The translations under genes and the position numbers were made by a program. The notes under the pieces were generated by a model, which worked only from the letters and a program-made list of their open reading frames with translations, did not search any database and had not been told where the DNA came from. A stretch of 64,000 bases of DNA from Gammaproteobacteria bacterium (GTDB lineage Bacteria; Pseudomonadota; Gammaproteobacteria; Eutrophobiales; Eutrophobiaceae), in contig JAURNY010000030.1 of the NCBI GenBank assembly GCA_030829955.1, positions 1 to 64,000 on the forward strand, written 5' to 3'. This document shows positions 1 through 64,000 of the stretch, one piece after another; position 1 is the stretch's first letter, and every line of letters begins with the position of its first letter.

Positions 1-1529
1 AAGAAGTTACCGAGGCGGTAATTACGGTTCCTGCTTATTTTAATGACTCACAACGTCAGGCAACGAAAGATGCGGGTAAGATTGCTGGTCTTGAAGTTCG
101 TCGAATCATTAACGAGCCAACCGCAGCGGCACTTGCTTACGGTATGGATAAAAAACGTGGTGATGCCAAGATTGCTGTATTCGATTTGGGCGGTGGTACG
201 TTTGACGTTTCAATCATTGAAATTGCAGAGGTCGATGGCGAACAGCAGTTTGAAGTGTTATCAACCAATGGTGATACCTTCCTTGGTGGTGAAGATTTCG
301 ATTTGCGCATCATTGATTATTTATGTGAAGAGTTTAAAAAGGATAACAGTGTTGATTTACACAATGATCCTTTGGCATTACAACGTTTGAAAGAAGCTGC
401 TGAGAAAGCGAAGATTGAATTATCTTCAAGTCAGCAAACGGATATTAACTTGCCATATATTACTGCTGATGCGTCTGGACCTAAACATCTGAACTTGAAA
501 TTAACTCGTGCGAAACTCGAATCATTAGTTGAAGAACTGGTTAATAAAACCATCGCCCCATGTAAAACAGCTTTACATGACGCGGGCTTATCAGCTTCTG
601 AAATTAATGATGTAATTTTAGTTGGCGGTCAAACTCGTATGCCAATGGTTCAGAAAAAGGTCGAAGAGTTTTTTTGTAAAGAACCTCGTAAAGATGTAAA
701 CCCTGATGAAGCAGTTGCTGTTGGGGCATCCATTCAGGCAGGTGTTTTAGGTGGAGATGTTAAAGACGTATTGTTGCTTGATGTGACACCATTATCACTG
801 GGTATTGAAACCATGGGCGGTGTCATGACTAAGTTGATTGATAAAAATACCACTATTCCAACCAAGGCAAATCAGGTGTTCTCAACTGCTGAAGACAATC
901 AGACAGCAGTAACGGTTCATGTATTACAGGGTGAACGTGAAATGGCTGCAGGTAATAAATCATTAGGTCGTTTCGACTTGAATGATATTCCGCCTGCTCC
1001 ACGTGGTGTGCCACAGATTGAAGTGAACTTCGATATTGATGCAAATGGTATATTGAACGTATCAGCTAAAGATAAAGCGACAGGCAAAGAACAATCTATT
1101 GTCATCAAGGCATCAAGTGGTTTATCTGATGAAGAAATCGAAAAGATGGTAAAAGATGCCGAGGCTCATGCTGAAGAAGATCGTAAAGCCAAGGAACTAG
1201 TTGAAACCAGAAACATGGCAGAAAACATGATCCATGCTACCAAAAAGTCTATGGAAGACATGGGTGAACAGATTGAAGAGCAGGAGAAAAAGGATATTGA
1301 AGCGGCTATTGCTGATCTTGAAGAAGTCCTTAAAGGTGATGATAAAGATCAGATTTCAGAAAAGACAACTAAGCTGACTGAAGTTGCAGGCAAACTCGCA
1401 GAGAGAGCCTATGCTGCGCAACAAAGTAATGCTGATGCGGAAGCATCTTCCACAAGTGGCGATACTGGTAACAGTGGTAAAGATGATGTCGTTGATGCCG
1501 AGTTTGAAGAAGTAAAAGACGACAAGTAA
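1..1529 (+). CDS. dnaK: Chaperone DnaK (Hsp70), 5' end outside the window
   Basis: ATP-dependent Hsp70 chaperone that binds exposed hydrophobic segments of client proteins and cycles with DnaJ and GrpE in the cytoplasm. The reading frame is open from base 3 and reads straight into an Hsp70 ATPase domain ([19 protein letters not shown], then the linker to [11 protein letters not shown]), so roughly the first 130 residues lie upstream of the window. Further on are the DLGGGTFD phosphate-binding loop, VGGQTRMP, the interdomain linker [13 protein letters not shown], the substrate-binding beta domain and a helical lid ending in an acidic EEVKDDK-like tail, as in proteobacterial DnaK. About 508 residues are visible, which fits a full length near 640. 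The first ATG in this frame (144) is internal and is not the start. dnaJ follows, as in most proteobacteria. Confidence 0.98.
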
Positions 1530-1555
1530 TTTTTATCAACTACAATGTGAACTTC

Positions 1556-1587
1556 AAGCCTGGAAGCAGAATTCTGCTTCCAGGCTT
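1556..1587 (+). terminator. 32-bp perfect palindrome between dnaK and dnaJ
   Basis: The two 16-base halves are exact reverse complements with no spacer, so the RNA can fold into a long, very stable hairpin. Only a weak T-rich tail follows (GTTTATG), so it is an imperfect intrinsic terminator. It may reduce rather than stop read-through from dnaK into dnaJ, or protect the dnaK 3' end. Confidence 0.6.
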
Positions 1588-1635
1588 GTTTATGTAATAA
1601 ACATGATGATTAATTAAAATAAATACTAAATAGAA

Positions 1636-2769
1636 ATGGCAGATAAACGCGATTATTATGAAGTTTTGGGTATATCTAAAAGCGCTGATGCAGCTGAATT
1701 AAAAAAAGCTTATCGACGCTTGGCGATGAAGTATCACCCTGATCGTAATAATGGTGATGCTGAAGCAGAAACAAAATTTAAAGAAGCCAAAGAAGCCTAC
1801 GATATACTTTCCGATTCACAAAAACGAGCAGCCTATGATCAATTTGGTCACTCTGGTGTAGACCCTAGTATAGGTGGTCATAGTAGATCTGGAGGCGCTG
1901 GTTTTGGCGACATTTTTGATAGTGTTTTTGGCGATATTTTTGGTGCCGGTGGTGGTCGCGGAGGTGAACGTGTATATCGTGGTGCTGACCTGAGATATAA
2001 CCTAGAACTGTCTTTGGAAGATGCCGTAACAGGAAAAACAGTAAAGATACGTGTACCAAAAATGGTGCCTTGTAATACATGCCATGGTTCGGGTGCAAAG
2101 AAAGGCAGTCAACCTGTTACCTGTCCTACCTGTGATGGTGTTGGTCAGGTGAGAATGCAGCAGGGATTCTTTTCAGTGCAGCAAACCTGTCCACAGTGTC
2201 GAGGTCAGGGAAAGATGATCAAAGATCCTTGTGGTAGTTGTCATGGTCAGGGTCGAGTAAGAGATAGCAAAACTATCTCTGTCAAAGTGCCGGAGGGTGT
2301 GGATAACGGAGACCGTATTCGTTTATCGGGCGAAGGTGAAGCTGGCGAACATAACGGACCAGCAGGTGATTTGTATGTACAAATCAGTGTCAAGGATCAC
2401 CCAATCTTTGTTAGAGACAATACGGATTTGTATTGCGACGTACCAATCAGTTTTACCACGGCAGCATTGGGTGGTGAACTCGAAGTACCAACACTGGATG
2501 GCAAGGTTAAATTAAAGATCCCTGCCGAAACGCAGAGTGGCAAGATGTTTCGCTTACGTTCCAAAGGTGTTCGTTCAGTCAGGAATTCCAATAAAGGTGA
2601 TCTATTGTGCCGTGTCGTAATTGAAACCCCCATTAAATTGAGCAGCAAACAAAAGGAATTGTTGCAGGAATTTGAAAAAGAAATGATATCGAGCGGTAAG
2701 AAACATAGCCCACAAGCGGATTCCTGGCTGGATGGAGTCAAAAAGTTCTTCGATTCTATGACTGGTTAA
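1636..2769 (+). CDS. dnaJ: Chaperone DnaJ (Hsp40, type I)
   Basis: Co-chaperone that delivers unfolded substrates to DnaK and stimulates its ATPase. All type I DnaJ parts are present in 377 residues. The J domain is at about 1-70 with the HPD tripeptide (YHPDRNN). A Gly/Phe-rich linker ([15 protein letters not shown]) follows. A zinc domain with four CxxCxGxG repeats ([32 protein letters not shown]) lies at about 145-215, and the C-terminal beta domains end in a dimerisation tail. The length matches Escherichia coli DnaJ (376). The ATG at 1636 gives the canonical DYYEVLG start; no strong Shine-Dalgarno is visible. It lies 106 bp behind dnaK, after the palindrome, so it may also have its own promoter. 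Confidence 0.98.
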
Positions 2770-2968
2770 GGCTAGTCATTTTTATCTTCTTATTCGTTGC
2801 TTCACTTTTCCGATTCTCACTTACTTTTACTAAGCTCAGAACCTCAAAAGCTTACGCCTCGAATACAATAATAATTACTTCGCCTTAATTCATAGTTATC
2901 GGCTTTCGAATACTTTTGAAATCAGCGATACTATTATTTTAATAAATACTAAATCTAGAGAATATATC

Positions 2969-3775
2969 ATGACGGTTAGAGTAGGTGTCTGCGGTGCTGC
3001 AGGCAGGATGGGGAAAACGATTATTGAGCTATGTCGGGAGATGGATGATATAGAAGTCGCTGCGGCGATTGAATATAGTGGTTCATCGATGATAGGTATA
3101 GATGCCGGTGAACAGGCTGGCGTTGGCAAAATTGGTGTAGCAATTACAGATGATATTTCAAAGATTGCTGATCAAGTTGATGTCATTATCGATTTTACGC
3201 TTGCAACTTCATTTGCGGCTAATTTGCAAAAGTGTGTATCATCAGGTTGCAAAATGGTGATTGGTACGACAGGTTTAAGTGTTAGTGATCGTGATGCAAT
3301 AGATTCAGCTGCCACAAAGATAGGTATCGTCTTTGCGCCGAATATGAGTATCGGTGTCAATTTAACATTTAAATTACTGGAAATGGCAGCATCGGTGATG
3401 GGCGATATGGCAGATATCGAGATCATTGAAGCGCATCATAACCAAAAGAAAGATGCGCCTTCAGGGACAGCAATTCGAATGGGCGAGGTCGTTGCTAATA
3501 CACTTGGTCGTGATCTGAAAGAATGTGCTGTCTATGGTAGAGAGGGTATATCCGGTGTACGTGATAAAAAGACAATAGGATTTGAAACAATACGCGCAGG
3601 CGATATTGTTGGTGATCATACAGTCATGTTTGCAATGGCCGGCGAACGCGTTGAGATTACGCATAAGGCTCACTCAAGAAAAACTTTTGCTAGCGGTGCG
3701 GTTACTGCTGCGAAGTGGTTAGCTGGAAAAGATAAAGGACTATTTGATATGCAGGATGTACTTAATCTGAAATAG
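2969..3775 (+). CDS. dapB: 4-hydroxy-tetrahydrodipicolinate reductase
   Basis: NAD(P)H-dependent reductase of the diaminopimelate pathway to lysine and peptidoglycan. The 268-residue protein starts with a Rossmann GxxGRMG motif (GVCGAAGRMG). It carries GTTG near residue 100, and the catalytic signature EAHHNQKKDAPSGTA near 150-165, with the His pair and the Lys that bind and protonate the substrate. Length and motifs are normal for the family. dnaJ-dapB is a common gammaproteobacterial order (dnaK-dnaJ-dapB-carA). Here carA is missing; instead aceK converges from the other strand with only two bases between the stop codons and no terminator. The 193 bp before the start hold no recognisable lysine riboswitch. 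Confidence 0.97.
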   Translation: MTVRVGVCGAAGRMGKTIIELCREMDDIEVAAAIEYSGSSMIGIDAGEQAGVGKIGVAITDDISKIADQVDVIIDFTLATSFAANLQKCVSSGCKMVIGTTGLSVSDRDAIDSAATKIGIVFAPNMSIGVNLTFKLLEMAASVMGDMADIEIIEAHHNQKKDAPSGTAIRMGEVVANTLGRDLKECAVYGREGISGVRDKKTIGFETIRAGDIVGDHTVMFAMAGERVEITHKAHSRKTFASGAVTAAKWLAGKDKGLFDMQDVLNLK

Positions 3776-3777
3776 CG

Positions 3778-5514
3778 TTATTCCAGATACTTACTTAGTG
3801 TCGTTGTTGAAGTATAAGGAACAACTAATGACACTTCTCCACGTTTGTGTTGTTCCTGAATATTTCGCCAATATTTTGATGTCAATAGATCGGCGTGGTG
3901 TTTTAAAAACTCGGTTTTCAATCTTTCATTCATTGATAGAAAGCGAATAAACTCTTCTGGGAAAATATCATTTTCTGAAACGTAATACCATGTGTCAGCC
4001 AACATTTCATCTTCATAGTCATCTGCTTCGGGAATATCTCTAAAGTTACAATCGGTGACCAGAGAGAGTTCGTCATAGTCATAAAATACCACGCGTTTGT
4101 GCGCAGTTACCCCAAAGTTTTTTAATAATAAATCACCGGTGAATATATTGGTTTGTGCAAGATCCTTTATAGCCTGACCATAATCTATGATCGCAAAAAT
4201 TGCGTCCTCTTCTTCTACTTCATTAATATATAAATTTAACGGCCTAACCCGACGCTCAATGTAAACTCGTTCGAATAATAATATGTCGCCTTGTCGAGTT
4301 ACACTATCAGCTGCATTTTTGAGTAAATCATTTCTTAATTCGCTGGAAAACTTAACTAGTGGAAATTCGAGATTCATAAAATCCTGCGTATCGATCAAAC
4401 GTCCAGCACGGTCATGCTTTGATACCAGTTTATATTTATTAATCACTTCTTTTTTACTTATCGTTTTCGGGTAGCCAAATTGATCGCGTATAACTTTAAA
4501 GACAAGGTTGTAGGAAGGAAGAGTAAATACAATCATTACCAGACCTATATCACCTTCAGCATGTACAAATTTGTCCGATGTTTTTTTTAGATGACGTGAA
4601 AAGGTGCGATGCCGTTCAGTTTTTCCTTGCCTCAATCTTCCGAGAACCGTATATAGCTCATCAATAGGTTTTCTTGGCAGCATAGATTTTAAAAAGTGTA
4701 CTGTACCAATTACTGAATTTGGATCCGCAAAATAATAGGAACGTGTATAGCCAAAAATAATACTAATTTCATTTTCAGTCAGAAATACAGCATCTACTTC
4801 AATACCTTCTTTTTCATTTTTGAATGCAATGACAATAGGTGCTTCACCATCGTTTAGAATAAGTTTGCCGACCAGATAGGCTCTAGCTGCCTGATAAAAG
4901 AATGAATCTATAAATTCAAATCGAATATAGTCGTAGCCTGAATCAAAATTTTTCTGTGCATGCTCTTCAATAAGATATGCAATTTTTTTTGCATTGTTCT
5001 CAAGACTGCTATAAGGAACGCGAAAGGAGAAATCGCTAAGAATCGTTTCAAATATTCTTTCCAGTGATACCCAGTAGGGATAGCGGCGAATATTTAAGCC
5101 GAGTATTAAGTGCATATCTTCAGACGGGCCGAAAGAAATAAACTCGAGCTGCGGATTGATGCCTTTGGTATCAAAGATCCGTCTTGTGGTAGAGTTAAAA
5201 AAGGTTTTTATAAAATCATTATCCGGAACTTCTCCCAGTCGTTCACCAAAGTATTCCCGAATTCGGTGCCAAAGATTTTCATCATAAACACGATTGCCAA
5301 GTGTTTTTCTTATTAGTAATACGACTCGCCTCACCGATTTTTCGTATAAATCGAGGCGTTCGTTTATATCTTCCTGATGACCTTTCCAGTCGCGTTGTTC
5401 GAAGCGGGTACGTGCCCGCCTTGTCATACGATGAAAATAGTTATTATAGCGAATAAATCCGTCATATATGATTTGCGAACATGTCGCGATTAGTTCGCGA
5501 TCATTATTCATCAT
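3778..5514 (-). CDS. aceK: Isocitrate dehydrogenase kinase/phosphatase AceK
   Basis: Bifunctional enzyme that phosphorylates isocitrate dehydrogenase to inactivate it and also removes the phosphate, setting the split between the TCA cycle and glyoxylate-using routes. The protein is 578 residues, the same length as E. coli AceK. It contains the family's nucleotide-binding stretch GDIGLVMIVFTLPSYN followed by FKVIRDQFG, and the later acidic motifs GDLLLKNFG and FYDYDE. It lies 14 bp downstream of icd on the same strand and is clearly co-transcribed with its own substrate's gene. In enteric bacteria it sits instead with aceB and aceA, which are not in this window. The ATG at 5514 is followed by a second ATG, and an AAGG lies about 8 bases upstream. 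Confidence 0.97.
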   Translation of the reverse strand: MMNNDRELIATCSQIIYDGFIRYNNYFHRMTRRARTRFEQRDWKGHQEDINERLDLYEKSVRRVVLLIRKTLGNRVYDENLWHRIREYFGERLGEVPDNDFIKTFFNSTTRRIFDTKGINPQLEFISFGPSEDMHLILGLNIRRYPYWVSLERIFETILSDFSFRVPYSSLENNAKKIAYLIEEHAQKNFDSGYDYIRFEFIDSFFYQAARAYLVGKLILNDGEAPIVIAFKNEKEGIEVDAVFLTENEISIIFGYTRSYYFADPNSVIGTVHFLKSMLPRKPIDELYTVLGRLRQGKTERHRTFSRHLKKTSDKFVHAEGDIGLVMIVFTLPSYNLVFKVIRDQFGYPKTISKKEVINKYKLVSKHDRAGRLIDTQDFMNLEFPLVKFSSELRNDLLKNAADSVTRQGDILLFERVYIERRVRPLNLYINEVEEEDAIFAIIDYGQAIKDLAQTNIFTGDLLLKNFGVTAHKRVVFYDYDELSLVTDCNFRDIPEADDYEDEMLADTWYYVSENDIFPEEFIRFLSMNERLKTEFLKHHADLLTSKYWRNIQEQHKRGEVSLVVPYTSTTTLSKYLE

Positions 5515-5528
5515 TCTTGACCTTTATC

Positions 5529-6824
5529 TCATGCGAGGTTATTAATTAATGCAGTTGCAAATTCACTGCATTTGACTTCTTTAGCACCATCCATGAGTCG
5601 GGCAAAATCATAAGTCACCGTTTTCTGCTCAATGGTTTTATCCATCGCGCTAATGACCATATCTGCTGCTTCAGTCCATCCCAGATAACGCAACATCATT
5701 TCGCCTGATAAAAGTAGTGAGCCTGGATTAACCTTATCTAAATTAGCATACTTGGGAGCGGTGCCATGTGTAGCTTCGAATATCGCATGACCCGTGTCAT
5801 AATTTATATTGCCTCCAGGTGCAATGCCAATACCACCCACTTGCGCTGCTAGTGCATCAGAAAGATAATCGCCATTCAGGTTCATTGTTGCAATGACGTC
5901 AAAATCATCTGGTCTGGTGAGAACCTGTTGCAAGGTAATGTCGGCTATCGCATCTTTGATAAGAACTTTGTCATCTTGCATGGCTTTATCCATTTCTTCC
6001 TGTGCTGCATTAGCGCCGTCCTTGGAGCGAGTGCGTTCCCAGGTATCCCAACTATAGGTATTTTCTGCAAATTCTTTTTCTGAAAGTTCATAACCCCAGT
6101 TGCGGAATGCGCCTTCCGTAAACTTCATAATATTGCCTTTATGCACGAAGGTGACACTCTTACGATTATTTTGAATCGCATATTTTATTGCAGCACGCAC
6201 CAGTCTTTGTGTTCCCTCTTCTGAAACCGGTTTAATACCAATACCACAACTTTTGGGGAATCTAATCTTTTTATAAAAGTTTGGAAACGCTTCATTGAAA
6301 TATTCAAGAAAACGCTGGTTATCATCACTGTTCGCTTCAAATTCAATACCTGCATAGATGTCTTCGGTGTTTTCTCGAAAGATCACCATATCAACCAACT
6401 CAGGCTTTTTAATTGGTGAAGGAACACCTTTAAACCAGCGAACTGGACGTAAACAAACATACAGATCCAGAATTTGTCTTAGTGCGACATTTAATGATCT
6501 TATTCCACCACCTATAGGTGTGGTAAGTGGCCCTTTGATAGCAACAAGATATTCACGACATAAATCTATGGTTTCATCCGGCAGCCATTTACCGGTTAAT
6601 TGATTTGCTTTCTCACCGGCATAGACTTCCAGCCATTTTATTTCTTTTTTACCGCTATAAGCTTTTTCCACGGCCGCATCTAGAACACGTTGTGATGCTT
6701 TCCAGACATCAGGTCCGATACCATCGCCTTCAATAAATGGAATTACCGGAGTATTTGGAACCTGCAATTCACCATTTTTAATACTTATTTTTTTACCGCC
6801 GGCGGGTATATTACTTTTAGTCAC
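5529..6824 (-). CDS. icd: NADP-dependent isocitrate dehydrogenase
   Basis: TCA-cycle enzyme converting isocitrate to 2-oxoglutarate and CO2 with NADP. The protein has 431 residues (E. coli 416; the extra is mainly N-terminal). Substrate-binding residues are in [13 protein letters not shown]; Ser110 here corresponds to E. coli Ser113, the residue phosphorylated by AceK, so the target site is intact. NADP specificity is indicated by Lys358-Tyr359 (GTAPKYA) and by Tyr405 and Arg409 (VTYDFAR), matching E. coli K344, Y345, Y391 and R395. The start is GTG, with AAGGAG about 8 bases upstream. It is the first gene of an icd-aceK transcription unit and diverges from metZ. A TATAAC at 6850-6855 on the minus strand is a possible -10. 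Confidence 0.98.
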
Positions 6825-6903
6825 TCTTACTACTCCTTACTTCTGTAAGTTATAATGCCCAGTTTAGCTCTTAAATGAATTAACAAAAAGTGTCTTTATC
6901 TAT

Positions 6904-6932
6904 TTGACAAAAAAATTAATATTCACTATTTT
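6904..6932 (+). promoter_or_regulatory. Candidate sigma70 promoter for metZ
   Basis: A consensus TTGACA at 6904-6909 is followed after 17 bases by TATTTT at 6927-6932. The predicted transcription start near 6939 coincides with the first base of the SAM-II-like aptamer, which supports the assignment. The implied untranslated leader of metZ is about 305 nucleotides. Confidence 0.6.
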
Positions 6933-6938
6933 GATTTC

Positions 6939-6990
6939 TGCGCCGATTTGGAATCAGCTTGCGGGCGCATAAAAAATACCGCTAAAGAGA
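6939..6990 (+). promoter_or_regulatory. SAM-II-like riboswitch aptamer in the metZ leader
   Basis: The segment reproduces the pseudoknot plan of the SAM-II (metA motif) riboswitch. P1 is six Watson-Crick pairs, 6939-6944 with 6964-6969. Loop 1 begins with GATTT (6945-6949) and ends with TTGC plus one base (6959-6963). Eleven A-rich bases (6970-6980) lead to GCTAAA (6981-6986). The TTGC pairs with GC-T-AA to form P2a, leaving T6983 unpaired as in SAM-II. C6955-G6989 and T6954-A6990 take the places of the distal pseudoknot pairs. The spacings (one base after TTGC, eleven bases before GCTAAA) equal those I recall from the structurally solved SAM-II RNA. The downstream gene, metZ, is a classic SAM-II target. 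SAM-II is known mainly from Alphaproteobacteria. Confidence 0.72.
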
Positions 6991-6991
6991 C

Positions 6992-7030
6992 AACCTGCTT
7001 TAGCTAAAGCTGACGCGGGTTTTATAATTT
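6992..7030 (+). terminator. Terminator-like expression platform after the aptamer
   Basis: AACCTGC (6992-6998) can pair with GCGGGTT (7015-7021), with one G-U pair, and is followed by TTTATAATTT. An alternative helix joins GCTAAAG (6981-6987), which is the 3' core of the aptamer, to CTTTAGC (6998-7004); this would act as an antiterminator. Binding of ligand would hold GCTAAA inside the pseudoknot and free the terminator strand. The T-run is interrupted, so termination may be partial. Confidence 0.5.
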
Positions 7031-7091
7031 ATGGATATTGTAAATATTGGGAAAGTACATGACTAAATGGATTTAGGAAATAGGGCTTAGC

Positions 7092-7174
7092 AGGAGTAAG
7101 AACCGAAGAGTACGGAGCAATGTTTATCAGGACATTTATTGACGTATTTTCCTTGAACTCCGTGTCTCCTCAAG
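7092..7174 (+). promoter_or_regulatory. Second structured element in the metZ leader
   Basis: AGGAG (7092-7096) is complementary to CTCCT (7166-7170), and ACGGAG (7112-7117) to CTCCGT (7158-7163), so the two helices nest. A competing local hairpin joins CTTGA (7152-7156) to TCAAG (7170-7174). I do not recognise the class. The metZ Shine-Dalgarno (AGGAAG near 7232) is not part of these helices. Confidence 0.3.
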
Positions 7175-7245
7175 TAATTGAATCAGGCTGTTACTCTTGA
7201 ACTATAATTTTTTAAAACGCATAAGCGTATATAGGAAGTCGAAAC

Positions 7246-8436
7246 ATGACTGATAAAAAACAGTCCGAATATGGGATTAATACCAAAGCGATTCGCACAG
7301 GCCATATGCGCACACCAGAAAATGAGCATAGTGAAGCGATTTTTCCGACATCCAGCTTTGTATTCGACAATGCTGCACAAGCTGCTGCGCGTTTCAAAGG
7401 TGATGAACCTGGCAATATTTATTCTCGTTTTACCAATCCCACTGTCAGGACGTTTGAAGAACGTCTGGCAGCGATGGAAAAAGGTGAGCGATGTATCGCG
7501 ACCTCATCCGGAATGAGTGCGATACTTTGCACAATATTAGGCTTGCTAAAGCAAGGCGATCACATTGTGTCATCTCGAAGTATATTTGGTACAACAGTGA
7601 ATATGTTTGGAAATATTTTTCCCAAATATGGCATTGAAACCAGTTTTGTTAATATGACTGATTATACAGCATGGGAATCGGCAATAACCAAACAAACACG
7701 AATCCTGTTTCTGGAAACACCTTCGAATCCATTGACGACGATTGCTGACATTAAAAAACTGGCGGCTATTGCCCATCAACATGATGCGCTATTAATTGTT
7801 GATAATTGTTTTTGTACTCCAGCTTTGCAGTTACCTATCGATCTTGGCGCCGATATCGTTATTCATTCCGCAACAAAATATCTTGACGGTCAAGGGCGAT
7901 GTTTGGGTGGTGCAATTATCGGACCGGATAAATTATTAGCTGAAGACATTTATGGCTTATTACGTTCCGGTGGTGCCAGTATGAGCCCTTTCAATGCTTG
8001 GGTTTTTCTTAAAGGTTTGGAAACCCTATCAATCAGAATGAAGGCGCATTGCGAAAACACTGGAAAGATTGCTGAATGGTTAGATATGCAAGATTTTGTT
8101 GAGAAAGTTTATTATCCGGGGTTGGTGAACCATGAGCAGCATGATTTATCATGTCAGCAGCAACGTGGCCACGGAGGTATTGTGAGTTTCGTCGTGAAAG
8201 GTGGACAGGAAAAAGCCTGGCAGATAATTGATAACACAGACATCTTTTCCATAACTGCTAATCTCGGAGACACTAAAAGCACGATTACTCATCCTGCAAC
8301 AACAACACACAACAAGCTGAGTGATGAGCAGAAACTTGAAGCAGGCATTTTACCTGGTTTGGTACGTTTATCTGTTGGTTTGGAAGATGTTGAAGATTTA
8401 ATAAATGATTTAGAACAGGCGCATTCGAACAGTTAA
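7246..8436 (+). CDS. metZ: O-succinylhomoserine sulfhydrylase
   Basis: PLP enzyme of the Cys/Met-metabolism family that makes homocysteine directly from an activated homoserine and sulfide. It has 396 residues, with PLP-binding YSRFTNPT near 59-66, SSGMSA near 88, the aspartate in IVDNCF near 184-189, and the PLP lysine Lys211 in HSATKYLDG. The N-terminal GINTKAIRTGH and the overall length fit MetZ rather than the longer MetY. O-acetylhomoserine or methionine gamma-lyase activity cannot be excluded by reading. An AGGAAG lies upstream of the ATG. The gene is preceded by a SAM-II-like leader, consistent with repression when S-adenosylmethionine is plentiful. It converges with sga across a shared terminator. 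Confidence 0.9.
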   Translation: MTDKKQSEYGINTKAIRTGHMRTPENEHSEAIFPTSSFVFDNAAQAAARFKGDEPGNIYSRFTNPTVRTFEERLAAMEKGERCIATSSGMSAILCTILGLLKQGDHIVSSRSIFGTTVNMFGNIFPKYGIETSFVNMTDYTAWESAITKQTRILFLETPSNPLTTIADIKKLAAIAHQHDALLIVDNCFCTPALQLPIDLGADIVIHSATKYLDGQGRCLGGAIIGPDKLLAEDIYGLLRSGGASMSPFNAWVFLKGLETLSIRMKAHCENTGKIAEWLDMQDFVEKVYYPGLVNHEQHDLSCQQQRGHGGIVSFVVKGGQEKAWQIIDNTDIFSITANLGDTKSTITHPATTTHNKLSDEQKLEAGILPGLVRLSVGLEDVEDLINDLEQAHSNS

Positions 8437-8454
8437 GTAATTTTATAAATAAAA

Positions 8455-8477
8455 AAAGGGCGGTAAAACCGCCCTTT
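8455..8477. terminator. Bidirectional terminator between metZ and sga
   Basis: Perfect 10-bp inverted repeat AAAGGGCGGT / ACCGCCCTTT with a 3-base AAA loop. It has an A-run before and T-rich DNA after, so it can serve metZ on the plus strand and sga on the minus strand. Confidence 0.9.
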
Positions 8478-8498
8478 ATTATGCTTACAAATATTGAG

Positions 8499-9725
8499 TT
8501 ATTTGCTTGATAAATAGCTATCAAGATTAGCCATAATTTTGGATTTATGAAACTCTGCACCCATATTAAGCATTGCATCAGCAAATTTACTGGCAATTTC
8601 ATTAATTGAATCTTTACCAAGCAGGTTAAGGATACCGATACGAATCTGAACAGGTTCTGACAATGTTGTCCAGATACCGAAGTTTTGCGCACGGCAGTTA
8701 CCAACTAGTTCTTTTTCTTTACCTTTCAGATCACCCGGCAGGTCAAGTACAATCAAGCTTGGCATGTTAGATGTGACATCACAGCCCATTGCTTCAACAG
8801 CCTGTCTTAAACCAGCGTTGTAGAATTCATAGTCTGCTGCTTTGTTAGCTTTTCCATATTCCAGCATGATACGTAATGCTTCATGGAAAGCGGCAACTGC
8901 ATAACAAGAGTGAGTACGGTGATAACCATGTTGTTGTCCATCTTGACCATTCGCAATACCCCAATGACGCGCTTCTAGAATCGGGTGATGATCATAAGTA
9001 CGAACGCCTCGTTTTTTAACTACTTCGATTGCTTCATCTCTGAAACTGACAGGGGCATAAGTTAGCGGCAGACTTAGTATGCCTTTTTGAGGACATGATG
9101 CCCAGATTTTAACTGCTGGATAATCATCAATATTGAAGTTTCCAATACCAAGACTTGATACAGCATCGACAATACCCATAACACCATGCTTTTCACAAGC
9201 ATCATTAAAACCTTGAATATCATTTATGCGACCACTGCCGGTTTCCCAATGAGCCATCATTGCCCACATTGGTTTGTGTTCTGCCAATGCTTTTTCCACG
9301 ATCTCTCCGGTAACTGATTGGCCATGAGGAACATCAATCACAGTTACGCTGGCTGGTTTAGGATCAAGTGAGTTGGCGGCTAATTCTTCTGCGGTTGCCG
9401 CTTTCATGCGAACACCAATACTATCTATGCCACTGAATGTGCCGTTTACGAACATGACAACCTTATCTTCCGCGAGAATAGGGCTTATTGCACAATCTAG
9501 ACCGCTCCAGCCGGTGCCGGCAACACCAAATGTATAAAGGTTCTTAGTCCCCCATGCCTCACGAAGCATTTCTTTTGCTTCAACCATGCCCTTAAGGACT
9601 GCTGGATGCATGTGATCCGCTACACCACTGCGGCTAAATGCATCTAATACACGCTGATCGGTATTACCTGGCCCAGGACCCGCTGCAATCGTATGTGGGA
9701 TTTCCAATGGGGGAAATTTACTCAT
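8499..9725 (-). CDS. sga: Serine--glyoxylate aminotransferase
   Basis: Class V PLP aminotransferase of the serine cycle: serine plus glyoxylate gives hydroxypyruvate plus glycine. It has 408 residues with AAGPGPGN near 14-21, GTGWSGLDCAISP near 70-82, the PLP-phosphate contacts in DAVSSLG near 187-193 and the PLP lysine Lys214 in SCPQKGIL. A very strong AGGAGG precedes the ATG at 9725. Alanine-glyoxylate aminotransferase belongs to the same family, but the adjacent mcl, mtkAB, hprA and ppc make the serine-cycle role much more likely. It is transcribed away from mcl; a TATAGT on the minus strand (9846-9851) is a candidate -10. Confidence 0.92.
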   Translation of the reverse strand: MSKFPPLEIPHTIAAGPGPGNTDQRVLDAFSRSGVADHMHPAVLKGMVEAKEMLREAWGTKNLYTFGVAGTGWSGLDCAISPILAEDKVVMFVNGTFSGIDSIGVRMKAATAEELAANSLDPKPASVTVIDVPHGQSVTGEIVEKALAEHKPMWAMMAHWETGSGRINDIQGFNDACEKHGVMGIVDAVSSLGIGNFNIDDYPAVKIWASCPQKGILSLPLTYAPVSFRDEAIEVVKKRGVRTYDHHPILEARHWGIANGQDGQQHGYHRTHSCYAVAAFHEALRIMLEYGKANKAADYEFYNAGLRQAVEAMGCDVTSNMPSLIVLDLPGDLKGKEKELVGNCRAQNFGIWTTLSEPVQIRIGILNLLGKDSINEIASKFADAMLNMGAEFHKSKIMANLDSYLSSK

Positions 9726-10413
9726 AACGCCTCCTAAAGCTTTAAATTTATGCTCTTTATATTTGTAATCATTAAAGATTTTTATTTAGACCTAAACGAT
9801 GGTATCAGCTTAAATCAACAAAGGTTAAGTGAAAAATTGAAACTTACTATACAAAATTTTCGCGAATTATGCCTGAGTTTTCAGGCTACTACAGCCTTCA
9901 CTAAGTGAATTGATTATTAACTGTGCCGAAATACTTATGTTTATCTGATTATGTCCCATAATCTACACCATTGCATTAAACTGACTTAATTAAATGAGAC
10001 GATTCAAGACGTCCTTACTATTTAAGGCACATTACTTTTACACAGGTGTTATGTAATTGATTGTAAGTGCTGCACCGCACAAGCAACTGTTTGACAGTGC
10101 CTAGTTTGCTAGACGTATTAATTTATTTATACAATGATTTAGTAGTAATTTATTTATGTAAACTAATCAGATTAACAAAAAGTATAAATTAAAAATATAA
10201 CTGACTTGGAAGTCTCGAGCGCTACTTAAAAACAAAAACAGAAAATATCCAAATAGTTGGATTGTCAGTATTTAGCTTTTAGTAATTTATTTTGAGTCGT
10301 CTTCGATGAGGCTAATGATTTGCAGCGATTATTTCGTTTGCATTATTCAAGTAAATTGATCATCGAGAATAGTGAAATAAGTTTAAGTTAAAATATTATT
10401 AGAGGAGTGGCCA
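9726..10413. promoter_or_regulatory. 688-bp divergent control region between sga and mcl
   Basis: This is the largest non-coding stretch, AT-rich, with no credible ORF on either strand. It contains several short dyads: GCCTGA/TCAGGC (9871-9886); a nested dyad ATTAC..ACAC/GTGT..GTAAT (10031-10057); ACTGT/ACAGT (10086-10098); and CTAG/CTAG (10101-10112). A TTGACA at 10091-10096 lies 19 bases before TATTAA and may be the -35 of the mcl operon, which would give a leader of almost 300 bases. Serine-cycle genes elsewhere are controlled by a LysR-type regulator (QscR). Whether these dyads are operators is an inference. No regulator gene is encoded nearby. Confidence 0.4.
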
Positions 10414-11367
10414 GTGAGTTTTACACAATATAAACAAGCTCGTGCACGTATACAACGAAGTGAGTTAGCTGTGCCCGGTTCTAATCCAGGCATGTTCGAA
10501 AAGGCTGCCAAGAGCGCAGCAGATTATGTATTTCTTGATTGCGAAGATGCTGTCGTCCCTGATGATAAACCTCAAGCCAGAAAAAATATTATTGAAGCGT
10601 TAAATGATATTGATTGGGGTGACAAAACCATGTCGGTTCGTATCAATGGTTTGGATACACATTATATGTATCGCGATGTTGTTGATATTCTGGAACAGGC
10701 AGGTGACAACCTGGATACTATTCTTATTCCTAAGGTGGGTAGTGCCGCTGATGTTTATGCAATAGACATGTTGGTCACTCAAATTGAAGACGCAATGGGC
10801 TTGAAGAAAAAGATCGGTCTGGAGTGTCTGATTGAAACAGCTCTGGGCGGTGTTAATGTATTTGAAATTGCAAAAGCAAGCCCACGCCTGGAGGCTTTAC
10901 ATTTTGGTGTAGCTGACTATGCAGCGAGTATGCGTTCTCGTACATCTGTCATCGGTGGTCTGGTAGCAGAATATAACTGTGAAGGTGCAATTAATGATCA
11001 ATGGCATTATGCACAAAGTAATATGATACATGCTTGTCGTGCATTTGGTTTACGTGCAATCGATGGTCCTTTTGGAGACTTCAGTGACCCTGAAGCATTC
11101 AAGGCTGCTGCTCGTCGCGTTGCTGTACTTGGTTACGAAGGTAAATGGGCGATTCATCCATCACAGATTGAATTGGCCAATGAAATCATGTCGCCACCAG
11201 AAGCAGAGGTCATTCGAGCCCGTCGTGTACTGGAAGCGATTGAGGAAGCTGCCAAACAAGGTAAAGGTGCTGCACAACTTGATGGAAAGATGATTGATAT
11301 TGCTTCTGAACGTATGGCGAAGAACATCGTACAACAGGCTGACGCGATTGCCGCAAAAGGTAACTAA
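10414..11367 (+). CDS. mcl: L-malyl-CoA lyase (HpcH/HpaI-CitE family)
   Basis: Cleaves malyl-CoA to acetyl-CoA and glyoxylate, the step that closes the serine cycle. It has 317 residues, close to the 324 of Methylobacterium Mcl. Visible features are the N-terminal RSELAVPGSNPGMFEKA, the acidic metal site FLDCEDAVVPDDK near 39-51, IPKVG near 105, LECLIETALG near 136-145 and KWAIHPSQ near 241-248. The start is GTG at 10414 with AGAGGAG seven bases upstream. A beta-methylmalyl-CoA lyase activity is common in this family and cannot be ruled out. It is the first gene of mcl-mtkA-mtkB-hprA-ppc, all on one strand. Confidence 0.92.
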   Translation: MSFTQYKQARARIQRSELAVPGSNPGMFEKAAKSAADYVFLDCEDAVVPDDKPQARKNIIEALNDIDWGDKTMSVRINGLDTHYMYRDVVDILEQAGDNLDTILIPKVGSAADVYAIDMLVTQIEDAMGLKKKIGLECLIETALGGVNVFEIAKASPRLEALHFGVADYAASMRSRTSVIGGLVAEYNCEGAINDQWHYAQSNMIHACRAFGLRAIDGPFGDFSDPEAFKAAARRVAVLGYEGKWAIHPSQIELANEIMSPPEAEVIRARRVLEAIEEAAKQGKGAAQLDGKMIDIASERMAKNIVQQADAIAAKGN

Positions 11368-11379
11368 TTCTGTAAGGTT

Positions 11380-11447
11380 GGAGACTGGTACTTCACGGGA
11401 AGTGTTAGTAATAAACAGACTATCGTCTCCCTAATATTAATTTAATT
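11380..11447 (+). promoter_or_regulatory. Hairpin and T-run between mcl and mtkA
   Basis: GGAGAC (11380-11385) pairs with GTCTCC (11425-11430) around an inner hairpin ACTTC/GAAGT (11390-11403). A run of T follows at about 11444-11450, just before the mtkA ribosome-binding site. It could attenuate transcription or set the mcl 3' end. Confidence 0.35.
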
Positions 11448-11466
11448 TTTTTGGAGGATATTTCGT

Positions 11467-12645
11467 ATGGATATCCATGAGTATCAAGCGAAGGAGATTC
11501 TATCCGGTTATGGAGTGCCAGTAGGCGTAGGGGGACTGGCTTACAGTCCAGAACAAGCTGCTTACCGCGCACAGGAAATTGGGGGGGAAGTCTGGGTTGT
11601 TAAAGCGCAAATCCATTCTGGCGCACGTGGTAAAGCAGGTGGTATTAAAGTATGTAAAAGCAGCGAAGAGGTTTCTCGAGCAGCTGAAGAACTACTCGGA
11701 AAAAAACTGATTACACACCAAACAGGTGAACAAGGAAAAGTCTGCCATCGTTTATATATTGAAGAAGGTTGCAATATTGATCGTGAAATTTATCTGGCAT
11801 TTGTTCTTGATCGAGCCAATGAAAGTGTCACCGTAATTGCATCAGCTGAAGGTGGTATGGAGATCGAACAACTGGCAGTTGAAAAATCTGAATCTATTAT
11901 CAAGGTCGCAGTAGAACCTGCTGTTGGTATGCAGCCTTTTCAGGCACGTGAGATTGCTTTTGCGTTAGGTTTGGATAAAAGTCAGGTGAATCAGGCAAGC
12001 ACATTAATATTGGGTTGTTACCGTGCAATGCGCGATTTGGACGCCAATATGGTTGAGATCAATCCATTGGCTGTGACTAAAGAGGGCAGGCTTCTAGCGG
12101 TAGACGCAAAAATGGGTTTTGATGACAACGCACTTTTCCGTCATCAAAATATTTCTGAACTTCGTGATAAATCTCAGGAAGATGCTCGCGAAATGCGTGC
12201 AGCTGATCGTGGTCTTAGTTATGTCGGTTTGGATGGCAATATCGGTTGTATCATTAATGGTGCAGGTTTAGCGATGGCGTCAATGGATATGATCATGCAT
12301 GCCGGTGGCGAACCGGCTAATTTCCTTGATATTGGTGGTGGGGCGTCACCTGAACGAACTACCAAGGCATTTAACCTTGTACTGAGTGACGATAATGTCG
12401 AATGTATTCTGGTAAACATTTTTGCTGGTATCAATCGATGCGACTGGATTGCTGAAGGTATTGTTCAAGCTGTTAGGTCCATCGAATTGAAAGTGCCATT
12501 AGTCGTTAGACTCTCCGGTACTAATGTCGAACAAGGCAAGAAAATTCTCGAAGAGGCGAATCTGCCAATTATTATGGCGAATACACTAAAAGAAGCTGCG
12601 GATAAAGCAGTGGAAGCCTGGAAAAAACATACAGGCAAGAGCTAG
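11467..12645 (+). CDS. mtkA: Malate--CoA ligase (malate thiokinase), beta subunit
   Basis: Together with MtkB it makes malyl-CoA from malate, CoA and ATP. It is an ATP-grasp protein related to succinyl-CoA synthetase beta (SucC). The 392 residues start with [19 protein letters not shown], include the [12 protein letters not shown] nucleotide loop near 48-59, EINPLAV near 198-204, and GGGASPERT in the C-terminal ligase domain. A strong GGAGGAT precedes the ATG. SucC looks very similar; the assignment to malate thiokinase rests on the neighbours mcl, hprA and ppc. mtkB follows after 12 bp. Confidence 0.92.
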
Positions 12646-12657
12646 GAGGAACTAATA

Positions 12658-13548
12658 ATGGCAATACATTTAACTAGAGAAACTAAAGTTCTGGTTCAGG
12701 GCTTTACAGGTCAGATTGGTACCTTTCATGCATCTGATATGATCAGTTATGGTACTAATATTGTTGGCGGTGTCACACCAGGTAAAGGTGGTACCAAACA
12801 TCTGGATAAACCTGTTTTTAATACCATGAAAGAAGCAGTGGAAGCGACAGGCGCTAATGCGAGTATTGTATTTGTTCCACCACCATTTGCAGCGGACAGT
12901 ATTATGGAGGCTGCAGATGCAGGTATACATTTTTGTGTGGCGATTACCGATGGTATTCCATCTCATGACATGATTCGTGTTAAGCGTTATATGCGTCGAT
13001 ACAAAGCTGAAGACAAAATGATTTTAACTGGTCCTAACTGTGCAGGTTCTATTAGTCCTGGAAAATGTATGATGGGTATTATGCCGGGTCATATTTATAT
13101 GGAAGGAAATGTAGGAGTAGTTGGCCGTTCTGGTACGCTAGGTTATGAAGCGGCATCTCAGATCAAATCAATTGGAATTGGTATCTCTACCAGTATTGGT
13201 ATTGGTGGCGATCCAATCAATGGAAGCTCATTCAAAGATCACTTAATAGCCTTTGAAGAAGATCCTGAAACCAAGGCTGTCATCATGATTGGTGAGATTG
13301 GTGGTCCTCAAGAAATTGAAGCAGCACAATGGGCACAAGAAAACATGAGTAAACCATTGGTGGCATATATTGCTGGTTTAACTGCACCAAAAGGTCGTCG
13401 TATGGGGCATGCAGGCGCAATTATTTCTGCTGTTGGTGAGAGTGCTGCCGAAAAAGTGGAAATATTAAAAGATTGTGGTCACATAGTTGTACCTAATCCA
13501 TCTGCATTTGCCGACACTATGAAAGAGGTGATGGCAAAAATCAGTTAA
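12658..13548 (+). CDS. mtkB: Malate--CoA ligase (malate thiokinase), alpha subunit
   Basis: Carries the CoA-binding domain and the phospho-histidine of the malate--CoA ligase. It has 296 residues with the Rossmann-type GFTGQIGTFHA near 15-25, VGGVTPGKGG near 37-45, TGPNCAGSISPGK near 124-136, and the active histidine His251 in GRRMGHAGAI, which is phosphorylated during catalysis in this superfamily. The Shine-Dalgarno AGGAGGA overlaps the end of mtkA, indicating translational coupling. It is paralogous to SucD and is called malate-specific from its position between mtkA and hprA. Confidence 0.92.
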   Translation: MAIHLTRETKVLVQGFTGQIGTFHASDMISYGTNIVGGVTPGKGGTKHLDKPVFNTMKEAVEATGANASIVFVPPPFAADSIMEAADAGIHFCVAITDGIPSHDMIRVKRYMRRYKAEDKMILTGPNCAGSISPGKCMMGIMPGHIYMEGNVGVVGRSGTLGYEAASQIKSIGIGISTSIGIGGDPINGSSFKDHLIAFEEDPETKAVIMIGEIGGPQEIEAAQWAQENMSKPLVAYIAGLTAPKGRRMGHAGAIISAVGESAAEKVEILKDCGHIVVPNPSAFADTMKEVMAKIS

Positions 13549-13608
13549 GCGGAGCAGGGCTGCCTTCCATTATTTTATAATTTTTAATTTCATATTCAGG
13601 AGACTTCA

Positions 13609-14583
13609 ATGGCTAAACCTAAAGTACTATTGACACGTAAATGGCCGGCAGATGCCGAAGCTAAAGCTAATGAACTGTTTGATGTAACGCTTAATGAAGA
13701 TGATCACAAGATGTCTGTAGAAGAGTTACAGGACGCAATGCGTAATTACGATGCAGTATGTCCTACAGTTTCTGATTTCATAATCAATTCTCAAATCCTT
13801 GATATAGAAGAACGACGTTGCAGAATCGTATCTAATTTTGGTGTAGGTTTTAATAATATTGATACTGAAGCTGCCAAGGCTGCAGGTGTTGTTGTTACAA
13901 ATACACCAGAAGTCTTGACTCACTGTACCGCTGACATTGCGATGGCATTGTTATTATCAGTTTCGCGTCGTGTTGGAGAAGGCGAACGTCTTGTGAGAGA
14001 TAAAAAATGGGATGGCTGGTGTCCGACCCATATGTTGGCAACTAAAGTTACAGGTAAAAAACTGGGCTTTATTGGTTTTGGCCGTATTGCACAGGCAGTA
14101 GCACACAAGGCACATCATGGTTTTGATATGGATATTAGTTTTTATGATCCATATCCACCGGTAGATGATGTTATTAAACAGTACAACGCGACCAAACTGG
14201 ATACGGTTGAAGATGTTTTAAAAAAATCCGATTTTGTCACCCTTCATTGTCCCGGTGGTGGTAGTAATACCAATCTGATGAACAAAGAAAGACTGTCATT
14301 GATGCAACCTCATGCATTTCTAATTAATACTGCTCGCGGTGATGTTGTAGATGAAGTAGCTTTGGTTGAAGCACTGAAAAAAGGTGTTATTGCAGGTGCG
14401 GGTCTGGATGTATTTGCAAAAGAGCCGACGGTTACCGAAGCATTATTAAGTATGGAAAATGTTGTGTTGTTACCTCATTTAGGAAGTGCAACAACGGAAA
14501 CACGAGTTGATATGGGCTTACGTTCACTTGCAAATGTGAAAGCTTTTTTTGATGGTGAAGAACCTAAAGACCGCGTTGCCTAA
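13609..14583 (+). CDS. hprA: Hydroxypyruvate reductase (D-2-hydroxyacid dehydrogenase family)
   Basis: Reduces hydroxypyruvate to glycerate in the serine cycle. The 324-residue protein has the family's NAD(P)-binding GFIGFGRIA at 153-161 and the catalytic triad Arg243 (NTARGD), Glu272 (AKEP) and His290 (LPHLGSAT). AGGAG lies 7 bases before the ATG. Sequence alone does not separate hydroxypyruvate reductase from glyoxylate reductase within this family; its place between mtkB and ppc favours the serine-cycle role. It may also handle glyoxylate. Confidence 0.88.
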   Translation: MAKPKVLLTRKWPADAEAKANELFDVTLNEDDHKMSVEELQDAMRNYDAVCPTVSDFIINSQILDIEERRCRIVSNFGVGFNNIDTEAAKAAGVVVTNTPEVLTHCTADIAMALLLSVSRRVGEGERLVRDKKWDGWCPTHMLATKVTGKKLGFIGFGRIAQAVAHKAHHGFDMDISFYDPYPPVDDVIKQYNATKLDTVEDVLKKSDFVTLHCPGGGSNTNLMNKERLSLMQPHAFLINTARGDVVDEVALVEALKKGVIAGAGLDVFAKEPTVTEALLSMENVVLLPHLGSATTETRVDMGLRSLANVKAFFDGEEPKDRVA

Positions 14584-14604
14584 TTAATAACTAATCAGGA
14601 ACCT

Positions 14605-17343
14605 ATGACTATAGCTATCAAAGAAAAAGAGAAAGAAATTGATGATCTCTCTGCAGAGTATGCGAAACAGGTAGTAGAACTATTAACTGGTCAGCTCATG
14701 TATGTTATTAAGCGTAGACAACCATCGTTGTTACCTTATTTTGCCGGAGATAAACCTTTACCTGACGGCGATACTGATTTGCTCCTCGGAATATTGCAGG
14801 CATGGGGTATCTGGTTTCAGTTATTGAATGTTGCTGAAGAAAATACAGGTATGAGACGTCGTCGTTTGTATGAAAAGGAAATTGGTCTGGAAAATCTGCC
14901 AGGAACATTTGCAAATGTATTGAAACAGGCTGCAGATTCCGGAATAAGCCCTGAAGAAATACAAAATCTGTTAAATGTTGCGGAAATCAGACCTACTATC
15001 ACAGCACATCCCACAGAAGCAAAACGTATTACAGTTTTGGAAATACACAGACGTATATATATATTGCTTTATCGTATTGAAGCAACGCGCTGGACACCAA
15101 GAGAAAGAGATAAGTTTACTGAGGAATTGCGTAATGAGATTGATTTGCTTTGGTTAACTGGCGAGTTAAGACTTGAAAAACCATCAGTTGCGCAGGAAGT
15201 TGAATGGGGTTTGCACTTTTTTGAACAAACCCTTTTTTCAAGAATTCCGGAATTACATGAAAAATTAAAAACAGCATTAGAAGAAATCTATGTGAATAGC
15301 GAATTTTCTATACCACCATTTTTTCAATTTGGTTTCTGGATTGGTGGCGATCGTGATGGTAATCCGTTTGTTACTAACAAGGTAACCAAAGACACATTAT
15401 TAAAAAATCGTAAGGTGGTATTGGAACACTATCTTGATTTATTAAACGATTTATTACATAAACTAAGTGTTTCCGGTGTCAGTATAAAAATCTCAGAACG
15501 GTTTCAGGAAGATTTGAAAAATATTCTAACCGATATTGATGACTTACATCATATTTCCAAGCGTAACCCCGGTGAAGTATTTCGTCAGTTTATATCCTGC
15601 ATGATTATAAAAATTCATGGCACGATAGAATCTGAAAAGCCTAATCATTACAGTGCTATTGATTATGTTGATGCAGATGAATTTATTATGCATCTTAATC
15701 AATTAATGGATGGTTTGAATAAAACGGGTTGTGAAAATCTTGCAGAGTCATTGGTTTTGCCAATATTGCAACAAGCTGAAGCATTTCGTTTTAGAACGGT
15801 CAAGCTGGATCTGCGTGAAAACTCAACTACAATTAATAATACACTTGCCTCTATTTACAAGGCGTTGCATAAGCGCAAGGAACCGCCAAAACCTGATAGT
15901 GAAGAATGGGGTAAATGGTTACGTTCGGAATTGGCAAAGCCGTTAGATGAAATTCCAGAATTTTCCAATCTCGATGAAAATGCAGAACGTACATTAGGTT
16001 TATTCCAGATGTCAGGAGAGATAATGAATAAACTTGATAGACAAGCGTTCGGTAATTTTATTTTAAGTATGACGCAATCAGTAAATGATCTGTTAGGCGT
16101 ATATCTTTTATCTCGCTATGGTGGACTATTTTCTGAAGAAGATAATGAAATTTATAGTCGTTTACCTATTGTGCCGCTGTTTGAAACAATTGATGATTTA
16201 CAGCGTGCTCCGGAAATGATGAATGAATTACTGACATTGCCATTAATTAAACGTTCGGTTGAAAATCAAAATGGTGTTCAGGAGGTAATGATTGGATATT
16301 CTGATTCGAATAAAGATGGTGGGTATTTCACAGCTAATTGGGAATTGTATAAAGCGCAAATTGAATTAACGAGAGCTGGTCAGGATTCAGGTATTCCGAT
16401 TTCATTCTTCCATGGTCGTGGCGGTTCGGTTAGTCGTGGTGGAGCGCCAACCGGTTTAGCCATTGCCGCACAGCCAGCAGGTTCAATTCATGGGCAAATG
16501 AGGATTACCGAGCAAGGGGAAGTTGTTTCTTCTAAATACGCGAACGAAGGCACTGCGTTGTATCAAATGGAATTACTTGCTTCCAGTATTTTTCAGCATA
16601 CTTTTAAATCAATGAATGAAAATGAATTAAAGCCTAACAAGAACTTTGATGAAGCCATGGAAAAAATGTCTACTCTGGGATACAAAAAATATAGGGAACT
16701 GGCCGAGACAGAAGGTTTGGTAGACTATTACAATTCTGCTAGCCCTGTAGATGAGTTGGCTAAAATGAATATTGGCTCTCGACCTGCACGTCGTTTTGGT
16801 GCCAAATCACTTGGAGATCTTAGAGCTATTCCATGGGTATTCGCCTGGACACAAAATCGTCATCTCGTTCCCGGCTGGTATGGTGTAGGTAGCGCTTTAA
16901 AAAACTATCTAAATGAAACCGGCGGTCATGGTGAAAAGCTGGTTAAACAAATGTTTAATGAATCCAGAGTGTTTCGCTTGATTATTGATGAAACAGAAAA
17001 AACACTTGCATTGGTTGATCTTGAAGTATCAGAAGCATATTCAAAACTTGTTGCGGATGAAAATATTCGTAATAAAGTGTTTAGCATGATAGTGGAGGAG
17101 TATGAATTAACCTGTAATATGGTGATGAAAATTACCGGTGAACAGGAAGTTGGTGAACGCTTTAAACGTTTTTCTCGCAAGTTAAAAAGACGTTTGTCCA
17201 TTCTGCATCAGTCAGGTATGGAACAGGTTACTTTGGTTAAGGATTTTAGAAATCGTGAAAAAGGTGACGATGTGATGAAAGATCTTGTCCCTTTATTGCT
17301 TTCAATAAACTGTATTTCTGCCGGTTTAGGCTGGACAGGTTAA
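14605..17343 (+). CDS. ppc: Phosphoenolpyruvate carboxylase
   Basis: Carboxylates PEP with bicarbonate to oxaloacetate, the CO2-fixing step of the serine cycle. The 912-residue protein has the catalytic His135 in TAHPTEAKR, GGDRDGNPFVT near 250, GYSDSNKDGGYF near 565-577, and the second catalytic His603 in FHGRGGSVSRGGAP. All are needed for activity. The extreme C-terminus reads GLGWTG, whereas most PEPCs I know end in xNTG. The form with NKDGG belongs to a subfamily distinct from the enteric enzyme, so allosteric behaviour should not be assumed. AGGAA lies before the ATG. It is the last gene of the mcl operon and ends at a strong terminator. Confidence 0.96.
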   Translation: MTIAIKEKEKEIDDLSAEYAKQVVELLTGQLMYVIKRRQPSLLPYFAGDKPLPDGDTDLLLGILQAWGIWFQLLNVAEENTGMRRRRLYEKEIGLENLPGTFANVLKQAADSGISPEEIQNLLNVAEIRPTITAHPTEAKRITVLEIHRRIYILLYRIEATRWTPRERDKFTEELRNEIDLLWLTGELRLEKPSVAQEVEWGLHFFEQTLFSRIPELHEKLKTALEEIYVNSEFSIPPFFQFGFWIGGDRDGNPFVTNKVTKDTLLKNRKVVLEHYLDLLNDLLHKLSVSGVSIKISERFQEDLKNILTDIDDLHHISKRNPGEVFRQFISCMIIKIHGTIESEKPNHYSAIDYVDADEFIMHLNQLMDGLNKTGCENLAESLVLPILQQAEAFRFRTVKLDLRENSTTINNTLASIYKALHKRKEPPKPDSEEWGKWLRSELAKPLDEIPEFSNLDENAERTLGLFQMSGEIMNKLDRQAFGNFILSMTQSVNDLLGVYLLSRYGGLFSEEDNEIYSRLPIVPLFETIDDLQRAPEMMNELLTLPLIKRSVENQNGVQEVMIGYSDSNKDGGYFTANWELYKAQIELTRAGQDSGIPISFFHGRGGSVSRGGAPTGLAIAAQPAGSIHGQMRITEQGEVVSSKYANEGTALYQMELLASSIFQHTFKSMNENELKPNKNFDEAMEKMSTLGYKKYRELAETEGLVDYYNSASPVDELAKMNIGSRPARRFGAKSLGDLRAIPWVFAWTQNRHLVPGWYGVGSALKNYLNETGGHGEKLVKQMFNESRVFRLIIDETEKTLALVDLEVSEAYSKLVADENIRNKVFSMIVEEYELTCNMVMKITGEQEVGERFKRFSRKLKRRLSILHQSGMEQVTLVKDFRNREKGDDVMKDLVPLLLSINCISAGLGWTG

Positions 17344-17360
17344 AGCCAATAAATAATTAT

Positions 17361-17391
17361 AAAAAAGGGCTGGTTTATCCCGCCCTTTTTT
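17361..17391. terminator. Bidirectional terminator after ppc
   Basis: AAAAAAGGGC pairs with GCCCTTTTTT, extended by GG/CC around a 5-base loop with one mismatch. It is flanked by A- and T-runs, so it can stop ppc transcripts and those of the converging lipoprotein gene. It resembles the metZ/sga terminator at 8455-8477. Confidence 0.9.
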
Positions 17392-17429
17392 ATTAATTTA
17401 CTTAATCTGGCAATAACGAGTGAAAATGT

Positions 17430-17792
17430 CTATTCACCCGAGTTTGTGTCTTCAGGTTCTTGTGGAACTGTTTCTGAATTTAATTCAGCCTCGGTCGTTT
17501 CATCCTGAACTTCCGTTGTATCAACTGATTGTGCGGATTCATCTGCCTCTTCTATTACATCTGTCCAACACTCAAAGGCCACCACTGTTAACCTTTCTGA
17601 ATAGTCTTGTATATATCTGACTTTCTTTTCATATTTTTCGCATTCTGATTTTGCTAGATCATAGGCATCCATAAAATTGACACGATTAGCTTTAATAATG
17701 ACTATATTTTCATCGGATTGTGTTATGGATGCCTGACCGCCGCAAGCGGTGATCAGTGAGATTAGAACTAGGAGAATCGAATAACGTAACAT
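17430..17792 (-). CDS. Small lipoprotein of unknown function with an acidic tail
   Basis: I do not recognise the family. The 120-residue protein starts with a short charged and hydrophobic signal and a lipobox LITAC, so Cys17 would be the lipidated N-terminus and the mature protein would sit in the envelope. The middle (about 30-80) has two further cysteines and a pattern of A..SEC.KY.KK.RY, a small globular domain. From about residue 80 the sequence is low-complexity Glu/Asp/Thr/Ser and probably disordered. It converges with ppc and stands alone. Confidence 0.7.
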   Translation of the reverse strand: MLRYSILLVLISLITACGGQASITQSDENIVIIKANRVNFMDAYDLAKSECEKYEKKVRYIQDYSERLTVVAFECWTDVIEEADESAQSVDTTEVQDETTEAELNSETVPQEPEDTNSGE

Positions 17793-17973
17793 AGTAGCTA
17801 TTAATTAATATCAATATGGTTGTTACTTTACTCTATTTAAGTATCTTCTAGCAAAAACTTAATAATTCTTCGGCCTGTATTGTTACAGGTCTTTGCAGTA
17901 ATAATTATTGTATGTAATATCGGAATATGAATATCCCAGAGCTATTATTAATGACATTAATACAAATCAGCTT

Positions 17974-18393
17974 ATGACAGAAAAAAAATACAAAGGCAGT
18001 TGTTTGTGCGGTTCGATTACATACGAAATATCAGGACCGTTTAACGTTTTTCAATTTTGTCATTGTTCACGTTGTAGAAAATTTACCGGCAGCGCACATG
18101 CTGCGAATTTGTTTGTGTCGCCAGAGCATTTTAACTGGACATCTGGTGAAGAATTATTAGGTCGTTATGAAGAAGTAAATGCAAAATACTTTGCAACGAA
18201 TTTTTGTAAAAGTTGTGGTTCGTCTATGCCTTGGGCAGTTCAGGGTGGCAGAAATATAGTTGTTACTGCTGGCACACTAGATGATGATCCGAATATCAAA
18301 CCTATGTGGAATATATTTTGGGCCTCCAGGGTAAAATGGCACGAGGGAATTGAATCCCTGCCTTGTCATGATGAACTTCCTATAAAAAATTAA
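17974..18393 (+). CDS. GFA-family zinc protein (formaldehyde-activating-like fold)
   Basis: This 139-residue protein has the zinc-binding pattern of the Gfa family: CLCG near the start, CHCSRCRK around residue 30, and CKSCG around 75. The family is named after glutathione-dependent formaldehyde-activating enzyme, but most members are uncharacterised, so a role in formaldehyde metabolism is only a possibility in this C1-using context. The frame is open from an ATG at 17908. I prefer the ATG at 17974 because the conserved domain (KGSCLCGSITYE) starts a few residues later and the upstream 22 residues look unlike the family. Confidence 0.85.
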   Translation: MTEKKYKGSCLCGSITYEISGPFNVFQFCHCSRCRKFTGSAHAANLFVSPEHFNWTSGEELLGRYEEVNAKYFATNFCKSCGSSMPWAVQGGRNIVVTAGTLDDDPNIKPMWNIFWASRVKWHEGIESLPCHDELPIKN

Positions 18394-18401
18394 AAGTATA
18401 T

Positions 18402-18600
18402 ATGATTAAGTTCGTGAGTTGGTTTATGCCACCTCTGGACAACCTGCAACTGATGCTACCAGTGTCAGAATGCTAAAAATTATTGGCATATAGGAACTGA
18501 ATATGATCGATCCATTTTTATTACTGGATTATTTCGAGTCTATTCTTGCAAATGACTATATTGGCGGTTTTAAGGTTTGTTTTAATTGCTATTTGTAGAA
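18402..18600 (+). pseudogene. Decayed pirin gene, N-terminal remnant only
   Basis: Translating from 18410 gives VRELVYATSGQPATD, then SVRMLKIIG, an in-frame TAG at 18491, and then ELN-IDPFLLLDYFES and NDYIGGF. This is the N-terminal pattern of pirins (gxPxsDGAGVxLxRxIG...DPFLLLDxFgS..DYiaGF). The likely original ATG at 18402 is one base out of frame. After GGF the conserved HPHRG metal-binding region is missing and the frame ends at TAG 18598-18600. A frameshift, a nonsense codon and a truncation together show that the gene is dead. It fills much of the 384-bp gap between the GFA gene and the SDR gene; I see nothing else there except the SDR ribosome-binding site. Confidence 0.8.
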
Positions 18601-18777
18601 TATATAACTTTCAAGAAATTAGAAAAGTGTATTGATATTTTTTCAAAGGAAATCATGAGACAATATCTAGTCTAAATTTTAATAGTTAGCCATACATCAG
18701 TGGCGTTGTATCATCCATTATTAAAAAAGATCGCAGCTTTATAAAAATATAATTAATAATTTTTAGAGGAGAGAAAT

Positions 18778-19521
18778 ATGAGTTTTGATGTAAAAGATAA
18801 AATAGCATTGGTCACAGGTGCAAACCGCGGTATTGGCAAGAATATTGTTGAAACTTTATTAAAGCATGGTGCTAAAAAAGTTTATGCAGCGGTCAGAAAT
18901 CTGGACTCTGCCATGTTTTTAGTTGATCAGTACGGTGATAAGGTTGTCGCTATAGAGTTAGATCTTGGAAAACCTAGCACGATTACCAATGCCGCTAAAC
19001 AGGCAACTGATGTTGATTTAGTCGTTAACAATGCTGGCGTTTTATATACAGCGACATCAATATCTGAGAATGCAATCGACAGTCTCACTAAAGAGATGGA
19101 TATCAATGTTGGTGGATTAATTCGTATGGCACAGGCATTCGCACCAATTTTGAAAAATAATGGTGGTGGTGCATTTGCACAGTTAAATTCAGTTGCATCA
19201 ATGAAAAACTTTGCTGACTTTTCTACTTACTCAGCGTCAAAGGCAGCAGCCTACTCAATTACTCAAGGTTTAAGGGATAAGCTGGAAGAACAAGGTACTC
19301 TCGTTGTTAGTGTACACCCTGGCCCGATTGACACTGATATGGCGAATGATGCAGGTTTGGGTGAGATTGCTCAGCCTCCTGAATTGGTTTCAGAGGGACT
19401 TATTGCCGGATTGAAGAATGGTGATTTTCATGTTTTCCCTGATGACATGGCCAAGCAGATTTGGGGACAATATGAGTCTTATGCAAAAAATATTGTTGAA
19501 GTTAATTTAATGGAAGAATAA
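18778..19521 (+). CDS. Short-chain dehydrogenase/reductase (SDR)
   Basis: Classical SDR of 247 residues. It has TGANRGIG near 14-21 for NAD(P) binding, NNAG near 82-85, and the catalytic Ser followed by YSASK (about residues 141, 154 and 158). The proline-glycine after the active site (HPGPIDTDM) is also typical. The substrate cannot be read from the sequence. A clear AGAGGAG lies 6 bases before the ATG. It is monocistronic, with a terminator just after it, and lies in a small accessory zone beside the pirin remnant. Confidence 0.9.
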
Positions 19522-19532
19522 TTAATAGGAAG

Positions 19533-19554
19533 CCCCGCTGATGCGGGGTTTTTT
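19533..19554 (+). terminator. Intrinsic terminator after the SDR gene
   Basis: CCCCGC and GCGGGG (19533-19538, 19543-19548) form a 6-bp GC stem with a TGAT loop followed by six T residues. Confidence 0.92.
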
Positions 19555-19568
19555 ATAGCTATAAAATA

Positions 19569-20141
19569 ATGCCTGATAACAAACGCTGTAGTTGGTGTTT
19601 AAGTGATCCACTCTATATCAAATACCATGATAAAGAATGGGGTGTGCCAGTCAAACGAGATAATAAATGGTTTGAGTTTTTAATACTGGAAGGCATCCAG
19701 GCTGGCTTAAGCTGGATTACCATATTAAAGAAACGTGAAACCTTTCGACAAGCATTGGATGGTTTCGATTTTAACCTAATTGCCAATTACAATGATAAGA
19801 AGATCTATTCATTACTTAATAATGCGTCTTTAATTAGGAATAGATTAAAAATGCAGGCTGTTGTAAAAAACGCCAATGCGTTTATTGATGTTCGTAAAGA
19901 GTTCGGAAGCTTCAATCGTTATATCTGGCAGTTTACCGATCATCAAGTGATACAAAACAAATTCAAAACCCTTGCTGATATTCCAGCAAAGACATCCATA
20001 GCAAATATCATGTCGAAGGATTTAAAAAAACGCGGTTTTAGTTTTGTCGGGCCGACTATATGTTATGCCTTTATGCAAGCTACAGGCATGGTGAATGACC
20101 ATGTCACACATTGTTTTCGCTATAAAGAATTGAAGAAATAA
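19569..20141 (+). CDS. tag: DNA-3-methyladenine glycosylase I
   Basis: Base-excision repair enzyme that removes 3-methyladenine from alkylated DNA. The 190-residue protein carries the Tag zinc ligands in their usual places: Cys7 (RCSWC), His20 (YHDKEWG), His178 and Cys182 (NDHVTHC). GLSWITIL near 47-54 and KKRGFSFVGPT near 150-160 are also typical. The length is that of E. coli Tag (187). The next gene starts two bases after its stop codon, so the two are probably co-expressed. Confidence 0.97.
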   Translation: MPDNKRCSWCLSDPLYIKYHDKEWGVPVKRDNKWFEFLILEGIQAGLSWITILKKRETFRQALDGFDFNLIANYNDKKIYSLLNNASLIRNRLKMQAVVKNANAFIDVRKEFGSFNRYIWQFTDHQVIQNKFKTLADIPAKTSIANIMSKDLKKRGFSFVGPTICYAFMQATGMVNDHVTHCFRYKELKK

Positions 20142-20142
20142 T

Positions 20143-21090
20143 GTGAAGCCGGGCGATATACGCAACAAGGATTATATCTGTGTTGATGACAGGTTGTTTT
20201 TTTCTGTTATCAGTGATGAACCCGAACAAGATAAGCTACTTTGCTGGTTGCGCTATATAAAAGACGGAAAAAAATTCAGAAAATTAACAACGACTGAAGC
20301 TGCGGAATATATTCAAACACATTATCCGAAGCTGATTTTCCATAGCAAACTTGCGGATAGTTATATGCATGGCATCCCGCATGAATCAATTAGTCAATAT
20401 TATTTCGCAAGAAGATGTATTAACACTTTAAAAAACTTAGCATCCATTGATAGTAAACAAACCGATGCTTTGGCATTTATTAACTTAATAGAAGAAAATA
20501 AACTTGATTCAAGTCTATTAGGCATTACAGGTTCATTGTTAATAAATGTGCAAAATGAAAATTCAGATATAGATTTATTAGTGTATGGGAGAGATGCTTT
20601 TTTTCAGTTTAGAAGTCTCGTTAAAAAAATGGTTGAAGAGCATTGTTTGAGTGAATTGAACGAGGAAGCTTGGCGAGACGCTTATCAGCGCCGTGAATGC
20701 GATATTGGTTATACAGATTATTTAAGACATGAAAAAAGAAAGTTCAATAAATGTATGATTAACGATACCAAGGTTGATATCACCATGATTCCTAATAGAA
20801 ATGAGCAGATTATTGATGCGCAACATTATCAAAAACAGGGGAAAGTGATTATTAAAGGCATGTTGATTGATGATCAATATGCCTATGACACACCTGCAAG
20901 ATATTATATTGACAATAAACATATTAAAGAAGTTGTAGTTTATACTGCAACATATGTTGGTCAGGCAGTTAAAGGTGAGATGATTGAAGTATGTGGTGTG
21001 CTTGAGAAAAACAAGGATCAAGGACGTTTAGTTGTTGGAACGAGTCGTGAAGCGAAAGACGAATACATAAAAGTGATAGTGGATAGTTAA
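20143..21090 (+). CDS. Predicted nucleotidyltransferase of an archaeal-looking family
   Basis: The 315-residue protein has a nucleotidyltransferase signature: GITGS at 127-131 followed by SDIDLLVYG with Asp142 and Asp144 as the likely metal ligands. The flanking parts (N-terminal GDIRNKDYICVDDRLFFSV, LCWLRYI, then KLTTTEAAEYI and YPKLIF) resemble, from memory, the archaeal 'DNA polymerase subunit beta' proteins of COG1665. That family's function is not established and I do not assign one. The C-terminal 70 residues look like an extra beta domain (VVYTATYVGQ, EVCGVLEK). The start is GTG at 20143; an ATG overlapping the tag stop is immediately followed by TGA. It sits between tag and asnS with 9 bp to the latter. 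Confidence 0.75.
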   Translation: MKPGDIRNKDYICVDDRLFFSVISDEPEQDKLLCWLRYIKDGKKFRKLTTTEAAEYIQTHYPKLIFHSKLADSYMHGIPHESISQYYFARRCINTLKNLASIDSKQTDALAFINLIEENKLDSSLLGITGSLLINVQNENSDIDLLVYGRDAFFQFRSLVKKMVEEHCLSELNEEAWRDAYQRRECDIGYTDYLRHEKRKFNKCMINDTKVDITMIPNRNEQIIDAQHYQKQGKVIIKGMLIDDQYAYDTPARYYIDNKHIKEVVVYTATYVGQAVKGEMIEVCGVLEKNKDQGRLVVGTSREAKDEYIKVIVDS

Positions 21091-21099
21091 GAGGTATTT

Positions 21100-22482
21100 A
21101 TGCAAAGAATTAAAGTTAAATCATTATTAAGTTCTGAATCTGCGCAAGAGGAAGTATTGTTAAAAGGCTGGGTGCGTACATTAAGAGATAATAAGGCTTT
21201 TTCATTTATCGAATTGAATGATGGCTCCTGTTTGGCAAATATTCAGGTAATAGTAGATAGTAACCTTGAGAACTATGCTGATGTTATGCATCTGTCTACT
21301 GGTGCTGCCATTGCTGTAACTGGCAAATTAGTTGAATCACCGGGTAAAGGACAAAAATGGGAAGTACAGGCGAGTGGTGTTGAATTAATCGGCACGGCGC
21401 CTGATGATTACCCGCTACAAAAGAAACGTCATACTGATGAGTATTTACGTACAATAGCTCATCTTCGTCCGCGTTCAAATAAATATGGCGCAATATTTAG
21501 AATGCGATCTGCGTTATCAAAAGCCATTCATGATTTTTTTCAGGAACGTGATTTCAAATGGATTCATACACCGATCATTACTGGTTCGGATTGTGAAGGC
21601 GCAGGCGAAATGTTTCATGTCACAACTCTCGATTTAATGAATGTGCCAAAACAAAATGGTGAAGTAAATTTTGTTGAAGACTTTTTTGGAAAGGAAGCCA
21701 ACCTGACTGTATCAGGTCAACTTTCAGTAGAAACATTTTGTACCAGTCTTGGCGATGTTTATACCTTTGGTCCTACATTCCGCTCAGAAAATTCAAATAC
21801 TAGTCGTCATATGGCTGAGTTCTGGATGATCGAGCCAGAAATGGCATTTGCTAATCTGCAAGATGATATGCAACTTGGGCAAGACTTCATTCAATATCTA
21901 GTTCGTTTCACCATGGAACAATGTAGTGACGATTTGGAATTGTTCGCGAAGTTTGTTGATAAGGAATTAATGAGCACGCTGGATAATATTGCTAATAATG
22001 ATTTCGTCAGATTACCTTACACAGAAGCAATCGAGATTTTACAAAAAAGTAGCCAACAGTTTGAGTATGAGGTGAAATGGGGAAAGGATCTGCAATCTGA
22101 ACATGAGCGCTTTTTAACGGAACAACATTTTAAACAGCCTGTGATCGTTTATGATTATCCAAAGGATATTAAAGCATTTTACATGCGGCTTAATGATGAT
22201 GAAAAAACAGTTGCAGCAATGGATATACTTGTGCCTGCTATTGGTGAAATTATCGGCGGTAGCCAGCGTGAAGAACGTTATAATTTTTTAACAAAACGCA
22301 TAAAAGAATTGGGTTTTGATGAAGCCAATTACTGGTGGTATCTCGATACACGTAAATATGGCACTGTACCACATGCCGGATTTGGTCTGGGTTTTGAACG
22401 ATTATTAATGCTGGTATCCGGCATATCCAATATTCGTGATGTTATTCCTTTTCCACGCACACCAAAGAATTTAGAGTTTTAA
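21100..22482 (+). CDS. asnS: Asparaginyl-tRNA synthetase
   Basis: Class IIb aminoacyl-tRNA synthetase that charges tRNA-Asn. It has 460 residues (E. coli 466). The N-terminal OB fold covers about 15-100 (GWVRTLRDNKAFSFIELNDGS). Motif 2 lies at FGPTFRSENSNTSRHMAEFWMIEPE and motif 3 near the C-terminus (GFGLGFERLLM), ending in PRTPKNLEF as expected for AsnRS. An AGAGG lies before the ATG. No terminator is obvious after it. Confidence 0.98.
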   Translation: MQRIKVKSLLSSESAQEEVLLKGWVRTLRDNKAFSFIELNDGSCLANIQVIVDSNLENYADVMHLSTGAAIAVTGKLVESPGKGQKWEVQASGVELIGTAPDDYPLQKKRHTDEYLRTIAHLRPRSNKYGAIFRMRSALSKAIHDFFQERDFKWIHTPIITGSDCEGAGEMFHVTTLDLMNVPKQNGEVNFVEDFFGKEANLTVSGQLSVETFCTSLGDVYTFGPTFRSENSNTSRHMAEFWMIEPEMAFANLQDDMQLGQDFIQYLVRFTMEQCSDDLELFAKFVDKELMSTLDNIANNDFVRLPYTEAIEILQKSSQQFEYEVKWGKDLQSEHERFLTEQHFKQPVIVYDYPKDIKAFYMRLNDDEKTVAAMDILVPAIGEIIGGSQREERYNFLTKRIKELGFDEANYWWYLDTRKYGTVPHAGFGLGFERLLMLVSGISNIRDVIPFPRTPKNLEF

Positions 22483-22580
22483 TATGGTTGTAAAAAAGTA
22501 ATTATTACCCCGACATGTTTTTATTCAGTTAAATAAATTGTCAGATATACTTTTTTAAGTACTAATGATAAGTTATTGAT

Positions 22581-22617
22581 TAACATTTAATAAATCATTG
22601 CTTTAAATTAAATGTTA
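22581..22617. repeat. Inverted repeat upstream of the MFS exporter gene
   Basis: TAACATTTAA (22581-22590) and TTAAATGTTA (22608-22617) are perfect 10-bp inverted repeats separated by 17 bases. They lie 40 bp before the exporter start. The position suits a repressor operator, but AT-rich dyads also arise by chance. Confidence 0.35.
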
Positions 22618-22656
22618 TATTGATTGGCATACCTGATTAAGTGTTTTTAAAATAAC

Positions 22657-24048
22657 ATGCAACCCGAAAAAGATAGTACTTCTCTGCAACGATTTACCTT
22701 ATTAATGGTATTGATCAATGCCTTTACCACACCATTAATGTTGTCAGCAGTTAATGTCGCCTTGCCAACATTAGCAGATGATCTGTCAATGAGTGCTATC
22801 CAGCTTAGTTGGGTGCCGATGGCGTATCTCATGGCCAGCGCGATGTTTGTACTTATCTTTGGGCGTATTGCCGATATGTTTGGTAGAAAGCGTATTTTTT
22901 TATTTGGCACTGGATTTGTAATTGTTAGCTCAATACTTGCTGCCTGTTCTATTAATGCCGATATGATGATTATTTGTCGATTTTTGCAGGGCATTAGTGC
23001 CGCAATGCTCTATGCAACACAAGTCGCGATTGTGTCATCTGCATATTCACCTGCAAAACGTGGTCAGGTTATTGGTTTTGTTATCTCCATGATCTATTTA
23101 GGTTTAACTATAGGGCCATTAATCGGCGGCTATGTAGTTGATGCTTTTGGTTGGCGCATTGCATTTTTAATTCATATACCCTTGGCTGTAATAGCAACTA
23201 TTATTGGATTTTTATTAATCAAGGAAGATTGGAAGTCAGATGATAAAGGTAGCATCGATCTATTTGGCACCATGATGTATAGCATTTCAATAATGTTGCT
23301 ATGTGTTTCTGTATCAAGCATGCCTGCTACATATGCATTTATTATTTTAGTAATAGCTATACTTGGATTTGCATTGTTTGTTGGCTTTGAAAATAAACAT
23401 AAGCATCCAATATTAGATGTCAGTTTATTTTTTAATAATCGAATTCTTACTTTTTCTTGTATAGCATCATTGATTATTTATACAGCAACATTTGCTAATG
23501 TTGTGCAGATAAGTCTTTATCTGCAATATTTAAAAGGATTATCAGCTACGGCAGCGGGTATGGTGATGTTGTGCCAACCTTTAACGATGGCAATCTTCTC
23601 TCCATTATCTGGACGTTTATCCGATAAGTTTGAGCCTAGCCAGTTGGCTTCAGCTGGCATGGTTGCTAGTGGTATAGGTTTGTTAATGTTATCGCAATTA
23701 CATGAAACTAGTAGCCTGACTTATTTAATAGTGGCTTTAATTATTACCGGTTTTGGTTTTGGTTTGTTCTCATCACCTAATGTGAATGCAATAATGAGTT
23801 CAGTCGATAAACAACAACTTGGTCGTGCGAATGGTATTGTTGCTATTATGCGCATACTGGGTCAGATGAGCAGTATGATGCTGGTAACATTAGTCTTTGC
23901 GATGTTGATCGGTAGTAATGCAATCACGCCGGAAAAGTATGTGCATTTAGAAACAGCTATCAGAACTATCTTTACTATTGCAGCATGTTTATGTGTGCCG
24001 GGATTATATTTTTCGCTAGCGAGAGGCAAGCTCAGGGAAGCGAGTTAA
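22657..24048 (+). CDS. MFS drug:H+ antiporter-type exporter (DHA2, 14-TMS type)
   Basis: Inner-membrane transporter of 463 residues. The N-terminal half has the motif A form GRIADMFGRKRIF near 69-81 and the antiporter motif C form GLTIGPLIGGY near 149-159. VALPTLADDL near 34 followed by LSWVPMAYLM is typical of EmrB/QacA-like proteins. About 14 hydrophobic segments can be counted. The substrate is unknown. No partner gene for a membrane-fusion protein or a TetR/MarR regulator is adjacent, so it is probably a stand-alone exporter. Its last four bases overlap the end of ycgL on the other strand. Confidence 0.88.
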   Translation: MQPEKDSTSLQRFTLLMVLINAFTTPLMLSAVNVALPTLADDLSMSAIQLSWVPMAYLMASAMFVLIFGRIADMFGRKRIFLFGTGFVIVSSILAACSINADMMIICRFLQGISAAMLYATQVAIVSSAYSPAKRGQVIGFVISMIYLGLTIGPLIGGYVVDAFGWRIAFLIHIPLAVIATIIGFLLIKEDWKSDDKGSIDLFGTMMYSISIMLLCVSVSSMPATYAFIILVIAILGFALFVGFENKHKHPILDVSLFFNNRILTFSCIASLIIYTATFANVVQISLYLQYLKGLSATAAGMVMLCQPLTMAIFSPLSGRLSDKFEPSQLASAGMVASGIGLLMLSQLHETSSLTYLIVALIITGFGFGLFSSPNVNAIMSSVDKQQLGRANGIVAIMRILGQMSSMMLVTLVFAMLIGSNAITPEKYVHLETAIRTIFTIAACLCVPGLYFSLARGKLREAS

Positions 24049-24320
24049 TCTCCAAAGTAGAGATTTGAAATAAGTTCTGAAGGTGGCATCTGAATGAAGT
24101 AGCCCTTGTCTTCATCATTCAAGGACTTCATTACTTCTACAACATCAACCCTTGCAAGTTTTCGTTCTTCAGTTAATTCCAGATCCATTACATATGCTAG
24201 TTGCCCTACTAGTTTAATTAACTTTTCAGGAAGTTCGTCTACCTTTTTATCCGAGTGAACATAGAGGTACATTTCATCTTTTCTGGAACAGCGAAAAACT
24301 TGGCAATTAACTATATTCAT
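24045..24320 (-). CDS. ycgL: YcgL domain protein
   Basis: Small cytoplasmic protein of a gammaproteobacterial family with no firm function. The 91 residues show the YcgL pattern: CQVFRCSRKDEMYLYV at the start, LPEKL, then AYVMDLELTEERKLARVDV and GYFIQMPP. The frame is open up to an ATG at 24350, but that codon lies inside the ftfL terminator stem. The ATG at 24320 starts exactly at the conserved domain, so I use it. The gene lies downstream of ftfL on the same strand. Confidence 0.9.
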   Translation of the reverse strand: MNIVNCQVFRCSRKDEMYLYVHSDKKVDELPEKLIKLVGQLAYVMDLELTEERKLARVDVVEVMKSLNDEDKGYFIQMPPSELISNLYFGD

Positions 24321-24331
24321 AAAGTAAAGAC

Positions 24332-24348
24332 GGGGTGTTTGGCACCCC
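24332..24348 (-). terminator. Intrinsic terminator of ftfL
   Basis: On the minus strand GGGGTG, a 5-base loop and CACCCC are followed by GTCTTTACTTT. The stem begins 8 bases past the ftfL stop codon. It separates ftfL from ycgL. Confidence 0.75.
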
Positions 24349-24355
24349 ATTAGAG

Positions 24356-26029
24356 TTAGAACAAGCCAGTGATGTTTCCGTTTTCATCAACATCAATCTT
24401 TTCAGCGGCAGGTACTTTAGGTAAGCCAGGCATGGTCATCATGTTACCAGCAATGGCAACAACAAAGCCTGCACCGTTAGCGAGTCTTACTTCACTGATG
24501 TGAACAGTATGACCAGTCGGTGCGCCAATCGCAGTTGGATCAGTTGAAAATGACATCTGGGTTTTAGCTATACAAACCGGATATGAACCATAGTCTTTAT
24601 CCCATATTTGTAATTGTTGTTTCACTTTGCTATCAAATGTTACGTTTGCTGCACCATATACTTTGGTTGCAATCGCTTCAATTTTTTCCATTAAAGGCGC
24701 ATTGTCTTCATAGACATAGGTATGTTTGCCAGGTGAATTTTCAACAACATTTACGACTTCTTTAGCAAGATCTTCAGCACCAGCACCACCATCTGCCCAG
24801 TGTTTGGAGACTATCGCTTTGACACCGATAGCTTCACATTTGTCTTGTAACAATTTGATTTCTGCACCAGAGTCAAAGGTGAAGTGATTCACGCAGATAA
24901 CACAAGGTAAACCGTAGATATCACGAATATTGGAAACATGTTTTTCCAGATTCACCATGCCTTTTTCCAATGCTTCAAGGTTTTCAGTGTTAAGTTGATC
25001 TTTTGCAACTCCACCGTGATATTTCAATGCACGGATAGTCGCAACCAATACAACACACTTAGGATTGAGTCCGGCCATACGGGTTTTAATATCAATGAAT
25101 TTTTCCGCACCCAAGTCAGCACCAAATCCAGCTTCAGTAATCGTGTAGTCTGCCAGCTTTAAACCGGTCTTGGTTGCCGTTACGGTGTTACAACCATGTG
25201 CAATGTTTGCAAAAGGACCGCCATGAATAATGGCGATATTGTTTTCAAGCGTTTGCACCAGGTTTGGATTGATTGCATTGTTTAATAATGCCGCCATTGC
25301 ACCATGTGCTTTCAGATCACTCGCATAAACCGGTGTAACTTTGTCAGTTTTATAACCAATGATGATATTACCCAGACGGGTTTTGAGATCTTCACGACTG
25401 GTAGCAAGACAGAGAATTGCCATGATTTCTGAAGCTACAACAATATCGAAACCATCTTCACGTAAATAACCATTTGCAGGGCCACCCATGCCCACGACAA
25501 TATTACGTAAGGCACGATCATTCATGTCAACAACACGCTTCCACTGAATACGACGAGGATCGATATCCAATTCATTACCATGATTAATATGATTATCGAT
25601 CATCGCTGACAATAATGCATGAGCAACACCTATCGCATGGAAGTCACCAGTGAAATGCAGATTAATATCTTCCATTGGTACAACTTGCGCATAACCACCA
25701 CCAGCTGCACCCCCTTTAACACCAAAGCAGGGACCAAGTGAAGGTTCACGAAGACACATAATCGCTTTTTTACCGATTCTATTCAGAGCATCACCTAAAC
25801 CAACGGTAGTAGTTGTCTTGCCTTCACCTGCTGGAGTTGGACTAATTGCGGTTACCAGTACCAGATTACCTTCTTCTTTGGCGCTAATACTTTGAACATA
25901 TTCCAGTGATAATTTTGCCTTGTAATGACCGTAAGGCTCGAGATATTCGCTATCGATCCCGTATTGTTCTTTTGCTAAATCGACGATCCGTTTCTTATTC
26001 GCTGCTTGAGCGATTTCAATATCAGACAT
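24356..26029 (-). CDS. ftfL: Formate--tetrahydrofolate ligase
   Basis: ATP-dependent ligase joining formate to tetrahydrofolate to give 10-formyl-THF, the entry of formate into the serine cycle and into folate metabolism. It has 557 residues with the P-loop [10 protein letters not shown] around Lys71, and [12 protein letters not shown] and [13 protein letters not shown] in the middle, as in all members. An AGGGAGGG lies before the ATG at 26029. The gene stands apart from the sga-ppc block, and the mtdA and fch genes that normally join it in C1 transfer are not in this window. A purine-related role is possible, but the serine-cycle set nearby favours C1 assimilation. Confidence 0.97.
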
Positions 26030-26177
26030 TCCGCCCTCCCTAAAAAGAGTAAAAAATATTAAATTACAAAAACTTAAACGATTGGTGTAATAGAGTTGTT
26101 ATCTAGTGGACGTCCAAAACAGTCCATCTCATTATTTCATACATTGTAACGCGCCGCGCTGATGATCACGAATATTA

Positions 26178-26468
26178 ATGGGCATTTTTGCCAGTGAAAT
26201 TAAAAAGGCTAAGGAAATACACTATTTTGGTAAACTATCCGGAAAAAAAGATATACAACAGATTGATTTGATGGATATCCCTGCCAAACGCAGACAGCTG
26301 GCCTTGGTCAGTCTGAACTCGACACTGCAGAATGCATTGGAAATCATGAATAGGGAAGGTTTAGAGGCGCTGTATGATATGACCCGACTAGATAAATCGG
26401 TTGACAGAATTAACGATATTACTACCGCAAAATATATCGAAAAGCAGTTCCGTTTCGTTGGAAATTAA
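26178..26468 (+). CDS. Unknown small protein (96 aa)
   Basis: I do not recognise this protein. It is a 96-residue soluble, mainly helical sequence with no signal peptide or membrane segment, mixed charge and no cysteine. Features that could help a search are PAKRRQLALVSLNSTLQNALEIMN in the centre and KYIEKQFRFVG at the end. The ATG at 26178 lacks a clear ribosome-binding site. It diverges from ftfL (148 bp, with the 10-bp palindrome TGGACGTCCA at 26107-26116 between them) and precedes pyrG. Coding status is supported by its length and its sensible composition. Confidence 0.55.
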   Translation: MGIFASEIKKAKEIHYFGKLSGKKDIQQIDLMDIPAKRRQLALVSLNSTLQNALEIMNREGLEALYDMTRLDKSVDRINDITTAKYIEKQFRFVGN

Positions 26469-26616
26469 TCTACGATTATCAGTCTTTTTATCTTTCTATG
26501 GATGGTGTCAATGTCAGTTATCTGTTAAGATTTTGATCCCTGAATATGTTGCTATTTAGGTTAATTTTTCACCCTACAAACGATTCTAGGCAATCGTGCA
26601 ACCTTTCTTCCCCTAA

Positions 26617-29101
<2,485 letters not shown>

Positions 29102-29110
29102 ATTTGTTAG

Positions 29111-30403
<1,293 letters not shown>

Positions 30404-30417
30404 AAAGTATAGAGATC

Positions 30418-30711
30418 ATGAAATCGATAACAGTTGTATCTATTTTATTACTAGTCTTTTTGCAATACAGACTATGGGTAGGTAATGGTAGTTTATCTGA
30501 AGTGAATGATCTGAAAAATCAAATCGCAGATAAGCATGAAGAAAACGATATCTTGCGTGAACGTAATCAATCTCTAGCAGCAGAGGTAATGGATTTGAAA
30601 CTGGGTCATGATGCTATTGAAGAACGTGCCAGAAGCGAAATGGGCATGATTAAGAATGATGAAACGTTTTATCAAATTGTTGATTATTCAAAAGTACAAT
30701 CCCAGCAATAA
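30418..30711 (+). CDS. ftsB: Cell division protein FtsB
   Basis: Bitopic divisome protein that pairs with FtsL and FtsQ and helps activate septal peptidoglycan synthesis. The 97 residues show a single N-terminal membrane helix (about 4-18), LQYRLWVGNGSL just after it, a coiled coil (about 27-65) and the short conserved part EERARSEMGMIKNDETFYQ. Position between eno and ispD is the normal one. Confidence 0.95.
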   Translation: MKSITVVSILLLVFLQYRLWVGNGSLSEVNDLKNQIADKHEENDILRERNQSLAAEVMDLKLGHDAIEERARSEMGMIKNDETFYQIVDYSKVQSQQ

Positions 30712-30713
30712 TA

Positions 30714-31415
30714 ATGTCTGACAAAGTTAACTACTGGGCCGTTATTCCTGCGGCAGGCGCGGGAAAACGATTTGGAGCTGATAGACCCAAGCAATATTTA
30801 ACAGTCGATGACAAAACTATTCTTGAATATACTATTGATTGTTTTATTCAGCGTGATGATATTACTGGTGTCGTTGTAGCTATAGCCAGAGAAGATGATT
30901 ATTGGCCTTCATTGCCGATTTCCAGACATGAGAAAATCATTGTTGCGCTGGGTGGAGCAGAGCGATGTCAGTCTGTTAAAAATGCATTACAGGTTCTATC
31001 TGAAAAAGCTAACAGTGAAGATTGGGTATTAGTGCATGATGCAGCCAGACCATGTCTAAAACAAAATGCCATTGATCGATTAATATCTGAACTTTCAGAG
31101 CATCATACCGGTGGTATTCTTGGATTACCTTGTCGGGATACCATGAAACGTGCCAATCAGGAAAATGAAATTATTGATACAGTCGATAGAAATCATCTGT
31201 GGCATGCACAAACGCCGCAGATGTTCCGTTATCAAAAGTTGCTGGATGCGTTAGTTGATGCGGATAACAGGGTAGAAATTGTCACGGATGAAGCTATGGC
31301 AATAGAGTTGTCAGGGCACCAACCAAAGTTGGTTGAAGGGCATTCGGAAAATATTAAAATCACCCAAAAAGATGATTTTGAACAAGCAAAAATATACCTC
31401 AAATGGATGATATAA
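30714..31415 (+). CDS. ispD: 2-C-methyl-D-erythritol 4-phosphate cytidylyltransferase
   Basis: Third step of the non-mevalonate isoprenoid pathway. It has 233 residues with the nucleotide-binding [18 protein letters not shown] near 11-28, VHDAARPC near 107-114 and TPQMFR near 165. It starts two bases after ftsB, and ispF follows after 4 bp, so this is one transcription unit. Confidence 0.97.
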
Positions 31416-31419
31416 AAAA

Positions 31420-31908
31420 ATGCGCATAGGACATGGATATGATGCTCACTGCCTAGTAGAAGGTCGTGATTTGATACTCGGTGGTGTTAACATACCTTAT
31501 GAAAAAGGACTAGAAGGCCATTCCGATGCTGATGCTGTTATTCATGCATTATGTGATGCTTTACTTGGAGCAATGGGGCTGGGAGATATCGGCCATTTTT
31601 TTCCAGACGCCGACCCTGAGTTTAAAAACATAGATAGTCGTAAATTGCTAAAGCAAGTTTATAATTTTATGAAAAAAAATAATTATAAATTAGTCAATGC
31701 GGATATCACTATTCTTGCTCAGGCGCCAAAGATGGCTCCACACCTTTCAAAAATGAAATCTAATCTCGCATCAGATCTGAAAACCGATATTTTAAATATC
31801 AATATCAAGGCTTCAACAACCGAGCGTATGGGCTTTGTTGGTAGAGGAGAGGGTATTGAGACTTATGCCGTTGTATTACTCATTACAAATAAAGTTAATC
31901 AATATTAG
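31420..31908 (+). CDS. ispF: 2-C-methyl-D-erythritol 2,4-cyclodiphosphate synthase
   Basis: Forms the cyclodiphosphate intermediate of isoprenoid synthesis. The 162-residue protein has the metal ligands in RIGHGYDAH near 2-10 and the [19 protein letters not shown] stretch near 33-51, then FFPDADPEF and the terminal [13 protein letters not shown]. Last gene of the pyrG-ispF run; a terminator follows. Confidence 0.97.
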
Positions 31909-31965
31909 GGCTTTTCAAACTTAATTTTCTTTATTAGTTTCTATCGTTAGTTAATAGAAACAATT

Positions 31966-31990
31966 ACTGACGCTCTGCGTCAGTTGTTTT
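31966..31990 (+). terminator. Terminator between ispF and smrB
   Basis: ACTGACGC (31966-31973) and GCGTCAGT (31977-31984) form a perfect 8-bp stem with a TCT loop, followed by TGTTTTCT. It may serve both converging genes. Confidence 0.8.
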
Positions 31991-32004
31991 CTATTAATTT
32001 TTAC

Positions 32005-32547
32005 TTACTGCTTTTTCAAAATCAAATAGATTGCTCCTGTGCCACCATCAATCTGACGCGCCGAACAGTAGGCAAGCACATCATCCCGATGTTGTAACCA
32101 GTAGTTCAATTTGTTTTTTATGACAGGTTTTTTGTCTTTTGAACCAAGACCTTTGCCATGAATAATGCGAACACAGCGTCGAGATGTTTGATGGCACTTT
32201 TTTAAAAAATCCGTTAACGCGACTTTTGCCATTGCTACAGTCATACCATGTAGGTCTAGTTCTGATTCAATTGGATAATAACCGCGTCGCAATTTTCTCA
32301 ATGTTTGCTTTTGTATGCCTGGCCTGACATAGAGCAATTCATCTCCCATTTCCAGTTCAGTCGAATCAAAGTCACTATTTTGTAATGCCTGCAATACAGA
32401 ATGCTCATCAGCTTCTTTTTGTAAAGGTTTGGCAGCCGGTTTTTTCTTCTTATGAATAAGCGACTGTTTTTTGATTGGCGTGATTGCCCCTATGGCTTCA
32501 CGAAAAAGCGCCATATCTTTAGCAGAGACTTTTGGAGATTTAGCCAT
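32005..32547 (-). CDS. smrB: Smr-domain endonuclease (SmrB-like)
   Basis: Smr-domain protein; E. coli SmrB cleaves mRNA at collided ribosomes in ribosome rescue. The visible protein has a basic N-terminal part and a C-terminal Smr domain with ELDLHGMTV, IIHGKGLGS and GGTGAIYLIL, the three blocks of the domain. I chose the ATG at 32547 (180 residues) over one 21 bases upstream because it begins with the family-like AKSPKVSAKD. It is last on the minus strand after tas-purB-purL. Confidence 0.88.
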   Translation of the reverse strand: MAKSPKVSAKDMALFREAIGAITPIKKQSLIHKKKKPAAKPLQKEADEHSVLQALQNSDFDSTELEMGDELLYVRPGIQKQTLRKLRRGYYPIESELDLHGMTVAMAKVALTDFLKKCHQTSRRCVRIIHGKGLGSKDKKPVIKNKLNYWLQHRDDVLAYCSARQIDGGTGAIYLILKKQ

Positions 32548-32614
32548 AATGCATTGGTTATAAAACAACTGGAGAGCATCGTCCAGTCAAGCATTACTAA
32601 TTATAGTAGATTTG

Positions 32615-35600
32615 TTAGTTACACCATGTTCTGGCGTTAATAAACATTTGCATCCAGGGGCTGTATTCACCTTTCCATTCTTTTGGTAACCATGAAAATT
32701 GTTTGCTTAAAAATACACGTTCCGGATGTGGCATCATTATGGTGAAACGACCATCATCATTTGTCACAGCAGTGATACCGCCAGTTGAGCCATTTGGATT
32801 TAATGGATAAACCATCGTTGCCTGTTGTTGGCTGTCGACATAGCGCATTGCATTATGTGAATTAGTCGTGTTTATGATACGTCCTTCACCATGAGCAACT
32901 GCGATCGGTAATAAAGACCCCTGCATTCCCTTGAATAAAATAGAAGGTGAGTCAAGTATCTCAACCATCACCAGTCTGGCTTCAAACTGTTCAGATTCAT
33001 TACGAAAAAAATTGGGCCAATGTGATGCACCCGGAATAATATCTCTTAGTTGTGACATCATCTGACAACCATTACAAACACCTAATGCAAAGGTGTCTTC
33101 ACGATTGAAATAGTCTGAAAACATATCAGTCAAGCGAGTGTTATATAGTATGGTTTTAGCCCAGCCTCCACCTGCACCAAGAACATCACCATAAGAAAAA
33201 CCACCACAAGCAACTAGTCCTCGAAAATCTTTTAGATCTGTATCACCTGATATTAGATCCTGCATGTGAACATCAACTGCCTTAAAGCCGGCTCGATCAA
33301 ATGCTGCCGCCATTTCGATATGACCATTCACACCTTGCTCTCTTAATACGGCGATAAGTGGATTATTATCGATAATGATTGCAGGTGATGCAGGAATAGA
33401 AATAGTTGTCTTTAAAAACAAACCCTGATGAAATTTATCCTGAATCAGATCAAATTCCTGTTTTGCACAGGAAGGATTATCCCTCAGACTTTGTATTTGA
33501 TAACTGGTTTCTGACCAGGTTTGTTGCAGGTCCTGTATAGATTGTGAAAATACTATTTGATCATGATGAATAATATTGATTTTTTCAGCGTTATTAATGA
33601 ATGCAATACGATTAATTGAATTACTATCAATACCTGCCTGAATAAATATCTTTCTTACCTGTTTCTCATCTTTATTATTAATCTGAATAACAGCACCAAG
33701 CTCTTCATTAAATAAATAATTAATAATATTATTATTATTATCGATGTTGATGTCTAAACCACAATGACCAGCGAACGCCATCTCAGCCAATGTAACAAAC
33801 AAACCACCATCAGAGCGATCATGATAGGCATGCAAATAGTCAGATTCATTTAATATTTGTAACGCAGTGAAGAAGCCAATTAGTGTTTTGGCATCCTCTA
33901 GGTCCGGTGCATCATTTCCAATTTGCTCATAAACCTGTGCCAATGCTGAAGCCCCTAGTCGTTGTTTTCCTTTCGCCAAATCAATGAATAACAAACAGGT
34001 GTCTGATTCTTTTTGAATCTCAGGTGTTAATGAACGATTGATATCAGCGACACGTGCAAATGCAGTTATATTTAACGATAAAGGTGCTGTGACTTTTTTA
34101 CTTTCTTTACCATCTTGCCAAACGGTATTCATGGATAATGAATCTTTACCAACAGGAATGGCAATACCAAGTTGCTGACAAAGTTCACTGACCGCTGCAA
34201 CAGTAGAGTATAAAGCTGCATCCTGATCAGGTTCACCACAAGCAGCCATCCAATTTGCCGAAAATACAATGTCATCAAGTTTCAGGATTCTTGCAGCACA
34301 GATATTTAATATAGCTTCAGCAATCGCTATACGTCCTGATGCCGGCGCATTGATTAATGCAATCGGTGTGCGTTCACCAATCGCCATCGCTTCACCAACA
34401 CAATCGTGATAAGAAGAACTTGTTACTGCACAATCTGCAACAGGTACCTGATAGGCGCCGACCATTTGATCACGTACAACCAGACCGGAAACTGTTCGGT
34501 CACCGATGGCAATTAAAAACTGTTTACTGGCAACGGTGGGTAATTTCAAGACAAGATCGATAGCATCATTAAGTTTTATTTCGGATGTGTCAAATTCAGA
34601 ATGATTGTTTGATTGACTTGTAACATCACGTTGCATCTGCGGCATCTTGCCAAGTAATACCGACATTGGCATATCAATCGCATCATTATTGAAATAAGTG
34701 TCATGTAAGACTAATTGTTGTTCAGTAGTTGCCTCACCTAAGACAGCAAAAGGTGCGCGTTCACGTTGGCAAAGTTTTTCAAATGTGTCCAAATTTTCAG
34801 ATGCTATTGCCAGGACATAACGTTCTTGAGATTCATTGCACCAGATGCCCATAGGTGACATCCCTGGTTCGTCATTCGGTATCTTGCGTAATTCCAGTTT
34901 TGCACCACGATCACTTGCGCTCACCAGTTCAGGCATAGCATTGGATAAACCACCTGCGCCTACATCATGGATGCTTAATATCGGATTTTTATCTTGCATT
35001 GCCCAGCAACGATCAATAACTTCCTGACAACGTCGTTCCATTTCTGCGTTTTCACGTTGAACAGATGCAAAATCTAAGGCGGCATCACTACTACCTGATG
35101 CCATTGAGGAAGCAGCTCCACCACCAAGACCAATCAACATGGCAGGTCCGCCCAATACAATGAGTTTTGCACCCGCAGGAATATCCAGTTTGTCGATATG
35201 TCCGCCACGGATCATGCCGTAACCACCGGCGATCATGATCGGTTTGTGATAGCCGCGAATCGTATTAGTAGTATCTTTCTGTTCGTAGCTTCGAAAATAA
35301 CCACACAGGGCAGGACGACCAAATTCATTATTAAATGCAGCTGCTCCAATGGGACCTTCAATCATAATGTCTAGTGCAGAGACAATTCGTTCCGGTTTGC
35401 CATAATCTTTTTCCCATGGCTGGGTAAAACCGGGAATTTTTAAATTAGAAACAGCGAAACCACATAATCCTGCCTTTGGTTTAGCACCACGTCCGGTAGC
35501 TGCTTCATCTCGTATTTCGCCACCGGAACCAGTTGCTGCTCCGGGGAAAGGGGAAATTGCTGTAGGGTGGTTATGCGTTTCCACTTTCATCAGAATGTGA

Positions 35601-36460
35601 ATATCTTCTTCAGTATATTGATACTGACGTTCATCTGCTTTTGTTATGAAGCGTGTCGATTGATAACCTTCCATGACCGCAGCATTGTCATGATAGGCGG
35701 ACAATACTTTGCCGGGATTATGTTCATACGTATGGCGAATCATTTTAAACAGACTATGTTCCTGTTTATTACCATTAATGGTAAATGCTGCATTAAATAT
35801 TTTATGGCGGCAATGTTCCGAGTTAGCTTGCGCAAACATCATTAGTTCAGTATCAGTTGGATTTCGATTCAGTTTGTTAAATTCATCGAATAGATAATTG
35901 ATTTCTTCTTTTGATAAGGCGAGCCCCATTTCATTATTGGCAGTATATAAGGCTTCAATACCACCTGTTTGAATATCGACCATTTGTAATAGTGCAGGAT
36001 CAGCTTGAGCGAATAAAGCATATGCCTCTTGTTTATCATCAATCACTACTTCAGTCATGCGATCATGAATTAGCGGTCTGACTAATTCCAGTTTTTCAGT
36101 CGATAGTGAACCATTACTTGTTTCAAGAATATAATGAATACCACGTTCAACACGTTTAATTTCCATTAAACCGGCGTGATGAATAATATCACTTGCCTTA
36201 CTGGACCAGGGTGAAATTGTTCCAGGCCTGGGAATAACAAATAGACTATTATCATTCGCAAGTTTATTTGCTGGCATACCATAGGTGAGTAACACCATTA
36301 GTTGTGTTTGTTGCTCATCATTCAATGTTTTTGCCGTATCAACAAAATGAAGATAGGTTGCCGAAATCTTGCTAAGTTCAGGCACTACAGTTTGTAGAGA
36401 AACTAGTAATTTATTGATGCGAAAATCAGAGAGAGCGTTACCGCCAGTAAGTATTAACAT
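32615..36460 (-). CDS. purL: Phosphoribosylformylglycinamidine synthase (single-chain)
   Basis: Fourth step of purine synthesis: FGAR to FGAM with ATP and glutamine. At 1281 residues it is the long single-chain form of Gammaproteobacteria, joining the PurS-like N-terminus, two PurL halves (GSGGEIRDEAATGRG; HDVGAGGLSNA) and a glutaminase domain. The glutaminase nucleophile is near residue 1127 (GVCNGCQM), with HPERVF near the end. It ends 46 bp before smrB. The 284 bp upstream (36461-36744) hold only a weak dyad, AGCCAC/GTGGCT at 36506-36525, and no clear PurR box. Confidence 0.98.
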   Translation of the reverse strand: MLILTGGNALSDFRINKLLVSLQTVVPELSKISATYLHFVDTAKTLNDEQQTQLMVLLTYGMPANKLANDNSLFVIPRPGTISPWSSKASDIIHHAGLMEIKRVERGIHYILETSNGSLSTEKLELVRPLIHDRMTEVVIDDKQEAYALFAQADPALLQMVDIQTGGIEALYTANNEMGLALSKEEINYLFDEFNKLNRNPTDTELMMFAQANSEHCRHKIFNAAFTINGNKQEHSLFKMIRHTYEHNPGKVLSAYHDNAAVMEGYQSTRFITKADERQYQYTEEDIHILMKVETHNHPTAISPFPGAATGSGGEIRDEAATGRGAKPKAGLCGFAVSNLKIPGFTQPWEKDYGKPERIVSALDIMIEGPIGAAAFNNEFGRPALCGYFRSYEQKDTTNTIRGYHKPIMIAGGYGMIRGGHIDKLDIPAGAKLIVLGGPAMLIGLGGGAASSMASGSSDAALDFASVQRENAEMERRCQEVIDRCWAMQDKNPILSIHDVGAGGLSNAMPELVSASDRGAKLELRKIPNDEPGMSPMGIWCNESQERYVLAIASENLDTFEKLCQRERAPFAVLGEATTEQQLVLHDTYFNNDAIDMPMSVLLGKMPQMQRDVTSQSNNHSEFDTSEIKLNDAIDLVLKLPTVASKQFLIAIGDRTVSGLVVRDQMVGAYQVPVADCAVTSSSYHDCVGEAMAIGERTPIALINAPASGRIAIAEAILNICAARILKLDDIVFSANWMAACGEPDQDAALYSTVAAVSELCQQLGIAIPVGKDSLSMNTVWQDGKESKKVTAPLSLNITAFARVADINRSLTPEIQKESDTCLLFIDLAKGKQRLGASALAQVYEQIGNDAPDLEDAKTLIGFFTALQILNESDYLHAYHDRSDGGLFVTLAEMAFAGHCGLDINIDNNNNIINYLFNEELGAVIQINNKDEKQVRKIFIQAGIDSNSINRIAFINNAEKINIIHHDQIVFSQSIQDLQQTWSETSYQIQSLRDNPSCAKQEFDLIQDKFHQGLFLKTTISIPASPAIIIDNNPLIAVLREQGVNGHIEMAAAFDRAGFKAVDVHMQDLISGDTDLKDFRGLVACGGFSYGDVLGAGGGWAKTILYNTRLTDMFSDYFNREDTFALGVCNGCQMMSQLRDIIPGASHWPNFFRNESEQFEARLVMVEILDSPSILFKGMQGSLLPIAVAHGEGRIINTTNSHNAMRYVDSQQQATMVYPLNPNGSTGGITAVTNDDGRFTIMMPHPERVFLSKQFSWLPKEWKGEYSPWMQMFINARTWCN

Positions 36461-36744
36461 CGAAATAGGGTGTTTTGACTGAAATTAATGAGCTAGTATT
36501 TTATCAGCCACAGAGGAGAGTGGCTAAATTAATTTCTAATATTTAAATTATTGGATATTGATATCATTTCAATTTTCATACTCTTAGCCTTGGCTGTAGA
36601 GCAGAATACAAGAAATATCAGCCATGTTTTAATTGCTTGCTCCATTAAATAATCGTCCCACGCAAATTTGGGTCGGGCATTGCCAATCATTTGATTTACC
36701 TAACCTGTAGTCAGAATAATCAATCATACCGCTATCCTATATTG

Positions 36745-38124
<1,380 letters not shown>

Positions 38125-38185
38125 TCAATCCGTATTTGCAAGAACATATGATTATAACGTGAAGCTGGCGAAAAAAGGCAGTTTA

Positions 38186-39226
38186 TTAGGGCGCTGGATT
38201 CGGGATTTTTACATGTATTTTCTCAATTTTTCTTACAAGGTCTTTATCCAGTTTAAGATTAATACTATCAATATTAATTTTTAGCTGTGCCATATTAGTT
38301 GCACCAATAATATTACTGGTTAAAAAAGGACGACTATTTACATACGCCAGTGCCATCTGTGCTGGATCGAGTTTATGTTCTTCCGCTAAATTGCAATATG
38401 CCTCTGTCGCGGCCACGGCTTGAGGGTTGGTATAGCGAGTAAAACGATCAAATAAAGTCAACCGTGCTCCTTCGGGCCGAGCGCCATTTAAATATTTTCC
38501 TGTCAAAACACCAAAACATAATGGTGAATAGGCAAGTAATCCTAATTTTTCACGATGGGCAAATTCGGCCAGTCCAACTTCGAAACTACGATTTAATAAA
38601 TTGTATGGATTTTGAATAGAGACAATTCTAGGTTGTTGTTTCTCTTTGCTAAGACGGAGATATTCTGCACAACCCCATGCGGTTTCGTTAGATATTCCGA
38701 GACACCGTATTTTGCCTGCCTTGACAAATTCAGTTAGTACATCCAGTGTTTCTTCAATCGACACACCATCCTTGTCTGGCGCATGATAATAGCCAAGCTT
38801 GCCAAAGAAATTGGTATCGCGTTCTGGCCAATGTAATTGGTAGATATCGATATAGTCGGTTTGCAAACGTTTAAGTGAGTTATTTAATGCCTTGCTAATA
38901 TTCACTTTATCGAGCTTGTTTGTACCATCGCGTAAATAAGGTAGCCAATCAGCACGAGCTGCGACCTTGGTAGCAATCGTTAATTTATCCCGATTATTAC
39001 GTTTGGCTAGCCAATTACCAATATATTGTTCAGTAAGTCCCTGAGTATCAGCAATCGGAGGCACAGGATAGAGTTCTGCTGTATCAATAAAGTTAATACC
39101 TTGATCAATAGCATAATCCAGTTGTTCGTGAGCTTCGGCCTCGGTATTTTGTTCGCCCCAGGTCATTGTGCCCAGACAAATGCGGCTGACCTTGATATCT
39201 GTTTGACCTAGTTGTGAATATTCCAT
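38186..39226 (-). CDS. tas: Aldo/keto reductase, Tas family
   Basis: NADPH-dependent aldo/keto reductase. It has 346 residues, the same length as E. coli Tas, with GLGTMTWGEQN-like start (CLGTMTWGEQNTE), GINFIDTAELYPVPP with the catalytic Asp-Tyr pair, the lysine in IATKVAA, LHWPERDTNFFGKLGY, and IQNPYNLLNRSFEVGLAE. The physiological substrate is not established. It is probably the promoter-proximal gene of tas-purB-purL-smrB. Confidence 0.93.
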   Translation of the reverse strand: MEYSQLGQTDIKVSRICLGTMTWGEQNTEAEAHEQLDYAIDQGINFIDTAELYPVPPIADTQGLTEQYIGNWLAKRNNRDKLTIATKVAARADWLPYLRDGTNKLDKVNISKALNNSLKRLQTDYIDIYQLHWPERDTNFFGKLGYYHAPDKDGVSIEETLDVLTEFVKAGKIRCLGISNETAWGCAEYLRLSKEKQQPRIVSIQNPYNLLNRSFEVGLAEFAHREKLGLLAYSPLCFGVLTGKYLNGARPEGARLTLFDRFTRYTNPQAVAATEAYCNLAEEHKLDPAQMALAYVNSRPFLTSNIIGATNMAQLKINIDSINLKLDKDLVRKIEKIHVKIPNPAP

Positions 39227-39316
39227 GTTCTATCTGAGTTGTTGATGAAATTACCGTGCGCGGACAAATCGCCACGCTTATGATACCTTAACATTTAATA
39301 GCCAGAGTCTTAAGTC

Positions 39317-40348
39317 ATGCAAAGTATCACCATTACAAAACCGGACGATTTTCATCTGCACATCAGAGATGGCGATTACATGAAATGTGTCGTTAAACAT
39401 AGTGCAGCCCAATTTGCACGGGCAATCATTATGCCTAACCTCAGGCCGCCAGTGCTCACAACAGATGATGCTGATGCATATCGTCAACGTATTTTATCGG
39501 CATTAAATAATCAACATGATTTTGAACCGTTGATGACTCTTTATCTCACAGATAACACTTCACCAGAGGAAATTGAAAAAGCAGCGAAGAGTGGCTTTGT
39601 TAAGGCGTTGAAATATTATCCTGCCGGAGCAACTACGAATTCTGATCAAGGTGTAACGGATATCAAAAAAGCCTATCCCGCATTGAAGGCAATGAGTGAC
39701 CATGGTTTGTTATTACTTATGCATGGTGAAGTGACTGAAAGTCATATTGATATCTTTGATCGCGAAACAATCTTTATCGATAAAGTTTTAAAAAATCTGG
39801 TGACTGACTTTCCAAATCTTAAAATCGTGTTTGAACATATTACAACACGTTCAGCGGTTGAGTTCGTCATGCAGGCAGATAGTCATGTGGCGGCAACGAT
39901 CACGCCACAACATTTATTGTTAAGTCGTAATGATTTATTTCGTGGCGGTTTGAGACCTCATCATTATTGTTTGCCAATATTAAAGGCAGAAGATGACCGA
40001 CAGGCGATTATGTCGGCGGCAACCAGTGGTAATCCAAAGTTCTTTTTGGGGACAGATAGTGCACCACATTCCAGTATCTTGAAAGAGTCTGCCTGTGGCT
40101 GTGCCGGTATATATACAGCTCATATTGCAATGGAACTTTATGCTGAAGCCTTTGCACGTGCAGACCGGTTGGATAAATTAGAAGCCTTTGCAAGTAATTT
40201 TGGAGCAGACTTTTATGGCTTGCCCAGAAATACGGGTAGCATCACATTAATAAAAAAAGAACAAGCTGTTCCTGAATCATTTCCTTTTGCCAATGATACC
40301 CTGACGCCTTATCGTGCAGGTGAAACCTGTGCTTGGCGTATACAATAA
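39317..40348 (+). CDS. pyrC: Dihydroorotase
   Basis: Zinc enzyme cyclising carbamoyl-aspartate to dihydroorotate in pyrimidine synthesis. It has 343 residues (E. coli 348) with the metal-binding FHLHIRDG near 13-20, the carboxylated lysine in ALKYYPAGATTNSDQG near 98, and GTDSAPH near 249. This is the type II, E. coli-like enzyme. rnt starts directly after its stop codon, so the two are co-transcribed. Confidence 0.97.
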   Translation: MQSITITKPDDFHLHIRDGDYMKCVVKHSAAQFARAIIMPNLRPPVLTTDDADAYRQRILSALNNQHDFEPLMTLYLTDNTSPEEIEKAAKSGFVKALKYYPAGATTNSDQGVTDIKKAYPALKAMSDHGLLLLMHGEVTESHIDIFDRETIFIDKVLKNLVTDFPNLKIVFEHITTRSAVEFVMQADSHVAATITPQHLLLSRNDLFRGGLRPHHYCLPILKAEDDRQAIMSAATSGNPKFFLGTDSAPHSSILKESACGCAGIYTAHIAMELYAEAFARADRLDKLEAFASNFGADFYGLPRNTGSITLIKKEQAVPESFPFANDTLTPYRAGETCAWRIQ

Positions 40349-40963
40349 ATGAAAACTGTTGCTACACGTTTTCGCGGTTTTTATCCAGTTATTGTTGATG
40401 TTGAAACAGCAGGTTTTAATTGTTTAACGGATGCTTTGCTTGAAATAGCAGCAGTAACACTAAAGATTGATGATGATTATCAATGGTGCATTGATGAGAT
40501 CATCTCAAAACATGTTGAGCCATTTGTAGGCGCCAATCTCGATCCTGAATCGCTGGCTTTTACCGGCATCGATCCTGAGCATCCTTTTCGAAAACAAATT
40601 GCAGTGAATGAACAGGAAGCATTGCAGGCGATTTTTCAACCAATCAGAAAAAGCATGAAAGCACATGAATGTAAACGCGCAGTACTGGTTGGTCATAATG
40701 CCCATTTTGATTTGAGCTTTTTAAATGCAGCAGTTGATCGCACAAAAATTAAACGAAACCCATTCCACCCTTTTAGCGTGTTTGATACAGCTACACTATG
40801 TGGTTTGGCTTATGGACAAACAGTACTGTCACGCTCAGCTAAAGAAGCCGGTATCAAGTGGGATGACAGAGATGCTCACTCAGCTCGATACGATGCAGAA
40901 CAAACTGCGCTTATATTTTGCGATATCGTTAATAGATGGAATGCAAATATTGGTTTAACTTAA
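40349..40963 (+). CDS. rnt: Ribonuclease T
   Basis: 3'-5' exoribonuclease of the DEDDh type that trims the CCA ends of tRNA and matures stable RNAs. It has 204 residues. ExoI is at VDVETAGFN near 17-25, ExoII in [11 protein letters not shown] near 115-125, and ExoIII with the catalytic His in [13 protein letters not shown] near 178-190. Its ATG immediately follows the pyrC stop codon. Confidence 0.96.
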
Positions 40964-41027
40964 ATAAACTGATTAAAATATTCTGAGCTATAAATTTCAG
41001 GAATTTTTCCCCAGTGAAGCAACAATG

Positions 41028-41033
41028 TATAAT
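41028..41033 (+). promoter_or_regulatory. Candidate -10 box for the membrane-protein/cytochrome pair
   Basis: A consensus TATAAT lies in the 203-bp gap before the gene at 41167. No good -35 element is seen at the usual distance (TTTTCC at 41005-41010), so an activator may be needed. The leader would be about 125 bases. Confidence 0.4.
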
Positions 41034-41166
41034 GCTATTAATACAATTGCTTAACGCAAGTTTGTTGAATTGATTTTAAGAATAAAGCTAACGAGCAAAT
41101 TACGAACTTTTACATTTTATTTTGTTCATAGATTCAAATAAAAAATTAACAAAGACGGGTTAAAAC

Positions 41167-41727
41167 ATGACAACACGAACATCAGAGAACAATTCTGCTA
41201 CAGGACTTGCATGGGCAAGTGCTCTTGGTGTAGTTGTAATTGTATTGGGAATTTTCCTGACCGCATTTCATTCAAATGAAGCAATGAAACAGGCAGTATT
41301 GGTGAATTATATGCCGGAAAGTGGACAATTACCTGCTGCCTTCTGTCCTGAGGAAGAATTGGAAGAAGAAGGATTAAGTTTAGGAGAGTGTGAATACATG
41401 GCAACCCATGTTGAAGGGTTAGCTTTATCTACTCCTGAATGGTTTCCAGCAGTTCAAATATGGTTAGCAGGTATAGGTGCTTTGCTGGCATTTATTTCCG
41501 TTATTGTTGGTGGCGCATTGGTTAATTACAAATCTGCGGCAAACATACCGGCAGTAGTTGTCTTTGGTGGTTTGCTTTTGATTGATGCTGCACAGTTTGC
41601 AGCCGTTGTTAATACTGGTCCAATTCTGCGCGATATATATCTTTGGAACATTATGCTATGGATGTTGATTCACCTGATGATGCTGTGTGGAATTATCGCT
41701 GGCCGAACAGTTTCAGCCTCGAACTAA
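41167..41727 (+). CDS. Four-helix membrane protein of unknown function
   Basis: I do not recognise the family. The 186-residue protein has one hydrophobic helix at about 14-33, then a roughly 60-residue hydrophilic loop, and three helices at about 93-119, 127-148 and 157-179. The loop is acidic (PEEELEEEG) and has two cysteines, Cys60 and Cys75, which could form a disulfide if it faces the periplasm. No haem or quinone motif is evident, though a His near 169 lies in the last helix. The next gene, a b561-type cytochrome, follows after 29 bp, so the two are probably functionally linked, perhaps as a membrane electron-transfer pair. That link is inferred only from adjacency. Confidence 0.75.
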   Translation: MTTRTSENNSATGLAWASALGVVVIVLGIFLTAFHSNEAMKQAVLVNYMPESGQLPAAFCPEEELEEEGLSLGECEYMATHVEGLALSTPEWFPAVQIWLAGIGALLAFISVIVGGALVNYKSAANIPAVVVFGGLLLIDAAQFAAVVNTGPILRDIYLWNIMLWMLIHLMMLCGIIAGRTVSASN

Positions 41728-41756
41728 AAAATAAACCTTATAAAAGGCAATATAAT

Positions 41757-42299
41757 ATGAAAACAAATGGTTACAGTAGAACCGCGGTTATCCTGCATTG
41801 GATACTGGCGGTATCAATATTTTTCCTTTTTATCTCTAGTTGGTGGATGTTAGGTTTGCCGTTGCCAACAAAAGAAATACAGTTTCGCGCATTTCCTTTT
41901 CAGTTACACAAGAATATCGGAATGACTTTAATTTTTGTTGTTCCGTTATTATTGTATGTCCGTTTCAAACATCGTCCGGCACCTGTACCAAGCAGTCATA
42001 TGAAGCCCTGGATGCATAAGCTAGCGACTATTGATCACATTATTGTTTATGTTCTCATTTTAGTAACGTGTATTAGTGGTTATTTATCTTCCGCACATAC
42101 AAAGTGGGATACCACATTGTGGTGGCTTGTAGATCTACCACGTGTTGCTGCTGCTAACGATGATATGAATGAATTATTTTCAGATATACATTTATGGGCG
42201 GCCTGGGGTTTATTAGCGGTTGTCGCGGTGCATATTAGCGGCGCAATTTATCATGCATTTCTTAATGATGGCATTGTCAGGCGAATGATGCGTTGGTGA
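41757..42299 (+). CDS. Cytochrome b561 family protein
   Basis: Four-helix di-haem b cytochrome of the bacterial b561 (CybB) type, moving electrons between quinol and an unknown partner. In 180 residues it keeps the four expected haem ligands: His14 (ILHW), His51 (LHKNIG), His145 (DIHLWAAWG) and His159 (VHISGA). The frame is open from 41643, but the ATG at 41757 matches the family start (YSRTAVILHW) and avoids overlap with the previous gene. A terminator follows. Confidence 0.9.
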   Translation: MKTNGYSRTAVILHWILAVSIFFLFISSWWMLGLPLPTKEIQFRAFPFQLHKNIGMTLIFVVPLLLYVRFKHRPAPVPSSHMKPWMHKLATIDHIIVYVLILVTCISGYLSSAHTKWDTTLWWLVDLPRVAAANDDMNELFSDIHLWAAWGLLAVVAVHISGAIYHAFLNDGIVRRMMRW

Positions 42300-42319
42300 A
42301 TATATTTATTTGCAAATAT

Positions 42320-42340
42320 GTCGCAGTAGCGACCTTTTTT
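42320..42340 (+). terminator. Terminator after the b561 cytochrome gene
   Basis: GTCGC (42320-42324) and GCGAC (42329-42333) form a stem with an AGTA loop, followed by C and six T residues. Confidence 0.85.
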
Positions 42341-42387
42341 CATTTAACGAGTCGGTATATTTCGATAAATGTAATATCCATTCAATC

Positions 42388-43695
42388 TTATCTGATTTTG
42401 TTTTCCCAGTTTTTGGCTTTTTCTAACAGGTTATAATACTCCAATGTAGTGAGTTCTCTATTCTTTAATACTTGTTTGCCAGCAATCCATACGTCGGTAA
42501 CTTGTTGCCGGTTCGCTGAGTAGACAATCTGTGCGGCAGGATCAAAGCAAGGTAATGTCTCTAACTGGTTAAGATTGATAGCAACCATATCTGCCTGTTT
42601 GCCTTTCTTGAGTGAACCAATGCTGTCTTGTTGACCAAGTGCAATGGCGCCATTTAATGTTGCCATTTTTAATGTTGTATGCGCGCCCAGTGCAGTGCTG
42701 TCATTACTGACAACCTTGGCGAGCAGGGCAGCGGTTCTCATTTCACCAAACATATCCAGATCATTATTACTGGCTACACCATCTGTGCCAATACACACAT
42801 TAATACCAGCCTGATGTAATTGTTGAACTGGACAAAAACCGCTAGCTAGTTTTAAATTTGATTCAGGACAATGTGCAACACTAACACCGAGTTTTGCCAA
42901 TTCTTCAATTTCATCTTCTATCAGTTGCGTCATATGTACTGCAATGATACGTGAACTTAGAATACCTAATTCCTTTAAGCGAGCTAAAGGACGCTTGCCA
43001 TTTTTTTCGACTGCATCATTCACTTCAAATGCAGTTTCATGAATATGCATATGAATCGGGATATCCAATTCTTCAGCTAGTACGTTTATGCGTTTTAAGG
43101 GTTCATCAGATACAGTGTAGGGTGCATGTGGCGCAAAGGCGGTAGTGACTAATGGTGAATGACGAAAACTATCATGTACATGTTCACCTTTAATAATATA
43201 ATCATCTGCATTCTCTGCCCATGCTGTTGGAAAATCGATCAGGATTAAACCGACGACAACACGCATACCGGCATTAGCACAAACTTCTGCAGTTTTATCC
43301 GGGAAAAAATACATATCGTTAAAACAGGTTGTGCCGCCACGAATCATTTCAGCTATGGCGAGTTGTGTACCATCTTTAACAAATTCAGGGTTAACCCATT
43401 TTTGTTCGGCAGGCCAGATATAATTGTTTAACCAATCCATTAAAGGCAGGTCATTTGCCAGGCCACGAAATAGATTCATGGCTGCATGAGTATGTGCATT
43501 AATCAGACCCGGAATCAGGACATGTTGGTCGAGAATATATTCCTTATCAGCCTGATAATTTTGCTTTGCTTTATCTGTAGTCTGGATAGCTACTATCACA
43601 CTATCCTTTATTGCCAGACTATGTTCTTCTAATACAGTGTTTTCAGGTTCAACCGGAATGATCCATTTTGCATGTATTAAACTATCGACTTTCAC
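42388..43695 (-). CDS. mtaD: 5'-methylthioadenosine / S-adenosylhomocysteine deaminase (TRZ/ATZ family)
   Basis: Amidohydrolase of 435 residues with metal ligands His68 and His70 (NAHTHAAMN), later HMHIHETAFE near 218, HMTQL near 253 and the aspartate in GTDGVASNND near 307. The TRZ/ATZ family includes the Pseudomonas aeruginosa enzyme PA3170 that deaminates methylthioadenosine to methylthioinosine. As there, it lies next to mtnA and gyrA, and a methylthioinosine phosphorylase is encoded at 62887-63630. MTA is therefore the favoured substrate, with S-adenosylhomocysteine or adenosine as alternatives. The start is GTG. It diverges from mtnA over 92 bp, which must contain both promoters. Confidence 0.88.
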   Translation of the reverse strand: MKVDSLIHAKWIIPVEPENTVLEEHSLAIKDSVIVAIQTTDKAKQNYQADKEYILDQHVLIPGLINAHTHAAMNLFRGLANDLPLMDWLNNYIWPAEQKWVNPEFVKDGTQLAIAEMIRGGTTCFNDMYFFPDKTAEVCANAGMRVVVGLILIDFPTAWAENADDYIIKGEHVHDSFRHSPLVTTAFAPHAPYTVSDEPLKRINVLAEELDIPIHMHIHETAFEVNDAVEKNGKRPLARLKELGILSSRIIAVHMTQLIEDEIEELAKLGVSVAHCPESNLKLASGFCPVQQLHQAGINVCIGTDGVASNNDLDMFGEMRTAALLAKVVSNDSTALGAHTTLKMATLNGAIALGQQDSIGSLKKGKQADMVAINLNQLETLPCFDPAAQIVYSANRQQVTDVWIAGKQVLKNRELTTLEYYNLLEKAKNWENKIR

Positions 43696-43787
43696 TTTTA
43701 TTTTATCCTGTTAATTTTATCTCGCTTGTTAGACACTATATTCATGTTTATTAAATATTGCATTAATCCTAACGGAATTAACTAAAC

Positions 43788-44816
43788 ATGGATAATTTCA
43801 ACGCAGTAAAATGGAAGGCAGGTATGTTGACCTTACTCGATCAACGTAAATTACCGAAAGAATCCATTTATCTTGATTACGATGATGTTAAAAAAGTCGC
43901 AGATGCTATAACGGATATGGTGGTACGAGGTGCGCCTGCAATTGGTATTGCCGCCGCATATGGTGTTGTTCTTGGTGCACGTAAGGCTTATGCCGATCAT
44001 GGTAATGACTGGCGCGATCATATTGAGTCTGACTTACAGTATCTTGCAGAAGCAAGACCAACTGCCGTGAATCTTCATTGGGCGATAAAAGTCATGCGCG
44101 AATACTTTTCCGATATTGAAAATGATCCTGAGGCTATCTTATTAGCAGCAGCAAAAAAGATTCATCAGGATGATATTGATGCCAATCATGAAATGGGAAG
44201 ACTTGGTGCAAGTTTGATTCAACCCAATAGTCAAGTGGTGACTCATTGTAATGCTGGTGCATTGGCAACAGGCGGTTATGGTACGGCATTAGGTGTGATT
44301 CGTAGTGCGTATAAAAATGGATTGATTGATCATGTTTATAGTTCTGAAACAAGACCTTGGTTGCAGGGGGCAAGATTAACTAGTTGGGAACTACAACAGG
44401 ATCATATTCCGGTGAGTCTGGTGATTGAATCAGCGGTATCGACATTGATGTATGCGGGTAAGATTCAATGGCTGATTGTCGGTTCAGATCGCATCACAGC
44501 AAATGGTGATGTGGCCAATAAAATAGGTACGTATTCTCATGCCGTTTCGGCTAAATATCATGGTGTTAAAGTTATGGTGGTTGCACCTGTTTCGACCATA
44601 GATATGACGCTGGAAACAGGTCAGGATATACCGATTGAACATCGTGATCTTGCAGAAATTACCGATATTCAAGGCATCAAAATTGCACCAGAAAATATAC
44701 ATGCCATTAATCCAGCCTTTGATATAACGCCTGCAGAATTGATCGATGTGATCGTCACTGAGAAGGGAATTATTGAGCAACCAAACATAGAAAAAATTCG
44801 GTCTCTTTATGCTTGA
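43788..44816 (+). CDS. mtnA: S-methyl-5-thioribose-1-phosphate isomerase
   Basis: Methionine-salvage enzyme converting methylthioribose-1-phosphate to methylthioribulose-1-phosphate. The 342 residues have VRGAPAIGIAAAYG near 47-59, the catalytic Cys154 in THCNAGALATGGYG and Asp234 in GSDRITANGDVANKIGT. The family also contains eIF2B-related proteins, but these two residues mark the isomerase. The genes for the following salvage steps (mtnB and later) are not in the window. gyrA lies downstream on the same strand. Confidence 0.95.
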   Translation: MDNFNAVKWKAGMLTLLDQRKLPKESIYLDYDDVKKVADAITDMVVRGAPAIGIAAAYGVVLGARKAYADHGNDWRDHIESDLQYLAEARPTAVNLHWAIKVMREYFSDIENDPEAILLAAAKKIHQDDIDANHEMGRLGASLIQPNSQVVTHCNAGALATGGYGTALGVIRSAYKNGLIDHVYSSETRPWLQGARLTSWELQQDHIPVSLVIESAVSTLMYAGKIQWLIVGSDRITANGDVANKIGTYSHAVSAKYHGVKVMVVAPVSTIDMTLETGQDIPIEHRDLAEITDIQGIKIAPENIHAINPAFDITPAELIDVIVTEKGIIEQPNIEKIRSLYA

Positions 44817-44876
44817 TTTTTAAGTAGTTTTTTGTGACTGATTTTCAAAATTTCAGTAGGGTAACAGGCTGAATTA

Positions 44877-44885
44877 TGTTAGAAT
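44877..44885 (+). promoter_or_regulatory. Candidate extended -10 promoter of gyrA
   Basis: TG, one base, then TAGAAT forms an extended -10 box about 60 bases before the gyrA start. No clear -35 is present, which is acceptable for this class of promoter. Confidence 0.45.
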
Positions 44886-44946
44886 CCCAACTTTCATAAA
44901 TAATAAAAATATTAGCTTTTTTTTCTTCCTTTTTAATCTAAAAAAT

Positions 44947-47502
44947 ATGTCTGAATCCGATTTCGCGCGCAATCTATCCCACGTAAATATTGAAGACGAA
45001 ATGCGGCAATCCTACATGGACTACGCAATGAGTGTCATTGTTGGACGTGCTCTTCCTGATGTCAGAGATGGTTTGAAACCGGTTCATCGCCGTGTTTTAT
45101 TTGCGATGAAAGAAATGGGTAATGATTATAACAAGGCCTACAAGAAATCTGCGCGTGTTGTTGGTGATGTGATTGGTAAATATCACCCGCATGGTGATAC
45201 CGCTGTTTATGACACGATTGTGCGTATGGCTCAGCCATTTTCACTACGTTATGTATTAGTCGATGGTCAGGGTAACTTTGGTTCAGTTGATGGTGATGCG
45301 CCGGCTGCCATGCGTTATACAGAAGTTCGTATGTCGCGTATTGCTCATGAAATTCTTGAGGATATTGATAAAAAAACTGTCGATTTCGTTCCTAACTATG
45401 ATGGCTCCGAGCATGAGCCAGTAGTTCTTCCAACACGAATTCCAAATCTGCTAGTTAATGGTTCCAGTGGTATCGCCGTGGGTATGGCGACTAATATTCC
45501 ATCACATAACCTGAATGAAGTTATCAATAGTTGTTTGGCAATAATTGATAATTCAGAGATCACGATATCTGAATTAATGGAACATATTCCAGGACCAGAC
45601 TTTCCTACTGCTGCGATTATTAATGGTTCTTCAGGGATAAAAGAGGCCTATGAAACGGGACGAGGTCGTATTTATGTGCGTGCACGATGCGAGATAGAAG
45701 AACACGATTCCGGTAACAAGATTATCGTTACCGAGTTGCCTTATCAGGTTAATAAAGCGCGTTTATTAGAAAAGATTGCAGAGCTTGTTAAAGACAAAAA
45801 ATTAACTGGTATACGTGAACTGCGCGATGAGTCTGATAAAGATGGTATGCGTATGGTCATCGAGCTCCGTCGCGGTGAAGTTGCGGAAGTTATTTTGAAT
45901 AACCTTTATAAATTTACCGCAATGCAATCTGTATTTGGCATTAATATGGTTGCATTGGCTGATAATCAGCCTCGTTTGATGAATCTCAAGGATATGCTTG
46001 AGTCATTTATCTCACATCGTCGTGAGGTTGTTACACGCAGAACTATTTTTGAACTACGTAAGTCGAGACAACGTGCTCACTTGTTGGAAGGATTGGCAGT
46101 TGCGCTGGCGAATATCGATCCTGTAATTGCCCTGATTAAGGCATCAGCCAGTCCGGCAGAAGCAAAAGAGGGATTGCTTGGTCAAGTATGGGAATCAGGC
46201 ACAGTTGTAGAGATGTTAAAACGTTCTGGTGCTGAATCTTCCCGTCCTGATGATTTGTTGGATGAATATGGCTTAACGGAGAAAGGTTATCGCTTGTCTC
46301 CTGACCAAGCGCAGGCCATTCTTGAATTACGTTTACAGAAACTGACAGGTCTCGAAAAAGATAAGATTCTCAAAGAATATGGCGATCTACTCGATGTTAT
46401 TGCTGACTTGCTCGATATATTGTCTCGGCCAGAGCGTTTAATGCAGGTTATTCGTGAAGAATTACTTGATGTCCAACAGCGTTATGGTGACAAACGTAAA
46501 ACTGAGATCGTGCAAACCCAGGAAGATCTTAGTATGGAAGATCTCATCAATGAAGAAGATGTGGTTGTGACATTATCACATGCGGGTTATGCCAAGTCGC
46601 AACCGATTGACACCTATCGTTCACAACGTCGTGGTGGTCGTGGTAAGACGGCAACGTCGGTCAAGGATGAAGATTTTATTGATAAATTATTTATTGCCAG
46701 TACACATGACACGATACTTTGTTTTTCTAGCAGAGGTAAGTTGTACTGGTTGAAGGTTTATCAACTTCCGCAAGCGAGTCGTACTGCCAGAGGTAAACCT
46801 ATTATTAATCTGTTGCCACTAGAAGAAGGTGAACAGATCAATGCAATCTTGCCAATTCGCGAATACAGCGATGACAAATTTGTCTTTATGGCAACCGCTG
46901 ATGGTACGGTTAAGAAAACTGCATTAACAGAATTTTCACGTCCTCGTCCAAGCGGCATTCGTGCAATCGAACTTGTTGATGGTAATAAATTGATTGGTGT
47001 TGAACTGACAGATGGTGAACATGATGTCATGTTGTTTAGTAATGCCGGTAAAGTTGTTCGTTTTCCTGAAACACATGTTCGGGCGATGGGGCGAACAGCA
47101 AAAGGTGTGCGCGGTATCCGTTTGCAGGATGGGCAACGTGTGATGTCACTTATTATTGTAGAAAGTGAATCGTCAGCAATTTTGACAGCAACGGAAAATG
47201 GTTATGGTAAGCGTACAGCGGTAGAAGATTATCCTGCCAAGTCTCGTGGTGGTGCCGGTGTGATATCAATTCAGGTTTCGGAACGAAACGGAAATGTTGT
47301 TGGTGCTGTTGCCGTCGAAGAAGAAGATGAAATCATGTTGATTAGTAGTCAAGGCACATTAATCAGAACACCTGTGAAAGATATTTCAGTATTTGGTCGT
47401 AACACACAAGGCGTGCGTCTTGTGAATCTTGGTGATGAAGAAAAACTCGCAGGTCTGGAACGTATAGTTGATATAAATAACGAAGACGATAGCGTAGAAT
47501 AA
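44947..47502 (+). CDS. gyrA: DNA gyrase subunit A
   Basis: Breakage-reunion subunit of gyrase, introducing negative supercoils. It has 851 residues. The catalytic Tyr124 is in [10 protein letters not shown], and the quinolone-resistance region is [10 protein letters not shown]. Thr85 stands where E. coli has Ser83, while Asp89 (E. coli Asp87) is kept. The C-terminal beta-pinwheel carries the GyrA box QRRGGRG needed for DNA wrapping. It heads the gyrA-serC-pheA-hisC-tyrA-aroA order, as in Pseudomonas. Confidence 0.98.
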
Positions 47503-47551
47503 TAAACGTTTCATCTTGCCCCAATAACTATAATTAAGATAAATTCTTTTA

Positions 47552-48634
47552 ATGTCTTATCGCGCATTTAATTTTTCCCCAGGCCCTGCCATGTTACCTA
47601 ACGAGGTTATGGAACAGGCTATGCAGGAATTTATGGACTGGAATGGAACAGGCATGTCGGTCATGGAGATTGGTCATCGTACTAATGCATTCATTGATAT
47701 CGCCAAACATGCAGAACAATCGCTACGTAGTTTGGTATCTATTCCTGACGATTATCATGTCTTGTTTCTGGCTGGTGGCGCAACGCTACAATTCTCGGTT
47801 GCACCGATGAATCTATTAAGAGGTCGCAAATCAGCTGGTTATATTGTTACTGGGATCTGGTCTGGCAAGGCGCAGAAAATTGCTGAACCTTACACTGAAG
47901 TAAAAACAATCTGTTCATCACAAGCAACAGGTTATCGTTCTATTCCGGCGCGTGAATCATGGCAGCTGGATGATGACATGGCTTATTGTTTTTACACCGA
48001 GAATGAAACAGTAGGCGGTGTTGAGTTTCAATCAGTGCCAGATATTGATGTACCATTGGTTTGTGATATGACCTCATCAATATTATCCAGACCGATCGAT
48101 ATATCGAAATATGGTGCCATTATTGCCGGTGCACAAAAAAATGTAGCGCCTGCCGGGATGACTATCGTTATTGTTGATAAGTCACTTTGTGAACAAGTTC
48201 TACCCGGTACACCTGACTTGTTAAATTATCAACTTCAGGCTGAGCATGATTGCATGCTGAATACACCACCAACATTTAACTGGTATATGGCTGGCTTAAT
48301 GTTTGACTGGATTAAAAACGAAGGTGGTCTTGAAGTGATGGCTGAACGTAATCTGCGGAAATCAGAGGGTCTATATCAACTCATCGATAGCTCTGGTTTT
48401 TATAGTAATGAAGTCGATAGAAGTTGTCGTTCTCGCATGAATGTCGTGTTTTATTTGCCAAATGAAGAATTAACGTCCCTGTTTATTAGGCAATCAGAAG
48501 AGGCAGGTTTATTTGCATTAAAAGGTCATAAAGCCGCGGGTGGTATCAGAGCGAGTCTCTACAACGCCATGCCATCCTCCGGAATAGACAGTCTGGTTAG
48601 TTTTATGACTGAATTTGAGCTTCAACATGGTTAA
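47552..48634 (+). CDS. serC: Phosphoserine aminotransferase
   Basis: Transaminates 3-phosphohydroxypyruvate to phosphoserine for serine synthesis, and acts in pyridoxal phosphate synthesis. It has 360 residues with FNFSPGPAMLP near 6-16, FLAGGATLQF near 72-81 and the PLP lysine Lys196 in AGAQKNVAPAG, plus HKAAGGIRAS near the end. It follows gyrA by 49 bp. In a serine-cycle organism the phosphorylated route would matter mainly when C1 compounds are not used. Confidence 0.97.
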   Translation: MSYRAFNFSPGPAMLPNEVMEQAMQEFMDWNGTGMSVMEIGHRTNAFIDIAKHAEQSLRSLVSIPDDYHVLFLAGGATLQFSVAPMNLLRGRKSAGYIVTGIWSGKAQKIAEPYTEVKTICSSQATGYRSIPARESWQLDDDMAYCFYTENETVGGVEFQSVPDIDVPLVCDMTSSILSRPIDISKYGAIIAGAQKNVAPAGMTIVIVDKSLCEQVLPGTPDLLNYQLQAEHDCMLNTPPTFNWYMAGLMFDWIKNEGGLEVMAERNLRKSEGLYQLIDSSGFYSNEVDRSCRSRMNVVFYLPNEELTSLFIRQSEEAGLFALKGHKAAGGIRASLYNAMPSSGIDSLVSFMTEFELQHG

Positions 48635-48712
48635 AAGCGTCTGAACACTTGTCTACGACTTAACGTCTACGTATCCTGTAGCGTAATTAATAACAACTAA
48701 CAAATTAACCTC

Positions 48713-49804
48713 GTGCCCAAACAAGATAAAACGTCGCTCGATTCACTCCGTAAAGAGATTGATAGCATTGATCAGAAATTATTGGATCTGATCAGTCAGC
48801 GTGCGCTCGTGGCAAAAAAAGTCGCCGAGTTAAAGCAAAGCAGTGGCGAAACAGTGAATTTCTATCGTCCGGAACGCGAAGCACAAATTTTAACAAAGAC
48901 GATTGAGCAAAATCAGGGGCCATTGTCTGATGAAGAGATGGCAAGGTTGTTTCGGGAGATAATGTCGGCTTGTCTGGCTCTGGAACAACCATTAGATATT
49001 GCCTACCTTGGGCCTGAAGGTACGTTTACGCAAACAGCAGCTTTAAAACATTTTGGTCATTCGGTCAATGTGACCTCGTTTGGTAGTATCGATCAGGTCT
49101 TCCGTGAAGTTGAATCGGGTGCATCTCACTATGGTGTTGTACCAGTTGAAAACTCGATTGAAGGTGTGGTGAATCATACTTTGGATATGCTGAATCATTC
49201 TTCGTTATTAATTTGTGGTGAAGTAGAACTTCGTATTCATCATCATTTATTTAGTAAAGAATCAGATATAGATAAAATTGACTGTGTATATTCTCACCAA
49301 CAGTCCCTAGCTCAATGTCGTTCCTGGCTTGATGCGCACTTGATAAAAGCGGAACGGGTTGCTGTTAGTAGTAATGCCGAGGCAGCAAAAATAGCAGCGG
49401 GGAAAGCAAATGTAGCTGCCATCGCCAGCGAGACTGCAGGTGAACTATATAAGCTGAATGCATTGGCAAATAATATTGAAGGGCAACCTGACAACACCAC
49501 TCGCTTTTTAGTGATTGGAAAATCACTATGCAAGCCCTGTGGTAATGACAAGACATCATTGATCTTTTCTGCGCCCAATAAGCCAGGCGCCTTACATCGA
49601 CTTTTAAGCTGTTTTGCCGATAACGGAGTTAGTATGACGCGAATTGAGTCACGTCCTTCCCGTCGTGAGATGTGGGACTATGTGTTTTTTGTTGATGTTG
49701 AAGGGCATGTTGAAGATCCCTCGGTGAAAAAAGCGCTGGAAGAAATAGAAGAGCATTCGTCAATGGTGAAGCTACTTGGTTCATACCCCAAAGCTGTATT
49801 GTAA
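48713..49804 (+). CDS. pheA: Bifunctional chorismate mutase / prephenate dehydratase
   Basis: P-protein of phenylalanine synthesis. The 363 residues have three parts: an AroQ chorismate mutase (about 5-90: LRKEIDSIDQKLLDLISQRA), a prephenate dehydratase (about 95-275: IAYLGPEGTFTQTAA, VPVENSIEGVV), and an ACT regulatory domain (about 280-360: GALHRLLSCFADNGVSMTRIESRPS). The ACT ligand motif ESRP is intact, so phenylalanine feedback is expected. The start is GTG at 48713. hisC starts two bases after its end. Confidence 0.97.
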   Translation: MPKQDKTSLDSLRKEIDSIDQKLLDLISQRALVAKKVAELKQSSGETVNFYRPEREAQILTKTIEQNQGPLSDEEMARLFREIMSACLALEQPLDIAYLGPEGTFTQTAALKHFGHSVNVTSFGSIDQVFREVESGASHYGVVPVENSIEGVVNHTLDMLNHSSLLICGEVELRIHHHLFSKESDIDKIDCVYSHQQSLAQCRSWLDAHLIKAERVAVSSNAEAAKIAAGKANVAAIASETAGELYKLNALANNIEGQPDNTTRFLVIGKSLCKPCGNDKTSLIFSAPNKPGALHRLLSCFADNGVSMTRIESRPSRREMWDYVFFVDVEGHVEDPSVKKALEEIEEHSSMVKLLGSYPKAVL

Positions 49805-49806
49805 TT

Positions 49807-50910
49807 ATGTCTTGTGATTTATTAAGTCTTGCCACTAAAGGTGTTTCAGGTTTACAGCCTTATCATCCCGGTAAACCGATCAGTGATTTAAAACGTGAAT
49901 TAGGTTTAACCGATATCATTAAACTGGCATCAAATGAAAACCCGCTTGGCCCAAGTAAAAGCGTGTTAGATGCGATTGCCAATACGACTGATTTATCACG
50001 TTACCCTGATGGTAATGGCTTTAATCTAAAACAGGCATTAGCAAATAAACATAATGTAATACCGGAACAAATCACATTGGGAAATGGTTCCAATGATGTT
50101 TTGGAGATGACGGCTCGTGCCTTTGTTATGCATATGCATGAAGTGATTTATGCACAACATTCATTTGCAGTTTATCCAATCGTCACCCAGGCAGTTGGTG
50201 CAAGACATGTAGTCGTACCTGCTGTTAAATGGGGTCATGATCTTGAGGCTATGTGTGCGGCGATTACCGATAAAACGCGTTTGATGTTTATTGCAAATCC
50301 CAATAACCCGACCGGGACCTGGACGAATAAACAGGACTTGAAAAAATGTTTAGACAGCATTCCAGAGCATGTCATTGTATTAGTCGATGAAGCATATTTC
50401 GAATATGCGCAAAGCACAGAGCAATATCCCGATGCTAGTCAGTGGTTGGAAGAATTTCCAAATCTAATCGTGACTAGAACATTTTCCAAGGCCTATGGTC
50501 TGGCAGCATTAAGGATAGGTTATTCACTATCTCACCCTGATGTGGCGAATATACTTAATCGTGTCAGACAACCATTCAATAATAATCAGTTGGCATTGGT
50601 GGCAGCCGAGGTTGCGTTGAAAGATGAAGATTATATTCAGCGAAGTGTACAGACGAATGCCGATGGTATGGAATATTTGACGAATGCCTTTGATGATATG
50701 GGTATAGAATTTATTTCATCCCTTGGTAATTTTATTTGTATTGATCTGGAACAGGATGCCGATCCCGTTTATCAGTCATTATTAAAAGCCGGTGTGATTG
50801 TCAGGCCGGTTGCAAATTACGGTATGCCAAATCATTTACGTATATCGATAGGCACAGAAGCAGAAAATAAGAAGTTTATACAGGAACTCGGTAAAATACT
50901 TGCTGCCTGA
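49807..50910 (+). CDS. hisC: Histidinol-phosphate / aromatic aminotransferase
   Basis: Class I/II PLP aminotransferase of 367 residues. The start GLQPYHPGKPI and KLASNENPLGPS near 39-50, NPNNPTG near 164-170, and the PLP lysine Lys228 in RTFSKAYGLAALRIGY are typical of HisC. In this position (pheA-hisC-tyrA-aroA, no other his genes) the homologue is generally taken to act on aromatic 2-oxo acids or prephenate as well as on histidinol phosphate. Which substrate it prefers here cannot be read from sequence. Confidence 0.93.
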   Translation: MSCDLLSLATKGVSGLQPYHPGKPISDLKRELGLTDIIKLASNENPLGPSKSVLDAIANTTDLSRYPDGNGFNLKQALANKHNVIPEQITLGNGSNDVLEMTARAFVMHMHEVIYAQHSFAVYPIVTQAVGARHVVVPAVKWGHDLEAMCAAITDKTRLMFIANPNNPTGTWTNKQDLKKCLDSIPEHVIVLVDEAYFEYAQSTEQYPDASQWLEEFPNLIVTRTFSKAYGLAALRIGYSLSHPDVANILNRVRQPFNNNQLALVAAEVALKDEDYIQRSVQTNADGMEYLTNAFDDMGIEFISSLGNFICIDLEQDADPVYQSLLKAGVIVRPVANYGMPNHLRISIGTEAENKKFIQELGKILAA

Positions 50911-50932
50911 ATAATTTAAGTAATTTCATATC

Positions 50933-51805
50933 ATGTTAATCGAACATTTAAGCATTATTGGCGTTGGCCTAATCGGTGGCTCACTTGCACGTGCCTTACG
51001 TCAAGCAAAGCTTGTTGGGCGCGTGACGGGATGTAATCGAAATGAAGAAACCCTTAAACAGGCAATGGACCTAAATGTTATTGATGATTACTCAATGGAT
51101 GTTGCCGAGGCAGTGAGGTATGCCGATGTCGTTGTCGTAGGTACGCCACTGTCGACAAGTGTTTCATTATTGCCAAAGATCGCTGAGGCAATGAGTAACA
51201 GGACTATCTTGACTGATGTGGGAAGTGCGAAGGGAAGTATTGTGGACGCCGCCAGAAATATATTAGGCAAGCGTATTAATCAGTTTGTGCCTGGTCATCC
51301 AATAGCCGGTACAGAACAAAGTGGTGTCGGTGCATCATTTGCTGAGTTATTTGTAAAACATCGGGTGATATTGACGCCATTACCTGAAAACAATGATGCT
51401 GCAATCAGGTTAATTACGGAAATGTGGCAAGCAGTTGGTGCCGATGTGATTAATCTGGAAGTCAAACATCATGATGACGTGTTAGCGGCAACCAGTCATC
51501 TACCGCATATGCTGGCATATGCTCTGGTGGATTGTTTGGCCGGTATGGAAGAAAGAGAAGAGGTTTTTAAATATGCTGCCGGTGGTTTTGCTGACTTTAC
51601 TCGCATTGCATCCAGTAGCCCCGAAATGTGGCATGACATCTGTTTATCGAATCAGGCTTCATTACTCGAATCAGTAAAATTATTTTCAGAACACTTGCAG
51701 ACATTGCAAAACGCTATCGAACAAAAAGATAGTGTAGCAATATTAAAAATATTCCAACGGGCAAAACAGGCGCGTGATAAATTTGCTCATAAGAAACTGG
51801 TCTAA
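50933..51805 (+). CDS. tyrA: Prephenate/arogenate dehydrogenase
   Basis: NAD(P)-linked dehydrogenase of tyrosine synthesis. It has 290 residues with the Rossmann GVGLIGGSLARALR near 7-20, TDVGSAKG near 97-104, and the catalytic histidines in PGHPIAGTE and in SHLPHMLAYAL. Unlike the Pseudomonas arrangement, it is not fused to aroA: a stop codon and 29 bp separate them. No ACT domain is attached. Confidence 0.94.
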   Translation: MLIEHLSIIGVGLIGGSLARALRQAKLVGRVTGCNRNEETLKQAMDLNVIDDYSMDVAEAVRYADVVVVGTPLSTSVSLLPKIAEAMSNRTILTDVGSAKGSIVDAARNILGKRINQFVPGHPIAGTEQSGVGASFAELFVKHRVILTPLPENNDAAIRLITEMWQAVGADVINLEVKHHDDVLAATSHLPHMLAYALVDCLAGMEEREEVFKYAAGGFADFTRIASSSPEMWHDICLSNQASLLESVKLFSEHLQTLQNAIEQKDSVAILKIFQRAKQARDKFAHKKLV

Positions 51806-51834
51806 TAACACTCTATAGTTACTAAATTTAAAGT

Positions 51835-53148
51835 ATGTCATCTTCTAACCCTTTAACTTATCGTGTTTCTCCTGGAGGTAAAATATCCGGTCATATTAAA
51901 GTCCCCGGAGATAAATCTATTTCTCATAGGGCGATGATGTTAGGCGCTATCGCCGAAGGTGAAACTACTATACAAGGATTTTTATTAGGTGAAGACACTT
52001 TAGCCACCTTAAGAGCCTTCCAGCAGATGGATGTGGATATTGAGCAAACGGATGATTTGATTCGTATAGAAGGCGTTGGTTTAAATGGTTTGAAGGCAAC
52101 TAATAAACCCATAGATTTGGGTAACTCAGGTACGTCAGTACGTTTAATGACAGGTTTATTGGCAGGTCAGGCATTTGATTCAATATTGATCGGCGATGAG
52201 TCTTTAATGAAAAGACCGATGCGTAGAGTTATCGATCCATTAACTGCAATGGGCGCATCTATAACTTGCACCGATGCAGGTACTTTACCTGTCAATATTA
52301 AAGGCGGACAACATTTACAGGGTATTGAATACACGATGCCGGTTGCCAGTGCGCAATTAAAGTCGTGTTTATTGTTGGCAGGACTATATGCTAACGATCC
52401 AACCATGGTAATTGAAAAAGTATTAACGCGTGATCATACGGAAAGAATGCTATCAGCATTCATGCATCCCGTGCAGCGAGATGGACATCGAATTACGATT
52501 AATCCAGCGAGTCAATTAATCGGAACAGAGATTAATGTCCCTGCTGATATTTCATCCGCAGCATTTTTTATTGTTGCCGCGAGCATTTGTCCGGACTCCG
52601 ATGTCATTCTAAGAAATGTCGGTATTAACCCTACGCGTCATGCCATGTTGGAGATCATGCAGATGATGGGTGCAAACATCACCTTGGAAAATAAACGAAT
52701 TCAATCAGGTGAACCGGTAGCAGATATCAGGGTGAAATATAGTCAGTTAACGGGCATCGCTATTCCGGAAAGTCTGGTGCCTATCGCTATCGATGAGTTT
52801 CCTGCTGTATTTGTCGCTGCGGCTTGTGCAAAAGGTGAAACACAATTGACCGGTGCTGCTGAGCTCAGAGTAAAAGAAAGCGATCGCCTGAAAGCGATGG
52901 AAGATGGTTTAACGGCACTGGGTATCGATGCTAACGCTATCGAAGACGGCATGATAATACAGGGTGGAAAATTTAATGGCGGTGAAGTTAATAGTTTAGG
53001 TGATCATCGAATTGCAATGGCATTTGCCGTCGCCGGCATGGTGGCATCTGCCCCTGTTACGATTCTTGATTGTGCCAATGTCGCGACTTCATTTCCCGGT
53101 TTTATCAATATTGCCAAACGGGCAGGCATGAATATTACCGATGAGTAG
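51835..53148 (+). CDS. aroA: 3-phosphoshikimate 1-carboxyvinyltransferase (EPSP synthase)
   Basis: Sixth shikimate-pathway step, joining PEP to shikimate-3-phosphate; the target of glyphosate. It has 437 residues with [13 protein letters not shown] near 24-36, [17 protein letters not shown] near 95-111, [13 protein letters not shown] near 175, TRDHTERML near 203, and KESDRLKAM near 345. Several of these resemble class II enzymes of the CP4 type, but the glycine that is alanine in CP4 is retained (NSGT). Its end overlaps cmk by 8 bases. Confidence 0.96.
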
Positions 53149-53830
53149 CGTACCCATTATTACTATCGATGGCCCTAGTGGCACAGGCAAAGGTACAGTA
53201 TGCAGTTTTCTTGCTAACTGGCTTGGTTGGCATTTTCTGGATAGTGGTGCCATATATAGAGTGTTGGCATTGGCAGCAATGAAACGAAATGTTACCAATG
53301 ATGATATTCAAAAATTAAGTCAGCTAGCGGTAGATTTAGATGTCGAGTTTCAGGTTCAGGGTGCTGGTCAGTTAAGCCATGTCGTGTTTGATGACGAGGA
53401 TGTTACTGACGATATTCGTACTGAAGATTGCGGCAATGCGGCATCTATCGTAGCGGCAATTCCTGAGGTGCGACAGGCACTGCTGGCGCGGCAAAAGGCA
53501 TTCCATCAGCCCCCCGGATTGGTTGCTGATGGACGGGATATGGGGACAGTCGTATTCCCTGACGCTGAACTGAAGTTATTTTTGACAGCCAGTGCCGAAG
53601 AAAGGGCTAAAAGACGCCTGAAACAGTTGAAGGATAAGGGTATTAGTGCTAATCTCCGCGACCTTTCCGACGACATAGCAGAAAGAGACGCTAGAGATAG
53701 TAAACGAAGTGTTTCTCCACTAAAACCAGCGGAAGATGCGATTGTGATTGATACCAGCGATTTAGGTATTGAAAACGTCGTAGGAAATATTCGAGAGTTA
53801 GTGATTAAAATGATTCCCGGTGTTTCCTGA
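53141..53830 (+). CDS. cmk: Cytidylate kinase
   Basis: Phosphorylates CMP and dCMP. It has 229 residues with the P-loop [11 protein letters not shown] near 8-18, LDSGAIYR near 31-38, [13 protein letters not shown] near 129-141 and the lid [16 protein letters not shown] near 186-201. The start overlaps the end of aroA. rpsA follows, the normal cmk-rpsA pair. Confidence 0.97.
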
Positions 53831-53844
53831 AACGGGTAGTTATT

Positions 53845-53859
53845 GGCTCACCATGAGCC
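53845..53859 (+). promoter_or_regulatory. Hairpin in the rpsA leader
   Basis: GGCTCA and TGAGCC form a perfect 6-bp stem with a CCA loop, 64 bases before the rpsA start. rpsA leaders of Gammaproteobacteria fold into hairpins that mediate S1 autoregulation; a similar role is inferred only from position. No T-run follows. Confidence 0.4.
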
Positions 53860-53923
53860 CTAACTGGATTTTAACTAACTAACATAAGTTGCAGTTTCTC
53901 TGTAACAATCAGGTATTTTCCTC

Positions 53924-55597
53924 ATGAGCGAAAGTTTTGCTGAATTATTTGAACAAAGTCAAATAGAAATAAAAATGCGTCCAGGTACTATCGTGAGTGC
54001 CACGGTTGTTGATGTCAATGATGACAATGTCATAGTCAATGCCGGTCTGAAATCAGAAGGCGTTATCCCAATAGAACAATTTTTCGATGAAAATGGTGAG
54101 CTTGAAGTCTCACTCGGTGACAATGTTGATGTTGCCCTGGATTCCATAGAAGACGGTTACGGCGAGACCCGTCTGTCTCGCGAGAAAGCAAAACGCAAGA
54201 TTGCCTGGGAAGAACTGGAAAAAGTCCACGAAGCGAATGAAACTGTAAAAGGTATTATTACTGAGCGTGTTAAAGGTGGCTTTACTGTTGATATTAATAA
54301 AGTACGTGCTTTCTTACCTGGTTCATTAGTTGATGTTCGCCCTGTTCGAGATACTTCTTATCTGGAAGGTAAATCTCTCGAATTTAAAGTTATTAAGATT
54401 GACCAACGACGTAATAACGTTGTTGTTTCTCGTCGTGCTGTTGTTGAAACTGAAAATACTGTTGAGCGCCAAGAATTACTGGAAAACCTGACTGAAGGTG
54501 CAATTGTAAAAGGTATTGTCAAGAACCTGACCGATTACGGTGCATTCCTTGATCTGGGCGGTATTGATGGTCTGTTACACATTACTGATATGGCTTGGAA
54601 ACGAATTAATAATCCAAGCGAAATCGTCAATATTGGTGATGAGATTGAAGTTAAAGTATTGAAATTCGATCGTGATAAGAATCGCGTGTCACTGGGCCTC
54701 AAACAAACCGGTGAAGATCCATGGGTTGATCTCATCCGTCGTTATCCAGAAGGTGCGCGTTTGCGCGGCAAGGTAACGAACCTAGCTGATTATGGTTGTT
54801 TTGTCGAATTAGAAGAAGGTGTTGAAGGTCTGGTTCATGTTTCGGAAATGGATTGGACCAACAAGAACTTACACCCGTCTAAACTGGTTCATGTCGGTGA
54901 TGAGGTAGATGTTGTTATTCTGGATATTGATCAGGAACGTCGTCGTATCTCTATTGGCATGAAACAGTGCCAATCAAATCCATGGGAGCAATTTGCTGCA
55001 ACCCATAATAAAGGTGACCGTGTAAGTGGCATGATCAAATCTATAACTGATTTTGGTATCTTCATTGGTCTGGATGGTGGTATTGATGGTCTGGTGCATC
55101 TGTCTGATGTGTCTTGGGCTGATGATGCGGAAGATGCATTACGCCACTTCACCAAAGGCGAAGAGCTCGAAACTGTGGTTCTGGCAGTAGATGCCGAGCG
55201 TGAGCGTATTTCTCTGGGTGTTAAGCAACTGGAGAGAGATCCTTTCTCAAGTTTTGTTGCTGAAAATCCTAAAGGTAGCATTGTGAAAGGTATCGCTCAG
55301 GACGTTGATCAGCGCTTTGTCACCATTGATCTGGGTGACGGTGTTGAAGGCACAATGAAGGTGAGCGAAATCTCTATAGAGAAGAATGTTGATGATGCCC
55401 GAACTGAGATTAAGGAAGGTGAAGAACTGGAAGTGAAAATTACGGCGATTGATCGTAAGAAACGTACCATTAACCTTTCTATCAAAGCGAAAGAGACCGA
55501 TGATGAGCAAGCTGCTGTTAAAGAGTATGCACCTGAATCAGCGAGTAATACGAAATTGGGTGATTTGCTTAAAGAACAGCTCGATAATAAGGAATAA
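53924..55597 (+). CDS. rpsA: 30S ribosomal protein S1
   Basis: Binds and unfolds mRNA on the small subunit. The 557 residues (exactly the E. coli length) contain six S1 domains at about 19-85, 104-168, 189-257, 274-344, 361-431 and 448-517. The third to sixth carry the RNA-binding type ([27 protein letters not shown]). The first two are the divergent ribosome-anchoring kind. It lies 93 bp behind cmk and is followed by a long hairpin. Confidence 0.98.
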
Positions 55598-55604
55598 TGA
55601 GCAT

Positions 55605-55642
55605 AGTCAGACGCCGAAAAGGAACATTTTTGGCGTCTGACT
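55605..55642 (+). terminator. 16-bp hairpin after rpsA
   Basis: The arms 55605-55620 and 55627-55642 pair over 16 bases with a single G-U, around a GGAACA loop. The following bases are A-rich rather than T-rich, so it is not a canonical intrinsic terminator on this strand; a role in 3' end protection or processing is possible. Confidence 0.6.
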
Positions 55643-55763
55643 AAAAAATTAGGGAAAAAATGAAGAATTCTTATTACAAATAGTCTTACTTCTGATAGGA
55701 TTTAAGAATAATAACAATAGTTTAGGGTGTGCCTGCGGATCACAAGCACCGAGATTATCAATC

Positions 55764-56063
55764 ATGACAAAATCTGAATTAATCGAAGTACTATCGCAAA
55801 GACAAGCACAACTAGCATATAAAGATGTTGAGTTGGCTATAAAAACGATTATTGAGCACATGTCTAATACGCTTTCTGCTGGTGAACGTATTGAGATAAG
55901 AGGCTTTGGTAGTTTCTCATTACATTATCGACCACCTCGTGTTGGTAGAAACCCAAAATCTGGTGAACCAGTTTCATTACCTGCTAAATATGTACCGCAT
56001 TTTAAACCTGGCAAACAAATGCGTGAACGTGTTGATAATAGCGTTAGCCCAATCAAAGATTAA
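55764..56063 (+). CDS. ihfB: Integration host factor subunit beta
   Basis: DNA-bending nucleoid protein, partner of IhfA. The 99 residues have the HU/IHF fold: [13 protein letters not shown] at the start, [29 protein letters not shown] with the DNA-intercalating arm near 53-80, and the [11 protein letters not shown] end. IHF-beta rather than HU is shown by the RPPR-GRNPKSG arm and by the position after rpsA. Confidence 0.96.
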
Positions 56064-56162
56064 ATTTTCAAACCTGCTTACCATTTCATTATCAAGATCT
56101 ATTGTCTTGTTGAACAAGACTAACTAAGGTAGTGCACAAGAAAAATTCTAGTTGGAGATAAT

Positions 56163-56450
56163 ATGTCCAGAATTGCAAAGATGATCCTGGTTTTGATAGT
56201 TTTATTGATTGGGCTAATTTTTCATTTGAAAAATAATCAAATCATCGAATTAAATTATTATCTTGGCGCTATTGAGTTATCACTGTCTTTATTGGTTGTA
56301 CTTGTTCTTTGTCTTGGTGCGTGCCTTGGTATATTGGCAAGTTTGCCGAACATTATTCGGCTGAAAACAAAACAGATGCAATTGCAAAGACATATCGAAA
56401 ACAGTGAAAAAGAAATTAATAACCTGCGTGTATTGCCTGTTAAGGATTGA
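56163..56450 (+). CDS. lapA: LPS assembly protein LapA
   Basis: Small inner-membrane protein (DUF1049 type) working with LapB in control of lipopolysaccharide synthesis. The 95 residues contain two membrane helices (about 6-23 and 40-62), joined by a short periplasmic loop NNQIIELNYYLG. A charged coiled tail (about 72-90) follows. lapB starts at or just after its end. Confidence 0.93.
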   Translation: MSRIAKMILVLIVLLIGLIFHLKNNQIIELNYYLGAIELSLSLLVVLVLCLGACLGILASLPNIIRLKTKQMQLQRHIENSEKEINNLRVLPVKD

Positions 56451-56452
56451 CG

Positions 56453-57628
56453 ATGGATATCGAGTTATCTTTATTCTGGGCACTGCTACCTGTTGCTGCA
56501 ATGAGTGGCTGGTGGACAGGAACACTATATATAAAAAACAAAAGTGGTCGTCAATCCTCATCCATTTATCCCGAATATTTTCAAGGTTTGAATTTTGTTC
56601 TAAATGAACAACCGGACAAGGCGATTGAAGTCTTTATTCGTATGCTTGAGGTCGATAGTGAAACTGTAGAAACGCATCTTGCTCTGGGTAACCTCTTTAG
56701 ACGTCGTGGTGAAGTGGATCGCGCAATTCGTATTCACCAAAATCTTATTGCACGCCCTACTTTAAATAAAGAACAACGTGCGCAGGCTTTATTGGAATTA
56801 GGTTTGGACTATATGAAACTCGGTTTATTGGATAGGGCTGAGGGCCTGTTTTTGGAACTGGTAGAATCTGAGCTTTATTTACATCAGGCTTATCAGGAAT
56901 TGTTAGACATCTATCAGCAAGAAAAAGATTGGCAAAAGGCGATTACTATCGCGCGAAAACTAGAACTATCATCGAGTAAATCACTGGATCCTGTTATTGC
57001 GCAGTTTTATTGTGAACAGGCCGATATTAAAATGAATGAGGGGAATTATCGCGGGGTTAAGGATTATATTCGAAAGGCTTTTAGCTTTGATTCAAACTGT
57101 GTGCGTGCAAGTTTACTTGAAGCCAATATGTATCTTTTATCCGGAAAGGAAAAATTGGCAATACAATCTTCCAGGAAGATCGAATCTCAGGATAGTGACT
57201 ATCTAACTGAAATTCTAAAACCGCTTTATGATTGTTATCGCAGACTTGATCGCGTTGATGATTTTATTGACTATTTAAGGATGCTGGTCAATATCTATGG
57301 AGGTATTAGTGCGCTGATTATGTTGACACAATTAATTGCTGAGCGAGAGGGCGAGAATGCCGCAATTCGTTTTATTTCTGAAGAATTAAAAAACCGTCCT
57401 ACAGTTAAAGGTGTTGATAAACTGATTGAATACACATTGACAAAATCACAGGGTGAAACGTTTGAGCATTTATGTGCGATCAAGGAATTAACCGGACAAT
57501 TAATCGAAAATCGTTCAAAGTATAAATGCAACCAATGTGGCTTTGATGCAAAACTTTTATATTGGCAATGCCCCGGTTGTAAATGCTGGTCTACAGTGAA
57601 ACCCGTTTTTGGAGTGATTGGTGAATAA
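56453..57628 (+). CDS. lapB: LPS assembly protein LapB
   Basis: Membrane-anchored TPR protein that links LPS synthesis with FtsH-driven turnover of LpxC. The roughly 391-residue sequence has an N-terminal anchor (about 1-20), then [22 protein letters not shown]-type TPR start and about nine helical repeats. A C-terminal rubredoxin-like zinc site follows with CNQCGF and CPGCKCW pairs. An upstream TTG overlapping the lapA stop is possible, but the ATG at 56453 is simpler. pyrF overlaps the end, a conserved lapA-lapB-pyrF arrangement. Confidence 0.95.
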
Positions 57629-58322
57629 TAAACGCATTATTGTGCCTTTGGATTTTCCCGAAGCATCTCAGGCAATCGCACTTGGTAAGCAATTATCACC
57701 TGAGCTATGTCATTTAAAAGTAGGTAAAGAATTATTTACAGCAGCAGGGTCTGCATTAGTTGAAGAACTGCAAAATGCCGGTTATCAAATCTTTCTAGAT
57801 CTGAAATATCATGATATTCCTAATACGGTTGCCAAGGCTTGTCAGTCGGCGGCAAGACTGGGTGTGTGGATGGTGAATGTACATGCTTCCGGTGGTGAAG
57901 CGATGATGACAGCTGCACGAGAAGCCATTGATCAATGTGACCACCAACCTTTATTGATCGCGGTAACCGTATTAACCAGTATGAGTCAGGATGATTTAAC
58001 ACAAATAGGAATCAATCGTCCTTTAGAAGATCAGGTTATGCATCTGGCAACATTAACGAAACAATCCGGGTTGGATGGAGTTGTGTGCTCTGCCAGAGAA
58101 GCACAAATATTAAATCAACAGTTTGGATCGGATTTTTGTCTGGTAACACCCGGCATTCGTCCCGCAACGGCAAATACCGATGATCAAAAACGAGTGATGA
58201 CACCTGGTGAAGCTATTAAGGCGGGTAGTCATTATCTGGTAATTGGACGTCCAATAACTCAAGCATCTGATCCCATTGCTGCGCTGGAAAGTATTCACGC
58301 AGAAATCAATTCCTGCCTGTAA
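57621..58322 (+). CDS. pyrF: Orotidine 5'-phosphate decarboxylase
   Basis: Last step of UMP synthesis. It has 233 residues with IIVPLDF near 6-12, the catalytic Lys-Asp network [13 protein letters not shown] near 58-70, VNVHASGG near 90 and TPGIRP near 180-185. The GTG at 57621 has GGAG six bases upstream and overlaps lapB by 8 bases; a TTG one codon earlier is less likely. Confidence 0.96.
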
Positions 58323-58333
58323 AGGCAATATCC

Positions 58334-61300
58334 ATGGTTGATGTGTCGCGACAAAGCGTATTGCAACCGCCATCGTTGGTTAATCAACAACGTACACACT
58401 GGTCGCGTTTATACGGTTCTGCTAAAGCATTAACGTTAACTCGTTTGATGCAAAAGACTCAGCAAATGCTGGTCGTTATAACTGCAAGTTCTATACAGGC
58501 AGAAAATCTGGTCAGGGAAGTACAGGTATTTAATCCCGACACTGAAAACTTTCCGGTAATGACTTTACCTGACTGGGAAACATTACCTTACGATTTATTT
58601 TCACCTTATCAGGATATTATCTCTGAACGGTTACTGACCTTATTTAGATTGCCAACGCAAACAAAAGGTTTATTGGTTGTTCCGGTCACAACACTCATGC
58701 ATCGATTAATGCCGTGCGATTATCTGGCGAGTCATAGCATGGTCTTGGAAGTTGGCAAAACCTTATCGTTGGAAACATTTCGTAAACAACTCAATGAACA
58801 AGGTTACCGTGTTGTCGACCAGGTAACCGAACATGGTGAAGTGTCTATACGTGGTTCACTCCTCGATATTTATCCTATGGGTGCTCGCACGCCATATCGA
58901 GTTGATCTATTTGATGAAGAGATTGATAGTATTCGAACCTTTGATGTTGAAACGCAACGCTCTAACGATAAAGTGTCTGAAATGCGCGTATTACCCGCAC
59001 GTGAAGTACCATTAATTGATGAGGGTATAGCACGTTTCCGTTCACAATGGCGGGCAAGGTTTGAAGGCAATCCAAATAATTGTCCAATCTACCGTGATGT
59101 TAGTCAGGGTATCGCTCCTGCAGGTATCGAATATTATTTACCCTTGTTTTATCAGGAAACGAGTAGTTTATTTGATTATCTGCCTGACGAATTTACCGTG
59201 GTTGTTGATGATGGTATGCAGGATGCGGCCGATGTCTTTTGGGAAGATATTGAATCGCGTTTTGAACAGGAACGTTACGATGTCGAGCGTCCTATATTGC
59301 CACCGCGCGATGTATTTTTGCATCCACATGATTTGTTTACCCGCATCAAACCCTATACACAGATTCATATTTCCAATCTGACGACTGAAGAAAAGACAAC
59401 GTCATTTGACTCAGAAATGCCGCCGGTATTAACAATTGATGCCAGAGCGAAAAAACCGTTGGGAATGTTGCAGCAATTCCTTGAAACATTTTCCGGAAGG
59501 GTGTTGATTGCGGCTGAAAGTCAGGGACGTAGAGAAACGATCATTGAGTTAATCAAACCGATTGCGAGTCCAGACAAAATTAGCCATTGGTCTGAATTTT
59601 TAGAAGGGCAAACTACATTAGGCATATCAATTATGCCGATTGAACATGGCTTATTAATTCATGAACCCAACCTGGCGATTATTACCGAAGCACAACTCTT
59701 TGGAGAACGTGTTTCTCAGCGTCGATTAAGAAAGCGCAAGCAACAGGATGCCGATGCGGTTGTCCGCAATTTAACAGAGTTAAGAGTAGGTTCTCCGGTT
59801 GTTCACGAAGATCACGGTGTCGGACGTTATCTTGGTTTAATCATGTTGGAAACCGGTGGTATCCCCGGGGAATTTATTCATCTTGAATATGCCGATGGCG
59901 ATAAACTCTATGTGCCGGTATCCGCTCTGGATTTAATTTCACGTTATACAGGTGTTGATCCTGAACATGCACCACTACATAAACTGGGTAGCGGTCAATG
60001 GCAAAATGCAAAACGTAAAGCCGCTGAAAAAGTGCATGATGTTGCTGCTGAATTACTGGAATTACATGCTCGTCGAGCTGCACGACAAGGTCAATCTTAC
60101 GGTTTTGAACAAGATGCCTACTCTGCCTTTGCGCAAGCCTTTCCATTTGAAGAAACGCCCGGTCAGCAGGATGCAATCAATGCCATGATCGATGATATGA
60201 AATCGGATAAGCCAATGGATAGACTGGTTTGTGGTGATGCAGGTTTTGGTAAGACTGAAGTCGCCATGCGCGCGGCATTTATCGCGGTCCAAAATAATAA
60301 ACAGGTTGCATTACTTGTGCCGACAACATTACTGGCACAACAGCATTATCAGAACTTTGTTGATCGATTCGCTGATTGGCCGGTTAAGGTCGAACTGCTA
60401 TCACGTTTCAGAACAAAAAAGCAGGTTGAAGCCGCCTTGAATGAAATGGCAGCGGGGAAAGCCGATATCGTTATTGGTACGCATAAATTATTACAGGATG
60501 ATATTCAGTTTAAGAGTCTGGGTTTGATTATTATTGATGAAGAACATCGTTTTGGTGTAAGGCAAAAAGAAAAATTCAAGGCACTGCGTGCAGAAATTGA
60601 TGTGTTGACCTTAACGGCAACGCCGATTCCAAGAACATTGAATATGGCCTTATCCGACTTACGCGAGTTGTCCATTATTGCTACACCACCGGCAAAAAGA
60701 CTGGCTGTAAAGACCTTTGTTCGTGAACGTAATGATGTGTTGTTAAAAGAAGCGATACTCCGTGAAGTGAAACGTGGTGGTCAGGTTTTCTTTTTACACA
60801 ACGATATTAAAACAATAGAAAAGACAGCTGAAGAGGTAGAAAAACTCTTGCCTGAGGCACGAGTACAATTTGCCCATGGTCAAATGCCCGAAAAGCAACT
60901 CGAGTCCATCATGCTCGATTTTTATCATCGTCGTTTCAATGTGCTGGTATGCACCACGATTATTGAAACCGGCATCGACGTACCCACTGCCAACACGATT
61001 ATTATTGATCGTGCTGATAAATTTGGTCTGGCGCAGCTTTATCAATTACGTGGACGGGTAGGGCGTTCGCATCATCGTGCTTATGCTTATTTGATTGTTC
61101 CACCCAGAAAGTCGATGACAGCAGATGCAGTAAAACGTCTGGAAGCAATTGAGGCTCTGGAAGAACTCGGTATAGGTTTTACTCTCGCAACACATGATCT
61201 AGAATTTCGTGGTGCTGGTGAAATACTTGGCGAAGGACAAAGCGGTCATATTCAGGAGATTGGTTTCGGTTTATATATGGAATTACTTGAGCGTGCTGTT

Positions 61301-61798
61301 CATGCCATGAGAGAAGGTAAACAACCTGAACTGGATCGACCGCTGGATCATGGAGCAGAAATTGATTTAAGGGAAGCGGCATTAATACCCGAAGATTTTT
61401 TACCTGATGTGCATATACGATTAATTATGTATAAGCGCATTGCCAGTGCTAAAACCGAAGAAGACTTACGCGAGATTCAGGAAGAAATGATCGATAGATT
61501 TGGTTTATTACCGGAACAGGTTAGAAATCTGTTTGCTATCGGGCGCATAAAACAACTGGCCAAGCCAATTGGTATAAGAAAGATCGATATGGGTGAACAT
61601 GGTGGTCGTATTCTGTTTGAACAGCAGGTAAATCTGGATTCGGCAAAATTAATACAGCTAATTCAGAATGATCCTCATCGTTTTCGATTGGATGGACAGG
61701 ATAAATTGAGTATTCATGAACAATTACCTGACATTGAAAGTCGTATTAATATCCTAAATTATCTTTTACGTGAAATCAGACTTAAAGATGCGGCATAA
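58334..61798 (+). CDS. mfd: Transcription-repair coupling factor Mfd
   Basis: Translocase that removes RNA polymerase stalled at DNA lesions and recruits UvrA. It has 1154 residues. The N-terminal UvrB-like region includes LPDWETLPYD and RGSLLDIYPMG. The RNA polymerase-interacting domain covers about 475-545 (LRVGSPVVHEDHGVGRYLGL). The RecG-like helicase has Walker A GDAGFGKTEVA near 634-644 and the DEEHRFG box near 735. LRGRVGRSHHRAYAYL lies near the end, followed by the C-terminal regulatory domain. It follows pyrF by 11 bp. Confidence 0.98.
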   Translation: MVDVSRQSVLQPPSLVNQQRTHWSRLYGSAKALTLTRLMQKTQQMLVVITASSIQAENLVREVQVFNPDTENFPVMTLPDWETLPYDLFSPYQDIISERLLTLFRLPTQTKGLLVVPVTTLMHRLMPCDYLASHSMVLEVGKTLSLETFRKQLNEQGYRVVDQVTEHGEVSIRGSLLDIYPMGARTPYRVDLFDEEIDSIRTFDVETQRSNDKVSEMRVLPAREVPLIDEGIARFRSQWRARFEGNPNNCPIYRDVSQGIAPAGIEYYLPLFYQETSSLFDYLPDEFTVVVDDGMQDAADVFWEDIESRFEQERYDVERPILPPRDVFLHPHDLFTRIKPYTQIHISNLTTEEKTTSFDSEMPPVLTIDARAKKPLGMLQQFLETFSGRVLIAAESQGRRETIIELIKPIASPDKISHWSEFLEGQTTLGISIMPIEHGLLIHEPNLAIITEAQLFGERVSQRRLRKRKQQDADAVVRNLTELRVGSPVVHEDHGVGRYLGLIMLETGGIPGEFIHLEYADGDKLYVPVSALDLISRYTGVDPEHAPLHKLGSGQWQNAKRKAAEKVHDVAAELLELHARRAARQGQSYGFEQDAYSAFAQAFPFEETPGQQDAINAMIDDMKSDKPMDRLVCGDAGFGKTEVAMRAAFIAVQNNKQVALLVPTTLLAQQHYQNFVDRFADWPVKVELLSRFRTKKQVEAALNEMAAGKADIVIGTHKLLQDDIQFKSLGLIIIDEEHRFGVRQKEKFKALRAEIDVLTLTATPIPRTLNMALSDLRELSIIATPPAKRLAVKTFVRERNDVLLKEAILREVKRGGQVFFLHNDIKTIEKTAEEVEKLLPEARVQFAHGQMPEKQLESIMLDFYHRRFNVLVCTTIIETGIDVPTANTIIIDRADKFGLAQLYQLRGRVGRSHHRAYAYLIVPPRKSMTADAVKRLEAIEALEELGIGFTLATHDLEFRGAGEILGEGQSGHIQEIGFGLYMELLERAVHAMREGKQPELDRPLDHGAEIDLREAALIPEDFLPDVHIRLIMYKRIASAKTEEDLREIQEEMIDRFGLLPEQVRNLFAIGRIKQLAKPIGIRKIDMGEHGGRILFEQQVNLDSAKLIQLIQNDPHRFRLDGQDKLSIHEQLPDIESRINILNYLLREIRLKDAA

Positions 61799-61805
61799 TA
61801 ACCCC

Positions 61806-62501
61806 ATGAGACTCAGCAAATTATTTTTTTTATCGATATTTATATTATTCAATCAGGTCGCTAAAGCTGAAACATCCTGGTATCAGGTAGAGATTGTGGT
61901 TTTCGAGCGTATTAATCCGGTGCTGGATGGTGAATATTGGAAAACAGCGGATGTTATCAGCAGGACAGATGTTAAGAATCTGTTGTCCAGAGAAGAAGTC
62001 GGCGACGAGCAAGTATCGTTTTCAATATTACCTGAGGCTAAGAATCGTCTGGGTGGAACTTATAGTGCTTTTAGAAATTCATCCCATTATCGCCCATTAA
62101 TACATTACTCCTGGCAACAACCGCCTCTGGAACGTCGTTCAGCAAAGTTTGTAAAAGTTGAAAAATTGGATGAATCTCAATCTTTCAATAATGAAAATAT
62201 TATTCCGACAGACGAAACTGAACCTTTATTCATAGAGGATTTATTTCAACAAAATAAAATTATCGATGGCGCCATTCGCATACGCAGTGGATTTTATTTA
62301 CATGTTGATGTGGATTTAACCTACTTTGCAGAGGTGACAGAACAGTTTCGTGTCATGGAAGTTGCTAATAATGAATCTGCAATTTCGGTCCAGGAGCGCA
62401 TCCCTGTTGAGCTAAAGAGTTCCAGAAAAATAAAGCTCAATGAAATCCATTATTTTGATCACCCGATGTTTGGTTTAATAATTCAGGTGAGCAGGTTGTA
62501 G
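61806..62501 (+). CDS. CsiV-like periplasmic protein
   Basis: Exported protein of 231 residues with a signal peptide (MRLSKLFFLSIFILF, cleavage after AKA) followed by ETSWYQVEIVVFER, the hallmark of the CsiV family. The body is rich in beta strands and ends in IHYFDHPMFGLIIQVSRL. CsiV was described as a peptidoglycan-binding partner for OmpA-like functions in Shewanella-type bacteria; its general role is unclear. The gene follows mfd directly, as in Pseudomonas (mfd then a CsiV protein then a phosphorylase). The frame opens 36 bases earlier inside mfd, but the ATG at 61806 gives the clean signal peptide. Confidence 0.82.
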   Translation: MRLSKLFFLSIFILFNQVAKAETSWYQVEIVVFERINPVLDGEYWKTADVISRTDVKNLLSREEVGDEQVSFSILPEAKNRLGGTYSAFRNSSHYRPLIHYSWQQPPLERRSAKFVKVEKLDESQSFNNENIIPTDETEPLFIEDLFQQNKIIDGAIRIRSGFYLHVDVDLTYFAEVTEQFRVMEVANNESAISVQERIPVELKSSRKIKLNEIHYFDHPMFGLIIQVSRL

Positions 62502-62531
62502 TTGGATTTATACAATCGATTAATTGCAGAT

Positions 62532-62565
62532 AATAAGGTAGTGATCACCCCCTATCTTATTTGTT
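62532..62565 (+). terminator. Possible terminator after the csiV-like gene
   Basis: AATAAGGTAG (62532-62541) pairs with CTATCTTATT (62552-62561), with one G-U, around a 10-base loop, followed by TGTT. The stem is AT-rich and the T-tail is short, so efficiency is doubtful. Confidence 0.4.
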
Positions 62566-62701
62566 AAAAATAATAAATTAAAAAGTAGCGGTGATACCTC
62601 TATATAATCTGTAATTAGACTTGCTTTACACACTGTTTAAGTAATCAACGATTTATACATCTAATTTTTTAACTGTCAATAGGATTAATGAAGGGTAACG
62701 T

Positions 62702-62890
62702 TTAGTCGTTTTCGTGGCTTGGATAGATCATCGCTTCATCATCTTCTACCAGAATGTTTAACTGAATTGGACGGCAACAGACTTCGCAGTCTTCAATATA
62801 AGTTTGTTGAGGAATACTTTTGTCGATAACAAGTTCTATTAATTCGCCACAGTATGGGCAGGAAATTATTTTTGTTTCGAGGAGATTCAC
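62702..62890 (-). CDS. CPXCG motif cysteine-rich protein
   Basis: Small zinc-ribbon-like protein of 62 residues with CPYCG near 16-20 and CEVCCRPI near 36-43, the two knuckles of the CPXCG family. The function is unknown. The start is GTG at 62890; its first four bases overlap the stop codon of the phosphorylase gene, so it is translationally coupled as the last gene of hpt-phosphorylase-CPXCG. Confidence 0.85.
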   Translation of the reverse strand: MNLLETKIISCPYCGELIELVIDKSIPQQTYIEDCEVCCRPIQLNILVEDDEAMIYPSHEND

Positions 62891-63630
62891 AATTCATTAG
62901 TTAGCAGCACACCCAATAGACTGAGGATATTATCCATACCCTGTTTCAGGTTCGCTTCAATGATTTCCATGGTGATGATTTCATCAGTTTTGCCGGCTGC
63001 CCAATTTACGACTAGGGAACAACAGGCATAATCAATATGTAATTCTCTAGCCAGACTGGCTTCAGGCATACTGGTCATGCCGACAATATCGCAACCATCT
63101 TTTTCTAACCTATTAATCTCTGCAACAGTCTCCAGTCTGGGACCTTGAGTCACACCATAGGTACCTTTGTCAGCTATAGAAATACCACTTTGGTTGGCTG
63201 CATTGATTAATTTATTACGAGTTGTTTCAGAATAGGGTGCTGTAAAGTCTATATGCACAACTTCTTTAAGATTGTCTTCATAGAAGGTATCAATGCGACC
63301 ATGAGTATAATCAATCAGTTGATCCGGAATCACAATTCGGCAAGGAGTCATGTCCGAAGAAATCCCTCCAACTGCATTGATAGCAACGATTTCTGTGATG
63401 CCTTGATCGTAAAATGACTGAAGATTAGCTCGGTAATTTACTTTATGTGGCAGGATGGTATGTGGATTACCATGTCTAGGTAAAAAAAGGACTTCTTTAC
63501 CATTCCATTCACCAACCGAGATAGCGGCTGAGGGTTTACCCCATTTAGTATCTACTTCACGCGTATCGATAATATTTAGGTTTGGCAGTTTAATCAGTCC
63601 GGTACCGCCTATGATGGCAAGTTTACTCAT
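62887..63630 (-). CDS. S-methyl-5'-thioinosine phosphorylase
   Basis: Purine nucleoside phosphorylase of the MTAP/PNP family, 247 residues, with IIGGTGL near 6-12, the phosphate site RHGNPH near 52-57, and NYRANL near 65-70. The segment GMTSMPEASLARELHIDYACCSLVVN closely follows the P. aeruginosa methylthioinosine phosphorylase PA3004 as I remember it. Asn209 occupies the position that is Asp in adenine-type MTAP, predicting preference for a 6-oxopurine (methylthioinosine) over methylthioadenosine. The gene overlaps hpt upstream and the CPXCG gene downstream by 4 bases each. Its product hypoxanthine is the substrate of hpt. Confidence 0.88.
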   Translation of the reverse strand: MSKLAIIGGTGLIKLPNLNIIDTREVDTKWGKPSAAISVGEWNGKEVLFLPRHGNPHTILPHKVNYRANLQSFYDQGITEIVAINAVGGISSDMTPCRIVIPDQLIDYTHGRIDTFYEDNLKEVVHIDFTAPYSETTRNKLINAANQSGISIADKGTYGVTQGPRLETVAEINRLEKDGCDIVGMTSMPEASLARELHIDYACCSLVVNWAAGKTDEIITMEIIEANLKQGMDNILSLLGVLLTNEL

Positions 63631-64000
63631 AATGACTTTACTGCATAAATGCCATTCACGTTTCGATGAAATTCTTTATAGTCCATGCCGTAACCAAACA
63701 CATAGCGATCAGGAACCTTTAAGCCGGTAAAATCTGCATTGGCAATCGGACGCGGTTTATTAATTTCTTTATCTGCCAGTACAGCGGTATAAACTTCACT
63801 TGCACCAGTCTTGATACAATCTTCTTTTATTGCAGCAAGAGTAATTCCTTCATCAAGAATATCATCAATCAGCAATATTGTCTGGTTAGCTATTTCTTTG
63901 TCAGGCCTTTTTTTCCAATGAAGTTCATGACCACTTATACCACTGCGATAACGAGTAGCATGGATGTAATCGATTTGGCAAGGGAATTGAAGTTTTGCAA
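63627..64000 (-). CDS. hpt: Hypoxanthine phosphoribosyltransferase, 5' end outside the window
   Basis: Salvages hypoxanthine to IMP with PRPP. The frame stays open to the right edge of the window. The visible 124 residues contain YIHATRYRSG and SGHELHWKKRPD, the PRPP-binding loop ILLIDDILDEGITLAA, and YVFGYGMDYKEFHRN near the end, which matches the gammaproteobacterial hypoxanthine-guanine type. About 60 N-terminal residues are missing. Its stop codon overlaps the start of the phosphorylase gene (ATGA). The only in-frame ATG visible (63875) is internal. Confidence 0.93.
   Translation of the reverse strand, partial: AKLQFPCQIDYIHATRYRSGISGHELHWKKRPDKEIANQTILLIDDILDEGITLAAIKEDCIKTGASEVYTAVLADKEINKPRPIANADFTGLKVPDRYVFGYGMDYKEFHRNVNGIYAVKSL

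Follow-up and report, generated by a model that had tools for sequence, protein, structure and literature searches.

The window, the whole 64,000-nt stretch of DNA that was analysed, carries icd (positions 5529 to 6824) and, in the opposite direction, metZ (7246 to 8436, forward strand). The naming of metZ as the target gene in the first-pass annotation was borne out by two NCBIfam equivalog models for O-succinylhomoserine sulfhydrylase, both over their cut-offs (NF006003, 651 bits against 522; TIGR01325, 541.8 bits against 510). Between these divergent genes lie, all on the forward strand, a sigma70-type promoter (6904 to 6932), a SAM-II aptamer, a predicted intrinsic terminator (6992 to 7023), a spacer, and a conserved block near metZ. 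The promoter comprises TTGACA (6904 to 6909), 17 nt, and TATTTT (6927 to 6932), a position that places the transcription start at stem P1 of the aptamer. A promoter scan alone performed at chance level (2 found against 1.7 expected). Among 85 distinct related leaders, 67 keep TTGAC ahead of the aptamer, as do 25 of 27 leaders inside the window's family. The promoter/P1 arrangement of the earlier reading is supported.

Class and structure of the metZ leader

Positions 6930 to 7006 of the forward strand gave a full-model match to the Rfam family SAM_alpha (SAM-II, RF00521), with 42.9 bits against a gathering threshold of 36 and an E value of 2.5e-6. When the whole 64-kb window was scanned by cmscan with the 4227 families of Rfam 15, this was the sole match above cut-off, and no other family exceeded its cut-off between the terminator and metZ or elsewhere in the window. 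A covariance-model search for SAM-V (RF01826) returned no match in 6800 to 7150, even at an E value of 10, and the long-loop SAM-II model (RF01726) reached 16.5 bits against a cut-off of 44 in the metZ leader under permissive settings, and both identities were rejected. The proposal of a SAM-II-type riboswitch before metZ, for which a comparison of the SAM-II and SAM-V models had been suggested, is therefore upheld by the SAM_alpha match, the conservation seen in relatives, and the P1 covariation. A second riboswitch between the terminator and metZ was also rejected, there being no Rfam match over cut-off; the spacer (7030 to 7180) contains instead an intergenic repeat in degraded form (GGAAATAGGGCTTAGCAGGAG; 7076 to 7096 and around), which is better kept at the same place in several relatives.

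Every element listed in the first-pass annotation was present where it had been placed, including the 6-bp stem, the loop running from GATTT to TTGC, the 11-base spacer, and GCTAAA, in that order. The P1 5' strand, TGCGCC (6939 to 6944), pairs with the 3' strand, GGCGCA (6964 to 6969). The loop L1, GATTTG (6945 to 6950), which we take from published SAM-II structures to be the triplex strand of the SAM site, is nearly invariant among 59 sequences. The P2 5' strand, TCAGCTTGC (6954 to 6962), contains TC of P2a and TTGC of P2b, the latter (6959 to 6962) being followed by one base before the P1 3' strand; 11 bases, TAAAAAATACC (6970 to 6980), then lead to the P2 3' strand, GCTAAAGAGA (6981 to 6990), which includes GCTAAAG (6981 to 6987), carries the unpaired U at 6983, and would also form the antiterminator 5' arm. 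All SAM-II core nucleotides are present. P2a is reduced to two pairs in the window, T6954-A6990 and C6955-G6989, and this distinguishes the leader from the 60% of SAM-II RNAs in which P2a has 5 bp (PMC6061858).

Covariation was counted over the named P1 and P2 pairs in an alignment of 59 matches from relatives and the wider class. Five of the six P1 pairs showed changes on both sides. For the whole structure, the number of cells in which both sides had changed was 43, compared with 15.6 in shuffles; none of 500 shuffles reached 43, and none of the slid controls came near the score. P2b (TTGC with GC-U-AA) and the bulged U, which had been expected as the unpaired T at the ligand site, were invariant in all 59 sequences and are hence silent on covariation; P2a was paired in 94.9%, and both-sided changes were seen at one of its pairs. 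The covariation looked for in relatives was thus obtained for P1, and the invariant P2b is without such support. Riboswitch class, structure, and target gene of the metZ leader are supported by these computations.

Predicted terminator, possible strand exchange and alternative modes of control

The predicted terminator consists of a hairpin (6992 to 7021) and a U-tract (7020 to 7023), with a folding energy of -15.4 kcal/mol and a z score of -4.2; folded as 6991 to 7022, the hairpin was more stable than 200 of 200 dinucleotide shuffles. The inner part of its 5' arm, CTTTAGC (6998 to 7004), is the exact complement of the P2 strand GCTAAAG and is common to terminator and antiterminator. Of the 27 family leaders, 23 have this segment unaltered; with G-U pairs allowed, it is kept in 47 of 85 distinct leaders, against 5 expected from shuffles, in agreement with the first-pass claim that GCTAAAG would break the hairpin. 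The terminator 3' arm, AAGCTGA (7007 to 7013), is complementary to TCAGCTT (6954 to 6960) of the P2 5' strand, and in 16 of 27 family leaders this complementarity was greater than in shuffles (p<=0.05); the two segments may form a second antiterminator helix. Because both P2 strands are complementary to terminator arms, four strands are able to exchange partners. Nearest-neighbour energies, calculated without the pseudoknot, were -29.0 kcal/mol for the terminated and -23.7 kcal/mol for the antiterminated form, values consistent with an OFF switch governed by the order in which the strands are transcribed.

Judged from its sequence, the leader is most likely a SAM-dependent OFF switch that acts by attenuation. 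Transcription would start at or just before P1. At low SAM, GCUAAAG (6981 to 6987) would pair with CUUUAGC (6998 to 7004) and remove the terminator 5' arm, so that RNA polymerase would continue into metZ. At high SAM, the P1/P2 pseudoknot would lock GCUAAAG in P2, CUUUAGC would be free, the hairpin would form, and transcription would stop near 7023, yielding an RNA of about 85 nt. SAM as the ligand and the OFF direction would follow from what is already established for SAM-II, and it is highly probable that the leader is a SAM-II riboswitch by which metZ is switched off at the level of transcription.

The U-tract contains only four U, followed by AUAAUUU (GGGTTTTATAATTT / UUUUAUAAUUU / GGGUUUUAUAAUUU), and a strict terminator scan did not call the hairpin because the tract is short. 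In a relative of the same genus the U-tract is replaced by GGGCATAAG / GGGCAUAAG, and the hairpin is lost in two other family genomes (G019 and G029). The short tract and these losses suggest that intrinsic termination in the lineage may be weak or in the process of degenerating, and the efficiency of termination may accordingly be modest.

The short or missing U-tracts of the closest relatives are also what would be expected if the aptamer were retained and control were no longer, or no longer only, exerted by intrinsic termination, passing instead to Rho, RNA decay, or later pairing. Such pairing, acting after the terminator in read-through RNA, would join 6985 to 6997 to the block at 7183 to 7198 (TCAGGCTGTTACTCTT; conserved as CAGGCTGACTCTT), which is conserved among close relatives on the forward strand and is partly complementary to this P2/terminator strand. 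The two segments co-vary at the genus level (68 of 20,000 permutations), in a test chosen post hoc on data already inspected, and genus g15 has a different matching form, in which ACAGGTGGTCTCTTG pairs with AAGAGAACCAACCTG at -16.8 kcal/mol. The pairing is suggestive. However, the duplex does not reach significance in the window by itself, 32 of 200 shuffles being as good, and the switching strand of the terminator persists in most family leaders, so that control shifted away from intrinsic termination is unlikely.

Another explanation would be a SAM-V riboswitch or a relative of the class whose ligand has changed (to SAH, for instance), the pseudoknot and SAM site being common to SAM-II and SAM-V (PMC6061858). 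SAM-V (RF01826) likewise has the same core fold and a short P2a; in contrast, it is translational, with the SD in P2a. Its failure to match the metZ leader, the SAM_alpha score above cut-off, the complete SAM-II core, and the SAM and methionine synthesis genes found as targets make this explanation very improbable. An element acting at the DNA level or bound by protein, or a chance resemblance, is scarcely credible: nothing in the analysis spoke in its favour, and it is contradicted by the paired P1 changes across genera, by family-wide conservation, and by the E value of the covariance model. Attenuation by a SAM-II OFF switch thus stays the preferred reading.

The metZ leader is a good but ordinary representative of a known class, and its mechanism is textbook. 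As in the SAM-II class (RF00521), a predicted P1/P2 pseudoknot, a conserved loop, and the GCTAAA strand are combined with a promoter a few nucleotides before P1, a predicted terminator between P2 and the gene, and a methionine gene downstream; it differs in its two-pair P2a and in the approximately 220 nt between terminator and gene. In the SAM-II RNAs described by Corbino 2005, the promoter lies immediately ahead of P1 and terminators follow P2 (PMC1273637). SAM-II riboswitches are mostly transcriptional (PMC6061858), and terminators are their usual platform, dominant in alpha- and betaproteobacteria (PMC2258182), so the terminator platform does not have the special interest that was at first attached to it. 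By description, the leader resembles the metZ SAM-II leader of S. meliloti, an alphaproteobacterium, in gene, in a predicted terminator-type OFF switch, and in a short attenuated RNA (RZ RNA), a species of ~100 nt being up in high-SAM medium (Scheuer 2022, PMC9373788).

Regulon and host range of SAM-II

SAM-II is mainly regarded as alphaproteobacterial, and the first-pass annotation accordingly proposed either transfer of the regulated gene or a wider range of the class. The wider range was borne out: in the window's family, 45 of 53 genomes carry SAM-II RNA (31 of 33 good ones), as do 118 of 369 sampled Gammaproteobacteria genomes representing 86 of 271 genera, with less than one chance match expected at the threshold, and 18 of 40 genomes reached via named MetZ relatives. 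Matches in 31 of the 369 genomes were also above the stricter Rfam family cut-off. The carriers include Leucothrix pacifica, a Gallionella, a Nitrococcus, a Nevskia, and a Thiohalobacter, and the RNA was not found in the tested Methylobacter, Acinetobacter, and Vreelandella genomes. Recent transfer from alphaproteobacteria is not supported: both the RNA and its gene neighbourhood extend across the family, the divergent icd-metZ arrangement recurring beside the leaders of G004, G012, G020, G024, and G029, and among the 80 best MetZ relatives every title that gives a class gives gamma- or betaproteobacteria. The wide distribution suggests long residence in these groups. SAM-II is common in gamma- and betaproteobacteria, and in many gammaproteobacteria it serves as a standard methionine control, not a rare import.

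Earlier accounts of the range differ. Coxiella and Bordetella appear among SAM-II sources in a figure legend of Corbino 2005 (PMC1273637); gammaproteobacterial SAM-II, and hence the host group of the window, is listed by Barrick and Breaker 2007 (PMC2258182) as sporadic and perhaps acquired by transfer; SAM-II was stated to be most common in alpha-, beta-, and gammaproteobacteria (Meyer 2009, PMC2704228); and SAM_alpha was given only for Rhizobiales and Rhodobacterales (Leyn 2014, PMC4239095). The last study called metXZ new, an element of pseudoknot plus terminator before betaproteobacterial metX and metZ, which resembles the present leader, by description, in its location upstream of metX/metZ and in having a terminator behind a pseudoknot built from conserved segments, of which the published alignment has six. 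Since SAM_alpha matches precede metX, metZ, metK, and metH in the Gallionella order (53 of 120 genomes; L143 to L172), the metXZ element, equated by gene position and description, is probably SAM-II; if so, the merger would supply the missing ligand for a betaproteobacterial RNA regulator.

MetZ (at least 58% identity) was encoded downstream at 42 of 56 sampled loci. Other targets, assigned by profile in the examples examined, were metK, metF, metX, metH, MetY, nitrite/sulphite reductase, and rhodanese, all belonging to sulphur/SAM metabolism. Second SAM-II copies in relatives (L141, L197, L140) stand before a nitrite/sulphite-reductase-like gene (L141, Pfam NIR_SIR; L197 begins alike) and a rhodanese, an extended sulphur regulon. 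At L014 (612 to 690, reverse strand) and L150, SAM-II overlaps the ribosome-binding site and start codon (GCTAAAGAGGAGAAGTTTCATG), and a translational form thus seems to exist in the same family.

A broader reading would join distribution and leader architecture: SAM-II would be a widespread, largely vertical methionine regulator of gamma- and betaproteobacteria that has been mistaken for sporadic or separate, and the family leader would work in two stages, with four-strand exchange between P2 and terminator followed by read-through pairing of 7183 to 7198 with the P2/terminator strand. Taken as a whole, this reading is doubtful, with a small chance of being correct.

Tandem SAM-II and SAM-V units elsewhere in the genome

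Tandem SAM-II/SAM-V has been reported in Pelagibacter, and published SAM-V riboswitches come from alphaproteobacteria and Bacteroidetes. SAM-V was found in only 2 of the 369 sampled Gammaproteobacteria. The window's genome (G000) contains, on contig C21 (42963 to 42776, reverse strand; L137, 4964 to 4777), a second SAM-II, which scores 25.8 bits (under the cut-off) and has a terminator of its own. Behind it comes a SAM-V of 38.7 bits, against a cut-off of 41, overlapping the ribosome-binding site of a gene that encodes 50 aa. The same order occurs in three more genomes, at L138 (2155 to 1973, reverse strand; G035), L196 (101 to 284, forward strand; G575), and L173 (954 to 801, reverse strand; G289), with weak members in the SAM-II of L173 (20.9 bits) and the SAM-V of L138 (26.9 bits). 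Between G000 and G035, P1 (TAGGT/ACCTA, TTGGT/ACCAA) and P2 (GTAG/CTAC, GTGC/GCAC) have changed and still pair.

The 50-aa protein encoded after the tandem (core EFYxKxxPKSGFRV; L199, L200, L201) matched no Pfam family and was present in only 2 of 53 family genomes, and twice in G575. In G575, riboswitches and gene form a 416-bp unit that is duplicated with 97% identity next to an element carrying a transposase, itself present in two identical copies, and the tandem riboswitch/50-aa gene unit may be mobile.
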